50,132 bases of DNA from Thermincola ferriacetica (GTDB taxonomy: Bacteria; Bacillota; Thermincolia; Thermincolales; Thermincolaceae): the NCBI RefSeq assembly GCF_001263415.1, contig NZ_LGTE01000023.1:1-50132 (forward strand), read 5' to 3'. A program made the position numbers and the translations under genes. A model generated the notes under the pieces. That model searched no databases. It saw only the letters and a list, made by a program, of their open reading frames with translations, and was not told the origin of the DNA. Shown piece by piece: positions 1 to 50,132 of the stretch (its first letter is position 1; each line of letters opens with the position of its first letter).

Positions 1-300
1 CCGACCGTCCGGGATCGCAGGGGGGCGTCAGGAAACGTGGCTTACTCAGAGAAGTGCGCGCGCCTGACTTCTATCCCGACAAAAACTGAGAAAAAATCAA
101 ACAAAAAAATTACTAAGAAACTAATCAAAATTTCATTGTTAGATAAGCTATATACTTTGCTTTTACCATTAATTCTCCGTGTCCTCTGTGGATTCTGCGG
201 TTTAAATAATTACGTCCTCTGGATTGATGCGTCCGTACCGGAAACAGCGATTTCAAGCCCTCACTGTCGTTAACACTGTCTATCTGCCCTCCGCCAGGTC

Positions 301-328
301 GCAACTCGTTGTTTTACCGGACAGCGGC
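301..328 (+). repeat. Short dispersed repeat, copy A1
   Basis: This 28-base block contains GTTGTTTTACC and ACAGCGGC in the same spacing as 6433-6460. The two copies lie in the two large gene-free gaps of the window. Function unknown. Confidence 0.5.
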
Positions 329-373
329 CTCTTTCTCACCCTCACCCAGGGCAGGGTAGGCAGGGTTTTCCGC

Positions 374-406
374 CTACCGTTTGGGAGCGACTGCGCCCGC
401 AAAACC
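374..406 (+). repeat. 33-bp dispersed repeat, copy B1
   Basis: It matches 50081-50113 at 31 of 33 positions (my count). The core is GAGCGACTGCGCCCGCAAAA. Both copies are intergenic and lie close to copies of the hairpin element, which suggests that they are parts of one composite repeat family. Confidence 0.65.
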
Positions 407-507
407 GCTGCCGGACAGGCAGAGGAGTTCCCGCATGTTTGAAGATGGCGAAGGCCGCCGGGAAGTCCGGCACTCAACTTATGTAGGGCGCCCCAGGATG
501 TTGATAA

Positions 508-627
508 GGGAGGTTAAATGTTTTCCGGAGCGGGGCTTAAATCGTCCATCGGTCCGCGAGCCGCGTGAGCGGGAGCGGTTATCCGATGGAGATTTCGCCC
601 GGAGCGGAGGAATCATTTAACCTCCCC
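508..627 (+). repeat. Long imperfect palindrome (hairpin element), full copy 1
   Basis: Outer arms 508-520 and 614-626 pair perfectly over 13 bp (AGGTTAAATG against CATTTAACCT). Inner arms 539-552 and 583-595 pair over about 12 bp. Between them both arms carry GGAGCGG in the same, not inverted, orientation. The loop (553-582) is GC-rich. A second full copy on the minus strand at 6119-6233 keeps the architecture while its stem sequences change in a compensated way. It could be a structured RNA, a cruciform or a non-autonomous mobile element. No coding capacity is evident. Confidence 0.7.
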
Positions 628-745
628 TTTTCCTATCTGCGGCACCCAACATATGCTGGGTGACCGGACGGGAGGTGGCCTGACTTATAAGAAATGCAAC
701 ATGAGCCATCGAGTTCGGGAACGCTGCCTGAACGGCAAGGGTTTG

Positions 746-835
746 CAGCACCAAGCTCCCAGGTAGCGGAGACACCCTCCTACCCTGCCGCCATTCCCCA
801 GCACAAAGCTCCGGGGTAGCCGGGTCACCCCTCCC
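746..835 (+). repeat. Degenerate tandem duplication, ~53-bp period
   Basis: Two related blocks begin at 746 and 799. Each has CAGCAC-AAGCTCC, then GGTAGC, then CACCC-TCC. They diverge at several positions. No protein or RNA function is apparent. Confidence 0.45.
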
Positions 836-960
836 ACCGTTCCGTTGTTGTACCGTTGCCTCCAGGAAAGCTATGGAGTGATTTTTGTTATTCGTTGTTA
901 AGTTTAATGAGAGAAATTCCGATGTAATATATGAAAACAGGTACCAAGTGGGGGCGGTAA

Positions 961-1770
961 ATGATGCGGAGGGTTGCAGTCCTTCTGTTTATCAGCTCAA
1001 TACTGTTCCTTTCGGGTTGCTCAAATAATAAACCTCCGGAGAATTCTTTCGTTACTAACCTTCCCCGGGAAGAAACCGGTAGCCGGAATAAGCCGGCAGT
1101 TTCCGATGATGCTTATGCCAATGGTTTACGGGCTATGGTACACAAAGATTATTACAAAGCTATTGAGTTTTTTGAAAAAGTAGTGCCGGAGGATAAAAAC
1201 TTTCAGGATGCCTGTAATCAATTAAAAGTGGCCAAAAAAGCGTTGGCCAAAGATTTGATAGATAAAGCGAGGGCCAATTTTGTTTCGGGCAACATAAAAG
1301 CGGCATTGGCGAATATAGAAGAAGCCTTCTCCCTTGATGGCAATATGCACGAAGCAAAAGAACTACGGCAGCAGATTAAGGCCGCTTACGAAGCTTCACT
1401 TAGGGCAGAGATGAAAAAGAAAATGGCAGTTTATGAGGGAGAGGGAGACGTGGTGATGGCTGTTAAAGATGTCCGTTTGCAACAGGCGTCGGATAATTAC
1501 GTTTTTGTCCATGTTTTGATCAGTGTAAAAAATAAGGGTAACAAATTGGTACGGCTGATTCCTAACAACTTTACCCTATCGGCTCCTGACGGAGAATCAG
1601 CCGGTATCCATTATGATACTTATGATTTGCCTGATTACTTTGGACCTGTAGACCTGCAGAGAGGGGAAAGCGCCAGCGGCCGACTGATATTCCTCATCAG
1701 CAAGTCGCCTGTTTATACCCTGGAATATAACGGATTTGAAGATATGGCCGCCAAAAAAGTAGTACCGTAA
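961..1770 (+). CDS. Lipoprotein with TPR-like helices and C-terminal DUF4352-like domain
   Basis: This 269-residue protein is probably an exported lipoprotein. Residues 5-19 are a hydrophobic signal, and the lipobox LSGC places the lipid-bearing cysteine at residue 20. Residues about 50-150 are helical and repeat-like (AMVHKDYYKAIEFFEKV, then NIKAALANIEEAFSLDG), which resembles tetratricopeptide repeats. From about 160 the sequence turns into beta-strand-rich text (VFVHVLISVKNKGNKLVRL, then PNNFTLSAPDG) reminiscent of extracellular DUF4352 (telokin-like) domains. The ribosome site is a weak GGGGGCGG just before the ATG; the second ATG at 964 is an alternative. Its partner or ligand is unknown. 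The lipoprotein call is firm and the domain calls are tentative. Confidence 0.75.
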   Translation: MMRRVAVLLFISSILFLSGCSNNKPPENSFVTNLPREETGSRNKPAVSDDAYANGLRAMVHKDYYKAIEFFEKVVPEDKNFQDACNQLKVAKKALAKDLIDKARANFVSGNIKAALANIEEAFSLDGNMHEAKELRQQIKAAYEASLRAEMKKKMAVYEGEGDVVMAVKDVRLQQASDNYVFVHVLISVKNKGNKLVRLIPNNFTLSAPDGESAGIHYDTYDLPDYFGPVDLQRGESASGRLIFLISKSPVYTLEYNGFEDMAAKKVVP

Positions 1771-1866
1771 AGGGCTCTCTAAATATGAGCCGGTTGAAGA
1801 AGAAAGGCTGTCGGAAAGGGAGGTTAAAACAAAAAAGGCATTAAGTCGGTAGTTGCAGCCAAGGGT

Positions 1867-1895
1867 TTGTAACTGGCGCGCAACTGTGTTACAAT
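1867..1895 (+). promoter_or_regulatory. Candidate sigma-A promoter with overlapping inverted repeat
   Basis: TTGTAA (1867-1872), a 17-bp spacer and TACAAT (1890-1895) form a plausible promoter. The same bases contain the perfect inverted repeat TTGTAAC / GTTACAA (1867-1873, 1888-1894). The expected start of transcription falls at about 1902, so the message would begin at or very near the ATG of the following reading frame. Confidence 0.45.
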
Positions 1896-1901
1896 TATTT
1901 A

Positions 1902-2285
1902 ATGGCCGAATTGGAAATAAATCCGGCTAACGCCGCAAGCGCTTTTGAATTAGGAACGCTGTATTTTGAAAAGAAAAAGTATACCAGGGCTTTAGCATTT
2001 CTGGACAAAATGTTTATGATTATTGTAAGCGCATGTTTGGCCGGCATTAAATGCAAGTATAGCGGAGGACATAATCTGGTAGAAAGCATTTATAAGCTGG
2101 TTCAGGATGGTCGAGCGGTTCCGGTGTGCCCTGAAGAATTGGGCGGGCTTCCTACTCCGCGCAATCCTGCGGAAATAATAGGAGGTACCGGGGCCGATGT
2201 TTTAAGCGAAAAAGCAAGAGTCGTGGACTGCGCCGGACAGGACGTCACGGAAGAGTTTATTATTGGGGCCCGTAAGTACTACTAA
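1902..2285 (+). pseudogene. Truncated DUF523 protein behind a TPR-like fragment
   Basis: The open frame joins two unlike pieces. Residues 1-36 read as a single TPR helix pair (AFELGTLYFEKKKYTRALAF). From residue 37 (ATG at 2010) the frame follows DUF523: VSACLAGIKCKYSGGHN and VCPEELGGLPTPRNPAEI are the family's N-terminal signatures. The family is normally about 150 residues and has a second half with an SPSCG motif. Here the protein stops after GARKYY, about 91 residues into the domain, and the missing half is not visible in another frame before the next gene. A short but still translated protein starting at 2010 is possible. I infer a decayed gene, perhaps formed by a deletion joining two genes. 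Confidence 0.6.
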
Positions 2286-2321
2286 TAAAACCCAAAAGAG
2301 CTTAGAAAAGGAGGGACAACA

Positions 2322-2780
2322 ATGCGCAGGAAACTTAAATTATGGGCATACCTGGGTATAGTGTTGTTGTGCCTTAGCGGCTTAATAGGCTGTAGTACGA
2401 ATAACAAGGCTTCCAGCGATGAAGCGCTGAAAGTACTGGAAAAGCATTTGCGTGCCATTGGCGAACATAATTTTAAAGCTTATCAGGAGACCCTCTCATC
2501 CAGACTGCAGAAAAGAGGGGAACCTGACTGGGGAAACATAGCTTCTGTGAAATTGCTTTCTGCTGATGAAAGTAAAGCAACAATGCAAAAAGAAGATTAC
2601 CTGCAGCGGGTAGGCAGGTGGACTGACCCCAAAGACGTGAAAATATATTATGTTGTACAGGAAATAGAAAAATACCGGGAACACTTGGGGGCCGGGCAGA
2701 CAGCGCAACCCAAATGGAATTATGTTTTAATCAGGGAAACCGATGACGGGCCGTGGGTAATCGACTACTGGGGAGAGTAG
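2322..2780 (+). CDS. Small lipoprotein, DUF4829/NTF2-like
   Basis: This 152-residue protein has a basic start (MRRKLKLW), a hydrophobic stretch to residue 22 and a lipobox LIGC with cysteine 24. The mature part begins with a helix (SSDEALKVLEKHLRAIGEHNFKAY), then alternating strands, and ends in WVIDYWGE. This is the pattern of small NTF2-like or DUF4829-type secreted domains that bind unknown ligands. A strong AAAAGGAGGG lies 8 bases before the ATG. It has its own ribosome site and no obvious functional partner, although the upstream genes run in the same direction. The lipoprotein status is clear and the family name is a guess from general pattern. Confidence 0.7.
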   Translation: MRRKLKLWAYLGIVLLCLSGLIGCSTNNKASSDEALKVLEKHLRAIGEHNFKAYQETLSSRLQKRGEPDWGNIASVKLLSADESKATMQKEDYLQRVGRWTDPKDVKIYYVVQEIEKYREHLGAGQTAQPKWNYVLIRETDDGPWVIDYWGE

Positions 2781-2813
2781 GGGACTGCTTCTTTTTAGAC
2801 AGTCTTCCGTTTC

Positions 2814-4655
2814 CTACTGTGCCTTCATCATATTGACTTGCTTATTGTACTTGGCCCGTTCATTTTTATCCAATACCTTTTTGCGCATCCTGATGTGGTT
2901 TGGCGTTATTTCCACCAGTTCATCCTCATTAATAAATTCTATGGCTTCTTCTAGGGATAAAATCCGTGGTTCTTTCAACTTTACCGTTTCTTCGGCGGTA
3001 CTGGCCCGCATGTTGGTCAGGTGCTTTTTCTTGCAGACGTTGACCTCCAGGTCTTTGTCCCGGTTATTCATTCCCACAATCATGCCTTCGTAAACCTTCA
3101 TGCCCGGTTGGATAAAAAGTAATCCCCGTTCTTCGGCTTGCAGCATGCCATAAGTTGTTGCCTCGCCTGTTTCCCAGGCTATCAGCGCGCCGTTATAACG
3201 GTGCTGGATGTCGCCTTTATAGGGTTCATACCCGTTAAAGGTGTGGTTCATGATACCACGACCCCTGGTTTCTGTAAGGAAGTCGCCGCGGAAACCTATC
3301 AAACCACGGGCCGGAATATTAAATTCAATCCTCACCTGGCCGTTGCCGGTAGAAACCATGTTCAGCATTTCTGCTTTTCGGCGGCCCAGGTTTTCCATGA
3401 CCGGCCCCATACAATCTTCGGGAATATCTATGACCAGGTGTTCCATCGGTTCCATTAGCTTACCGTCGATGGTTTTGTATATAACTTCCGGTTTGGAAAC
3501 CTGCATTTCGTAACCTTCCCGCCGCATATTTTCGATCAGGATGGACAGGTGCAGTTCACCCCGACCCGATACTTGAAAAGCATCGGGGCTGTCCGTATCC
3601 TCAACCCGCAAACTGACGTTGGAGTCCAGTTCGCGGTATAACCTTTCCCTGAGTTTGCGGGAGGTGATAAATTCACCGTCCTGTCCCGCGAAGGGACTGT
3701 TGTTAACCATAAAGGTCATGGTCAGCGTAGGTTCGTCAACAGTAATCACGGGTAGTTGTTCGGGATGGTTGGCGTCAGCCAGGGTTTCACCGATATTTAC
3801 TTCTGTAAGACCCGCTACGGCAATAATATCTCCGGCTTCTGCTCTGGTAACTTCTATCCTTTTCAAACCACTGTAAATAAAAAGCTTGGCCACTTTACCT
3901 TTTTCTACGGTGCCGTCATGCTTTATAACCGCAATGTTCTCACCCTGGGAAACGATACCGCGTTTAATTCTGCCCACGGCATATTTGCCCAGGTAATTGT
4001 CATATTCAAGGTTTGCCACCAACATTTGAAAGGGGCCATCTTGAATACAGGCCGGTGGTTGAATATGGTTGATGATAGCCTCAAAGAGCGGTTCCATATT
4101 TGTATTGGTGTCTTCTATTTCTTTGCGTGCCCACCCTTCGCGGGCGGAAGCATAGATAATAGGAAAATCTAACTGTTCGTCGCTGGCGCCGAGTTCCAGA
4201 AAAAGATCGAAGACCTCATCTATGACTTCATGGGGCCGGGCGTCTGCTCGGTCCGCCTTGTTTACCACCACGATTGGATGCAGGTTGGCTTCCAGGGCTT
4301 TACGCAGAACAAACTTTGTCTGGGGCATGGGGCCTTCGAAGGCATCTACCACTAGCAGCACGCCGTCAACCATACTAAGGGCCCGTTCCACTTCGCCGCC
4401 AAAATCGGCATGGCCAGGGGTGTCGACAATGTTAATCTTGATGTTTTTGTAACTGACGGCAGTATTCTTGGCCAATATGGTAATGCCCCGTTCCCGTTCC
4501 AGGTCATTCGAATCCATAACCCTTTCCTGGATAACTTCATTATCACGGAAAATACCGCTTTGCCGGAGCAGGCAGTCTACCAGGGTAGTTTTGCCGTGAT
4601 CAACGTGCGCTATAATAGCTACATTTCTTATATTTTGATTGTAACTTACCTTCAT
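2814..4655 (-). CDS. typA: Ribosome-associated GTPase TypA/BipA
   Basis: This 613-residue protein has the usual TypA length and is a translational GTPase that aids 50S ribosome assembly under stress. The GTPase motifs are all present: AHVDHGKT (residues 16-23), RGITI (56-60), DTPGH (78-82) and NKAD (132-135). An EF-G-like domain II follows (GRIKRGIVSQGENIAVI), then the TypA-specific C-terminal part (RGLIGFRGDFLTETRG, and near the end NHIRMRKKVLD). The ATG at 4655 is preceded by AAGGAGG. It stands alone on the minus strand between plus-strand genes and has its own promoter at 4794-4822. Nothing in it is unusual. Confidence 0.97.
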   Translation of the reverse strand: MKVSYNQNIRNVAIIAHVDHGKTTLVDCLLRQSGIFRDNEVIQERVMDSNDLERERGITILAKNTAVSYKNIKINIVDTPGHADFGGEVERALSMVDGVLLVVDAFEGPMPQTKFVLRKALEANLHPIVVVNKADRADARPHEVIDEVFDLFLELGASDEQLDFPIIYASAREGWARKEIEDTNTNMEPLFEAIINHIQPPACIQDGPFQMLVANLEYDNYLGKYAVGRIKRGIVSQGENIAVIKHDGTVEKGKVAKLFIYSGLKRIEVTRAEAGDIIAVAGLTEVNIGETLADANHPEQLPVITVDEPTLTMTFMVNNSPFAGQDGEFITSRKLRERLYRELDSNVSLRVEDTDSPDAFQVSGRGELHLSILIENMRREGYEMQVSKPEVIYKTIDGKLMEPMEHLVIDIPEDCMGPVMENLGRRKAEMLNMVSTGNGQVRIEFNIPARGLIGFRGDFLTETRGRGIMNHTFNGYEPYKGDIQHRYNGALIAWETGEATTYGMLQAEERGLLFIQPGMKVYEGMIVGMNNRDKDLEVNVCKKKHLTNMRASTAEETVKLKEPRILSLEEAIEFINEDELVEITPNHIRMRKKVLDKNERAKYNKQVNMMKAQ

Positions 4656-4793
4656 TTTTATATATCCTCCTTGTAATATCCGGTAGTCTTACAGAAATTG
4701 GAGCTGCGTTATATTTCGAGGTTTCACGCCCTTCTGCACAGCCTCGGTCATATCGCCCATGGTCATTTTATGGAGTCTACACACAACATTAAT

Positions 4794-4822
4794 AGTATAG
4801 CAGGAGAGAAGCAAAGTAACAA
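4794..4822 (-). promoter_or_regulatory. Promoter for typA
   Basis: Read on the minus strand, TTGTTA (4822-4817), a 17-bp spacer and TATACT (4799-4794) match a vegetative promoter. It lies about 140 bp upstream of the typA start and diverges from the promoter of the next gene. Confidence 0.6.
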
Positions 4823-4845
4823 GAATTAAATGAAGAATTTATGCC

Positions 4846-4874
4846 TTGCCGAATACTGTAATATAAGTTACAAT
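4846..4874 (+). promoter_or_regulatory. Promoter for the Cache-HAMP-HTH regulator, with inverted repeat
   Basis: TTGCCG (4846-4851), a 17-bp spacer and TACAAT (4869-4874) form a likely vegetative promoter about 60 bp before the gene. TGTAA (4857-4861) and TTACA (4868-4872) make an inverted repeat overlapping the -10 box, a natural position for autorepression. Confidence 0.5.
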
Positions 4875-4936
4875 TATTAATTAGAGTCCCGGGCTGAAAA
4901 GTATGAATTAAGGTCATAGAAAAAGGTGGTTAGGAT

Positions 4937-6100
4937 ATGATGCGTTCATTAAAACAGCAGTTGTTGTTTTTGGTAATAGGACCATTAATCTTGCTTTCGA
5001 TAATCGGGACTGTAATAACTGTAGCATATATGAAGGATAGAGCCATTCTGGCCACGGATACAAAAGCAAGATGCGACCTGGCCACAGCAGAAGAGATTTT
5101 GAATTTGATGTACCCGGGGTATTGGGAAGAGAGAAACGGAATTCTTTACAAAGGAGATACGAAAATAACCAATAATTTTGCGGTAGTGGACAGAATAGCT
5201 GAGTTAACCGGCGATACAGTGACCATATTTCTCGGCGATATACGGACCACGACCACCGTGCGGGAAAAGAATGGCCAGAGGGCTATAGGGACAAGGGTAT
5301 CAAGTATTGTCAGTACAAAGGTTTTAAAAAACGGAGAACTTTACCTGGGTGAAGCCAATGTGGTCGGACAGATGTACCGCACTGCCTACAAACCCATCCG
5401 GGACGCTAATGGCAAAATCATAGGTATGCTTTATGTGGGAATTTCCAAGAAACTTTCTGATGAATTGCTGCATAAATCTCTGTTCACAATTGTGGGAATA
5501 ACGGTAATTTTAACTGTGCTGGTTGCTTTGATTGCCTGGTATTTTACTCAGCGTGTTATAATAGGGCCTTTGCAGGAAATTACCAAAAGTACCAAAGAAT
5601 TGGCTACCGGCCAGTTAAACCAAAAGGTAGAAATAGCAAGTAAAAATGAAATTGGGGAACTGGCAGCAGCATTTAACCAGATGGTTGAAGGTATGCAGAG
5701 TTTTGCCATGCATATTGCCAGGGTTGCCGGTACAGAGGTGAACACTGTCACCTTTCCTGTGCACCAATCATCGTCCGAGCCGAACTTGGTTCAGGTAAAA
5801 CCCGTTGTTGAAATCAATTTGCCTGCAAGTGCAAAAAACGACCCAATTGGTTTGGATACCGGGTACCCATTACCGGTTGAACTGCCGAAAGGATTAAATG
5901 AAGCAACCTTGAAACAGATTTTGGCCTTTATTGAATCGGAAAACCGTCCCATGTCGGCCGAGGAAATCGGTGAAGGTGTGAACCTGACAAGGGTTACTGC
6001 CCGCCGGTATCTGGAATTTTTAGAACAAATCGGCAAGGTAGAAGTGGAACAGAAATACGGTACCGTGGGAAGGCCGGTAAAACTTTACAAATCAAAATAG
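4937..6100 (+). CDS. Membrane one-component regulator: Cache-HAMP-CitT/DcuR-type HTH
   Basis: This 387-residue protein combines an extracytoplasmic sensor with a DNA-binding end and has no kinase. A first membrane helix (about 8-31) is followed by a single-Cache-like sensor (about 35-175; VGQMYRTAYKPIRDANGKI then GMLYVGISKK is typical). A second membrane helix (about 183-203) leads into a HAMP domain (about 204-257; GPLQEITKSTKELATGQLNQ then NEIGELAAAFNQM). After a linker, residues about 318-385 match the C-terminal helix-turn-helix of CitB/DcuR-family response regulators (MSAEEIGEGVNLTRVTARRY, then YGTVGRPVKLY). In that family the HTH normally sits behind a receiver domain, so this fusion is unusual. 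It lies 565 bp upstream of the formate dehydrogenase operon, which I infer as a possible target. ATG 4940 is an alternative start. Confidence 0.85.
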   Translation: MMRSLKQQLLFLVIGPLILLSIIGTVITVAYMKDRAILATDTKARCDLATAEEILNLMYPGYWEERNGILYKGDTKITNNFAVVDRIAELTGDTVTIFLGDIRTTTTVREKNGQRAIGTRVSSIVSTKVLKNGELYLGEANVVGQMYRTAYKPIRDANGKIIGMLYVGISKKLSDELLHKSLFTIVGITVILTVLVALIAWYFTQRVIIGPLQEITKSTKELATGQLNQKVEIASKNEIGELAAAFNQMVEGMQSFAMHIARVAGTEVNTVTFPVHQSSSEPNLVQVKPVVEINLPASAKNDPIGLDTGYPLPVELPKGLNEATLKQILAFIESENRPMSAEEIGEGVNLTRVTARRYLEFLEQIGKVEVEQKYGTVGRPVKLYKSK

Positions 6101-6118
6101 CTTGTTGGTTAAAAAAAA

Positions 6119-6233
6119 GAGGACATATTATTCTTCCGCTCACGGACGAAATTTCCTCCGGCAGCCGCTCCCACTGCCTGGGTCGCGGGGCCGGAGGACG
6201 ATTTAAGTCCCCGCTCCAGAATAATATGCCCTC
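6119..6233 (-). repeat. Long imperfect palindrome (hairpin element), full copy 2
   Basis: Outer arms 6119-6134 and 6218-6233 pair over 16 bp. The only imperfection is a G-U wobble if the minus strand is the RNA. Inner arms 6149-6161 and 6191-6204 pair around CCTCCGG / CCGGAGG. On the minus strand the left arm reads GGAGCGGGG followed by TTAAATCGTCC, as in copy 1. The outer stem (CATATTATTC) differs completely from copy 1 (GTTAAATG), yet pairing is kept. Confidence 0.7.
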
Positions 6234-6256
6234 CTGACACCGGAAAAAAGTGGGAA

Positions 6257-6293
6257 GATTTAAGCCCCGCTCCGGAAAACATTTAACTTCCCC
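6257..6293 (-). repeat. Half copy of the hairpin element
   Basis: Read on the minus strand, these 37 bases equal the left arm of copy 1 (508-544) with about one mismatch. No matching right arm is found nearby. Full copy 2 follows directly on the same strand, as if one element had disrupted another. Confidence 0.65.
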
Positions 6294-6301
6294 TTTTCCT
6301 G

Positions 6302-6354
6302 CTTTGTCTACAATCTGAGAGGTCTGCGGACCTCTTTTCAGTTTGAAGACAAAG
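6302..6354 (+). terminator. Nested hairpin, possible terminator
   Basis: CTTTGTCT (6302-6309) pairs with AGACAAAG (6347-6354). Inside, AGAGGTC (6318-6324) pairs with GACCTCT (6329-6335) around a TGCG loop and is followed by TTTT. It could end the transcript of the upstream regulator gene, 200 bp away. Confidence 0.4.
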
Positions 6355-6432
6355 TTAAATTAGCACGATTGAAGGGAGCTTAAGCCAATCCATTAACGGA
6401 GTTTTTACACCGTCTCCGCCCATAACCTCGGA

Positions 6433-6460
6433 GCAACGGTTGTTTTACCTCCACAGCGGC
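6433..6460 (+). repeat. Short dispersed repeat, copy A2
   Basis: It matches 301-328 through GTTGTTTTACC and ACAGCGGC with equal spacing. It lies in the gap before the formate dehydrogenase operon. Confidence 0.5.
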
Positions 6461-6511
6461 AGTTTCTTTTTCGTAGCAGCGGCCCTCTGAATTTTGGTCA
6501 TTTTGAACATT

Positions 6512-6590
6512 AAGTAAACAAAAAGGGTTTCTTTACTTTAGTTATTTACGTAAAATTGACCCTATGCATGGAACATAAGAAAATGTAAAC
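6512..6590 (+). promoter_or_regulatory. Cluster of TTTAC/GTAAA motifs upstream of the formate dehydrogenase operon
   Basis: AAGTAAA (6512-6518) and TTTACTT (6532-6538) form an inverted repeat. TTTACGTAAA (6545-6554) is a perfect 10-bp palindrome. Another GTAAA lies near 6586. Such repeated half-sites 75-155 bp before a start codon suggest an operator. The regulator is unknown; the HTH protein encoded upstream is a candidate. Confidence 0.4.
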
Positions 6591-6665
6591 GAGGCAATTT
6601 GCAGAAAGAGGGGAATTGTCGCAAAATTATGACAAAATTTATTAAAACAGGAAGGAGAGGAAAAA

Positions 6666-9600
6666 GTGGAAATTAGTAGAAGAGATTTTTTCAAAATCAG
6701 TGGAGCTTTTGCGGCAGTGTGCGCCCTCGGGTTCGACGTTTCTCCTGTCCATGCCCAGGTTCAGGAACTGAGAATCCGTTCGGCTAAAGCCACACCGACC
6801 ATCTGTCCTTTTTGTAGCGTCGGATGCGGTTTGCTGGTTCATACCGATGCAGAAAAGGGACATGTGCTGTACACTGAAGGGGACCCTGACCATCCGGTGA
6901 ATGAAGGGACTGCCTGCAGTAAAGGAGCTTCAGTATTCCAGTTAAATTCCATTGCGGTAGGCAAAATAAACCCCAACCGTTTGACTAAGCCCTTGTACCG
7001 GGCGCCATATAGCGATTCTTTTCAGGAAGTGGAATGGGATTGGGCCATTGAACAAATTGTCGGGAGAATCAAGGAAACCCGCGATAAGACTTTCGTTGCC
7101 CAAAAAGACGGAATTAACGTAATGAGGACCGAGGCTATCGCCAATCTTGGCGGGGCCGGCCTGGATAATGAAGAGTGCTATTTATTGCAAAAACTGGCCC
7201 GTGCTTTGGGCATAGTCTATCTCGAACACCAGGCCCGTATCTGACACAGTTCTACGGTTGCCGGTCTGGCACCATCATTTGGCCGTGGAGCTATGACAAA
7301 TCACTGGATTGACCTGAGAAATACCGATTGTGCACTTATTCTGGGCAGTAATGCTGCGGAAAACCATCCGGTATCTTTCAAGTGGCTGACTCATGCCCGG
7401 GAAAACAGGGGCGCCAAAATTATTCACGTAGACCCCCGTTTTACCCGAACATCCGCCAAGGCTGACATTTATGCTCCTTTGCGCAGCGGTACGGATATTG
7501 CTTTCGTGGGCGGCATGATTAATTATATTTTGGAAAATGATCTATACTTCAAAGATTATGTGGTCAATTATACCAATGCCGCTTATATAGTAGACGACGG
7601 TTTCGATTTTAAAGACGGTTTATTTTCGGGCTATGACGCCGAAAAGAAAAAATACAACCAGGACACCTGGGTATATAAAACGGGTCCTGACGGAAAGCCT
7701 TTAAAAGATATGACACTGCAGCACCCGCGCTGTGTTTTCCAGTTACTGAAAAAGCACTATGCCAGGTACGATGTCGATACCGTAGTGAAAGTTACGGGTA
7801 CACCAAAGGACAAATACCTGGAGATTTGCAAGACTTATGCCGCAACCGGCAGGCCCGATAAGGCCGGGACTATTATGTACGCCATGGGGACAACCCAGCA
7901 TACTGTCGGTTCGCAGAATGTCCGCATTTACGCCATTTTGCAGTTATTGCTGGGCAACATTGGCATTCCGGGTGGCGGTGTGCAGGCCCTGCGGGGCGAA
8001 TCCAACGTGCAGGGTTCTACGGACTATGGCTTGCTATTCCATATCCTGCCCGGATATATCGCAACTCCGAGCGCAAGCCCAGAGCATGCGACACTGAAGG
8101 CGTTCCTGGAAAAAGAAACACCTAAGGCCGGTTTTAAGGTTAATACACCTAAATGGGTTGTTAGTTACCTGAAAGCCATGTGGGGTCCGGCGGCTACCCC
8201 GGCCAATGAGTTTGCTTATCATTACCTGCCCAAGAGGGACCCTGACAAGAACTATTCCCATATAGCTCTTTTTGAAGCTATGTACAGGGGCGAGATAAAG
8301 GGAGCCATGCTGTGGGGGCAGAACCCAGTGGTAGGCGGGCCGAACAGTTCCAGAGAAAAAGAGGCTTTAAAGAGACTTGACTGGATGGTGGCCGTTGATT
8401 TATTCCCGACGGAAACCATGCATTTCTGGACCCGTGAAGCAGGAGAGGACCCTGCCGCTATTAAAACGGAAGTATTTGTTCTGCCTGCCTGCTCTTCTTA
8501 CGAAAAAGAGGGCAGCATCGCCAGTTCCGGGCGCTGGATTCAGTGGCGCTGGAAGGCTACCGCGCCTGTTGGGGAAGCCAAGGCAGACCTGGAGATCATG
8601 CACCTGCTGGCAACCAAACTGAAAGAGGCATACGCCGGCAGCGCCAGGCCAGAGGACGCTCCCATTCGGGACTTATTCTGGGATTATGGCCATGGCGAGG
8701 AGATTGACATTGACAAAGTAGTGCGCGAAATCAACGGCTATGATGTCAAAACAAAGAAACAGGTTAACAATTTCCTTGATCTCAAGGATGATGGCACTAC
8801 CTGCTGTGGTAACTGGATTATGAGCGGAGTCTATCCCGAAGAAGGCAACCTGGCCAAGCGCCGAAACACGGTGGATAAGACAGGTATTGGACAATTCCTG
8901 GAATGGGCCTGGGCCTGGCCGTTAAACCGCCGCATCCTGTACAACCGCGCTTCTGCCGATTTAACAGGTAAGCCCTGGTCCGCGGATAAAGCTGTTATTT
9001 GGTGGGATCCGACGGCTATTGATCCGAAAACAGGTAAACCGGGTAAATGGGTAGGTAAGGACGTTCCGGACTTTAAAGCAACCTGTCCGCCTACGGGCAG
9101 TGATTTCCCCTTTGTAGGCAACCAGCCCTTTATCATGCTTGATGACGGTGTCGCTGGATTATTTGCCAAGAAAGGAATGAAAGAAGGGCCTTTCCCCGAG
9201 CATTACGAACCATGGGAAAGCCCAGTCAGAAACATTATTAACCCTGTTCAGGTAAACCCTGTGGTGAAGGTCTGGAATCCCGACGAGCAGTCTGTTCCCG
9301 GCAGATTCCCGTACGTGGCGACCACTTACCGTGTATCGGAACATTGGCAAACGGGAGCCATGACAAGAAACCAGCCGTGGCAATGCGAGCTGGTGCCCGA
9401 AATGTTTGTGGAAATGAGTAAGGCGCTGGCTAACCAGTTAGGGATTGCCAATGGCGAATGGGTTATCGTAGAAAACATGAGAGGCCGAATTAAGGCAAAA
9501 GCCATGGTAACCGAAAGGTTCCAGCCGATTGAAATTAACGGTAAGAAAGTTCACCAGGTGGGCTTGCCCTGGCACTTCGGCTTTAAAGGATTTGCCAAGG

Positions 9601-9698
9601 GAGCAATTGCTAATGAACTGACGCCCCATATCGGCGACGGTAACACTATGATACCCGAATATAAAGCCTTTCTGGTCAACATAAGGAGGGCGAAATAA
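6666..9698 (+). CDS. fdnG: Formate dehydrogenase alpha subunit, selenocysteine-containing, Tat-exported
   Basis: The gene is read through the in-frame TGA at 7242-7244 as selenocysteine 193, giving 1010 residues, the length of FdnG-type enzymes. It oxidises formate to CO2 at a molybdenum or tungsten bis-pyranopterin centre on the outer face of the membrane. The N-terminus carries a twin-arginine motif (SRRDFFK, residues 4-10) and a hydrophobic stretch. Cysteines 47, 50, 54 and 84 bind a 4Fe-4S cluster. Sec193 is followed by His194 (UHSSTVAGLAPSFGRGAMTN), the invariant active-site context. A SECIS-like hairpin lies at 7256-7273. Start GTG 6666 follows GGAAGGAGAGG. The stop overlaps the next start by one base (TAATG). 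Naming fdnG rather than another periplasmic fdhA type is a judgement from length and subunit set. Confidence 0.95.
7242..7273 (+). promoter_or_regulatory. Selenocysteine UGA codon and bacterial SECIS element
   Basis: The UGA (7242-7244) is followed after 11 bases by a hairpin. GGTTGCC (7256-7262) pairs with GGCACC (7268-7273) with one bulged U, around the loop GGTCT (7263-7267). A bulged U below a GGUCU loop is the SelB-binding feature known from Escherichia coli fdhF and fdnG. The organism must therefore have SelA, SelB, SelC and SelD, which are not in this window. Confidence 0.85.
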
Positions 9699-10516
9699 TG
9701 GCAAATTTAAGTAAATTTATAGATACTTCCCGGTGTACTGCCTGCCGTGGTTGCCAGACGGCATGTAAAAACTGGAACCAATTGCCGGCAGAAATACTGG
9801 AATTTAAGGGTTACCTGCAGACCCACGAAGATACGTCGCCCCAGACCTTTACCTATGTGGTAATGAAGGAACGGTTGAAGCAGGAGAAGATGGACTGGTT
9901 GTTTTTAAAACGCCAGTGCATGCATTGCACAGAAGCGGCCTGTGAAAAGGTATGCCCGGAAAATGCCATATTCCACACTGCGGAAGGCGCTGTTGTGGTG
10001 GACCGGGAGAAGTGTATCGGCTGCGGATACTGTGCCCAGTACTGCCCCTTTGGTATACCCAAAATTAATGAAAAAGAAAAGAAAATGTATAAATGCCATT
10101 TATGTTCTGACCGGATAAGCAACAATTTACAACCGGCCTGCGCAACAACCTGCCCTCTGGGCGCGATTCGGTTCGGCGAGCGCAATAAACTGGTTGCGGA
10201 GGCAAAGAAACGGTTGGCTGAAGTGAAAAAACAGTATCCGAACGCCAATCTTTACGGTTTGGACGACCAGTTCTTGCAGGGTACCGGTGTATTTTACCTG
10301 CTGCTGGAGGAACCTGAATTTTATGGCTTGCCTGCTAAGCCGGCAATACCGGTCGTGGCCTCAATCTGGCAAGACGTTATTCAGCCTATCGGTAAAATGC
10401 TCCCCGTTGGAGTCCTGGGGGCCATTTTTGCCAGCGCCGTTTCCAACAGAATAATGAAAAACAACCACGGAGACCATCACGAAAGTGAAGGAGGGGAAGA
10501 GCATGGACAACAATAA
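9698..10516 (+). CDS. fdnH: Formate dehydrogenase iron-sulfur (beta) subunit
   Basis: This 272-residue subunit passes electrons from the alpha subunit to the membrane cytochrome. It has four cysteine clusters for 4Fe-4S centres: CTACRGCQTAC (from residue 13), CMHCTEAACEKVC, CIGCGYCAQYC and CHLCSDRI with the later CATTC. A hydrophobic segment near the C-terminus (MLPVGVLGAIFASAVS) probably anchors it to the membrane, as in FdnH. The ATG overlaps the alpha stop codon, and AAGGAGGG lies just upstream. The last 14 bases overlap the gamma gene, so the three subunits are translationally coupled. FdnH is typically longer by a few dozen residues; the core is complete. Confidence 0.92.
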   Translation: MANLSKFIDTSRCTACRGCQTACKNWNQLPAEILEFKGYLQTHEDTSPQTFTYVVMKERLKQEKMDWLFLKRQCMHCTEAACEKVCPENAIFHTAEGAVVVDREKCIGCGYCAQYCPFGIPKINEKEKKMYKCHLCSDRISNNLQPACATTCPLGAIRFGERNKLVAEAKKRLAEVKKQYPNANLYGLDDQFLQGTGVFYLLLEEPEFYGLPAKPAIPVVASIWQDVIQPIGKMLPVGVLGAIFASAVSNRIMKNNHGDHHESEGGEEHGQQ

Positions 10517-11171
10517 GAAGACCTCCGGTGAAATGATTCTTCGTTTCGGTCGGGTAGCCATCTTTGCCCATTGGGCGCATACAGTGACTTTTTTCATGCT
10601 GGCATTGACGGGTATGATTATTTATATCAAATCTTTCAGTTTTCTGGCCGTACTGTTCGGCGGTTTTCAGGGCGTCAGGCTCGTGCACAGAATTATGGCG
10701 GTGGCTTTCATTATCTGCCCGCTGATATCCCTGGCTGCTAATTTCAAAGGTTTTCAAGAATGGATGAAAGACGTTACTACCTGGGGAAAAAACGAATTTT
10801 TGTTCCTGAAGATGTTTCCCAGGGAACTGTTTGGTTTACCCGTTGAATTCCCGCCGCAAAGCCAGTTTAATGCCGGGGAAAAGATTAATTCCCTGCTGCA
10901 GGTCTTTGGCTGTACCCTGTTGGCTTTATCGGGAATTGTCATCTGGTTTAAACAGTATTTTCCCGTAGTTTTGGTGCAGTGGGCCCTGCCGGTGCATGAT
11001 TTAACCTTTATTCTGACTTTTTCCGCTGCTCTTGGGCATGCTTACATGGCCTGCGGGCTGCCGGCAACCAGACACGGTATCAATGGCATGTTATCGGGTT
11101 ATGTTAAGGAAGAGTGGGCGAGGCACCATTATCCATTATGGGTGAAAAAGGTGAAAGGTGACCAAGCATAA
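10503..11171 (+). CDS. fdnI: Formate dehydrogenase cytochrome b (gamma) subunit
   Basis: This 222-residue integral membrane protein of the FdnI/cytochrome b561 family takes electrons to the quinone pool. Four hydrophobic segments are visible (AHTVTFFMLALTGMIIYI, MAVAFIICPLISLAA, FGCTLLALSGIVIWF, LTFILTFSAALGHAYMA). Histidines expected to ligate b hemes occur in FAHWAH, LVHRIMA, VHDLTF and GHAYMA. I chose ATG 10503 (MDNNKK) because GAAGGAGGGG stands just before it; an upstream in-frame ATG at 10485 would lie on that ribosome site. It overlaps the beta gene by 14 bases. Confidence 0.9.
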   Translation: MDNNKKTSGEMILRFGRVAIFAHWAHTVTFFMLALTGMIIYIKSFSFLAVLFGGFQGVRLVHRIMAVAFIICPLISLAANFKGFQEWMKDVTTWGKNEFLFLKMFPRELFGLPVEFPPQSQFNAGEKINSLLQVFGCTLLALSGIVIWFKQYFPVVLVQWALPVHDLTFILTFSAALGHAYMACGLPATRHGINGMLSGYVKEEWARHHYPLWVKKVKGDQA

Positions 11172-11189
11172 CGCAGGGAGTTGAGGAAG

Positions 11190-12020
11190 TTGCCGAAAGA
11201 ACTGTTGGTACCGAAGGAAATTCTCGATTTTTATGGCGAACTTATAAGGGTACAAGATAAATTTTCCGGGGACCTTTTACCGGTAACCTTAACAGAGAAA
11301 CAAAAGGATACCTTTATCAATGAAAAGGCCCCTCTGCTAAATTTTACCGGTTTTCATCCGGAAAAAGAGAAAGTTAAACAGGCTTTGCTGGAAGTATGCC
11401 GGGTTACGGCGGAATACCGGCCGCAGGTAGCCGGTAAACTAGCCGGAATACAGGCTTTGGCTGATCTTGAAGAAGAATTGCCAAAGGTTCTGGAAAGGTT
11501 TCTTTGGCAGGATAAAAGTTATATCAGCGAGTTAGTGGAACAACACCGTCTAGACGGCAACTTGACATCCTTTGTCTTCTTTAACGTGTTGAAACCCTTC
11601 GTTGCCAATTATGCCAGAAATCTGGAAGGCCAATACGACAAAAACCGGTGGTTTGAGAGATACTGCCCCGTCTGCGGTTGGAAACCTTCATTTGCTGTTA
11701 TCTCGGCGGGAAGTCACCGTAGGTTGCTCCATTGTTCCCTGTGTGAAACGGAATGGCCCTTTGCCGGTCTGGAATGTCCGCATTGTTCGAATACAGACCA
11801 TGATACCTTAAAGTATTTCACCGTGGAAGATGATGAAGTCTACAGGGTAAACGTTTGTGAACGGTGCAAAGGATATATCAAGACCATTGACGAGGAAAAA
11901 ATTATCACCAGAGAAAATGCACTGATAACAGACATAAAAACCATACACCTGGACATACTGGCAGAAAGAGAAGGATATATAAAAGAGGTCGGTATTTCCG
12001 AAAACAAGAAAACAAACTGA
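11190..12020 (+). CDS. fdhE: Formate dehydrogenase accessory protein FdhE
   Basis: FdhE is a cytosolic rubredoxin-like protein needed for assembly or activation of respiratory formate dehydrogenases. The C-terminal half shows the four CxxC pairs of the family: CPVCGWKP, CSLCETEW, CPHCSNTD and CERCKGYIKT. The N-terminal half is helical and poorly conserved. TTG 11190 is 9 bases after GGGAG and is preferred; TTG 11181 in the same frame touches the ribosome site. The product is 276 residues, slightly shorter than the Escherichia coli protein. It follows the gamma gene by about 18 bases, so it belongs to the same operon. Confidence 0.9.
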   Translation: MPKELLVPKEILDFYGELIRVQDKFSGDLLPVTLTEKQKDTFINEKAPLLNFTGFHPEKEKVKQALLEVCRVTAEYRPQVAGKLAGIQALADLEEELPKVLERFLWQDKSYISELVEQHRLDGNLTSFVFFNVLKPFVANYARNLEGQYDKNRWFERYCPVCGWKPSFAVISAGSHRRLLHCSLCETEWPFAGLECPHCSNTDHDTLKYFTVEDDEVYRVNVCERCKGYIKTIDEEKIITRENALITDIKTIHLDILAEREGYIKEVGISENKKTN

Positions 12021-12038
12021 GCAAAGCAGGTGGTTTCC

Positions 12039-12227
12039 TTGTTTAACCTGGGATTTCCCGAACTGATTCTCATTTTGGTAATTGCCCTGATAATTTTCGG
12101 GCCGGGCAAACTACCCGAAGTTGGCAGGGCCATCGGTAAGGCTATGCAGGAATTCAGAAGGGCATCCGCCGAGGTACAGTCAGAATTGCATAAAGAGTTG
12201 CAGGAAAAAGAAAAAGGAGACTCCTGA
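12039..12227 (+). CDS. tatA: Twin-arginine translocase subunit TatA/TatE-like
   Basis: This 62-residue protein has the TatA plan: a short N-terminus with FPELILI, one membrane helix (about residues 5-21), the FGPGKLPEVGRAIGKAM hinge and amphipathic helix, and a charged tail. It forms the pore-like part of the Tat exporter for folded proteins. It ends an operon whose first gene encodes a Tat substrate with cofactors, so a dedicated supply of TatA is plausible. No tatC is nearby. I prefer TTG 12039 because AGGTGG lies 5-6 bases upstream; GTG 12030 in the same frame would overlap that site. Confidence 0.88.
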   Translation: MFNLGFPELILILVIALIIFGPGKLPEVGRAIGKAMQEFRRASAEVQSELHKELQEKEKGDS

Positions 12228-12254
12228 CCGAAGGAGAGCATCTTATTCCGGAGC

Positions 12255-12280
12255 GGGGGCGAAAATCGCCCCCTATTCTA
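12255..12280 (+). terminator. Terminator of the formate dehydrogenase operon
   Basis: GGGGGCGA (12255-12262) pairs with TCGCCCCC (12266-12273) around AAA and is followed by a T-rich tail (TATTCTATTATTT). It overlaps the stop codon of the convergent rqcH gene. Confidence 0.85.
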
Positions 12281-14066
12281 TTATTTGCCGGACAGGTATT
12301 TCTGATAATTCCCTTGGCGGGGTCACATAAACTGTCCGCTGGTTTTCGTATATTACCATGCCCGGTTTGGCTCCGTTGGGTTTATGCACATACTTACGCA
12401 AGGTATAATCCACAGGGACTTTAGCTGAATTTCGGGCCTTGCTGAAGTAAGCCGCCAATAGCGCTGCTTGGATTAAGACTTTTTCCGGGATGTCGCCGTT
12501 TTCGGACCGGACGATTACGTGCGAACCGGGGCTGTCCTTCACATGCAGCCATATGTCGGAAGCTTTGGCTTTTTTGCAGGTTAACCAATCGTTCTGCTTA
12601 TTATTTTTGCCCACCCAGATAATTGCTCCTTCTTCTGTGGAAAACTGCCAGGGCCTGCTTTCGGGAGCAGGTGTTTTTTTATTTTTGCCTGTAGACTTTT
12701 CCCGGATATAACCCTGTTCAGCCAGTTCTGTTTTAATCTCGGCCAGGTCTTCCAGGGAGGCGGCCTGGTCGATATTGGCGGAAACTGATTCCAGGTACGC
12801 CAGTTCCTGTTCGATCTCTCTTTGTAGTTCCCGGGCCGCTTTTTTACCGGCTTTGGCTTTGTTATATTTTTTAAAGTAGGCCTGGGCATTTTCTGACGGG
12901 GTTAAGGACGGGTCAAGGGCAATGGTTATTTCTTTTTGCCCGGGATCGTAAAAATCCGGTAATGTGACCGATTCCATATAAGGCTTCAGAAGATGCAGGT
13001 TCGCCATTAAAAGCTCGCCGGCTTTTCTGTATTCCTCCGCTGCTTTGGCAAGGGCAATGGTTTCTTCCTGAAAAGTCAGCTTTTTCCGGTTCCGGCTAAT
13101 CTCGTTACTGACTGTTTTGTTTAACCGGTCCCTGAGCTGCCTGAACAGATTTTGTTCGTGTCTGGCCTGGTAGAAGCGGTCCGTTATTTCATTCATGGAG
13201 CCATGTAATTTCGGCAGTGGGCCGAACTGAACCAGGTCATGGGCGGAAAAAGCTACAGGTTGTTTGTTATTGTCCAGTACCAAAGTAGGACAAAAAGCTG
13301 CTTTTTTGGTTTTTTCCATCATGGAAGAAAAGGATTCCCACAACTTTTGCAATTCATGTTCACCGAAATTATCCAGAGTGATATCTTCGGCCAGGCCGCT
13401 CAGCAAAAACATTTCCCTGCAGGTTTGCGGGCTTAAGCCGGTAAAAGTTTGTAGCAGCCATTTGTCGGGAGATGCAGGGGCGCTTTCAGCACAGGTCAAG
13501 ACCTTTTTCCAGAGAATAGATTTAAAATCATACTCCGAGATATGCAGGGGGTTAATTTTGCCCTGACCGGGTGGTGCAACGTAGGACCTGCCCGGTAAAA
13601 CCTCCCGGTACCTGTTTACGGCGTGACTGAAACGGATAATTCCATCCAAAATCACATTATCCTCGCTGTTCAAGAGAATAATATTACTGTGTTTGCCCAT
13701 GATTTCGCAAACCAGGATTTTTTCACTTAACCTGCCCAATTCATCGTAGCTTTCTATATGCAAGCGAATGATGCGTTCAAAGTCAGGTTGGCTGATACGG
13801 GTAAGCTTACCGCCTTCCAGGTGTTTCCTGAGTACCATGCAGAACATCGGCGGTGTCAGTGGATTTTCTCTGTTAAAACGGGTCAGGTGTACCCTGGCCA
13901 TGCCGGGGTCGGCGGACATGAACAATCTCTGTTTACCGGCGGGTGTATGGAAAATAATTACGATATCGGTTTTACCCGGCTGATATATTTTTTCAATACG
14001 GGCGCCCAGGATAGTTTGGTTCAATTCGTTAATCAGAGCAGACAAAACTAAACTGTCGTATGCCAT
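12273..14066 (-). CDS. rqcH: Ribosome quality control protein RqcH (NFACT/FbpA family)
   Basis: This 597-residue protein has the size and order of bacterial Rqc2/NEMF homologues, which bind split 50S subunits with stalled peptidyl-tRNA and direct C-terminal alanine tailing. The N-terminal NFACT-N domain is seen in YDSLVLSALINELNQ and IYQPGKTDIVIIFHTP. HhH-like and coiled-coil segments follow (about 170-430). The NFACT-R domain near residues 470-560 has WLTCKKAKASDIWLHVKDSP and GSHVIVR. Older annotations call it a fibronectin-binding protein. Start ATG 14066 follows GGAGGAAAT. It converges on the formate dehydrogenase operon and is divergent from dapF. Confidence 0.93.
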   Translation of the reverse strand: MAYDSLVLSALINELNQTILGARIEKIYQPGKTDIVIIFHTPAGKQRLFMSADPGMARVHLTRFNRENPLTPPMFCMVLRKHLEGGKLTRISQPDFERIIRLHIESYDELGRLSEKILVCEIMGKHSNIILLNSEDNVILDGIIRFSHAVNRYREVLPGRSYVAPPGQGKINPLHISEYDFKSILWKKVLTCAESAPASPDKWLLQTFTGLSPQTCREMFLLSGLAEDITLDNFGEHELQKLWESFSSMMEKTKKAAFCPTLVLDNNKQPVAFSAHDLVQFGPLPKLHGSMNEITDRFYQARHEQNLFRQLRDRLNKTVSNEISRNRKKLTFQEETIALAKAAEEYRKAGELLMANLHLLKPYMESVTLPDFYDPGQKEITIALDPSLTPSENAQAYFKKYNKAKAGKKAARELQREIEQELAYLESVSANIDQAASLEDLAEIKTELAEQGYIREKSTGKNKKTPAPESRPWQFSTEEGAIIWVGKNNKQNDWLTCKKAKASDIWLHVKDSPGSHVIVRSENGDIPEKVLIQAALLAAYFSKARNSAKVPVDYTLRKYVHKPNGAKPGMVIYENQRTVYVTPPRELSEIPVRQIIE

Positions 14067-14283
14067 ATTTCCTCCAAAACCTAATTATTTGATTATATAT
14101 TGTATACAAGGGCGGAAACTGTTGCAAAAGGCCTATAAGTAGTATAAGATAAATTAGTAAGTAATTCTATTAAAATAGTACATTTTTGTACGAAAAATAT
14201 GTGTTTTTTATCGGGGCCAAAACCGGCGAGGAAATTCCTCTTTTGTTTTGGCTTTTCCATGTCAAAGGAGGTGGCAGAATAGG

Positions 14284-15117
14284 TTGCAGTTCACTAAAAT
14301 GCATGGACTTGGCAATGACTTTATTTTAATCGAAGATTTTGATAAAAACAACCTGGCGAACGGGGCTGAATTGGCAGTACGGCTGTGCAACCGGAAAACC
14401 GGTATAGGGGCTGACGGCTTAGTTTTTATATTACCCTCAGAAACGGCAGATATTCAGATGCGCATATTTAACCCTGACGGCAGTGAGCCGGAGATGTGCG
14501 GCAATGCAATCAGGTGTTTTGCCAGGTATTTATATGACCACGGTATTGTGAAAAAGCAAACCATCAGAGTTGAGACTCTGGCAGGCATAAGAATACCCAG
14601 GATTATAGAAAACCCTGCCGGAGAGGCGCTTGTCGAAGTAGATATGGGCGAGCCGGAACTGGAACGCGGGCGTATCCCGATGCTAGGGGAACCGGGGAAA
14701 GTTGTCGCTGAGCCTTTGCCGGTAAACGGTTCTACATATAATGTTACCTGTGTTTCTATGGGAAATCCTCATTGTGTGATTTTCGTGGACAACGCGGAAG
14801 ATTATCCGGTAGCTGCAATTGGACCCCGGGTTGAAACGCATACCGCCTTTCCCAATAAAACCAACGTGGAGTTTGTCCAGGTTTTGAATGAAAATGAAGT
14901 TCGGATGCGAGTTTGGGAACGGGGAGCCGGGATAACCATGGCCTGTGGCACAGGAGCCTGTGCGTCGGCGGTGGCTGCCCACCTCAATGGATTTACGGGC
15001 CGCGAAGTCATTGTACACCTCGATGGAGGCGACCTCTTTATCCGGTGGGCTCAGGACAACCATGTCTATATGATGGGGCCGGCAGCTTATGTTTTCAAAG
15101 GTACAACCCTGGAATAG
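14284..15117 (+). CDS. dapF: Diaminopimelate epimerase
   Basis: It converts LL- to meso-diaminopimelate for lysine and peptidoglycan. The 277-residue protein starts [15 protein letters not shown] and has both catalytic cysteines: Cys72 in MCGNAIRC and Cys221 in [10 protein letters not shown] chose TTG 14284 because AAAGGAGGTGGC lies 8 bases upstream. A longer reading from 14248 would place the ribosome site inside the gene. It is followed 92 bp later by dapL, which makes its substrate, so the pair completes the aminotransferase branch of lysine synthesis. Confidence 0.95.
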
Positions 15118-15209
15118 GTTGGCAACCACCCAATTTATACAGTGATTGACCGAAAACATTATTATATATTAAGCTATTTTACCACTAAAAACAAAGGAGG
15201 ATTTGAAAG

Positions 15210-16382
15210 TTGGAAGAAGCACAGCGCATTAGGCAATTACCAGCTTACTTGTTTGCGAGAATTGAAAAAAAAATTGAAAAGGCCAAAGAAGAAGGAGTAG
15301 ATGTAATCAGCCTGGGGATAGGCGACCCTGACCGCCCGACCCCGGACCACATAATTGAGAAGCTCTGCGAACAGGCCCATAACCCGGAAAACCACCGGTA
15401 CCCCTCATCGGTAGGTATGCTGAGTTACCGTAAGGCAGTTGCGGAATACTACGGGAACAGGTTTAACGTTGAATTGGACCCCAGGACAGAAGTCGTTTCT
15501 CTGTTAGGCTCCAAAGAAGGCATTGCCCATATTTCTTTTTGTTATTTGGACCCGGGCGATGTGGCCTTAATTCCCGACCCCGGATACCCCGTATATGGTA
15601 TAGGCGCACTTTTGGCCGGCGGGGATCCATACATTATGCCTCTGAAGCCGGAAAACGGATTTTTGCCTGATCTGGATGCCATACCTCCTGATATAGCTAA
15701 AAAGGCAAAGCTGATGTTTGTAAACTATCCCAATAACCCGACGGGGGCTATTGCTGATGACGCGTTCTATCACAAACTGATTGCTTTTGCCAAGGAATAC
15801 GACATTATAGTTTGCCACGATGCTGCTTACCAGGAGATTGCTTTTGAAGGATACAGGCCGCCAAGTTTTTTGGAATATCCGGGGGCCAAGGATGTGGGTA
15901 TCGAATTTGGGTCCTGCTCCAAGTCTTATAACATGACCGGCTGGCGAATTGGCTGGGCTGCCGGTAATGCCAGAGTTATAGAAGCTTTGGGCAGAATCAA
16001 GTCAAATATTGATTCCGGAGTATTTCAGGCTGTCCAGTACGCCGGTATTGCTGCATTAACAGGGCCGCAGGATTGTACAAAAGAAATGAGTGAAGTCTAT
16101 CGTGAAAGAAGAGATATTGTTGTCGATGGGTTGAACAGCCTTGGTTGGAACCTGGAGAAACCCAAGGCTACGATCTATGTGTGGGCACCCGTGCCTAAGG
16201 GCTATACTTCAATTTCTTTTGCTGAATATGTTTTTGAAAAAACCGGTGTAGTTATTACGCCCGGCAATGGATACGGCGAATACGGCGAAGGTTTCTTCCG
16301 TATTGCTTTGACGGTGGAAAAAGAACGCATTCTTGAAGCTATTGAAAGAATAAAACAGAACGTAGGCAAAGTGGAATTTTAA
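15210..16382 (+). CDS. dapL: LL-diaminopimelate aminotransferase
   Basis: This 390-residue fold-type I PLP enzyme converts tetrahydrodipicolinate directly to LL-diaminopimelate. It has [15 protein letters not shown] near the N-terminus, NYPNNPTGA in the middle, and the PLP lysine at residue 238 in [15 protein letters not shown]. The C-terminus has the usual EGFFRIALT arginine. The TTG start at 15210 follows AAAGGAGG. Its position after dapF supports DapL rather than another class I aminotransferase. A clear terminator follows within 30 bases. Confidence 0.93.
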
Positions 16383-16411
16383 AAGCGAGAAAAAGTCTCG
16401 CTTTTCTTTTT
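16381..16411 (+). terminator. Terminator after dapL
   Basis: AAAAGCGAGA pairs with TCTCGCTTTT around AAAAG and is followed by CTTTTT. Confidence 0.9.
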
Positions 16412-16504
16412 CGTCGAATTTGTGTAAGGAAAGTGAATTATGCGTGGAATGGGGCTAAAATCATCGGGTTATTTTAAAAATAATAAATAAAGCTTTGTTT
16501 TTTA

Positions 16505-16533
16505 TGTACAAAAAAGGATTTTTATAGTATAAT
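16505..16533 (+). promoter_or_regulatory. Promoter of the c-di-AMP riboswitch transcript
   Basis: TGTACA (16505-16510), a 17-bp spacer and a perfect TATAAT (16528-16533) lie about 60 bp before the riboswitch. Confidence 0.6.
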
Positions 16534-16589
16534 ATATATAAGCAAATATATAATACACCTTTATTAATGGCTAGATGCTTACTTACAGC

Positions 16590-16726
16590 GCTGAATTCTT
16601 TGCTAAAAAGAAGCGGAGGAACCAACCTTTTGGGGTGAATCCCACAACCATTGTGGGTAGGGTCATCTGTCGACCCGAATCCGTCAGCTAACTTCGCAAG
16701 CGTGGACAGGAAGAAGTGTTTTAGCA
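16590..16726 (+). ncRNA. Cyclic di-AMP riboswitch (ydaO/yuaA class)
   Basis: The closing stem TGCTAAAA (16601-16608) pairs with TTTTAGCA (16719-16726). Inside are the conserved ydaO-class blocks in order: AGCGGAGGAACC, GGGGTGAATCCC, GGGTAGGG, CGACCCGAATCCG, then TCAGCTAA with TTCGCAAGCG. I recognise these from the family; no search was run. It senses c-di-AMP, and in this class ligand binding normally promotes termination. A terminator follows at 16761-16790, before the ribosome site of the aminomutase gene. GTCAGCTAA (16683-16691) could alternatively pair with TTAGCTGAC (16747-16755), and GGACAG (16704-16709) with CTGTCC (16735-16740), which suggests a competing fold. Confidence 0.9.
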
Positions 16727-16760
16727 TTTTTTGGCTGTCCTCAAAATTAGCTGACTCTAT

Positions 16761-16790
16761 ACCCCCGGTTTGTTTCGGGGGTTTTGTGTT
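16761..16790 (+). terminator. Riboswitch-associated intrinsic terminator
   Basis: ACCCCCG (16761-16767) pairs with CGGGGGT (16776-16782), followed by TTTGTGTTTT. It stands between the riboswitch and the AAAGGAGG ribosome site, where it can control read-through into the aminomutase gene. Confidence 0.85.
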
Positions 16791-16816
16791 TTAACTTTGG
16801 AAAGGAGGACTTGGCC

Positions 16817-18163
16817 ATGGTGATGAAAGAGGATTATATGCTGCATCAGGAAGTTGAAAACAGTAGCGCAAAAAACAATCAGGTACAGAGGATTATAACC
16901 CCGGAAGAGAAAAGGCAGGTAGCGCTGGAAAGAGCGGCTGAACTAAAATTGCGGATAGAGGATTATCTGGTGGCGAGAGACCATATCGAAACGGGTTTTG
17001 ATCAATGGCCCCGGATTGAAAAGAGGAAGGCCAGGATTTTACAGGTTTTAAACGGTACGGAAGCAGACTGGAATGACTGGAAATGGCACATGAAAAACCG
17101 GATCAGAGATGTGGAAGTCCTTGCGCAGATCATCGACCTGACTGAGAAAGAAATCGAAGATATAAAGAAAGTGGGACAGAAGTTCAGATGGGCTATATCG
17201 CCTTATTATGCCAGCCTAATGAGTGAGCGCGATCCGAGCTGCCCTGTTCGCTTGCAGGCTATCCCCAGTATACTGGAGTTATTAGACCAATCAGGGAAAG
17301 ACGACCCGATGGGAGAAGAGTTTACATCGCCCGCTCCGTGCATAACGAGAAGGTATCCGGACAGGTTGATAATAAACGTCACGAATCAGTGTGCCATGTA
17401 TTGCAGGCACTGTCAACGCCGGAGAAATATCGGGGAAGTTGACCGCAACAAGCCCCGTTCGGAGATAAAAGCTGCCATTGAATATATCAGGGCGAATCCG
17501 GAAATCCGGGATGTCCTCATTACCGGGGGGGATGCGTTGCTGTTAAGTAATTCGGAATTAGATTGGATTTTAACCCAGTTGGATAGCATTCCGCATGTTG
17601 AAATCAAAAGAATCGGTACCAGGACTTTGGTTTCCATGCCGCAAAGAATTACCCCGCAATTATGTGAGATTCTTGAGAAACACCCGCCACTTTATATCAA
17701 TACTCAGTTTAACCATCCCAAGGAAATTACCCCGGCTGTAGCCGAAGCATGCGACAAGTTGATCAAGGCAGGGGCTGTGTTGGGTAACCAGGCGGTTCTG
17801 CTGAACGGAATAAATAATAATGTCCATGTCATGAAAAAACTCAACCATGAACTTTTGAAGGTGCGCATTCGTCCATATTATATATTTCACGCTAAAACTG
17901 TTACAGGCACCAGTCATTTTATCACAAAGGTAGAAGAAGGAATCAAAATCATGGAAAAACTGCGGGGATACACTTCGGGGTTGGCCGTTCCCACTTATAT
18001 AATTAATGCTCCGAAAGGGTACGGAAAAACGCCTATGCTTCCCGAATACCTGATTTCATCCGGCGAAGATGAGATAGTTATCCGAACATGGGAGAAAAAA
18101 GTAATGTCTTATCCCAATAAAAAGCATTTTAAAACCGATTTGAATCTGGTTAAATCTACTTGA
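16817..18163 (+). CDS. eam: Radical-SAM glutamate 2,3-aminomutase
   Basis: The 448-residue protein belongs to the lysine 2,3-aminomutase family. The cluster-binding cysteines are 192, 196 and 199 (CAMYCRHC), and the PLP lysine is K404 in KGYGKTPML. Lysine aminomutases bind the substrate side chain with two aspartates (D293 and D330 in the Clostridium enzyme). Here these positions are K360 (FHAKTV) and N397 (IINAPKG), with the same 37- and 7-residue spacings. Lys and Asn at these sites are the known signature of glutamate 2,3-aminomutase, which makes the osmolyte beta-glutamate. The N-terminus is longer than in many lysine enzymes. No ablB acetyltransferase is adjacent, which argues against N-acetyl-beta-lysine synthesis. 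ATG 16817 follows AAAGGAGG; the frame extends upstream into the terminator region. Expression is probably under the preceding c-di-AMP riboswitch. Confidence 0.88.
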   Translation: MVMKEDYMLHQEVENSSAKNNQVQRIITPEEKRQVALERAAELKLRIEDYLVARDHIETGFDQWPRIEKRKARILQVLNGTEADWNDWKWHMKNRIRDVEVLAQIIDLTEKEIEDIKKVGQKFRWAISPYYASLMSERDPSCPVRLQAIPSILELLDQSGKDDPMGEEFTSPAPCITRRYPDRLIINVTNQCAMYCRHCQRRRNIGEVDRNKPRSEIKAAIEYIRANPEIRDVLITGGDALLLSNSELDWILTQLDSIPHVEIKRIGTRTLVSMPQRITPQLCEILEKHPPLYINTQFNHPKEITPAVAEACDKLIKAGAVLGNQAVLLNGINNNVHVMKKLNHELLKVRIRPYYIFHAKTVTGTSHFITKVEEGIKIMEKLRGYTSGLAVPTYIINAPKGYGKTPMLPEYLISSGEDEIVIRTWEKKVMSYPNKKHFKTDLNLVKST

Positions 18164-18193
18164 GCTACCCGGGGTTAACACCTGGGCTTTTTT
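18163..18193 (+). terminator. Terminator after the aminomutase gene
   Basis: AGC-ACCCGGGG pairs imperfectly with CCTGGGCT and is followed by six T. Confidence 0.7.
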
Positions 18194-18407
18194 GTGAGCG
18201 TGTTTCCGGGGAATAGGTTGGGAATTCTCCTTAATTCTTAAAAATTCTCTTGATTTCTGGATTTTCAAAGAGGAATTTCTTTTTTTAAGTAGAACTATTA
18301 ATTTTGTGTGTTAAAACCAGTAGTTCAAACTTTTTCTTTAAATCGAAACTTTTTAACTGGTTGTGGTAATAATAGGAATGTTGTCAAGAGATGAAGAGGT
18401 GGAAAGA

Positions 18408-19289
18408 TTGATAAAGAGCATGACCGGTTATGGCCGGGGTGAATGTACCGGCGGTAATGTTGTATTTTCTGTAGAGATACGTTCTGTTAATTATCGTTTC
18501 CTGGAAACAGTTGTCCGGATGCCAAGGCTTTATGCAGCCTTGGAGGACCTGGTGAAAAAAAGTGTTGCCGAAAAAGTGGCCAGGGGGCGCGTTGATGTTT
18601 TCGTATCCGTTGAGACAGAAGACAGTAAAAATAAAACCATCAAAGTTGACAAAGATTTAGCCTTAGCGTATTATAATTCTTTGAAGGATTTAGGGGAGAT
18701 TTTAGGCGCACCCGAACAGCAGATACAGTTGATTGATATTGCCCGTTTTCCTGATGTGGTGGTTCTGGAAGAAGGGGACCCCGACATGGAAGAAATGGCA
18801 AAAGCTTTACAGACTGCTACGGAAATGGCTCTCGAACAGTTAGTAAATATGCGCCGGGAAGAGGGGAAAAGGCTGCGCGCAGACCTGTACTCCCGTATTG
18901 AGAAACTGGAAGGTTGTTGGGTGCAGATAAACGACCGTGCTCCTAATGTGGTGGTGGAGTATAAAGAAAAGCTACATGCCCGGATAAAAGAACTGCTCGA
19001 AAGTGTAGAAGTTGACGAGAGCCGGCTAGCTGCTGAGGTGGCCTTTTTTGCCGACCGGAGCAATATTACTGAGGAACTGGTCAGGCTACAGAGTCATTTC
19101 GCTCAGTTTAAGGCTGCTTTGGACAGTGCGGAACCCATCGGTCGAAAAATGGACTTTTTGGTGCAGGAAATGAACCGGGAAGTGAATACCATTGGTGCCA
19201 AAGCCAATGATTTAACCATAAGCAACCTTGTAATTGTGGCCAAAAGTGAATTGGAAAAAATAAGGGAACAGGTACAGAATATAGAGTAA
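18408..19289 (+). CDS. yicC: YicC/YloC family endoribonuclease
   Basis: The protein begins LIKSMTGYGRGE, the invariant YicC start, and ends with the DUF1732 region (DFLVQEMNREVNTIGAKAND, then SNLVIVAKSELEKIREQVQN). Members of the family are stress-linked endoribonucleases. I chose TTG 18408 because GAAGAGGTGG stands 5 bases before it and the family starts there; the open frame extends 45 bases further. It gives 293 residues, the usual size. It is the first gene of the Bacillus-like yloC-remA-gmk-rpoZ-coaBC series. The 215-bp gap before it shows no clear regulatory element. Confidence 0.92.
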   Translation: MIKSMTGYGRGECTGGNVVFSVEIRSVNYRFLETVVRMPRLYAALEDLVKKSVAEKVARGRVDVFVSVETEDSKNKTIKVDKDLALAYYNSLKDLGEILGAPEQQIQLIDIARFPDVVVLEEGDPDMEEMAKALQTATEMALEQLVNMRREEGKRLRADLYSRIEKLEGCWVQINDRAPNVVVEYKEKLHARIKELLESVEVDESRLAAEVAFFADRSNITEELVRLQSHFAQFKAALDSAEPIGRKMDFLVQEMNREVNTIGAKANDLTISNLVIVAKSELEKIREQVQNIE

Positions 19290-19420
19290 GTTAAAGGTAA
19301 AATAAGGAATTCCTAATAAAAGGAGGGTAGACTGGAAAATATATAGCTGTATACCGAATGGCGAGGTTTTTTAGTATTTTTAATATGTTTTGTTTTTAAA
19401 ACAAAGGAGGGCTTTTATTT

Positions 19421-19693
19421 ATGGAAATAAAATTGATTAATATTGGTTTTGGCAATATAGTTTCTGCAAACAGGATTATTGCCATTGTTAGCCCGGAATC
19501 GGCTCCTATTAAAAGGATAATTACAGAAGCCCGTGATAGAGGTATGTTGATAGACGCTACATACGGAAGAAGGACCAGAGCTGTTATTATCACAGACAGT
19601 GATCATGTGATACTGTCTGCGGTGCAACCGGAAACCGTGGCGCATAGACTGGCAACCAAAGATACAAACCATAGCGAAGACCCGGCTGATTAA
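19421..19693 (+). CDS. remA: Extracellular matrix regulator RemA (DUF370)
   Basis: This 90-residue protein is the RemA/YlzA family, a small DNA-binding activator of matrix and osmoprotection genes in Bacillus subtilis. The sequence [20 protein letters not shown] and the later [20 protein letters not shown] are family signatures. AAAGGAGGG precedes the ATG. The 130-bp gap after yicC contains an isolated AAAAGGAGGG at 19318-19327 with no gene behind it. Its place between yicC and gmk is conserved in many Bacillota. Confidence 0.92.
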
Positions 19694-19719
19694 TTATTGC
19701 TGACCGGGGAGAGACAAAA

Positions 19720-20361
19720 ATGAAGTTACCTGGTCTGTTGTTGGTTATTTCTGGGCCTTCAGGTACGGGCAAAGGCACGGTATGTCGGGCTTTAGTGGAA
19801 AAACACCCCTCTATTGTCTATTCTGTGTCGGCTACCACCAGGCCACCCAGAACAGGAGAAGTTGACGGGGTGAATTATTTCTTTTTGGGTGAAGAAGAAT
19901 TCCTGCAAAAAGTAAAAGAAGGCGGTTTTGTTGAATGGGCTAAGGTTTACGGTAATTATTACGGTACCCCCAAGGACGCGCTTTTGGCGAACCTGGCAGC
20001 GGGCAAAGATATAATCCTTGAAATAGACATTCAGGGGGCCTTGCAGGTAAAAGAAAAGTTCCCCAAAGGGGTTTTCATTTTTATAATGCCGCCTTCGTTA
20101 AAAGAATTGCAAAAACGCATTTGCACCAGAGGGACGGATAGCGCCGAGGTAATTGCCGCACGTATGAATTCCGCTGCCGGAGAAATGAAAAGCTATTCTA
20201 ATTACGACTATATTGTGGTCAATGAAAGGGTTGGGGAGGCGGTAGCGGCGATAGAGGCTATTATTTTTGCAGAAAAACACAGGGCCAGCCGCTATCAGTG
20301 TATTGAGTCACCAGACCAAGATAATGAAATATTATTTATAGCAGAGCAATATCAAAAATAG
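19720..20361 (+). CDS. gmk: Guanylate kinase
   Basis: It phosphorylates GMP to GDP. The 213-residue protein has the P-loop SGPSGTGKGT (residues about 9-18), the GMP-binding ATTRPPRTGEVDGVNY, and EIDIQGALQVK. Length and motifs are standard. ATG 19720 follows GGGGAGAG. It lies 26 bases after remA and 12 before rpoZ, in the conserved order. Confidence 0.96.
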   Translation: MKLPGLLLVISGPSGTGKGTVCRALVEKHPSIVYSVSATTRPPRTGEVDGVNYFFLGEEEFLQKVKEGGFVEWAKVYGNYYGTPKDALLANLAAGKDIILEIDIQGALQVKEKFPKGVFIFIMPPSLKELQKRICTRGTDSAEVIAARMNSAAGEMKSYSNYDYIVVNERVGEAVAAIEAIIFAEKHRASRYQCIESPDQDNEILFIAEQYQK

Positions 20362-20373
20362 GAGGTAGATAGT

Positions 20374-20580
20374 TTGAAACAACCTTCTCTGGATGTGCTG
20401 TTGAAGTATGTTGACAGTAAATACACACTGGCTGTTGCTGCTGCCAAGAGAGCCCGCATGATTACTGAAGGAGCTCCTAAACTGGTAGAGTCTAATTCTT
20501 ACAAACCTGTTACGGTAGCCTTGGAAGAAATAGCCCAGGATAAGGTAAAGTACCACCGCACCAAAACGGGTATTAAGTAA
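20374..20580 (+). CDS. rpoZ: RNA polymerase omega subunit
   Basis: This 68-residue protein helps assembly of RNA polymerase. LKYVDSKYTLAVAAAKRARM is the omega signature, followed by KPVTVALEEIAQDKVKY. The TTG at 20374 follows AGGAGGTAGATAG. It sits between gmk and coaBC as in Bacillus. Confidence 0.93.
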   Translation: MKQPSLDVLLKYVDSKYTLAVAAAKRARMITEGAPKLVESNSYKPVTVALEEIAQDKVKYHRTKTGIK

Positions 20581-20596
20581 ATTACAAGGGGGGAGG

Positions 20597-21790
20597 ATGT
20601 TGTTACAGGGCAAATGTGTGGTCCTGGGAGTAACCGGTGGGATTGCCGCTTATAAGGCTGCTGATTTGGCCAGCCGTTTGATTAAACATGGTGCTGAGGT
20701 TCACGTTATTATGACCAAGGCAGCTTGCCGGTTTATCACTCCCCTTACTTTACAAACTATTTCCAGACAAAGGGTTATAACCGATATGTTTCAGGAGCCG
20801 GTCAGTTGCGAAGTACAGCATATAGCGCTGGCTGATAAGGCGGATTTAATGGCTGTGGTTCCGGCTACGGCCAATATCATAGGGAAAGTTGCCAACGGGA
20901 TTGCCGACGATATGTTGTCCACGACCTTGATGGCTACCAAAGCACCTGTTGTGTTTGCTCCGGCCATGAATGTACATATGTACGAAAATCCCATTGTCCA
21001 GGGTAATATCAACAAACTCAAGCAGTTGGGGTATTATTTTATCGAACCGGCAACCGGACGCCTGGCCTGTGGATACGAAGGGAAGGGGCGGTTACCTGAC
21101 GTTGAATATATAATGGATAAGCTCATCTATCTTTTAGTGGGCATAAAGGATTTTGCCGGCAAAAAGGTTCTGGTTACGGCCGGAGGGACCCGGGAAGCCA
21201 TCGATCCGGTTCGTTTTATTTCTAACAGAAGTACCGGCAAAATGGGTTATGCTATTGCAGAAGCAGCCAGGGACCGTGGAGCGGAGGTTACGCTGATATC
21301 CGGACCAACGACATTGGATGCGCCAATGGATGTCCGCAAGATAGAAGTTGAATCGGCCGATGAAATGTTTGAAGCAGTAAAACAGGAATACCTTCAGGCT
21401 GATGTTGTCATTAAGGCCGCCGCGGTGGCGGACTACAGACCGGTTGCCGTGACCCGGCAAAAAATCAAAAAGGGACCGGACAGTATCTCGCTGGAACTTA
21501 CGCGAAATCCCGATATACTTGAATTTCTGGGACAAAATAAAGGCGACCGGATTTTGGTGGGTTTTGCTGCTGAAACAGAAAGTCTGATGGAAAACGCACA
21601 GAAGAAACTGAAAAAGAAAAACCTGGATTTGATTGTGGCCAATGACCTTACGTTGGAAGGAGCCGGATTTGGCGTGGATACCAATGTGGTAAAGTTAGTA
21701 TTTGCCGATGGCCGGGTTATACCGCTGGAAAAAATGCCGAAACGCCAGGTGGCAGACATTATATTGGACACAATTCTAACTTTAAAATAA
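20597..21790 (+). CDS. coaBC: Bifunctional phosphopantothenoylcysteine decarboxylase / phosphopantothenate-cysteine ligase
   Basis: This 397-residue fusion carries two steps of coenzyme A synthesis. The N-terminal flavoprotein decarboxylase (about 1-180) has VLGVTGGIAAYKAADL, the catalytic-loop region EVQHIALADKADLM, PATANIIGKVANGIADDML, and PAMNVHMYENPIVQ. The C-terminal ligase (about 185-395) has VLVTAGGTREAIDPVRFISN, KMGYAIAEAA and FAAETE. ATG 20597 sits directly after GGGGGGAGG; the TTG one codon later is a possible alternative. In Bacillus priA follows; here metK and an accessory block come first. Confidence 0.95.
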   Translation: MLLQGKCVVLGVTGGIAAYKAADLASRLIKHGAEVHVIMTKAACRFITPLTLQTISRQRVITDMFQEPVSCEVQHIALADKADLMAVVPATANIIGKVANGIADDMLSTTLMATKAPVVFAPAMNVHMYENPIVQGNINKLKQLGYYFIEPATGRLACGYEGKGRLPDVEYIMDKLIYLLVGIKDFAGKKVLVTAGGTREAIDPVRFISNRSTGKMGYAIAEAARDRGAEVTLISGPTTLDAPMDVRKIEVESADEMFEAVKQEYLQADVVIKAAAVADYRPVAVTRQKIKKGPDSISLELTRNPDILEFLGQNKGDRILVGFAAETESLMENAQKKLKKKNLDLIVANDLTLEGAGFGVDTNVVKLVFADGRVIPLEKMPKRQVADIILDTILTLK

Positions 21791-21826
21791 ATTGTGTAAT
21801 ATTTTAGTTCAAGGAGGGAACATTTC

Positions 21827-23014
21827 ATGAGAAAACTTTTTACGTCTGAATCAGTTACGGAAGGCCATCCTGATAAAATTGCCGACCAAATATCGGATGC
21901 CGTCCTGGATGCCATTTTTGCTCAGGACCCCTATGCCCGGGTAGCGTGCGAAACGGCTGTTACAACCGGTCTGGTTTTAGTTATGGGGGAAATTACAACC
22001 AAGTGTTATGTGGATATTCCCAAGGTTGTCCGCGAAACTATCAGGGAAATCGGCTATACCCGCGCTAAATACGGGTTCGATTGTGATACCTGCGCAGTAA
22101 TTACATCCATTGACGAACAGTCACCTGATATTGCTATGGGCGTTGATAAGGCGCTGGAGGCGAAAACAGGGGAAATGTCCGATGCCGAGATAGAAGCCAT
22201 CGGCGCCGGCGACCAGGGGATGATGTTCGGTTATGCATCTAACGAAACGGAAGAGCTTATGCCGCTTCCCATATCCCTCGCCCATAAGCTGGTCAGAAAA
22301 TTGACGGAAGTACGGAAGCAAGGTGTACTTGATTACCTGCGTCCTGACGGCAAGAGCCAGGTAACTGTTGAGTACGAAGATGATAAGCCTGTACGGGTTG
22401 ACACCGTTGTCATATCCACTCAGCATGCGCCGGAGGTTTCTCTGGAGCGGATCAGGCAGGATATCATTGAAAAGGTCATTAAGCCTGTTATACCCGCCGA
22501 AATGTTGGATGACAAAACCAAGTATTTTGTTAACCCCACCGGTCGTTTCGTTATCGGTGGTCCGCAGGGCGACTCCGGTGTTACCGGCAGGAAGATTATC
22601 GTAGATACTTACGGTGGTATGGCCCGTCACGGCGGTGGCGCCTTCTCGGGTAAGGACCCTACAAAAGTTGACCGTTCAGCCGCTTACGCTGCCAGGTACG
22701 TGGCCAAAAATATTGTTGCCGCCGGCCTGGCCGACCGGTGCGAAGTGCAGTTGGCTTATGCCATCGGCGTAGCCCGGCCTGTATCTATAAGGATCGATAC
22801 CTTTGGCACCGGCAAAGTGCCTGAAGATAAGCTGGTGGAACTGGTCCAGAAGCACTTTGACCTGCGTCCGGCGGGCATTATCAAAGAACTGGATTTGCGG
22901 CGCCCGATTTATAAGCAAACGGCTGCCTACGGCCATTTCGGGCGTACTGATATCGACCTGACCTGGGAGCGGACCGATAAGGCCGAACTCCTGAGGAAAG
23001 AAGCGGGACTCTAA
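21827..23014 (+). CDS. metK: S-adenosylmethionine synthetase
   Basis: This 395-residue enzyme makes SAM from methionine and ATP. It begins [20 protein letters not shown] and contains [12 protein letters not shown] and the lysine-rich loop [28 protein letters not shown] precedes the ATG. The gap after coaBC is only 36 bases, so there is no room for a SAM riboswitch. It probably shares the upstream transcript. A terminator follows at 23036. Confidence 0.97.
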
Positions 23015-23035
23015 TAAAACACGGGAGAAAATTAA

Positions 23036-23070
23036 GAGGAACCTGATGCTGAAAAGCGCAGGTTCTTTCT
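23036..23070 (+). terminator. Terminator after metK
   Basis: GGAACCTG pairs with CAGGTTCT across a loop containing GCTGAAAAGCG, followed by TTCT. A nearly identical terminator lies at 30974-31010. Confidence 0.8.
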
Positions 23071-23116
23071 GTACTACCGGAGACATTAAAGGTCGATATG
23101 GAAGTGAGGTACTTAA

Positions 23117-24418
23117 GTGACATTGAGCAGCGGAATATCCCGGACGAAAACGATTGTATTGATATTGGTCATCCTGGTATCGTTGTTTGTTCGGCTTGAA
23201 TATGTTATACAGGTTAACACACAACCCATTTCGGATATGCAGGATTATGACAGGCGGGCAGTAACTTTACAGGAAAAAGGAACTTTTGCGACCAACGAGA
23301 AACATGGCGCTACCTACCGCCCGCCCGGCTATGTAGTGTTCCTGGCATTAATCTATAAAGTATTTGGACACAATTATCATGTCGTTTACATTTTGCAGTC
23401 CCTGATGAGCGTATCAGTTTTGCTGGCAATTTATCTGTTTGCCCGAAGAGTTTTCGACCAAAACACGGCTCTCATGGGACTGATTATAGCTGCATTGTAT
23501 GTGCCTTTTATAGGTTATTCAGGAGTGCTGTTGACGGAAATCCTGTTTTTAACCCTCTTTTCTTATGCGCTGTATAGTTTTGTCCGGGGAACACAGGAAA
23601 ACAAAGTTCATTGGTTCGTATTATCCGGGGTTCTTTTTGGCTTGGCTACCCTTACCCGGTCAATTTCCCTCCTTGTACCTTTAATATTACTTGGCTGGTA
23701 TTGCCTGCGCAGTTATAAGGAAGTGCTAACCAAACGGCTGTGGTTCCCCTCAATTTTAATGATACTGTTTATGGCCTTGACAATTATGCCCTGGACAATA
23801 CGGAACTATATGGAGCAAAAGGAGTTTGTCCTGGTGGATACCATTTCAGGGCTTAATCTGCTGACGGGGAACAATGACTACGCCACCGGGTATTATACCG
23901 ATGAGGTTATGAAGCTGCCCGGATACCGGCGAGCAGTAACCGAAGGAAAAAATGACGCTCAGGTAGACCGGTTTATGAAACAGGAAGCTGTCAGGTGGAT
24001 TGCCCAACATCCGGTTCTTTTTATTAAACTTGTAATTAGAAAACTATTAATTTCTGTCAGCGATACCAGGGACTGGATAGCTGATTTATACCACTTTGAC
24101 AAAATTTTTTTATACTCAAAAAACTTTAACAAATATTATCACTGGACCCTGATGGCTTTGGGTGCAGTGGGTGCAGTAATGGTTTTGTTGTATAAGCGGG
24201 AAGCGCTGTTTGTAGTATTGACGGCTACCTATTTTCCGGCGGTGCTGTCGATCTTCTTTTTTCAATACCGGTACATTTTCCCGGCTATCATTTTAATCAT
24301 TCCATTGGCGGCTTTTGCAGTACAACAGATTTACAGCAGAAAAAGCTACTTTGCTTTCATTTGTGCTGCCGTTCTTGTTTTTGTGTTAAAGTATACTGCT
24401 TACTACCTTATTGTTTAA
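23117..24418 (+). CDS. Membrane glycosyltransferase, GT39/ArnT-like
   Basis: This 433-residue protein has about ten hydrophobic segments and the layout of GT-C enzymes that move sugars from lipid carriers to acceptors outside the membrane (PMT_2/ArnT/GT39). The first extracytoplasmic loop has acidic ISDMQDYDRRAV and later YRPPGYVVFLALIYKVFG, typical for the catalytic loop of this class. WTIRNYMEQKEFVLVDTISG, then NLLTGNN, is a second family-like block. The GTG start follows GTGAGGT. Acceptor and sugar are unknown. It is the first gene of the accessory block inserted between metK and priA and ends at its own terminator. Confidence 0.75.
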   Translation: MTLSSGISRTKTIVLILVILVSLFVRLEYVIQVNTQPISDMQDYDRRAVTLQEKGTFATNEKHGATYRPPGYVVFLALIYKVFGHNYHVVYILQSLMSVSVLLAIYLFARRVFDQNTALMGLIIAALYVPFIGYSGVLLTEILFLTLFSYALYSFVRGTQENKVHWFVLSGVLFGLATLTRSISLLVPLILLGWYCLRSYKEVLTKRLWFPSILMILFMALTIMPWTIRNYMEQKEFVLVDTISGLNLLTGNNDYATGYYTDEVMKLPGYRRAVTEGKNDAQVDRFMKQEAVRWIAQHPVLFIKLVIRKLLISVSDTRDWIADLYHFDKIFLYSKNFNKYYHWTLMALGAVGAVMVLLYKREALFVVLTATYFPAVLSIFFFQYRYIFPAIILIIPLAAFAVQQIYSRKSYFAFICAAVLVFVLKYTAYYLIV

Positions 24419-24436
24419 AAAGTGAAAGGGCATTTG

Positions 24437-24490
24437 GTGAATACCTCCTTCATTGAGGGTTAGGGTGGGCTAATGGGTATTCTCTTTTCC
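24437..24490 (+). terminator. Terminator after the glycosyltransferase gene
   Basis: GAATACC (24439-24445) pairs with GGTATTC (24476-24482) and is followed by TCTTTTCC. The loop is long and may form an inner hairpin. Confidence 0.55.
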
Positions 24491-24621
24491 TGCCACCCCA
24501 ACATTTATTATAGAACCTTGATTTTCAAGGTTGTTTTCCACAAATATCCTTTACGATTAGTTTCGAAAATGTAAAAAAGATAAACAGACGACAAGAAACG
24601 ACAAAAAATACATCCCATTTA

Positions 24622-24630
24622 TGTTATAAT
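24622..24630 (+). promoter_or_regulatory. Extended -10 promoter of the GAF-LuxR gene
   Basis: TGTTATAAT gives TG-n-TATAAT about 45 bp before the start codon. No good -35 box is visible, as is common for extended -10 promoters. Confidence 0.5.
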
Positions 24631-24674
24631 TATCCAGGAAATGATTTTTTCAACAAAAGGAGTAAAGGGATGTA

Positions 24675-25631
24675 ATGGAGGAAGTATTTAAAAAGTTTAA
24701 ATACCTACAGTGCGACCCGAAATACCGTGTAAACAGGCGTAGCCTGGAGAAAGTTATCGCTAAAGCCAGAGAAAGCGGGCTGCTGGAAAACCAGCCCTGG
24801 CCAAAGGTTATCCTGGAAGGGGACGAACTCAGCGAACTTCTTTCCGGAAACGAGATGCTGATTTCCGTGTGCCGCCCCATTATGGCCAGGGTTTTTGATT
24901 CCCTTACCGATAAGAGCAAGCTTCTATTTTTATGTGATTCCAGGGGGTATATCATCGATCTCTACAGCAGCATGGAGGTAATGCAGTGGTGTTTCAACAG
25001 GGGGATAATGCCGGGTGCTTGTCTGGATTACTACAGTTTCGGGACTAATTCCATCAGTATGGCCATTTATGAGAACAGCCCAACAGTAATCATAGGAGAT
25101 GAGCACTACTGCAGTGTGATGAAATCCTGGAGTTGCATTGCGGCGCCTATCAGGGTGGCCGGTGAGACGGTGGGTTATATTGATATTTCTGCCGGAGCCG
25201 ACAGTGATTTAGTGCAGTTGACGGCCCTGGTGGAATTGATGGCAGAGTTGGCGGGCAGCTATATGGAAACGACGCAGGGAAGCTGCAGACCTAGGAGTTA
25301 TAGTCATAATACTGAGGATGATAATCATAATACCAAGGGTAATAATCATAATACCAGGGGTGAGCATTATAATTCTTCCGGTGTGGCAGGAAAAAGCATA
25401 GATAAAGCCATGTTTTTCGGGAAAATTATCATTTCACGCCGGGATTTGACAGTCAGGGAAGTGGAGGTATTGTATGAGTTGTATTGTGGAAAAAACCAGG
25501 AGAGGGTTTCAGGTGAATTAAATATTTCAAAGAATACTATTAAGTGTCATTTAAAAAACATTTATCAAAAATTAGGTGTGGGAAACTTCGGGGATTGCAT
25601 GGCTAAGGTGAAAGACATAGTATGGAATTAA
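24675..25631 (+). CDS. GAF-domain LuxR-type transcription regulator
   Basis: This 318-residue protein joins an AcoR-like sensory N-terminus to a LuxR HTH. Residues about 70-195 read as the GAF region of AcoR-type activators: VFDSLTDKSKLLFLCDSRGY, SFGTNSISMAIYENSPTVI, DEHYCSVMKSWSCIAAPIRV, and VGYIDIS. It lacks the AAA+ domain usual in sigma-54 activators. A linker with the repeated unit NHNTK/NHNTR (about 212-232) leads to the HTH (about 253-316; LTVREVEVLYELYCGKN, then NISKNTIKCHLKNIYQKLGV). Ligand and targets are unknown. ATG 24675 follows AAAAGGAG. A fragmentary second copy lies at 31028. Confidence 0.85.
   Translation: MEEVFKKFKYLQCDPKYRVNRRSLEKVIAKARESGLLENQPWPKVILEGDELSELLSGNEMLISVCRPIMARVFDSLTDKSKLLFLCDSRGYIIDLYSSMEVMQWCFNRGIMPGACLDYYSFGTNSISMAIYENSPTVIIGDEHYCSVMKSWSCIAAPIRVAGETVGYIDISAGADSDLVQLTALVELMAELAGSYMETTQGSCRPRSYSHNTEDDNHNTKGNNHNTRGEHYNSSGVAGKSIDKAMFFGKIIISRRDLTVREVEVLYELYCGKNQERVSGELNISKNTIKCHLKNIYQKLGVGNFGDCMAKVKDIVWN
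25305..25376 (+). repeat. Imperfect 24-bp tandem repeat inside the GAF-LuxR gene
   Basis: Three units with the core ATCATAATACC (or TCATAATACT) recur every 24 bases and keep the reading frame, producing a polar Asn/His-rich linker between sensor and HTH. Confidence 0.7.
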
Positions 25632-26037
25632 ACAACACAATTTCTGGGGAGCTTTCCCGCAGGTATGTTATTGGAGAACCCAGGCTGTTCCTATAGGCAT
25701 AGGATTATGGGGAACAGCCTGGGTTTTTCTATTGGGGTTATAATTATAACCCTGATATTAGGGAGAGGGTTAAAAAAATACCCCAAAATTTCAGAAAAAG
25801 GGTGATGATTTTCGTCGAAATTTTGGTATATAATAGCAATTACAAGAAAGGTACGGATACAAACAAACGTATCAAAAATTAACAAGCTATTTTTTCTGTC
25901 AATATTTAGGGGTTTTATTTTACGCCTTTAATTATATAATTACGCTATAATTTTACAAAAAATTAAATCAAGAAAGGTGGGATGCTCAATAAGCATATTT
26001 AATTAAAAATGCTAAACACAGAAAGGAGCAAATTAAG
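25632..26037. other. AT-rich gap with terminator, palindrome and promoters
   Basis: The gap begins with the terminator at 25677-25729. An 18-bp perfect palindrome (GGGTTATAATTATAACCC, 25735-25752) follows and has TATAAT on both strands. A further TATAAT lies at 25829-25834 and a CTATAAT near 25948, each without a clear -35 box. Base composition turns markedly AT-rich from here to about 28.1 kb. Confidence 0.55.
25677..25729 (+). terminator. Strong terminator after the GAF-LuxR gene
   Basis: AACCCAGGCTGTTCC (25677-25691) pairs perfectly with GGAACAGCCTGGGTT (25711-25725), then TTTCT. Confidence 0.92.
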
Positions 26038-26820
26038 ATGAGGAAATTTATTTCATTGTTACTTATTACACTATTGGTATTTAGCTTGGTACCAGTTAGT
26101 TTGGCAGCCAATTCTCAAACATCAAAAACTATTTATCAAGCGGAAGAAATCACAGATATAAATGAATTATACAATCGTGCATTAAATGGCAAAACTGATA
26201 AAATTACTTATCCAAAAGCTAAACTAAAAAATAAAGAGGGAAAACCGTTAAATGTTAAAGTGTATTCGACCACTCAACTGTTGAAAATTGAGAAATTAAA
26301 AGATGGGAAGGAAAAAAAGAGTTATGTAACAACGACTTTTGCAGTAGTAGACGAAATTGAACTTTCTTCCGAAAAGAAATCCTCGAATAGTCGTGTAAAG
26401 AATAGATATTTTTTAAACGATTATAAGTATGTTGAAAAATGGGATCCATCAAAAGGTGTAAAAGCCTACCAAACAGTATATTGGACGGTTACATCTATCG
26501 GTGATGACGATTATTATGATATGTATAAAGTTAAAGGCGGTTGGACGGTTTCTTCGTCGTATTCCGTACAAAATTGTAAAGTTAACATTGGTCAAAATGG
26601 TTTTTATAATGGTGGCTATACTATATCTCAAGCCTTGACAAAGTACAATGTTCTTATAATATATGATTACAATGTACCTCCAGAATGGAAACCTATATCA
26701 AAAGGAATGGTAGGAGCTAATTCTTATGGCTCGGTTAGAAAAGGAACGTCATCAACAACATACGATTTATGGTTGGAAAATTTCATAATTAATGATTATA
26801 GTGTAGAATTTCCAAGATAA
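26038..26820 (+). CDS. Secreted protein of unknown function
   Basis: I do not recognise the family. The 260-residue protein has a clear signal peptide (MRKFISLLLITLLVFSLVPV, cleavage likely after SLA near residue 23). The mature part is polar, lysine- and tyrosine-rich and beta-strand-like (YDMYKVKGGWTVSSSYSVQN, YVEKWDPSKGVKAYQTVYWT). No cysteine pair, anchor or repeat is seen apart from one cysteine. AGAAAGGAGC precedes the ATG. The gene is much more AT-rich than the housekeeping genes, consistent with acquisition from elsewhere. A bidirectional terminator separates it from the convergent lipoprotein gene. Confidence 0.7.
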   Translation: MRKFISLLLITLLVFSLVPVSLAANSQTSKTIYQAEEITDINELYNRALNGKTDKITYPKAKLKNKEGKPLNVKVYSTTQLLKIEKLKDGKEKKSYVTTTFAVVDEIELSSEKKSSNSRVKNRYFLNDYKYVEKWDPSKGVKAYQTVYWTVTSIGDDDYYDMYKVKGGWTVSSSYSVQNCKVNIGQNGFYNGGYTISQALTKYNVLIIYDYNVPPEWKPISKGMVGANSYGSVRKGTSSTTYDLWLENFIINDYSVEFPR

Positions 26821-26873
26821 ATCGGGAGTGTAAAAGAATTTGTACTTCTAACCTTTCCACCGATGAATCGATT

Positions 26874-26912
26874 AAAAGAGTAGGCCAGTTTTAATAACGG
26901 CCTACTCTTTTT
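26874..26912. terminator. Bidirectional terminator
   Basis: AAAAGAGTAGGCC (26874-26886) pairs perfectly with GGCCTACTCTTTT (26899-26911). Both flanks give T-runs on their own strand, so it can end both convergent genes. The loop contains the stop codon of the minus-strand gene. Confidence 0.9.
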
Positions 26913-27310
26913 GAAGTTAGTCTTATCGATTCTTTTTTACCTTCCCACTCAATACTAACGTCAAAGATTTCATTGTTGCTTGGCATTTTGGCCCCTGACG
27001 TACTAGTGCTTTCAATTTTAAAATCTTTACCTAGTGTAATTTCTCCGAAAGCAAAGGGCGGTAATATCTTATTATTAACAATTGAGCTAAATTGGAATTT
27101 GACTTTTGTTTTATCACTAATATTACTATTTTTGTAATTTAATGTATAAGTTTCGTAGGTCTCATTGCCGGACAGTTTATAACTCAAAGTAACTTCCCAA
27201 TTCTCACTCTCGCCCTCAAAAGTGATTTCATTGGTTACTTTATCATTACATCCGGCAATAATTAACAAAAGGATTAATATCAGAGTATTCAAAGTATAAT
27301 TAAATTTTAT
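26891..27310 (-). CDS. Small lipoprotein of unknown function, possible AUA start
   Basis: The family is not recognised. The TTG start at 27292 would give 133 residues beginning straight with hydrophobic sequence and the lipobox IIAGC, without the usual basic residue, and its ribosome site would be 23 bases away. Six codons upstream an ATA (27310-27308) stands 5 bases after GGGGGAG and would give the normal leader (M)KFNYTLNTLILILLL. I therefore give the longer form, with AUA as a possible rare start. The mature protein is about 120 residues, beta-strand-rich and polar (WEVTLSYKLSGNETYETYTL), and may be an extracellular Ig-like or DUF domain. AT-rich like its neighbours. Confidence 0.55.
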   Translation of the reverse strand: MKFNYTLNTLILILLLIIAGCNDKVTNEITFEGESENWEVTLSYKLSGNETYETYTLNYKNSNISDKTKVKFQFSSIVNNKILPPFAFGEITLGKDFKIESTSTSGAKMPSNNEIFDVSIEWEGKKESIRLTSKRVGRY

Positions 27311-27562
27311 ATTAACTCCCCCTTTTTTTAAATTATCTATATTATAACATTAAAGGAATTAAAATACAAAGATTAATAATCTTAAAGTCATGTTAATTTG
27401 TTGTAGGATATACTTATGAGCTCCTTTTCTAAAATGGTTTGAATGGATACCCGTACCCCGCACACAAATGGCGCTCTGGAATTATCAGTAACAGCAACAG
27501 CAAAGTCCGAACCGGCATTCTTCTTTGGAGTAAAAAACTTATGAAAAAACAGAGGTGACTAC

Positions 27563-27976
27563 GTGAAACAACGGTGGTTATTTGGAATAATCATTTTTAT
27601 GTCGCTTTCTTTTTTAATTGGCTGCATTGCAAATCAAGATGATGTCCAGGTTGCTAAAATATCACATAACAAAATTATAAAATTATCTGACAAAAGTTCC
27701 AGAGAAGCATTAACCATTCTAGAGAAAGCTATTAAAGATTTGAGTTTGACAAATGAAAAATATACATATAATGAAGTTATTCGGGGCGGTTACGAAGGTT
27801 TTATATATACTTACAGCAAGGCTAAAGAAATAAAAGTAAAGTCAAAAACTATTAAAGGGAATCTTTGGCTCTTAATTTTAGAAAAAAAACTCATAGTATT
27901 TAACGACGGGCAATTTGTAATTGCTTTAAAGGTAAAGGAATTCAATAAAGAAGAAATAAAAAATTTACTTAAGTAA
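27563..27976 (+). CDS. Small lipoprotein of unknown function
   Basis: The family is not recognised. The 137-residue protein starts with MKQRWLFGIIIFMSLSF and a lipobox LIGC with cysteine 21. The mature part is rich in lysine and isoleucine, with helix (SREALTILEKAIKDLSL) and then strands (GNLWLLILEKKLIVF). The GTG start at 27563 follows AGAGGTGACTAC. AT-rich, in the same accessory block as the previous two secreted proteins. The 270 bp before it hold a more GC-rich stretch (about 27431-27545) that I cannot explain. Confidence 0.6.
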   Translation: MKQRWLFGIIIFMSLSFLIGCIANQDDVQVAKISHNKIIKLSDKSSREALTILEKAIKDLSLTNEKYTYNEVIRGGYEGFIYTYSKAKEIKVKSKTIKGNLWLLILEKKLIVFNDGQFVIALKVKEFNKEEIKNLLK

Positions 27977-28126
27977 TAACTGATCTTTTTTTTGGCTGTT
28001 TGTTGTATGAGCATTTTGCATAATAATTAGCCTTAGTAAATTAAAGAAAAATAGAAGGGACTTTACCCCTATCGTGGAGAAGTTTTTAAGTGACGAACCA
28101 GAAAATACCGTTAGGAGAATATTATT

Positions 28127-28615
28127 ATGAAAAGAATGCCCATTATTATTCTAGTTGTCATTTTTGTACTTATAGTGGCTACAGCAGCCTTTTCTATTTC
28201 AAAAGGTAAAAGTACGGCGGACTATATCAATGAGGCTAAGGGTATGCCTGATGCTAATAAAATTGTTCTTGTAGTAAACGGTAACGAAATAACAAAAGCA
28301 GAGTATATGATTACTCTAAAAATGCAGGAAGACCTTACTGCCAGTTTGAAGACAGAAAAAGAAAATATAGCATTGAATGCTCCTGAAGGTCCGGAAAAAG
28401 AAAAGGTCCTTGCCAATATCGATAAAAAACTGGTTGCCGGAGAAGAAAAAAGAGCATTATCTTATTTTTTGACGGAATACGCACTGTTTACAGAAGCAAA
28501 GAAACTCGGTATTGAGGTATCCGAACAAAAAGCAAAAGACTATGCTAAACAAACTAAAAATCACCCTCAATTTTACCGCCGGGGTGATGAATCTAATCGG
28601 CCTGATGTTATATAA
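28127..28615 (+). CDS. Short SurA/PrsA-like N-terminal chaperone domain protein
   Basis: This 162-residue protein has an N-terminal membrane segment (IIILVVIFVLIVATAAF). The following helical part has VVNGNEITKAEYMITLKMQE and EYALFTEAKKLGIEVSEQ, the pattern of the N-terminal domain of SurA/PrsA-type peptidyl-prolyl isomerases. The isomerase domain and the second chaperone half are absent: the frame ends soon after the first helical domain, with NHPQFYRRGDESNRPDVI. It may be a shortened gene or a stand-alone chaperone-like protein. The start is weakly marked (AGGAG 14 bases before the ATG). Confidence 0.55.
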   Translation: MKRMPIIILVVIFVLIVATAAFSISKGKSTADYINEAKGMPDANKIVLVVNGNEITKAEYMITLKMQEDLTASLKTEKENIALNAPEGPEKEKVLANIDKKLVAGEEKRALSYFLTEYALFTEAKKLGIEVSEQKAKDYAKQTKNHPQFYRRGDESNRPDVI

Positions 28616-28741
28616 TTATAAGTATAGGTTTTAACATAGTTTACCGGCCGGTAGTTTCAGAAAATTGCAAAAAATACCGCGACGGTTGAAAGGGGGGAGA
28701 CATTTAAGTTTTTACCAATACCAAACGGAGGTGTAAAGATT

Positions 28742-30940
28742 ATGCCACGCAAGATAACCCGAAAATTAATATCACTTGCCATTCTTGGCGCAATGCTGAT
28801 GACCTTTGTTCCCTCAGCCTGGGCGCAAGGGGAAGGGGCGAAAATAACACGGGAAGAAGCCATGAAAATCGCCCGGGATACTTTTGGCATACCCGAGGGT
28901 CTGAAAAACGTGGACATAAGCTACCGGGAAGAAAGCTATTTCGGTAACCGGAAGATATGGGAATTCAACTGGAATATGTCAATACTGAACCGGTACCGCC
29001 ATATCAGTGTGTCGATAGATGCCGACACGGGAGAAATAATTCAGTACTCGGAAAATGAAGACTGGTCTAATGCCAAAAAACCGGCCAAGTATAAAACCAG
29101 GGAAGAATGCCGGCAAATAGCTGAGGCTATGCTGCAGCGCCTGGCGCCGGAAAAGTTCAAACAAAGCCGACCGGTGGAACAGCCTTACCCGGAATATGAT
29201 TACTACGGCGGTTTTAGAACATACAGTTTTACTTACGTTCGCATGGTGAACGGGATTCCATTTTCGGATAATACCCTTACTGTGAACGTTAATGCCGGAA
29301 CGGGCAAAGTAATCCACTATTACTCCAATTGGGATAACAGTGTGGAGTTTCCCAGACCGGACGGAGTTATTACGGCGGAGCAGGCAGAGCGGATATTCCG
29401 CGAACAGATCGGCTTAAGGCTTGCTTACGTACGGCCTTACGGGCCGTATCCTCCGGGCCCGGTAAATGCCGGGAAACCGGTGCAGTTATACTATACTGTT
29501 GAGGATTTCATGGGGGGCGGGAGCTATATTGATGCGTTCAGCGGCAAGTTAATAGACGGGTTCGGCAAAGAAGTCAAGGTGCCGGAAAAAGTGTACCTGC
29601 CTGTCAAAGAAGAACCGCCTGCCGCCAACCAACCGGGAAAAACCCTGACCTTGGAAGAAGCCAGGGCCAAAGCCGGGGAATATGTGGATATTCCCAGCGA
29701 TTATACAGTGCAAAACAGCCGGTATGCAGAAGGCTGGTACCCCGGTTCCGCCAAAACCTGGGAGTTTCAGTTCGGTCCCAGTGATTACCGGGGCGGGGAG
29801 AACATCAGTGTAACAATAAATGCCCAAACAGGGGAATTGATAAATTATCACAGATGGGAAGAGATTTGGGGCGAACAGGAAGAAAAACCGGTCAATTATG
29901 ATTATAACAGGTGCAAGCAGATTGCCCTGGCTTACCTGAAAAAAGTTGCCCCGCAAAAGGCCGAACAAGTTTATTTGCAGGAATTCCCCCGGCAGGACTA
30001 TTATTACGTCAACGGTAAAGAAGTAAAATCTCCTGCCTACAGTTTTAACTTTGTTCGCGTGGTAAACGGCGTTCCATTTAATATGAACAATATTAGTATA
30101 TCAGTAAATAACAATACAGGAAAAGTGCGGGCATACTGGTCCAACTGGGATGAAAATCAGACCTTTGCCTCCCGCGACGGGATAATTACTGAAAAAGAAG
30201 CCGTTGAGAGTTTACTGGCTTTAGAGAAGCCCACATTGAAATATACCCGCAAGGCATCGGAAGACGGCAGACCGGCAAAAGAGGTCATGTTAGTTTATAC
30301 TTTATATAATCAGGTGCCCAAGATGGTTAACGCCAGGACAGGCGAAGTGGAAAATGTCTATAATTACGGTGTTCCTGTGGAATTAAAAGACATCGACGGC
30401 CATTGGGCGGAAAGAGAAATCCGGATTTTGGCCGCCTGGGGCGTGGTCAGCGGCAATAAAGAGAAGAAATTCAACCCGGACAGGACCATTACCAGAGCAG
30501 AATTCATCAGCATGCTGGCGGCGGCCAAGGGCCTGGAGCCCGGTAGTGAGGAGGCCCCGGTGTTTATTGATGTGCCCAAAACCGCCTGGTACTTTAACGC
30601 TGTGCAAGCTGCGGCCAGGGCCGGTCTGCTCAAAGGTTCCGGCAAGAAATTCAATCCCAATCAACCTATTTCCAGGCAGGAAATGGTAGTTATGTTAATG
30701 AACGCGGCCAACAGCGGCGGAACTTTCCTGCAGGAAGACCTAACCGATGTGTTGCAGGCGGAATTTAAGGATGCGGACAAAATTGCCGGGTGGGCCAAAA
30801 ATGCTGTGGCTCAGGCCCTACAGATGGGTATATTGACAGGGCAAAACGGTTACATAAAACCAACTAATCCGGCTACCAGAGCGGAAGCGGCTGTGCTGCT
30901 GGCCCGGACCCTGCAGGTTAGCGCCGGTTTGGGATATTAA
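28742..30940 (+). CDS. YcdB/YcdC-repeat surface protein with three SLH domains
   Basis: This 732-residue exported protein has a signal peptide (RKLISLAILGAMLMTFVPSAWA, cleavage about residue 28). Two long repeats follow, about 33-290 and 300-540. Each has a YcdB-like pattern: an N-terminal EEA..(K)A...(F/Y)..IP helix, WEFNW or WEFQF, VSIDADTGEI or VTINAQTGEL, and VNGIPFSDN or VNGVPFNMN with a second NTGKV turn. The C-terminus has three SLH domains (about 547-605, 609-672, 680-732; DIDGHWAEREIRILAAWGVV is typical), which bind pyruvylated cell-wall polymer. YcdB domains resemble PepSY/peptidase propeptide folds. The ATG follows ACGGAGGTG. A terminator follows the gene. Confidence 0.88.
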   Translation: MPRKITRKLISLAILGAMLMTFVPSAWAQGEGAKITREEAMKIARDTFGIPEGLKNVDISYREESYFGNRKIWEFNWNMSILNRYRHISVSIDADTGEIIQYSENEDWSNAKKPAKYKTREECRQIAEAMLQRLAPEKFKQSRPVEQPYPEYDYYGGFRTYSFTYVRMVNGIPFSDNTLTVNVNAGTGKVIHYYSNWDNSVEFPRPDGVITAEQAERIFREQIGLRLAYVRPYGPYPPGPVNAGKPVQLYYTVEDFMGGGSYIDAFSGKLIDGFGKEVKVPEKVYLPVKEEPPAANQPGKTLTLEEARAKAGEYVDIPSDYTVQNSRYAEGWYPGSAKTWEFQFGPSDYRGGENISVTINAQTGELINYHRWEEIWGEQEEKPVNYDYNRCKQIALAYLKKVAPQKAEQVYLQEFPRQDYYYVNGKEVKSPAYSFNFVRVVNGVPFNMNNISISVNNNTGKVRAYWSNWDENQTFASRDGIITEKEAVESLLALEKPTLKYTRKASEDGRPAKEVMLVYTLYNQVPKMVNARTGEVENVYNYGVPVELKDIDGHWAEREIRILAAWGVVSGNKEKKFNPDRTITRAEFISMLAAAKGLEPGSEEAPVFIDVPKTAWYFNAVQAAARAGLLKGSGKKFNPNQPISRQEMVVMLMNAANSGGTFLQEDLTDVLQAEFKDADKIAGWAKNAVAQALQMGILTGQNGYIKPTNPATRAEAAVLLARTLQVSAGLGY

Positions 30941-30973
30941 CAGGAATTTTGATATTGATTTAAACCTTCACTG

Positions 30974-31010
30974 GGAAGAACCTGCTGCTGAAAAGCGCAG
31001 GTTCTTTTTG
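30974..31010 (+). terminator. Terminator after the SLH protein gene
   Basis: AAGAACCTGC (30976-30985) pairs with GCAGGTTCTT (30997-31006), followed by TTTTT through 31009. It nearly equals the terminator at 23036-23070, including the loop. Confidence 0.88.
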
Positions 31011-31027
31011 ATGCTTTTTTAGCTGGA

Positions 31028-31240
31028 ATGGCCAATGTTTTTGATTCCCTTACCGATAAGAGCAAGTTTTCTGCCGGAGCCAACAGTGATTTGGTGTGGT
31101 TGACGGCCCTGGTGGAAGGGGCGGCCCCTGAAGTTAATTTAGTTGGTGTTAAAGTGCTGGATATAGCGGCCTTAGGTAAGCTGATGTTCCATGCTCAAAC
31201 CGACAAAAGTGAATTTTTTATTATTAACTCGATTTTGTAA
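31028..31240 (+). pseudogene. Decayed partial copy of the GAF-LuxR gene
   Basis: Bases 31028-31069 match 24882-24922 with few changes (VFDSLTDKSK), and bases 31067-31116 match 25186-25235 (SAGANSDLVWLTALVE against SAGADSDLVQLTALVE). The roughly 260 bases between these segments in the intact gene are missing. The rest of the 70-codon frame is unrelated. There is no ribosome site. It is a remnant of a paralogue or of a local duplication. Confidence 0.85.
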
Positions 31241-31354
31241 AAAAATAAACTGATAGTTAATATTGCCAAAAAAACAAGTAACTGATATTATATAAGTAAG
31301 TAATCACTAACTGTCGCCTTTATAGGGTTAAGTTTTCCAAAAGGAGGGTGAATT

Positions 31355-31960
31355 ATGTCGAAGCAGCCTACTGAAATTCGCAAGAAGCAGATTATCAAAG
31401 CGACTCTTGGGATTATAGCAGAAAAAGGCGTGAGCGGGCTGACTACGGCAGAAGTGGCCAGGCGGGTAGGCTTTTCTGAAGCTGCTCTGTTCCGGCATTT
31501 CCCCAATAAGCTACAAATAATCAAGGCTACTATGGTTGATGTTCATGAATCCCTTCTAAATGGCATCCAGACGATTATATCCCAAAATACCGGCCCATTA
31601 AACAAGCTTGAGGAAATTCTCAAGTTCCAATTGACCTTTATTGAGGAAAATAAGGGGTTGCCCAGGATTTTGTTTTCTGATGAGCTACACCTTGGAGATA
31701 GGGAACTCCGGCAAACGATAATGAAGCGTCATGAAAAATATTTGGAAACCATTATGTCTGTTATTGCCGAAGGCGTTGCACTGGGTATTTTCAGAGGTGA
31801 CCTGGATATTAAGATGGGGGCCAAAACCTTTTTTGGATTAATTCAGACTTCTATATTTACATCATTCATGACAGATTTTGACGTAAGCCTGTTGCAACAG
31901 TTTGAACCCATGGCCAGGTTTTTACGGCAGTGTTTTATTGGGCGTAATTATTGTGCATAA
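31355..31960 (+). CDS. TetR family regulator
   Basis: This 201-residue protein has the TetR HTH at residues about 8-55: QIIKATLGIIAEKGVSGLTT, then VARRVGFSEAALFRHFPNK. The C-terminal ligand and dimer domain is divergent. AAAAGGAGGG precedes the ATG. It lies directly before the remains of an RND efflux operon on the same strand, which was probably its regulon. It may still act as an orphan repressor. No clear operator palindrome was found in the short gap upstream. Confidence 0.88.
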   Translation: MSKQPTEIRKKQIIKATLGIIAEKGVSGLTTAEVARRVGFSEAALFRHFPNKLQIIKATMVDVHESLLNGIQTIISQNTGPLNKLEEILKFQLTFIEENKGLPRILFSDELHLGDRELRQTIMKRHEKYLETIMSVIAEGVALGIFRGDLDIKMGAKTFFGLIQTSIFTSFMTDFDVSLLQQFEPMARFLRQCFIGRNYCA

Positions 31961-32057
31961 TTTTTTTTGCTCATCATGTTAGTGAGGACTTATTAACATA
32001 AAACACTTTTAAGACGGGAAATACCAATAGAAAATTTGTTTGGAGGTAGCGGTCCAT

Positions 32058-32417
32058 ATGAAAACAAGCATAAAAAAATATCTGGCAGCGAGTATTATTA
32101 TCCTGGTTCTCCTGGGAATTTTTACGGGCATCAAAATTAAACAGTTAAAAAAAGTGCCTGAAGTACAGACTGATGCCGGTTACCCGGTAGAAACCATAAC
32201 AGCCAAAACGGGAGCTATTTCTGAAGGGATTTCATATGTCGGAACGGTTGAGCCGGGGATGGAAGTTGACTTGGCTGACCAAGTCCAATCCCGGGTTAGC
32301 AGGGTTCCTGGAGCCGTTAACCTTTACAAAAGCTGGTCCTTGAACAGCCCGGAAATACATGTAAGAGTCAATGAAAAACGGGCAGCCGAGTTAGGGCTTG
32401 GACATTTAGCCATGTGA
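32058..32417 (+). pseudogene. RND efflux relic: adaptor N-terminus joined to pump fragment
   Basis: Residues 1-70 read as the start of an RND periplasmic adaptor (membrane helix YLAASIIILVLLGIFTGI, then VETITAKTGAISEGISYVGT). From about residue 77 the frame turns into a piece of an RND pump (SWSLNSPEIHVRVNEKRAAE then LGLGHLA, as in the porter domain). The rest of the adaptor and the first part of the pump are missing. TGGAGG lies 11 bases before ATG 32058. A large deletion has fused two neighbouring genes. Confidence 0.8.
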
Positions 32418-32768
32418 CAGATGATATAAGTAATGAACTCGCCAGAATACCGGTACCTGACGGGTATTCAATAATTATAACCGGTGAACAGACAGACCTG
32501 CAGGAGTCTATGAGGGATTTGCTGTATTCTCTGGCCCTGGCCATTTTGGCTGTATACCTGCTTCTGGTTTCCCACACTGGCTACCGGTATGGCCTTGGGT
32601 TCGGAACGTTTTGCCCCTTTGGCTACGGCTGTGATCGGAGGGATTTTAACTGCTACGTTGTTAACTATGGTCATAGTACCTGTGGTCTATACCATTTTTG
32701 ATGATGCTGCTTCTTTATTTGGAAAAGGCAGAGTTGACAGTAGTTTGGAGGGGATATTTCCATCCTGA
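32412..32768 (+). pseudogene. RND efflux relic: pump C-terminal fragments
   Basis: In another frame from 32412 the text continues as RND pump (VTDDISNELARIPVPDGYSI, QESMRDLLYSLALAILAVYL). Near 32570 the frame changes again and gives the end of the pump: TGMALGSERFAPLATAVIGG, then ILTATLLTMVIVPVVYTIFD, stopping at 32766-32768. The long segment normally between these parts is deleted. With the preceding relic this is one decayed adaptor-pump operon. Confidence 0.8.
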
Positions 32769-32879
32769 TAAAACAGAATTTAAAATTGCTTTGGTAAATA
32801 AAAGGAAAACATAGAAAAATGTCGAATTATACAATTTATTAAGACATAGTGTTGAATATTATAGGGTGATTTTTACAAA

Positions 32880-34415
32880 ATGAGTGGAATTAAACACAAA
32901 AAGCGGGAAAAACAACAAAACATTTGGTGTAAAAATAAAGGGGGCTGGGTTTTATACATTACTTCTATAATATGCGGGGCAATCCTGATGTCACTGGAGA
33001 TAATCGGTGGCCGGCTTTTGTCTCCTTTTTTTGGCGGTTCTGTTTATGTTTGGGGAAGTATTATTTCCGTTTTTCTAATTGCCCTGAGTACGGGATACTA
33101 CCTGGGCGGTGTTGCAGCCGACAGGAAGCCCAGTATGGCTTTTTTATCGGGATACATAGCTGTATCAGGGTTGTTAATTCTTTTTATTCCCCTGCTGGTA
33201 TTTCCCCTTGCGCAATTTGCTTTTTCGCTGGGGCTGGGTAATTTCGGGGCGCTGTTTGTCGGTATGCTGCTGTTTTTCCTGCCCAGTCTGGGTTTGGGGA
33301 TGGTTTCGCCTTATATAATCAAGTTAGGTATGAAGGAGTCCAGCCGACTGGGCAACTTGGTCGGTAAGTTTTACGCCGTTTCCACTATTGGCAGTATTCT
33401 TGGGACCTTGGCTACCACCTTTGTGCTCATTCCCTGGTTTGGAATAAAACATATTGTTTTTTCTTTGGGTATAATTCTAGTTCTTTTGGCAGCGGCCATT
33501 TTAATACTTCAAAAATTAATTCCGCAGGGCATATTTGCCATTTGCCTGCTAGGGCTGTCTCTTTTTGGTATAGCGCTGGCTGACCCAATTGCCGCAGAAA
33601 GCTCCCAAAATGCCGGCTTAATATATGAAAAGGAGACAATGTATAACAATATTTCGGTGGAGGATTACGGAGAACGCAGGTACCTGATGTTTAACGATAC
33701 TGAACAAAGTGTCATCAACAAATATAAGTTTGGTGAACATGTCTGGCCTTATACTAAACTTATGGATGCTGCCATGCAATATTACCGGCCCGATGCAAAG
33801 AAGGTGCTGGTTATTGGAGTTGGAGGAGGAACTGTAATCAATGGCATATTGGCGCAAAAAAAAGATATAGCTATAGATGCTGTTGACATTGACCCTGAGG
33901 TAATCAACGTGGCTCATAAATATTTCAATATGCCCTATACTCCCAGGCTCCGTACTGCGGCTGTCGATGGCAGATCTTTTTTGCGAGATAAAAGGAACCG
34001 GTACGACGTAATTATGGTGGATGCTTACAACCGTTCAAGTATTCCTTTTCATCTCACAACCAAGGAATTTTTCGATGAAGTGGCTGCTGCGCTGAAACCG
34101 GGCGGTATTGTGGTTTTTAACATTGTGAGCAGTATCAAGGGTGATTACAGTCCCTTTTTCAAGAGTTTGTTGCTGACTTCTAAGCAGGTTTTCCCTGAAT
34201 TTCGCGTGTTTCAGGCAGAATTCGATGACCCGACGGAAATGGATAATTTAATTTTAGTGTCGTCACGGGATAAGTTGCCTTCTCCGGGGCAATTGGCGGG
34301 TCGTCCCGAGTACAAAGGTAATATTGATCTCAGTGAGGCGATATTGCTGACAGATGATTATGCCCCTGTAGAAACCCTGGCCTTAAAAATTATGTCGGAT
34401 GTAACCGTAGACTGA
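32880..34415 (+). CDS. Membrane-anchored spermidine synthase-like methyltransferase-fold protein
   Basis: This 511-residue protein has six to eight membrane segments in its first 230 residues (ILMSLEIIGGRLLSPFFGG, IISVFLIALSTGYYLGGV, VGKFYAVSTIGSILGT). A Rossmann-fold domain of the spermidine synthase type follows (about 270-480): KKVLVIGVGGGTVINGILAQ, AVDIDPEVINVAHKYF, DVIMVDAYNRSSIPFHLTT. The acidic residue after VGGG and DIDPE fit nucleotide or SAM-type ligand binding. Such fused proteins are widespread and often annotated spermidine synthase, but their product is unproven. The ribosome site is weak (GGGTGA, 14 bases before the ATG). A terminator follows. Confidence 0.82.
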   Translation: MSGIKHKKREKQQNIWCKNKGGWVLYITSIICGAILMSLEIIGGRLLSPFFGGSVYVWGSIISVFLIALSTGYYLGGVAADRKPSMAFLSGYIAVSGLLILFIPLLVFPLAQFAFSLGLGNFGALFVGMLLFFLPSLGLGMVSPYIIKLGMKESSRLGNLVGKFYAVSTIGSILGTLATTFVLIPWFGIKHIVFSLGIILVLLAAAILILQKLIPQGIFAICLLGLSLFGIALADPIAAESSQNAGLIYEKETMYNNISVEDYGERRYLMFNDTEQSVINKYKFGEHVWPYTKLMDAAMQYYRPDAKKVLVIGVGGGTVINGILAQKKDIAIDAVDIDPEVINVAHKYFNMPYTPRLRTAAVDGRSFLRDKRNRYDVIMVDAYNRSSIPFHLTTKEFFDEVAAALKPGGIVVFNIVSSIKGDYSPFFKSLLLTSKQVFPEFRVFQAEFDDPTEMDNLILVSSRDKLPSPGQLAGRPEYKGNIDLSEAILLTDDYAPVETLALKIMSDVTVD

Positions 34416-34443
34416 AACAAAATGACAGTTGAAAAACAGTTTT

Positions 34444-34480
34444 AAAAGCTGCCTGATGTACAGGGCGGCTGTTCTTTTAT
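34444..34480 (+). terminator. Terminator before priA
   Basis: AGCTGCC (34447-34453) pairs with GGCGGCT (34464-34470) with one G-T pair, followed by GTTCTTTTAT. Confidence 0.75.
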
Positions 34481-34520
34481 ATGGGGAAATTGGACAGCGC
34501 TTTATTAACTACCGGGTTTT

Positions 34521-34529
34521 TGTTATAAT
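34521..34529 (+). promoter_or_regulatory. Extended -10 promoter of the priA operon
   Basis: TGTTATAAT fits TG-n-TATAAT. TTTATT at 34501-34506 is a possible -35 box. It lies about 40 bp before the priA start and marks the restart of the housekeeping operon after the accessory block. Confidence 0.6.
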
Positions 34530-34570
34530 GTTAAATAAACTATCCTAAATGAAGGGAATGGGAACATAAT

Positions 34571-37060
34571 TTGTATGCTGAGGTTGTTGTCAACCTTTTG
34601 AACCGGAAATTGGACAGGGTGTTTCATTATTCTATCCCTTCCGCCCTGGAAAAGCGTCTGCGGGAAGGCATGCAGGTACTGGTTCCTTTTGGCCCCCAGA
34701 CTGTTGACGGATACGTGGTTGGTCTTACGGAAACAGCGGAGGTAGAAAAAACCAGAGATATTTTGGAAATTGTGGAAGAGGAACCTGTCTTCAGCCGGGA
34801 AATGCTGGCTTTAGTCCGTTGGATGTCTAAAACCTACCTTTGTACCATGGTTGATGCCCTGCATGTGGTTATGCCTCCCGGACTGAAACTGCGTAGCAAA
34901 AAATTTCTGTCCTTAAACAACCCTGACGCCGATTTGAAAAATCTAATATTTGCCCAAATAATGACCGGAGCCGATACTGAGTTGAAGGATAAGGTTGCCG
35001 CTGTTCTGGACCTTTTATCTGTCCGGGGCAAGGCAGAAATCAAATCACTGGAACAGCAATACGGTAAAAAGCCAGTGGAATACCTGGCAAGGATTTTAAA
35101 GGAAAATGGCTGGGGTGAGGTGCGGACTAAGTTTGCGGCAAAAGCCCGCAAAAAGAAGGTGAAACGGGTCTTACTGACTGAAAACAGCAGGGATGATACG
35201 GAAGAATTAATCCGTCATTTGGCAGTGAAAGCTCCAAAACAGGCCGAAGTTCTGACAATACTGGCTTCTGATTCGCCTGTTACCCTGCCGGAATTGAAGG
35301 ATATGGGCTGTTCGCCTGCGGCTGTTCAGGCTCTTCTGGAAAAGGGGCTAATTAAGATAGAAGAAATAGAAGATATCCGTGACCCTTTTCAGGAATGCCG
35401 GCCTGTGGAATATGAACCGCCTAAACAACTGACTTCAGAGCAGGCGGAAGTATTAGCTGATATCAGTTGCAGTATTGAACGTGGGATCTCTGATGTTTTC
35501 CTGCTGCATGGAGCTACGGGCAGCGGTAAAACGGAAGTTTATCTGCAGGCCATTGACAAGGCGCTCACTATGGGCCAACAGGCAATCTTTCTTGTACCGG
35601 AGATAGCCCTTACCCCTCAAATGGTGCAGCGTGTGCGGGGAAGGTTTGGGGAAAAAGTGGCTGTTTTACACAGCGCTTTATCGTTGGGTGAGCGGTTTGA
35701 CCAGTGGCGGCAGATTAAAGATGGCGTAATTCAGGTGGTGGTAGGCGCCCGTTCAGCCGTTTTTGCCCCGGTGCCAAAATTAGGCCTGATTATTGTAGAC
35801 GAAGAACACGAAAGTACATATAAACAAGAAGAAAATCCCAAGTACCATGCCCGGGAGGTGGCCATTTACCGGTCCAGAATGGCCGGATGTCCGGTTATCC
35901 TGGGCAGCGCTACCCCTTCCGTTGAAAGTTATTATCTCGCCCGGGAAGGTAAATATAAATTAAAGACGATGCCTAACAGGATCGGCAACCGGCCGATGCC
36001 GGAAGTACATATAGTGGACTTGCGCCGGGAAATGGAACAGGGCAACAGGTCCATATTCAGCAGCCGGCTGCAGGAAGAGATTGCAACGGCACTACAAAAA
36101 GAGGAACAAATTATTCTATTTTTAAACCGGCGAGGATATTCAACCTTTGTTGTGTGCCGGGATTGCGGTTTTGTCGTTAAATGCAGGTACTGTAATATTT
36201 CTTTAACTTATCATGCCCATGGAGAAAAAATGATTTGTCATTACTGTGGTTACAAAGCCACAGTGCCACAGGTGTGCCCGGCCTGCCGCAGCAAGCACAT
36301 CCGGTATTTTGGCCTGGGAACACAAAGGGTGGAGGATGAAATAAAAAAACTTTTTCCGCAAGCCCGTGTGCTGAGAATGGATGTGGATACTACTTCCCGG
36401 AAAGGAGCCCATGAAAAAATCCTGACGGGTTTTGCTTCGGGCAAAGCGGATATCTTAATTGGCACCCAGATGATTGCTAAAGGGCTTGATTTTCGCAATG
36501 TGACCCTGGTGGGCGTCATTAGCGCCGATACTTCTCTCAATCTGCCTGACTTTCGGGCAGCCGAGAGAACCTTCCAGTTGTTAACTCAGGTGGCCGGGCG
36601 TGCTGGGAGAGCTGGTGCCCCGGGGAAGGTAATTGTGCAGACCTATGCCCCTGCTCATTACAGTGTCCGGACAGCCCAAAAACATGATTTTCCCGGGTTT
36701 TATGGGATAGAGATAGAGACCAGGCGGGAAATGGAGTATCCTCCTTTCTCGCGATTGCTGCGCATAGTAATAAGTGGTTTTGATGAAAATAAAGTTATCC
36801 GGGCAGCCCATATATTGGCGGAAAATGTGCAAGCTCAGCTCCGCGGCGTGGAAGAAAGGCTGGAACAGCCTTTACTGGGTCCGGCGCCGGCGCCGTTGAC
36901 AAAATTAAGAAACAAATACCGGTGGCAGTTATGCATAAAGGCCAAAAACCGTAAGGTGTTCGGCCCGTTGGTGGACAGTGCGCTTTACAAATCAGGGCTG
37001 CGTGAACAGTTTAATGATTTAAAATTTAATGTAGAGATAGATCCGCAAAGTTTACTTTAA
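34571..37060 (+). CDS. priA: Primosomal replication-restart helicase PriA
   Basis: This 829-residue helicase reloads the replication machinery at stalled forks. The N-terminal 3'-end-binding domain starts YAEVVVNLLNRKLDRVFHYS. The helicase core has GATGSGKTEVYLQ, the DEEH box (VDEEHESTYKQEENPKYHAR), LGSATPSVESY, and motif V-VI sequence GTQMIAKGLDF and QVAGRAGRAGAPG. Two zinc sites are present (CRDCGFVVKCRYC and CHYCGYKATVPQVCPAC). The TTG start gives MYAEVVV as in relatives and is preceded by AAGGGAATGGG. It is followed by def after 12 bases. Confidence 0.96.
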   Translation: MYAEVVVNLLNRKLDRVFHYSIPSALEKRLREGMQVLVPFGPQTVDGYVVGLTETAEVEKTRDILEIVEEEPVFSREMLALVRWMSKTYLCTMVDALHVVMPPGLKLRSKKFLSLNNPDADLKNLIFAQIMTGADTELKDKVAAVLDLLSVRGKAEIKSLEQQYGKKPVEYLARILKENGWGEVRTKFAAKARKKKVKRVLLTENSRDDTEELIRHLAVKAPKQAEVLTILASDSPVTLPELKDMGCSPAAVQALLEKGLIKIEEIEDIRDPFQECRPVEYEPPKQLTSEQAEVLADISCSIERGISDVFLLHGATGSGKTEVYLQAIDKALTMGQQAIFLVPEIALTPQMVQRVRGRFGEKVAVLHSALSLGERFDQWRQIKDGVIQVVVGARSAVFAPVPKLGLIIVDEEHESTYKQEENPKYHAREVAIYRSRMAGCPVILGSATPSVESYYLAREGKYKLKTMPNRIGNRPMPEVHIVDLRREMEQGNRSIFSSRLQEEIATALQKEEQIILFLNRRGYSTFVVCRDCGFVVKCRYCNISLTYHAHGEKMICHYCGYKATVPQVCPACRSKHIRYFGLGTQRVEDEIKKLFPQARVLRMDVDTTSRKGAHEKILTGFASGKADILIGTQMIAKGLDFRNVTLVGVISADTSLNLPDFRAAERTFQLLTQVAGRAGRAGAPGKVIVQTYAPAHYSVRTAQKHDFPGFYGIEIETRREMEYPPFSRLLRIVISGFDENKVIRAAHILAENVQAQLRGVEERLEQPLLGPAPAPLTKLRNKYRWQLCIKAKNRKVFGPLVDSALYKSGLREQFNDLKFNVEIDPQSLL

Positions 37061-37072
37061 GGAGGAAAAACA

Positions 37073-37525
37073 GTGGCTGTATACAAAATTGTGGAAATAG
37101 GGGACCCCATCTTAAAAGAGAAATGCAGGCCGGTGAATAAAATTACCCCTAATATTATTAAACTGCTGGATGACATGGCCGATACCATGTATGATGCCAA
37201 CGGCGTCGGGTTGGCAGCTCCGCAGATCGGTGTAGGGAAAAGGGTGATTGTGGTTGATGTGGGAGACGGCCTGATAGAACTGATCAACCCGGAAATCGTA
37301 CACAGAGAAGGCAGCGAAACCGACGTGGAAGGCTGTCTGAGTATTCCAGGCATACAGGGCCAGGTTCCCAGGTATGCTAAAGTTCGGGTAAGAGGCATGA
37401 ACCGGGAAGGGGACAGGGTAGAATATGAAGCAGAAGGGCTTTTGGCCCGGGCTTTTCAGCATGAAATTGACCACCTGGAAGGAATTTTGTTTATCGACCG
37501 GGCCAAAGAAATTATTAAAAAGTAG
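37073..37525 (+). CDS. def: Peptide deformylase
   Basis: This 150-residue metalloenzyme removes the N-formyl group from new proteins. The three motifs are [18 protein letters not shown] (metal-binding cysteine) and QHEIDHLEG (two metal histidines and catalytic glutamate). The GTG start follows AAGGAGG. It lies between priA and fmt, the common order. Confidence 0.96.
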
Positions 37526-37538
37526 GAGGGTTTTCCCC

Positions 37539-38504
37539 GTGAAAATAATTTTTATGGGCACACCTGATTTTGCCGTACCGTGCCTGAAAGAGCTGGTCAA
37601 GACAGGGCATGATGTGGTGCAGGTAATAACTCAGCCGGACCGGCCAAAAGGACGCGGCCGCAAACTTATGCCGCCACCGGTGAAAGTAACTGCACAGGAG
37701 CTGGGGCTCCAGGTGTATCAACCCGACAAAATCAAAGCGCCGGAAGCGGTGGAAAAAATCAGGGAGCTGGCACCCGATGCCATAGTTGTAGTAGCCTTTG
37801 GCCAACTGCTGTCCCGGGATATATTGGCTATACCCAGGTTTGGCTGTATTAATGTCCATGCCTCAATTCTACCGAAATACCGCGGAGCAGCTCCTATCCA
37901 CTGGGCGGTAATTAACGGTGAAAAGGAATCGGGCGTCAGCATCATGTATATGGATGAGGGGTTGGATACAGGCGACGTGGTACTGGTGGAAAAGACGCCC
38001 ATTGCTGAATCAGATACCACAGGTATACTTCATGATAAATTGGCTTTTCTGGGAGCTAGGGCGTTGCTGCGAGCATTGGACCTGATTGCCCGTGGTGAAG
38101 CCAGGAGGATACCGCAGGACGACAGTGCCGCCAGTTATGCACCTTTACTTGACAAAGGAGTGGAACTGATTGATTGGCATAAAACATCCAGGCAAATCAA
38201 AGATTTAGTAAGGGGATTAAACCCCTGGCCGGTAGCCTATACATATTTCGGGGAGAAGATTTTAAAAATCTGGACGGTGGATGTAGCTGGCCGAGAAACG
38301 GCAGCGGACGGGCCTTTTCGTCCGGGCCGGATCATTAAGGTTGTTCCTGAGGAGGGTATTTACGTGGCATCCGGCGATGGTGCAGTAATAATAAAAGAAC
38401 TACAGTTACAGGGAAGTAAGAAGATGAGCGCAGAAGATTTTATCAGGGGTCGGCGTATTGAACCCGGCACAATACTGACAAACGAGCCGGCGGTGTTGAG
38501 TTGA
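37539..38504 (+). CDS. fmt: Methionyl-tRNA formyltransferase
   Basis: This 321-residue enzyme formylates the initiator tRNA. It begins KIIFMGTPDFAVPCLKEL, has the catalytic INVHASILPKYRGAAPIHWA and the C-terminal tRNA-binding domain (KDLVRGLNPWPVAYTYF). I chose GTG 37539 because AGGAGGG stands 9 bases upstream and the family starts there. A longer frame from 37425 only overlaps def in another frame. It is 14 bases after def. Confidence 0.96.
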   Translation: MKIIFMGTPDFAVPCLKELVKTGHDVVQVITQPDRPKGRGRKLMPPPVKVTAQELGLQVYQPDKIKAPEAVEKIRELAPDAIVVVAFGQLLSRDILAIPRFGCINVHASILPKYRGAAPIHWAVINGEKESGVSIMYMDEGLDTGDVVLVEKTPIAESDTTGILHDKLAFLGARALLRALDLIARGEARRIPQDDSAASYAPLLDKGVELIDWHKTSRQIKDLVRGLNPWPVAYTYFGEKILKIWTVDVAGRETAADGPFRPGRIIKVVPEEGIYVASGDGAVIIKELQLQGSKKMSAEDFIRGRRIEPGTILTNEPAVLS

Positions 38505-38529
38505 ACGGTTTTTACAGGGAGGGTTGCTT

Positions 38530-39228
38530 ATGATTGGTTTTCCTTTTTGGGATCCTACGATTATCATTTTGATACCGGGTTTGCTGCTGTCATTATATGC
38601 CCAGTTTAAGATTCAGAGTACTTTTGCCCGCTACCTGCAGGTCAGGTCCGCGGCAGGTATTACAGGGGCCGAAGCTGCCAGAAGGCTTTTGGAAAGAGCA
38701 AGGATTTATGATGTGGCTGTGGAAATGACGCCGGGAACTTTGTCGGACCACTACGACCCCAGAAAAAAAGTTCTTCGCTTATCGCCCCAGGTTTACAACG
38801 GTACATCATTGGCCAGTTTAGGGGTGGCTGCCCACGAAGTAGGACACGCAATTCAGCATGATACAGGTTATATGCCTTTAAACATCAGGGCAGCTTTTGT
38901 ACCCGTTGTAAACATTGGTTCAACCCTGGCCTTTCCGCTGTTGATACTGGGATTAATCCTGGCTATCAAACCATTGGTTTGGGTAGGTATTTATGCTTTT
39001 GCAGCCGTAGTTTTATTTCAGTTGGTGACCCTGCCGGTAGAATTGAATGCCAGCGCCCGGGCCATGGCTAATCTGGAAGGTTCCGGGTTAATTTCCGGGG
39101 CTGAGGTAGGGGCTACCAGGAAAGTACTTGATGCGGCCGCCTTGACTTACGTGGCAGCGGCAGTGGTTAGTATCTTGCAGTTAGTCAGGCTGCTCGCCAT
39201 TGCCGGATTTTTTAGAAGGGATGACTAA
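38530..39228 (+). CDS. yugP: Zinc-dependent membrane peptidase, YugP family
   Basis: This 232-residue membrane protein belongs to the neutral zinc metallopeptidase family 2 (YugP). The zinc motif HEVGH is in LGVAAHEVGHAIQHDTGYMP. Membrane helices are near the N-terminus (IIILIPGLLLSLYAQF), at FVPVVNIGSTLAFPLLILGL and at the C-terminus. Substrates are not known. I take ATG 38530, 8 bases after GGGAGGG, rather than the TTG at 38524. It lies between fmt and rsmB with very short gaps, as in many Clostridia. Confidence 0.9.
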   Translation: MIGFPFWDPTIIILIPGLLLSLYAQFKIQSTFARYLQVRSAAGITGAEAARRLLERARIYDVAVEMTPGTLSDHYDPRKKVLRLSPQVYNGTSLASLGVAAHEVGHAIQHDTGYMPLNIRAAFVPVVNIGSTLAFPLLILGLILAIKPLVWVGIYAFAAVVLFQLVTLPVELNASARAMANLEGSGLISGAEVGATRKVLDAAALTYVAAAVVSILQLVRLLAIAGFFRRDD

Positions 39229-39230
39229 AT

Positions 39231-40586
39231 TTGAGATCTGCACGGAAACTGGCCCTGGAGGTCATCTATCAGGTTGACCGGGAAGGGGCCTATTCTAATA
39301 TAGCTTTAAATAAAGTATTGGAAAAATACCAACCGGAAAAAAAAGACCGCGCCTTTATAACGGAACTGGTTTATGGGACTTTAAAACGTTTAAATACTCT
39401 GGACTGGATAGCGGGCCGGTTTGTTTCCAGACCCCTGGATTCACTGACACCCTGGATAAGAAACATTATCAGGATGGGTATTTACCAGATTTTCTTTATG
39501 GACAAAGTGCCTAATTCGGCTGCTTGCAACGAGTCAGTCAATTTGGCCCGTAAATTCGGCCACCAGGGGACTGTTAAATTTGTCAACGGGGTGCTGCGGA
39601 ATGTAGTCAGGCATAAAGACCGGCTTAAATGGCCCGATAAAGACGCCGAACCGGTGGAATACCTCAGTATTCATTATTCCCATCCTACCTGGATGGTAAG
39701 TTTATGGTTAGAAGAATTCGGCTTTGAAGAGACTGAAAAGTTATGCCGAGCGAATAATGAAACGCCGCCCAATTCAATTCGTACCAATACATTAAAGATC
39801 AGCAGGGACGAACTCATTGGTGTGCTGGCCGGTGAAGGCGTTGAATGCCGGAAAGGAGAATTTGCGCCTGAAACAATTAATATCTCCGGGTTCAAATCTA
39901 TTGCATCCCTAAAAAGCCATGCGCAGGGTCTGTATTTGGTGCAGGATGAAAGTTCCACCATGGTTGGCCATATAGTGGCGCCGAAGCCAGGCAGCAAAGT
40001 CATTGATGCCTGCAGTGCGCCGGGCGGTAAAACTACTCATTTGGCCCAGTTAATGAATAACCAGGGCCGGATCCTGGCCGGGGATATCCATCAGCATAAG
40101 ATGGGGCTGATTAAAGAAAACTGCAGTCGATTAGGAATCAACATAATTGAGCCGGCGCTTGTTGATGCCAGAGAATTGCACAAGGAGTACAAAGAATGGG
40201 CTGATTTTGTGCTTGTAGATGCGCCTTGTTCCGGACTTGGCGTGCTGCGCCGGCGGCCTGAGTTAAGATGGCGAAAAACCGTTAACCGGTTTAATGAGCT
40301 GACTGCTTTACAGATGGCTATTCTCCGGAGTGCTGCTCAATGTGTAAAAGCCGGGGGAGTTTTGGTTTACTCTACCTGTACTGTCAACAGACGGGAAAAC
40401 CTCGATCTGGTACGGTCTTTTTTGGAGAATGCTCCGGAGTTTCGCCTGGATAGTCTGTTACCTCTATTTCCGGACACATGTGACCGAACCAAATTTCCTA
40501 CGGCGGCAGAAGGCTATATCCAGTTTTTGCCTCATGTTCACGGTACCGACGGCTTTTTTGCGGCCAGAATGGTGAAAGAAGGATAA
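39231..40586 (+). CDS. rsmB: 16S rRNA m5C967 methyltransferase RsmB
   Basis: This 451-residue protein has an N-terminal NusB-like RNA-binding domain (about 1-140; RSARKLALEVIYQVDREGAY) and a C-terminal SAM-dependent methyltransferase domain. The latter has the SAM loop DACSAPGGKTTHLAQ, the catalytic cysteine in DAPCSGLGVLRRRPELRW and a second cysteine in YSTCTVNRREN. The TTG start at 39231 follows two bases after the yugP stop, with AAGGGATG upstream. It is conserved in this gene order. Confidence 0.95.
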   Translation: MRSARKLALEVIYQVDREGAYSNIALNKVLEKYQPEKKDRAFITELVYGTLKRLNTLDWIAGRFVSRPLDSLTPWIRNIIRMGIYQIFFMDKVPNSAACNESVNLARKFGHQGTVKFVNGVLRNVVRHKDRLKWPDKDAEPVEYLSIHYSHPTWMVSLWLEEFGFEETEKLCRANNETPPNSIRTNTLKISRDELIGVLAGEGVECRKGEFAPETINISGFKSIASLKSHAQGLYLVQDESSTMVGHIVAPKPGSKVIDACSAPGGKTTHLAQLMNNQGRILAGDIHQHKMGLIKENCSRLGINIIEPALVDARELHKEYKEWADFVLVDAPCSGLGVLRRRPELRWRKTVNRFNELTALQMAILRSAAQCVKAGGVLVYSTCTVNRRENLDLVRSFLENAPEFRLDSLLPLFPDTCDRTKFPTAAEGYIQFLPHVHGTDGFFAARMVKEG

Positions 40587-40706
40587 CAGAATCTTTTCCA
40601 CAAAAGACTATAATGGTACGAAATGGATATAGTTTATTTGGCAGAATTTTTTACATCTCCTGTGCAGGTATTGATAAAATTTTGTAGAATTAAAGGGGTC
40701 TAGAGA

Positions 40707-41777
40707 ATGAGTGCCTTGACGAATCTGAAAGACCTTTCTCTGGAAGAATTGACAGCATTTCTGATTGAGCTGGGAGAAAAGTCTTTCCGGGCCAAACAAA
40801 TTGCAGACTGGGTTTTTAAAAAAGGGGTCGCGGAAATTGCCGATATGACCAATCTTCCTCTGAGTTTACGGGAAAGGTTGTCAAAAACTGCCTACATCGG
40901 CAGGTTGGAGATTATAAAAGAGCAGCAAGGCCGGGATGGCACAACCAAGTATCTGTTCGAGTTGGCTGATGGAAATACGGTAGAGACTGTTTTTTTAAAG
41001 CACAATTATGGTAACAGCGTATGTGTCTCAACCCAGGTGGGCTGCAAAATGGGCTGCCTTTTCTGTGCTTCTACTATTGGCGGATTTTATCGCAACCTTT
41101 CACCTGGAGAAATATACGACCAGGTTTTGCGTATTGAACAGAATAAAAAAAAGCGGATCAGCAGTGTTGTTATTATGGGCTCCGGTGAGCCCCTGGATAA
41201 TTACGAGGCTGTTTTAAAGTTTATTCGTTTGATTACGGCTCCTTATGCACTTAACGTTGGAATGCGGCATATTACCTTGTCTACCTGTGGTTTAGTTCCC
41301 CAAATATATAAGCTGGCTGAAGAGAAGCTGGCCTTAACCCTTTCGGTATCACTACACGCTCCGAATAATGAATTGCGCAACAAGTTGATGCCGGTAAACA
41401 GAAAATACCCGTTAGAGGAATTAATTCCTGCCTGCCACGAATATATTAAAAAGACCGGCAGGAGAATTACTTTTGAGTATACCCTGATTAAAGACGTGAA
41501 TGATTCCCAGGGCCATGCAGAGGAACTGGCCCGTTTGATAAAGGGTATGCTGTGTCATGTCAATCTGATTCCTGTTAACCCCGTGGCAGAAAGAAGATGG
41601 TACCGTCCGTCAACCGAAACTGTAAAAAGATTTCAGACTATATTGGAGAGAAATAGGGTGCCTGCCACAGTGCGCAGGGAAATGGGAACCGACATCGACG
41701 CAGCCTGCGGCCAGTTGCGAAGGAAATACAATCTTGCCCTGGAAACCGGAGGGAAAAAAGATGGGTTTTTGGACTAA
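40707..41777 (+). CDS. rlmN: Dual-specificity 23S rRNA/tRNA adenine-C2 methyltransferase RlmN
   Basis: This 356-residue radical SAM enzyme methylates A2503 of 23S rRNA and A37 of some tRNAs. The radical SAM motif is CKMGCLFCAS. GSGEPLDNYEAVLKFIRL and SLHAPNNELRNKLMPVNRKY are family blocks, and the catalytic C-terminal cysteine is in DIDAACGQLRRKY. The ATG at 40707 is preceded by a modest AAAGGGG. A 120-bp gap after rsmB may hold a promoter. The gene overlaps the next start by 17 bases. Confidence 0.96.
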   Translation: MSALTNLKDLSLEELTAFLIELGEKSFRAKQIADWVFKKGVAEIADMTNLPLSLRERLSKTAYIGRLEIIKEQQGRDGTTKYLFELADGNTVETVFLKHNYGNSVCVSTQVGCKMGCLFCASTIGGFYRNLSPGEIYDQVLRIEQNKKKRISSVVIMGSGEPLDNYEAVLKFIRLITAPYALNVGMRHITLSTCGLVPQIYKLAEEKLALTLSVSLHAPNNELRNKLMPVNRKYPLEELIPACHEYIKKTGRRITFEYTLIKDVNDSQGHAEELARLIKGMLCHVNLIPVNPVAERRWYRPSTETVKRFQTILERNRVPATVRREMGTDIDAACGQLRRKYNLALETGGKKDGFLD

Positions 41778-42567
41778 AGTTGAGCAGTGGTCTGAAAAAC
41801 ATATAGAAGGTTTTTTTAAGCAAAAGTTTACCGGGTCAATCCAGCCGGCCGAGATAGCGAAAATGATTGCCCGGGAAATGCGGGACAAGAAGACAGTGAG
41901 TGTTTCCAAAATTTATATTCCTAACGAATATACTGTTTTTGTGGGTGACAAGGATTGGGAGCAGATTTCCTCCATGGTCGGCAGTCTGGCGAGGGAGCTG
42001 CAGGATTTTGTGGCCGCAAAGGCCAAGCAGCGTAATTACGCTATGGTCGGGCCCCCACAAATAAAATTTGAAAAAGACGAAAGGGTAATGCCGGGATTTG
42101 TTGAGGTAAAAAGCAGGTTTTCGGAGGCGCTGCCTGATGAAAAACCGGCTACCGACAACGGGCATAGCCCCTTTGAGCATACTATTGTGGTAAATAGGGA
42201 AGACATGTTTTCTTCTTTAGCAGGGACAACAAAAAACAGGGCTTTCGAAGATACCTTTGTTCAAGACAAATTCAAGATAATCGCCTCATTAACGGTGACA
42301 ACTGCCGGGGGGCATCTGCAAAAATTCCCCCTCGGTACCAAACCGATTACCATTGGACGAAGGCGTACGTGTGACCTATCGCTTTTAGATGAAAACGTCT
42401 CCCGGTTACATGCCGACATAACGTACGCCGACGGGTATCACTTCATCGTTGACCATGGCAGTACCAACGGGGTATTCGTTAACGGCCAGCGTGTCATGAA
42501 GAAAAAATTGATGGATGGTGATACAATAAAACTCGGGAACACCATTATTGAATATAAGGTGGTCTGA
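41761..42567 (+). CDS. fhaA: FhaA-like protein: DUF3662 and FHA domain
   Basis: This 268-residue protein has an N-terminal DUF3662 domain (MGFWTKVEQWSEKHIEGFFK, then IQPAEIAKMIAREM and YIPNEYTVFVG) and a C-terminal FHA domain (about 188-266; ITIGRRRTCDLSLLDENVSR, LHADI, DHGSTNGVFVNGQRV). FHA domains bind phosphothreonine. In Mycobacterium the equivalent FhaA binds a phosphorylated MviN at the cell wall. I chose ATG 41761 because CCGGAGGG stands just upstream and the domain starts there. It overlaps rlmN by 17 bases and is coupled to the next FHA gene by TGATG. Confidence 0.92.
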   Translation: MGFWTKVEQWSEKHIEGFFKQKFTGSIQPAEIAKMIAREMRDKKTVSVSKIYIPNEYTVFVGDKDWEQISSMVGSLARELQDFVAAKAKQRNYAMVGPPQIKFEKDERVMPGFVEVKSRFSEALPDEKPATDNGHSPFEHTIVVNREDMFSSLAGTTKNRAFEDTFVQDKFKIIASLTVTTAGGHLQKFPLGTKPITIGRRRTCDLSLLDENVSRLHADITYADGYHFIVDHGSTNGVFVNGQRVMKKKLMDGDTIKLGNTIIEYKVV

Positions 42568-43049
42568 TGAACAGTCCTTGGATTTTTTTAGGAATGAAGT
42601 TTGTTGTCCTGTTTTTCATATACCTTTTCGTTTTTAAGGTAGTGGCAATGATTGCCCGGGATATTAAAGGCAAAACTTCTGGCGGCAGCCATGAGCAGAG
42701 TTTGGCCGATTATGCCGGACAGGAGGTATGTGAAGCATACGGATTGATGGCCATACAAAGCATTGTTGACGACATTAAAGTGGGAATGCAATATCCCGTG
42801 AAAAGATATATGCAGATTGGCCGTTCGGCTGAAAACTCCCTGCGTATTAATGATGCTTTTGTCTCTCATGAACATGCCAGGATTTACTACAGAGATGGCA
42901 GGTATTGGATAGAAGACTTAAACAGCCGAAATGGGACGCTGCTTGACGGGAAACGTATAGATAGGCCCGTTCCATTGGATGAAGGAGCTCTCCTTAGCAT
43001 TGGTGGGGTCACCTTTAAAGTGGTGAGGTGGGAGAATGAGAGCGGTTAA
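42567..43049 (+). CDS. fhaB: FhaB-like membrane protein with FHA domain
   Basis: This 160-residue protein has an N-terminal membrane helix (about 8-28) and a C-terminal FHA domain (about 75-155; MQIGRSAENSLRINDAFVSH, EHARIYY, DLNSRNGTLLDGKRI). The arginine, serine and asparagine of the phosphothreonine pocket are present. It is the counterpart of actinobacterial FhaB/FipA, which links Ser/Thr kinases with division and wall synthesis. The ATG overlaps the fhaA stop (TGATG), and its end overlaps prpC by 14 bases. Confidence 0.9.
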   Translation: MNSPWIFLGMKFVVLFFIYLFVFKVVAMIARDIKGKTSGGSHEQSLADYAGQEVCEAYGLMAIQSIVDDIKVGMQYPVKRYMQIGRSAENSLRINDAFVSHEHARIYYRDGRYWIEDLNSRNGTLLDGKRIDRPVPLDEGALLSIGGVTFKVVRWENESG

Positions 43050-43755
43050 AAAAAGTCATATAGGATTAAAGAGAAAAAATAATGAAGACAACTGCGGCAT
43101 TTACGAAGACCTTAATTTGTTGGCTGTTGCCGATGGGATGGGCGGTCACATGGCCGGCGAGGTGGCGAGTAAAATGGCCCTCGATTTGGTCGAACAGTTT
43201 TTAAGGAGCGGCAAAGACAGGTTTTTTGCTACTCCGCAGAAAATGCTGAAAGAAGCTATTCTGCAGGCCAACAGGGAAATATACAATCAGGCCCAGGCTA
43301 ATGAAAACCTGTATGGAATGGGCACTACCATTACTCTGGCTTATGTCACCGACAATTCAGCCATTATTGCTCATATCGGGGACAGCAGGGCTTATATTAT
43401 AAGCGGTCCGGATATCCTTCTGCTTACGAGCGACCATTCCCTGGTTAACGAATTGCTGAAAAACGGCGGGATTACTTCGGAGGAAGCCAAAAGTCATCCG
43501 CAAAGAAATGTTCTCACCAGAGCTATGGGCGCTTCGGTCAAGTTGGAAGTGGATTTTTATGAAACTAAAGTTAAAAAGGGGGATTACCTCCTGCTCTGTA
43601 CCGATGGTTTATCTAACCTGCTGGCACCCCACGAAATTGCTGAAGTTGTTATTAATTCCACTGATTTGGAAGCAGCGGCGGACGAACTGGTCAAGCAGGC
43701 CCTGGACAGGGGCGGCAACGATAATATTTCACTGGTTTTAGGTATGATCACCTGA
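43036..43755 (+). CDS. prpC: PP2C-type serine/threonine protein phosphatase
   Basis: This 239-residue phosphatase opposes the kinase encoded downstream. Metal-binding PP2C motifs are intact: GLKRKNNEDNC, VADGMGGHMAGEVASKMA, GTTITLA, HIGDSRAYI, LLLCTDGLSN and GGNDNISLVL. ATG 43036 lies inside the end of fhaB, with GGTGGGAGA upstream. It occupies the position of PrpC/Stp in Bacillus and of PstP in Mycobacterium. Confidence 0.95.
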   Translation: MRAVKKSHIGLKRKNNEDNCGIYEDLNLLAVADGMGGHMAGEVASKMALDLVEQFLRSGKDRFFATPQKMLKEAILQANREIYNQAQANENLYGMGTTITLAYVTDNSAIIAHIGDSRAYIISGPDILLLTSDHSLVNELLKNGGITSEEAKSHPQRNVLTRAMGASVKLEVDFYETKVKKGDYLLLCTDGLSNLLAPHEIAEVVINSTDLEAAADELVKQALDRGGNDNISLVLGMIT

Positions 43756-43805
43756 ATTTTATGTATAATTGGATTTAAGAGAGGCTTCTTCGGGAGGCGT
43801 TTTAA

Positions 43806-45086
43806 ATGCTTGCAGTGCACAGGAAGGTAATGAGTCTTATTTTATGGGCAGCCCTGTTTTTTGGGGCCGGCCTATTGAATTTATGGTTTATTGACAACCA
43901 AAGGTGGCATACCGATATATTTACTTATGGCGGTATTCTGGTCGTATTGTTGCTTGCCATAAGTTTGTTGTTGGCCAGGTGGAAGATAATAGGCGATCCA
44001 TATATCCTGCCGCTGATAGCGATGCTTAACTTCATTGGTATGCTGCTGTTGTTCAGGCTTTCGCCTGATGTGGCTGTTAAGCAGTTCTATTGGCAGGTAG
44101 TAGGTCTTCTTTCTTTTGTGTTTGTAATAAAATTTCTTGCCGACTACGTTAGGTTACAGGATTACAAATACGTATATATAATAGTCGGGATTTTGTTATT
44201 AGTTCTGACTATAATATTCGGAGTGGAAGTTGGCGGCGCCAAAAGCTGGTTGGCCTTGGGGCCCCTGCGTTTTCAGCCTTCGGAAATTGTAAAGATCATT
44301 TTGGTTGTTTTTTTGGCCAGTTTCCTGGAAGAAGAGCGGGATATCCTGGTTTCCGGCAGCAGGGAAATACTTGGTATTGGGCTGCCAAGCCTGAGATATA
44401 TCGGACCGGTAATTATTATGTGCGGTCTGTCCTTAATGCTCCTGGTTTTTCAGAAGGACCTGGGAACGGCGCTGATTTTTTACGGTACTTTTTTGGCTAT
44501 GGTATATATTGCTACCGGGCGGTGGCTGTATATAACTTCCGGCACCTTTTTATTTGCCCTTGGGGCTGTTATCTGTTACTTTTTGTTTTTCCATGTGCAG
44601 ACCAGGGTTGCTATTTGGCTTAATCCCTGGCAGGATATTGACGGTAAAGGCTATCAGATAGTCCAGTCTCTGTTTGCTCTGGCGTCCGGGGGGTTAACAG
44701 GGACGGGGCTCGGTTTGGGTAATCCCGGGTATATACCGGCCGTTCATACAGACTTTGTTTTTTCCGCCTGGAGTGAGGAAACCGGGATGCTGGGTGCCGT
44801 AGCCTTGATACTCTTATACTTGCTGTTTGTATATAGGGGGATGGTTATAGCTGCCAAGTCTCGTACCAATTTCGGCATCCTTTTAGCCGGCGGCCTTTCG
44901 GCGCTATTTGCCATTCAGACCTTTGTCATTATGGCGGGAGTCATTAAGCTCTTGCCTTTGACAGGGGTAACACTGCCTTTTATAAGTTACGGAGGCAGTT
45001 CCCTGGTTTCCAGCTATGTACTGGCAGGCCTGTTAGTCGCCGTTTCCCACAGGGATAGTTCCATCTCAGAAGGAATGCTTGAGTGA
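43806..45086 (+). CDS. rodA: FtsW/RodA/SpoVE-family SEDS glycan polymerase
   Basis: This 426-residue SEDS protein has about ten to twelve membrane helices and polymerises lipid II in partnership with the class B PBP encoded next. Family blocks are GGAKSWLALGPLRFQPSEIV, the KDLGTALIFYG loop, GTGLGLGNPGYIPAVHTDFV and the C-terminal LLPLTGVTLPFISYGGSSLV. It overlaps the PBP gene by 4 bases (ATGA). The neighbours suggest the RodA/elongation-type role seen in actinobacterial clusters, but FtsW or SpoVE cannot be excluded from sequence alone. Confidence 0.92.
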   Translation: MLAVHRKVMSLILWAALFFGAGLLNLWFIDNQRWHTDIFTYGGILVVLLLAISLLLARWKIIGDPYILPLIAMLNFIGMLLLFRLSPDVAVKQFYWQVVGLLSFVFVIKFLADYVRLQDYKYVYIIVGILLLVLTIIFGVEVGGAKSWLALGPLRFQPSEIVKIILVVFLASFLEEERDILVSGSREILGIGLPSLRYIGPVIIMCGLSLMLLVFQKDLGTALIFYGTFLAMVYIATGRWLYITSGTFLFALGAVICYFLFFHVQTRVAIWLNPWQDIDGKGYQIVQSLFALASGGLTGTGLGLGNPGYIPAVHTDFVFSAWSEETGMLGAVALILLYLLFVYRGMVIAAKSRTNFGILLAGGLSALFAIQTFVIMAGVIKLLPLTGVTLPFISYGGSSLVSSYVLAGLLVAVSHRDSSISEGMLE

Positions 45087-46480
45087 TGAGAAGAAATCTT
45101 AGGATATTGACATACCTGCTGATTTTTAATTTCTTAATAGTTATACTGGCAATAACTTATTGGCAAGTTATCAAGAGAGATGCCATATATACCCATCCCA
45201 GGAATAAAAGGCTTTATGCCTTGGAAGCCAAGACACTGCGCGGACAGATACTGGACCGTGAGGGAAAAGTCCTGGCTTACAGTAAAAAGGTTGACCATGG
45301 GTATATACGCGTTTTTCCTGAGGGCGAAGTCACAGCTCATCTTGTGGGATATAATTCCGCCAAATACGGCAAAGCAGGCCTGGAGTATTCTGCTAATGCG
45401 TATCTTTTAGGCCTTAATAGTGAAGAGACTGTTTTTCCGTTCCTGCCCGATCTCCAAAAAGAACGGTACGGGTATGACGTGTTTACCACCATTGACCTGC
45501 CGTTGCAGGAACTGGCCTACCGTTTATTGGGAGAGCGGAAAGGCGCGGTGGTGGCGCTCCGCCCCCAAACGGGAGAAGTGCTGGCCTTGGTCAGCAAACC
45601 TTCCTATAACCCTAACGAAGTTGAGAAAAACTGGCTTTTTCTCCAGAAAGAAGGTAACGGCAGCCCGCTGCTGAACAGGGCTACCCAGGGGATGTATCCT
45701 CCCGGTTCGACCCTTAAAGTTGTCACGGGGGCCGGGGCATTAAAGTTTAACCCCGCTAACTGGACCAGGATTTTTAATGCGCCCGGTTATGTTATTATTA
45801 GAGGAAATCGAATAGATGATTCCCATGTAGTGGGAAAGGTTGGTTTTGTTGAAGCTTTGCAGCGCTCCAGCAACTACGTGTTTGCCACCCTGGGGTTGGA
45901 GATGGGGGCGCAAAACTTTTACGACATAATGCAGGTTTTCGGGCTGACTGACAAGACGCCTTTCGAATTGCCCACGAAAAAAGGGATTGTAGCCGGACCG
46001 GGCGAACTGGTTCCCGAGGCCTTGGCGGAGACAGCCATTGGTCAGGGACGCACTCTGGTTACGCCGCTGCATATGGCTTTGGTGGCGGCGACAGTGGCCA
46101 ATGGAGGCAACAAAGTGGCTCCCTATCTAATCAAAGAAGTGCGCAGACACGACGGAACAGTGATTTCGCAAACCACACCTGCTCAGGCGCAGCGGGTGGT
46201 CAGCCCGGACATCAACAGAAAGCTTGTAGAAGCCATGCGGGCTGTAGTGGAAAAAGGTACCGGACGGCCCGCAAGGTTGCCGGGGATTTCTGTTGCGGGT
46301 AAAACCGGTTCGGCTGAAAATCCCCACGGTGAAACCCATGCCTGGTTTATTGGGTTTGCCCCTGTGGAAAACCCGCAGGTGGCAATAGCTATAATAGTAG
46401 AAAACGGTGGCACCGGGGGTCAAGTAGCAGGTCCCATAGCCAGAGAACTGTTCAGGGCGGTTATAATAGACAAGAGGTGA
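45083..46480 (+). CDS. pbpA: Class B penicillin-binding protein (PbpA-like transpeptidase)
   Basis: This 465-residue protein has an N-terminal membrane helix (about 8-26) and a transpeptidase domain. The catalytic triad motifs are S209-T-L-K212 (PPGSTLKV), S262-S263-N264 and K407-T-G. The N-terminal region is short (TLRGQILDREGKVLAYS), like actinobacterial PbpA (about 490 residues) rather than the much larger PBP2 of Bacillus. It overlaps rodA by 4 bases and the kinase gene starts right after its stop. I infer that it forms a glycan polymerase-transpeptidase pair with the SEDS protein. Confidence 0.92.
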   Translation: MMRRNLRILTYLLIFNFLIVILAITYWQVIKRDAIYTHPRNKRLYALEAKTLRGQILDREGKVLAYSKKVDHGYIRVFPEGEVTAHLVGYNSAKYGKAGLEYSANAYLLGLNSEETVFPFLPDLQKERYGYDVFTTIDLPLQELAYRLLGERKGAVVALRPQTGEVLALVSKPSYNPNEVEKNWLFLQKEGNGSPLLNRATQGMYPPGSTLKVVTGAGALKFNPANWTRIFNAPGYVIIRGNRIDDSHVVGKVGFVEALQRSSNYVFATLGLEMGAQNFYDIMQVFGLTDKTPFELPTKKGIVAGPGELVPEALAETAIGQGRTLVTPLHMALVAATVANGGNKVAPYLIKEVRRHDGTVISQTTPAQAQRVVSPDINRKLVEAMRAVVEKGTGRPARLPGISVAGKTGSAENPHGETHAWFIGFAPVENPQVAIAIIVENGGTGGQVAGPIARELFRAVIIDKR

Positions 46481-46485
46481 AAAAG

Positions 46486-48363
46486 TTGAAGGTTGGACAA
46501 TTTCTTGGTAATAATAGATATGAAATATTATCACAGCTTGGCGGCGGAGGGATGGCCCTGGTTTACAAAGCCAGGTGCACCCTGCTGCAAAGGATTGTTA
46601 CCATTAAAGTGCTCAGGCCGGAGTTTACCAGTGACCCTGATTTCGTTGACCGTTTCAGGAACGAGGCCCAAGCTGTGGCTCGCTTGTCGCACCCGAATAT
46701 TGTGGGTATTTACGATGTAGGTGAAGAAAACGGCATTCATTATATTGTTATGGAGTATATCGAAGGGAGGAACCTGAAAGAGGTTATTCATGAAAAAGGC
46801 GCCCTCCCTGTCAACGAGGCAGTAAATATCGCTAAGCAAATATGTGACGCACTGAGCCATGCCCATGAAAACGGCATCATTCACCGGGACATTAAGCCGC
46901 ACAATATATTATTAGCTAACAATGGGCGGGTAAAAGTGACTGATTTTGGCATTGCCCGGGCCGTGACTGCCAGTACTATTACGCAGCACGGGACGATTCT
47001 CGGGTCTGTTCACTATATTTCCCCCGAACAGGCCAAGGGCCAGCCTGCTACCGCGCAGTCTGATCTTTATTCTGCGGGGGTTGTCCTGTATGAGATGCTC
47101 ACAGGCAAAGTGCCTTTTGAGGCCGATACTCCTGTTTCTGTTGCTTTGAAACACATTCAGGAAAAACCGGCTATTCCTTCTACCGTTAACCCGCAGGTTA
47201 CTCCCGAATTAGACAAAGTTATCTTGCGAGCCATGGAAAAGGACCCCGGTCTCAGGTACCAGACGGCTAAAAGCATGGCTGCCGACCTAAATACTGTATT
47301 ATTGGGCCGCATTAGCGATGAGACCAAGGCCATAGATATGGATGAGTTTGCCACCAAGGTTATGCCGGTGGTTAGCGATACCGGCCAGGAAGGCGGAACA
47401 GGGGAATCCCGCAAAGAGCGGCGCCGGAAAAGAGTGCGGCCCATGGTCAAAGTATATGCCGCCGTTATTATCCTTGGTATTTTAATTGGACTTGCGTATG
47501 GTCTCAATGCTTTCATGTATGTGCCGGAAGTAGAAGTGCCAGATGTAACCAACATGCCCCTTGACACAGCTTTAAGAACCTTGGAAGCGATCGGATTAAA
47601 AGCTGAATTTACCAGGCAGAATCACCCGGAAGTGGAAGCCGGTAATGTAATTTCCCAGGAACCCGGGCCGGGGGAGAAAATTAAAAAGAACCGAACGGTT
47701 ATGCTATATGTAAGCAGTGGTCCGAAAATGGTGGAAGTGCCCGACGTGGGGCAGAAGGATATTGAGGCGGCGAAAATTGATCTGGAAAATAAAGGTTTCA
47801 AATATAATATTAAAGAGTCTTACAGCGACGAAGTGGTGGAAGGGGCGGTCATATCCCAGCTACCGGAAGCGGGAGAGAAAGCGCCGGAAGGTTCCACGGT
47901 TACGCTGGAAGTAAGCAAGGGCAGAGAGCCGCGATATGTGATTGTGCCGAACCTCATTGGTTTGACGCTCAGTGAAGCCAAGAAGAAAATAGAAGCGGCC
48001 AACCTGATCTTGAGTCAGGATATCGGTCAGGAGGAAAGTACCGAATACGAAGCCGGAATTGTCATTAGGCAGGATCCTGTTTCCGGGGAAAGGCAGGTTC
48101 TGGAAGGCACTGAAGTAAAGGTTGTGCTTAGCCGGGGACCGGGACCGGAAGCAAAAACAGCGCGGGTGGAAATGAAGGTTCCCAATGACGGCAGTACTCA
48201 TAATGTAAAAATTGTTGTTACTGATGTTACCGGTACCCGGGAAGCTTATAACAAGACCCTTAACCCCGGCGAACAGGTATCGGAAATTATAACCTATTAC
48301 AAAGAAGCCAGAATAGAAGTATGGATGGATGGAACATTACTGGAGGAAAAAACCGTTAAATAA
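46486..48363 (+). CDS. prkC: PASTA-domain serine/threonine protein kinase PrkC/PknB
   Basis: This 625-residue membrane kinase has a Hanks-type catalytic domain (about 10-270): the glycine loop LGGGGMALVY, K41 in TIKVLRPE, HRDIKPHNILL with D135, and DFGIARA. A membrane helix at about 323-343 is followed by three PASTA domains (about 348-413, 414-481, 484-552) that bind muropeptides or lipid II. A final beta-rich domain of about 70 residues (EMKVPNDGSTHNVKIVVTDV) follows. TTG 46486, 5 bases after AGAGGTGA, is preferred; GTG 46477 in the same frame would overlap the pbpA stop. The phosphatase and FHA proteins upstream are its likely antagonist and readers. Confidence 0.95.
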   Translation: MKVGQFLGNNRYEILSQLGGGGMALVYKARCTLLQRIVTIKVLRPEFTSDPDFVDRFRNEAQAVARLSHPNIVGIYDVGEENGIHYIVMEYIEGRNLKEVIHEKGALPVNEAVNIAKQICDALSHAHENGIIHRDIKPHNILLANNGRVKVTDFGIARAVTASTITQHGTILGSVHYISPEQAKGQPATAQSDLYSAGVVLYEMLTGKVPFEADTPVSVALKHIQEKPAIPSTVNPQVTPELDKVILRAMEKDPGLRYQTAKSMAADLNTVLLGRISDETKAIDMDEFATKVMPVVSDTGQEGGTGESRKERRRKRVRPMVKVYAAVIILGILIGLAYGLNAFMYVPEVEVPDVTNMPLDTALRTLEAIGLKAEFTRQNHPEVEAGNVISQEPGPGEKIKKNRTVMLYVSSGPKMVEVPDVGQKDIEAAKIDLENKGFKYNIKESYSDEVVEGAVISQLPEAGEKAPEGSTVTLEVSKGREPRYVIVPNLIGLTLSEAKKKIEAANLILSQDIGQEESTEYEAGIVIRQDPVSGERQVLEGTEVKVVLSRGPGPEAKTARVEMKVPNDGSTHNVKIVVTDVTGTREAYNKTLNPGEQVSEIITYYKEARIEVWMDGTLLEEKTVK

Positions 48364-48372
48364 GGTGGTTAT

Positions 48373-49248
48373 ATGATTGAAGGAGTGGTCATTAAAGGAT
48401 ACAGCGGCCACTACTATGTCAAGTATAAAGGCAAAATCTGGGAATGTTCCCTCAGGGGAAGGTTTCGGCTGGAAAATAAACCGGCCCTGGCCGGCGACCG
48501 TGTCGTGGTCAGGGAAACGGGAAAAGGTAAGGGCGTAATTGAAGAGATTTTACCCCGGGTTTCTGAATTGGCACGGCCGCCCATTGCCAATGTGGAGATG
48601 GTGGTCATTGTAATGGCGGCCAAAGATCCGGCCATTAACAGGGAGCTGCTGGACCGGATGCTGGTCATGGCTGAATATGAAGGACTCGAAGCAGTTATTT
48701 GCATCAATAAGTGTGACCTTGTTGACCTGGGTTTTCCGCAATTGTTAAAAAACACCTACGGAAAAGCAGGTTACCGGGTTATTCTGACCAGTACAGTAAC
48801 CGGCATGGGCATAGAAGATCTGCGCAGTTGGCTCGCGGGTAGGATTTCCGTTATTGCTGGGCCGTCAGGTGCCGGAAAATCTTCTTTGCTCAATGCGGTC
48901 CAGCCGGGTTTAATGTTGAAGACCGGGAAAGTTAGCGCAAAAATTGGCCGAGGCAAGCATACGACGAGGCATGTGGAACTGTTGGAACTGGAAGTGGAAG
49001 GCTTTGTTGCCGATACTCCCGGATTTAGCAGCCTGAATTTACCGGAGATGGAAACAGAAAGTCTGGCTACCTGTTTTCCGGAGTTTGCCTCTTATGAAGG
49101 AGCCTGTAAATTTAACGGTTGTCTGCATTTGGCTGAACCCCAGTGTGCTGTTAAGAATGCTGTGGCTCAGGGGTTAATTGATAAAAGCCGCTACCGAAGT
49201 TACGAGGCTTTTATGAAGGAACTTGAGGGCCGCAAGAGGAGGTACTAG
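48373..49248 (+). CDS. rsgA: Ribosome small-subunit-dependent GTPase RsgA
   Basis: This 291-residue circularly permuted GTPase matures the 30S subunit. An N-terminal OB-fold (about 1-65) is followed by the permuted G motifs: NKCD (about 115-118), the P-loop GPSGAGKSS (from residue 163), and DTPGFSS. The C-terminal zinc site is in [23 protein letters not shown] precedes the ATG. It lies 9 bases after prkC and just before rpe, as in Bacillus. Confidence 0.96.
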
Positions 49249-49249
49249 T

Positions 49250-49918
49250 ATGGTTAAAATAGCGCCGTCTATTTTGTCAGCCGATTTCGCCCGGCTGGGC
49301 GAACAAGTGGCTGTAGTTGAAAAAGCCGGCGTAGAATACTTGCATATAGATGTAATGGATGGCCATTTTGTGCCCAACATTACCATCGGTCCCTTGGTTG
49401 TAAAGGCGCTAAGGCCTCATAGCAAGCTGGTCTTTGATGTCCACCTGATGATTTCTGAACCCGATAGGTATGTTGAGGAATTTGCCCGGGCAGGAGCTGA
49501 CATTATCGGCATCCATGCGGAAACATGCCTGCACCTGCACAGAAGCATTCAGAATATCAAAGCCTTGGGGAAAAAAGTTTGTGTAAGTTTAAATCCCGCT
49601 ACGCCTTTGACAGCTATAGAATATGTTCTGCCCGATTTGGATATGGTCCTCTTGATGACGGTTAATCCTGGTTTTGGCGGGCAAAAATTCATTCCGGCGG
49701 TATTACCGAAAATAAGGGCTCTGCGTGAGATGATTAATGTTCTTGGCAAAAATATTGATATAGAAATTGACGGTGGTATAAATGCAGAAACGGCCCGCCA
49801 GGTTGTAGAAGTGGGCGCTAATGTACTGGTCGCGGGATCAGCTATTTTCGGGGCGGAAGATATTCCGGCCGCAGTGGCCGGCATCCGCAACGCTGTCAGA
49901 GGTGTCAAATTTAATTAA
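49250..49918 (+). CDS. rpe: Ribulose-phosphate 3-epimerase
   Basis: This 222-residue TIM-barrel enzyme interconverts ribulose 5-phosphate and xylulose 5-phosphate. It has [50 protein letters not shown] and [11 protein letters not shown] chose ATG 49250 because AAGAGGAGG lies 8 bases upstream and the family starts MVKIAPSIL. It is the last gene of the conserved operon. Confidence 0.96.
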
Positions 49919-49945
49919 GGACAGGTAAAAATACTGGAACTTATA

Positions 49946-49967
49946 AAACTCACCTACAGGTGAGTTT
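49946..49967 (+). terminator. Hairpin after rpe, weak terminator
   Basis: AAACTCACCT pairs perfectly with AGGTGAGTTT around a tiny loop, but only a poor T-tail follows (CAGGCTG). It may stabilise the 3' end rather than stop transcription. Confidence 0.45.
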
Positions 49968-50000
49968 CAGGCTGTCGACAAAGGTTATTTTAAAAAATTC

Positions 50001-50029
50001 GGGGAGGTTAAATGTTTTCCGGAGCGGGG
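50001..50029 (+). repeat. Half copy of the hairpin element at the right edge
   Basis: These 29 bases repeat the left arm of copy 1 (from 508) without visible mismatch (GGTTAAATG, then CCGGAGCGGGG). The following text diverges and has its own small hairpin (CTGG...CCAG). The remaining part may lie outside the window or be absent. Confidence 0.65.
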
Positions 50030-50080
50030 TTCTGGCTTAATCCGCCAGTTTTTCATAGAGGGGTGGGTGGGGTTCTCAGG

Positions 50081-50113
50081 CTACCGTTAAGGAGCGACTG
50101 CGCCCGCAAAACC
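50081..50113 (+). repeat. 33-bp dispersed repeat, copy B2
   Basis: It matches 374-406 at 31 of 33 positions. As there, a G- and T-rich stretch precedes it (GGGGTTCTCAGG here, AGGGTTTTCCGC there). Confidence 0.65.
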
Positions 50114-50132
50114 ACAGACAAGAAGGCAGGGG

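Follow-up and report, generated by a model that had tools for sequence, protein, structure and literature searches.

The hairpin at positions 508-627 of the window belongs to a hitherto unrecorded family of small mobile DNA elements, and it is at once a conserved hairpin and a part of a transposon. The window, 50,132 nucleotides long, is an entire contig (C23) of the draft genome of Thermincola ferriacetica (3.18 Mb, 78 contigs). Hairpins were present at 508-627 (+) and 6119-6233 (-), where the first-pass annotation had located them, and the compensatory stem changes that it had listed between the two copies are real. Folding all four strands of both hairpins as RNA gave z values of -6.4 to -7.9 relative to dinucleotide shuffles, none of 200 shuffles being equally stable. 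The two copies are subfamilies A and B of one structured repeat. Three things had been missed: half copies at 6253-6292 and 50002-50029; the position of copy 1 at the centre of a far larger imperfect palindrome (about 320-820, z -9.3), here called X; and the true extent of the element, which is longer than the hairpin (about 493-640). The features of the window are the following.

493..640, +: complete mobile element of subfamily A, consisting of left end CCAGGATGTTGATAAGG, hairpin and right end CCTTTTCCTATCTG (paralogous empty and filled sites)
508..627, +: hairpin core (copy 1), the sense strand of which bears GGAGCGGGGCTTAAATCGTCC (fold z -6.4/-7.9; covariance model R1, 138 bits)
469..492, +: left copy of the duplicated target stem-loop, GGCACTCAACTTATGTAGGGCGCC (present once in X copies lacking the element)
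641..665, +: right copy of the duplicated target stem-loop, GGCACCCAACATATGCTGGGTGACC (single in unoccupied X copies)
320..820, no strand: host repeat X, a long imperfect palindrome whose apex holds the element (query region matched 66 times; z -9.3)
6119..6233, -: hairpin core of subfamily B (copy 2), nested within a broken A copy (fold; model R1 match at 6102-6247 (-), 103.7 bits)
6253..6292, -: 5' half of an A element that the B copy interrupts (matches query 9-48 at 95% identity)
6302..6317, -: CAGATTGTAGACAAAG, the outer end of the A element at 6253-6292 (end-pattern search)
6318..6335, no strand: terminator-like stem-loop AGAGGTCTGCGGACCTCT, with element ends abutting both sides (sequence)
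6339..6354, +: CAGTTTGAAGACAAAG, an end belonging to another, degraded element (sequence)
49946..49967, no strand: terminator-like stem-loop AAACTCACCTACAGGTGAGTTT at an insertion site (sequence)
49968..50029, +: left end CAGGCTGTCGACAAAG and left arm of an A element broken by an X copy (half copy 50002-50029)
50030-50132: X copy interrupting the A element and cut by the contig end

Searches of the T. ferriacetica genome with 508-627 revealed nine copies that match most of the query at 97-100% identity, several others at 75-85% and numerous half copies. The nesting of B between the halves of A was found intact at C3 149498-149717 and C17 56263-56488. Copies and fragments of X, an imperfect palindrome measuring about 500 nt and with a folding energy of -254 kcal/mol, are also numerous and often lie at contig ends. 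The A element sits at the centre of X and X in turn inserts into A (window 50030-50132), so that hairpins are repeatedly found within hairpins. Several of the X loci L031-L057 were without an A element. Shortened A elements in which the inner core is partly or wholly missing were seen at L077, L082, L084 and L085; they may be minimal forms or products of the deletions that long palindromes are expected to undergo. Short elements of genome G007 (L146, L150, L154 and L156) have ends of the same kind (GTTTGTTGACAAA...) and the conserved core is absent from them. At L264, L266 and L267 of genome G002 a different hairpin, GGGGGTCCCCCC...CCGTCGAAG...GGGGGCCCC, is inserted within the core arm in three copies; it is another nested hairpin family.

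Comparison of the element copies showed a longer unit around the hairpin, which forms its core; in the relatives G001 and G002 the ends of this unit resemble CAGGCTGTTGACAAAG...CTTTGTCAATAAGCTG. Terminal inverted repeats are present, CAGRYTGTNGACAAAG in T. ferriacetica and CAGGCTGTTGACAAAG / CTTTGTCAATAAGCTG in G001 and G002, and the whole measures about 150-270 bp (about 240-270 nt in G001 and G002). Its plan comprises inverted ends resembling CAGGCTGTTGACAAAG, a spacer, a stem of 15-20 bp and a conserved core in which GA/GA internal loops and a small capped loop are found. Insertion takes place at the foot of a stem-loop already present, which in most cases is an intrinsic terminator and sometimes the apex of another hairpin repeat. 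Almost all element ends found by pattern in the T. ferriacetica genome abut the 3' foot of a stem-loop, and the sequences of these stem-loops differ.

Occupied and unoccupied sites were compared within X. In the 18 X copies that lack A, the apical stem-loop occurs once (GTCCGGCACTCAACGCATGTTGAGTGACCGGAC at L088, for instance) and the anchors are about 54 nt apart, while the X copies with A have 224-226 nt between anchors and the apical stem-loop on both sides (window 469-492 and 641-665). Because several X copies carrying A have the same arrangement, they represent one insertion that has spread with X, and near-identical A copies are in part the spread of X carrying A and not independent insertions.

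Independent insertions were recognised by comparing left with right flanks, a direct repeat being accepted when its score was at or above that of about 0.1% of mismatched flank pairs. Direct duplication of an entire stem-loop surrounded 13 of the 42 copies sampled in G001 and G002, corresponding to 12 independent targets; among the sampled relatives, significant direct duplications occurred in these two genomes only. The duplicated stem-loop, usually an intrinsic terminator, is about 17-37 bp long, and its length varies with the target and is not fixed. The duplicated segment was exactly the stem-loop in several cases (23 bp at L212, 21 at L215, 22 at L219 and 17 at L206), L212 having ACCGGATGCCTGAAACATCCGGT and L219 having GTGGCAGGTATGTTCCTGCCAC on each side of the element. 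At L202, where the stem-loop is imperfect, the direct score was 38 versus an inverted score of 18, which excludes confusion with palindrome symmetry. The orthologous site of L209 is empty in G001, with GGAGAGTGGCAGTTCATATCAAAATGAACTGCCACTCTCTTAATTATC present once, and filled in G002, with the stem-loop present twice and the element between. The element of L212 is absent from the locus in G001 and in G003; G003 has one terminator there, but its flanks have diverged too far for this site to carry weight.

Two pairs of contig ends in the T. ferriacetica genome, C22/C29 and C8/C18, carry at their element ends a terminator that is common to both members of the pair and directly oriented; each pair is probably joined by an element, adjacency being deduced from these ends. 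The T. ferriacetica copy with both ends at C1 33782-33960 has differing stem-loops on its two sides. The stem-loops flanking elements of genomes G005 and G004 are often inverted and seamless, not direct, and are not fully explained by the duplication model; inverted seamless flank repeats, sometimes of a whole stem-loop, were seen at L059, L127 and L134 (G005) and at L168 (G004). Mobility, the ends, the class of target and the duplication of the stem-loop are established, together with the family itself, its covariation, its spread through the order and its high copy number.

Analysis of the neighbouring genes showed that the elements lie at gene ends and avoid divergent pairs, 30 copies being between convergent and four between divergent genes. 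Tandem gene pairs held 21 copies in sense and 32 in antisense orientation in a sample of 87 copies. An apparent sense orientation with the upstream gene, found for 19 of 24 copies in a small sample from relatives, was dropped when the larger sample gave only 51 of 87 (p 0.13). Gene-end position, neighbouring terminators and covariation (see below) would all suit an immobile RNA, selected as a terminator or for mRNA stability and diverged by duplication. That explanation is contradicted by orthologous and paralogous empty and filled sites with target duplication, by nested copies and by near-identical copies, and we consider it extremely improbable. Insertion at gene ends beside terminators would explain how so many copies are tolerated. 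With a terminator on each side of the element, the upstream and downstream transcription units would stay terminated and an insertion should be nearly harmless, which could account for copy numbers that reach about 100 per genome in the order as a whole.

The first-pass annotation had read the hairpin as selected and not simply copied. Thirty-one copies drawn from four genomes, aligned with a core of 142 positions, gave 28 consensus pairs, 21 of which showed compensatory changes on both sides, with up to six standard pair types at a single consensus pair. The covariation score was 0.565 versus 0.21 with shuffled 3' letters, and it fell to 0.08-0.15 when the register was slid by 1-3 columns. 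In 500 shuffles the observed value was not attained for any of five covariation measures, although these counts give no formal probability since the aligned copies are related. Selection on the fold is the plain reading all the same, given how far the score exceeds its controls, how many pair types occur and that several subfamilies are represented. Unpaired features are also conserved, namely segments resembling GAGCGG in each arm and, in most aligned copies, a GA/GA internal loop beneath a small GNRA or GNA-like cap. The possibility that the variable outer stem derives solely from insertion into hairpin loops was rejected, as the stem covaries within homologous elements sharing ends and core.

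Covariance-model scores were about 60-144 bits on the sense strand (with GGAGCGGGG) and about 26-46 bits on the antisense strand at the same places. A model-independent count over 93 copies found that irregular pairs were G-U 165 times on the sense strand versus 77 times on the antisense strand, and 132 versus 31 times in the outer stem. The lean had the same direction in nine of ten genomes and the opposite direction in none; a single inherited position supplies 49 of the G-U irregular pairs, so that p-values are not taken as proof. The preference for G-U over A-C on the GGAGCGGGG strand, which the first-pass annotation had seen in the single irregular pair of copy 2, thus extends to the larger set. 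These data favour the sense strand as the folded form, as RNA or as single-stranded DNA. The earlier reading is supported by the covariation across genomes and by the strand-specific wobble pairs but was incomplete, the element being mobile as well.

Two rival explanations of the element were weighed. If the element were an ordinary MITE, derived from an insertion sequence that is extinct or unsampled, has CAGGCTGTTGACAAAG ends and prefers palindromes, the hairpin would be just a symmetry of its DNA and the covariation would be kept by template correction from arm to arm. Such an origin agrees with the short TIR-like ends, the absence of coding capacity and the nested insertions, which resemble those of pneumococcal BOX, RUP and SPRITE (PMC10969869). 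Correction between arms would, however, erase the internal asymmetries that are conserved (GAGCGG in both arms, GA/GA), the wobble is strand-biased, and the duplication tracks the length of the stem-loop; on balance we find this origin rather unlikely. The second is an RNA-based, SINE-like route, in which the folded sense transcript would be functional and copies would be reverse-transcribed from priming at a nicked terminator hairpin, for example by the protein of a group IIC intron. Duplications of variable length, as observed here, are typical of target-primed insertion, but group II introns are not known to produce such a duplication. The covariation, the preference for G-U pairs on the sense strand, the GNRA-like caps and GA/GA loops, and the terminator targets, as in group IIC introns (PMC3522654), are in line with such a route, whereas inverted ends on both sides and the lack of gene-orientation bias in the large sample (51/87, p 0.13) are not. 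It is in our judgement unlikely.

We consider it probable that the hairpins form a non-autonomous mobile family that inserts at the foot of a stem-loop and duplicates the whole stem-loop by means of an enzyme acting in trans. The putative enzyme would recognise the folded sense strand of the element and would recognise the target by its shape. It might cut an extruded or palindromic site on opposite strands, once at each foot of the stem-loop; the element would then be joined, and repair synthesis of the gap would duplicate the stem-loop. More tentatively, with the balance slightly against, this may be an undescribed kind of integration, in which the enzyme reads the shape of the target and not its sequence, cuts both feet and duplicates the terminator, the sense strand of the inserted element being kept foldable by selection. 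The mechanism of insertion has a fair chance of being new in kind. Such an enzyme would be an integrase guided by structure, for which the sequence of the target need not be fixed, and its cutting rule can already be tested on the 12 independent target duplications.

Neither an enzyme nor an autonomous partner bearing these ends was found. End-pattern searches in T. ferriacetica, G001-G003, G005, G007 and G009 revealed only short elements in the loci read, the assemblies breaking at repeats, and no transposase or reverse transcriptase was linked to the element. The first-pass annotation had allowed that the hairpin might be a terminal part of a known insertion sequence; no known insertion sequence was recognised, as far as testable, and the hairpin proved to be the core of a mobile element.

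Comparison with known systems showed partial likenesses. The bacterial MITEs RUP, NEMIS, ERIC, bcr1 and BOX/SPRITE are likewise short, non-coding, repeated, hairpin-forming and extragenic, and can insert into one another. The target duplications of known MITEs are short and fixed in length, or lacking, whereas the present element duplicates a whole stem-loop of about 17-37 bp, and no parent insertion sequence was found. Spacer integration by Cas1-Cas2 at both boundaries of the palindromic CRISPR repeat duplicates the whole repeat, and the element may be regarded as analogous to Cas1-Cas2 and casposons in that a palindromic target is duplicated whole. It differs from them in targeting terminator-like stem-loops of differing sequence and in that the insert is a hairpin of 150-270 bp. 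To our knowledge, no bacterial transposon that can be named duplicates a whole stem-loop on insertion. Group IIC (bacterial class C) introns insert directly after Rho-independent terminator stem-loops (PMC3522654), and insertion of the element similarly adjoins terminator stem-loops. Unlike these introns, which are self-splicing ribozymes with an encoded reverse transcriptase, the element has no ORF and no Rfam intron RNA match.

Mobilisation as a REP-type repeat by a RAYT (Y1 tyrosine transposase) was also considered, the element being palindromic and extragenic and having in many copies the motif CGTC, which is the tag of one REP superfamily (PMC3733652). Y1 proteins were present in three of the four genomes tested, but no such hairpin was found near the Y1 loci (L121-L126), which are without the core arm, the A stem or the end motif, and the association that links REPs to RAYTs is therefore absent. 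REPs are 20-40 bp long with an invariant GTAG or CGTC tag, whereas the element is larger (150-270 bp), has CATC or TGTC in place of CGTC in several copies and duplicates its target. Mobilisation by a RAYT was rejected as very improbable.

A covariance-model search, which the first-pass annotation had proposed, recovered more copies across the order. The model matched all ten genomes searched from the order to which the window belongs, probably Thermincolales, with 11, 18, 26, 27, 29, 31, 70, 78, 84 and 101 matches (E <= 0.01). The genomes of the order in which related copies occur include that of Firmicutes bacterium HGW-Firmicutes-14. The phylum sample comprised 299 genomes, ten from the order and 289 others, with presence called at E <= 1e-4; only one of the 289 was matched (G083, weakly, best E 7.5e-7). 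Six weaker model matches were seen in this genome (L191, L235), possibly a distant relative or a case of horizontal transfer. No match at the element was obtained with Rfam 15, in searches by gathering threshold and by E-value, nor by BLAST against phage and plasmid records or in an exact-pattern scan of viral contigs, and no description of such an element was found in the open-access literature. The earlier statement that no described element matches is borne out by these searches.

Two further RNA features were identified in the window. An Rfam SECIS_3 match at 7239-7297 coincides with the in-frame TGA of a formate dehydrogenase-like gene, which is likely to encode a selenoprotein, and a c-di-AMP riboswitch (RF00379, 106 bits) is located at 16579-16717.
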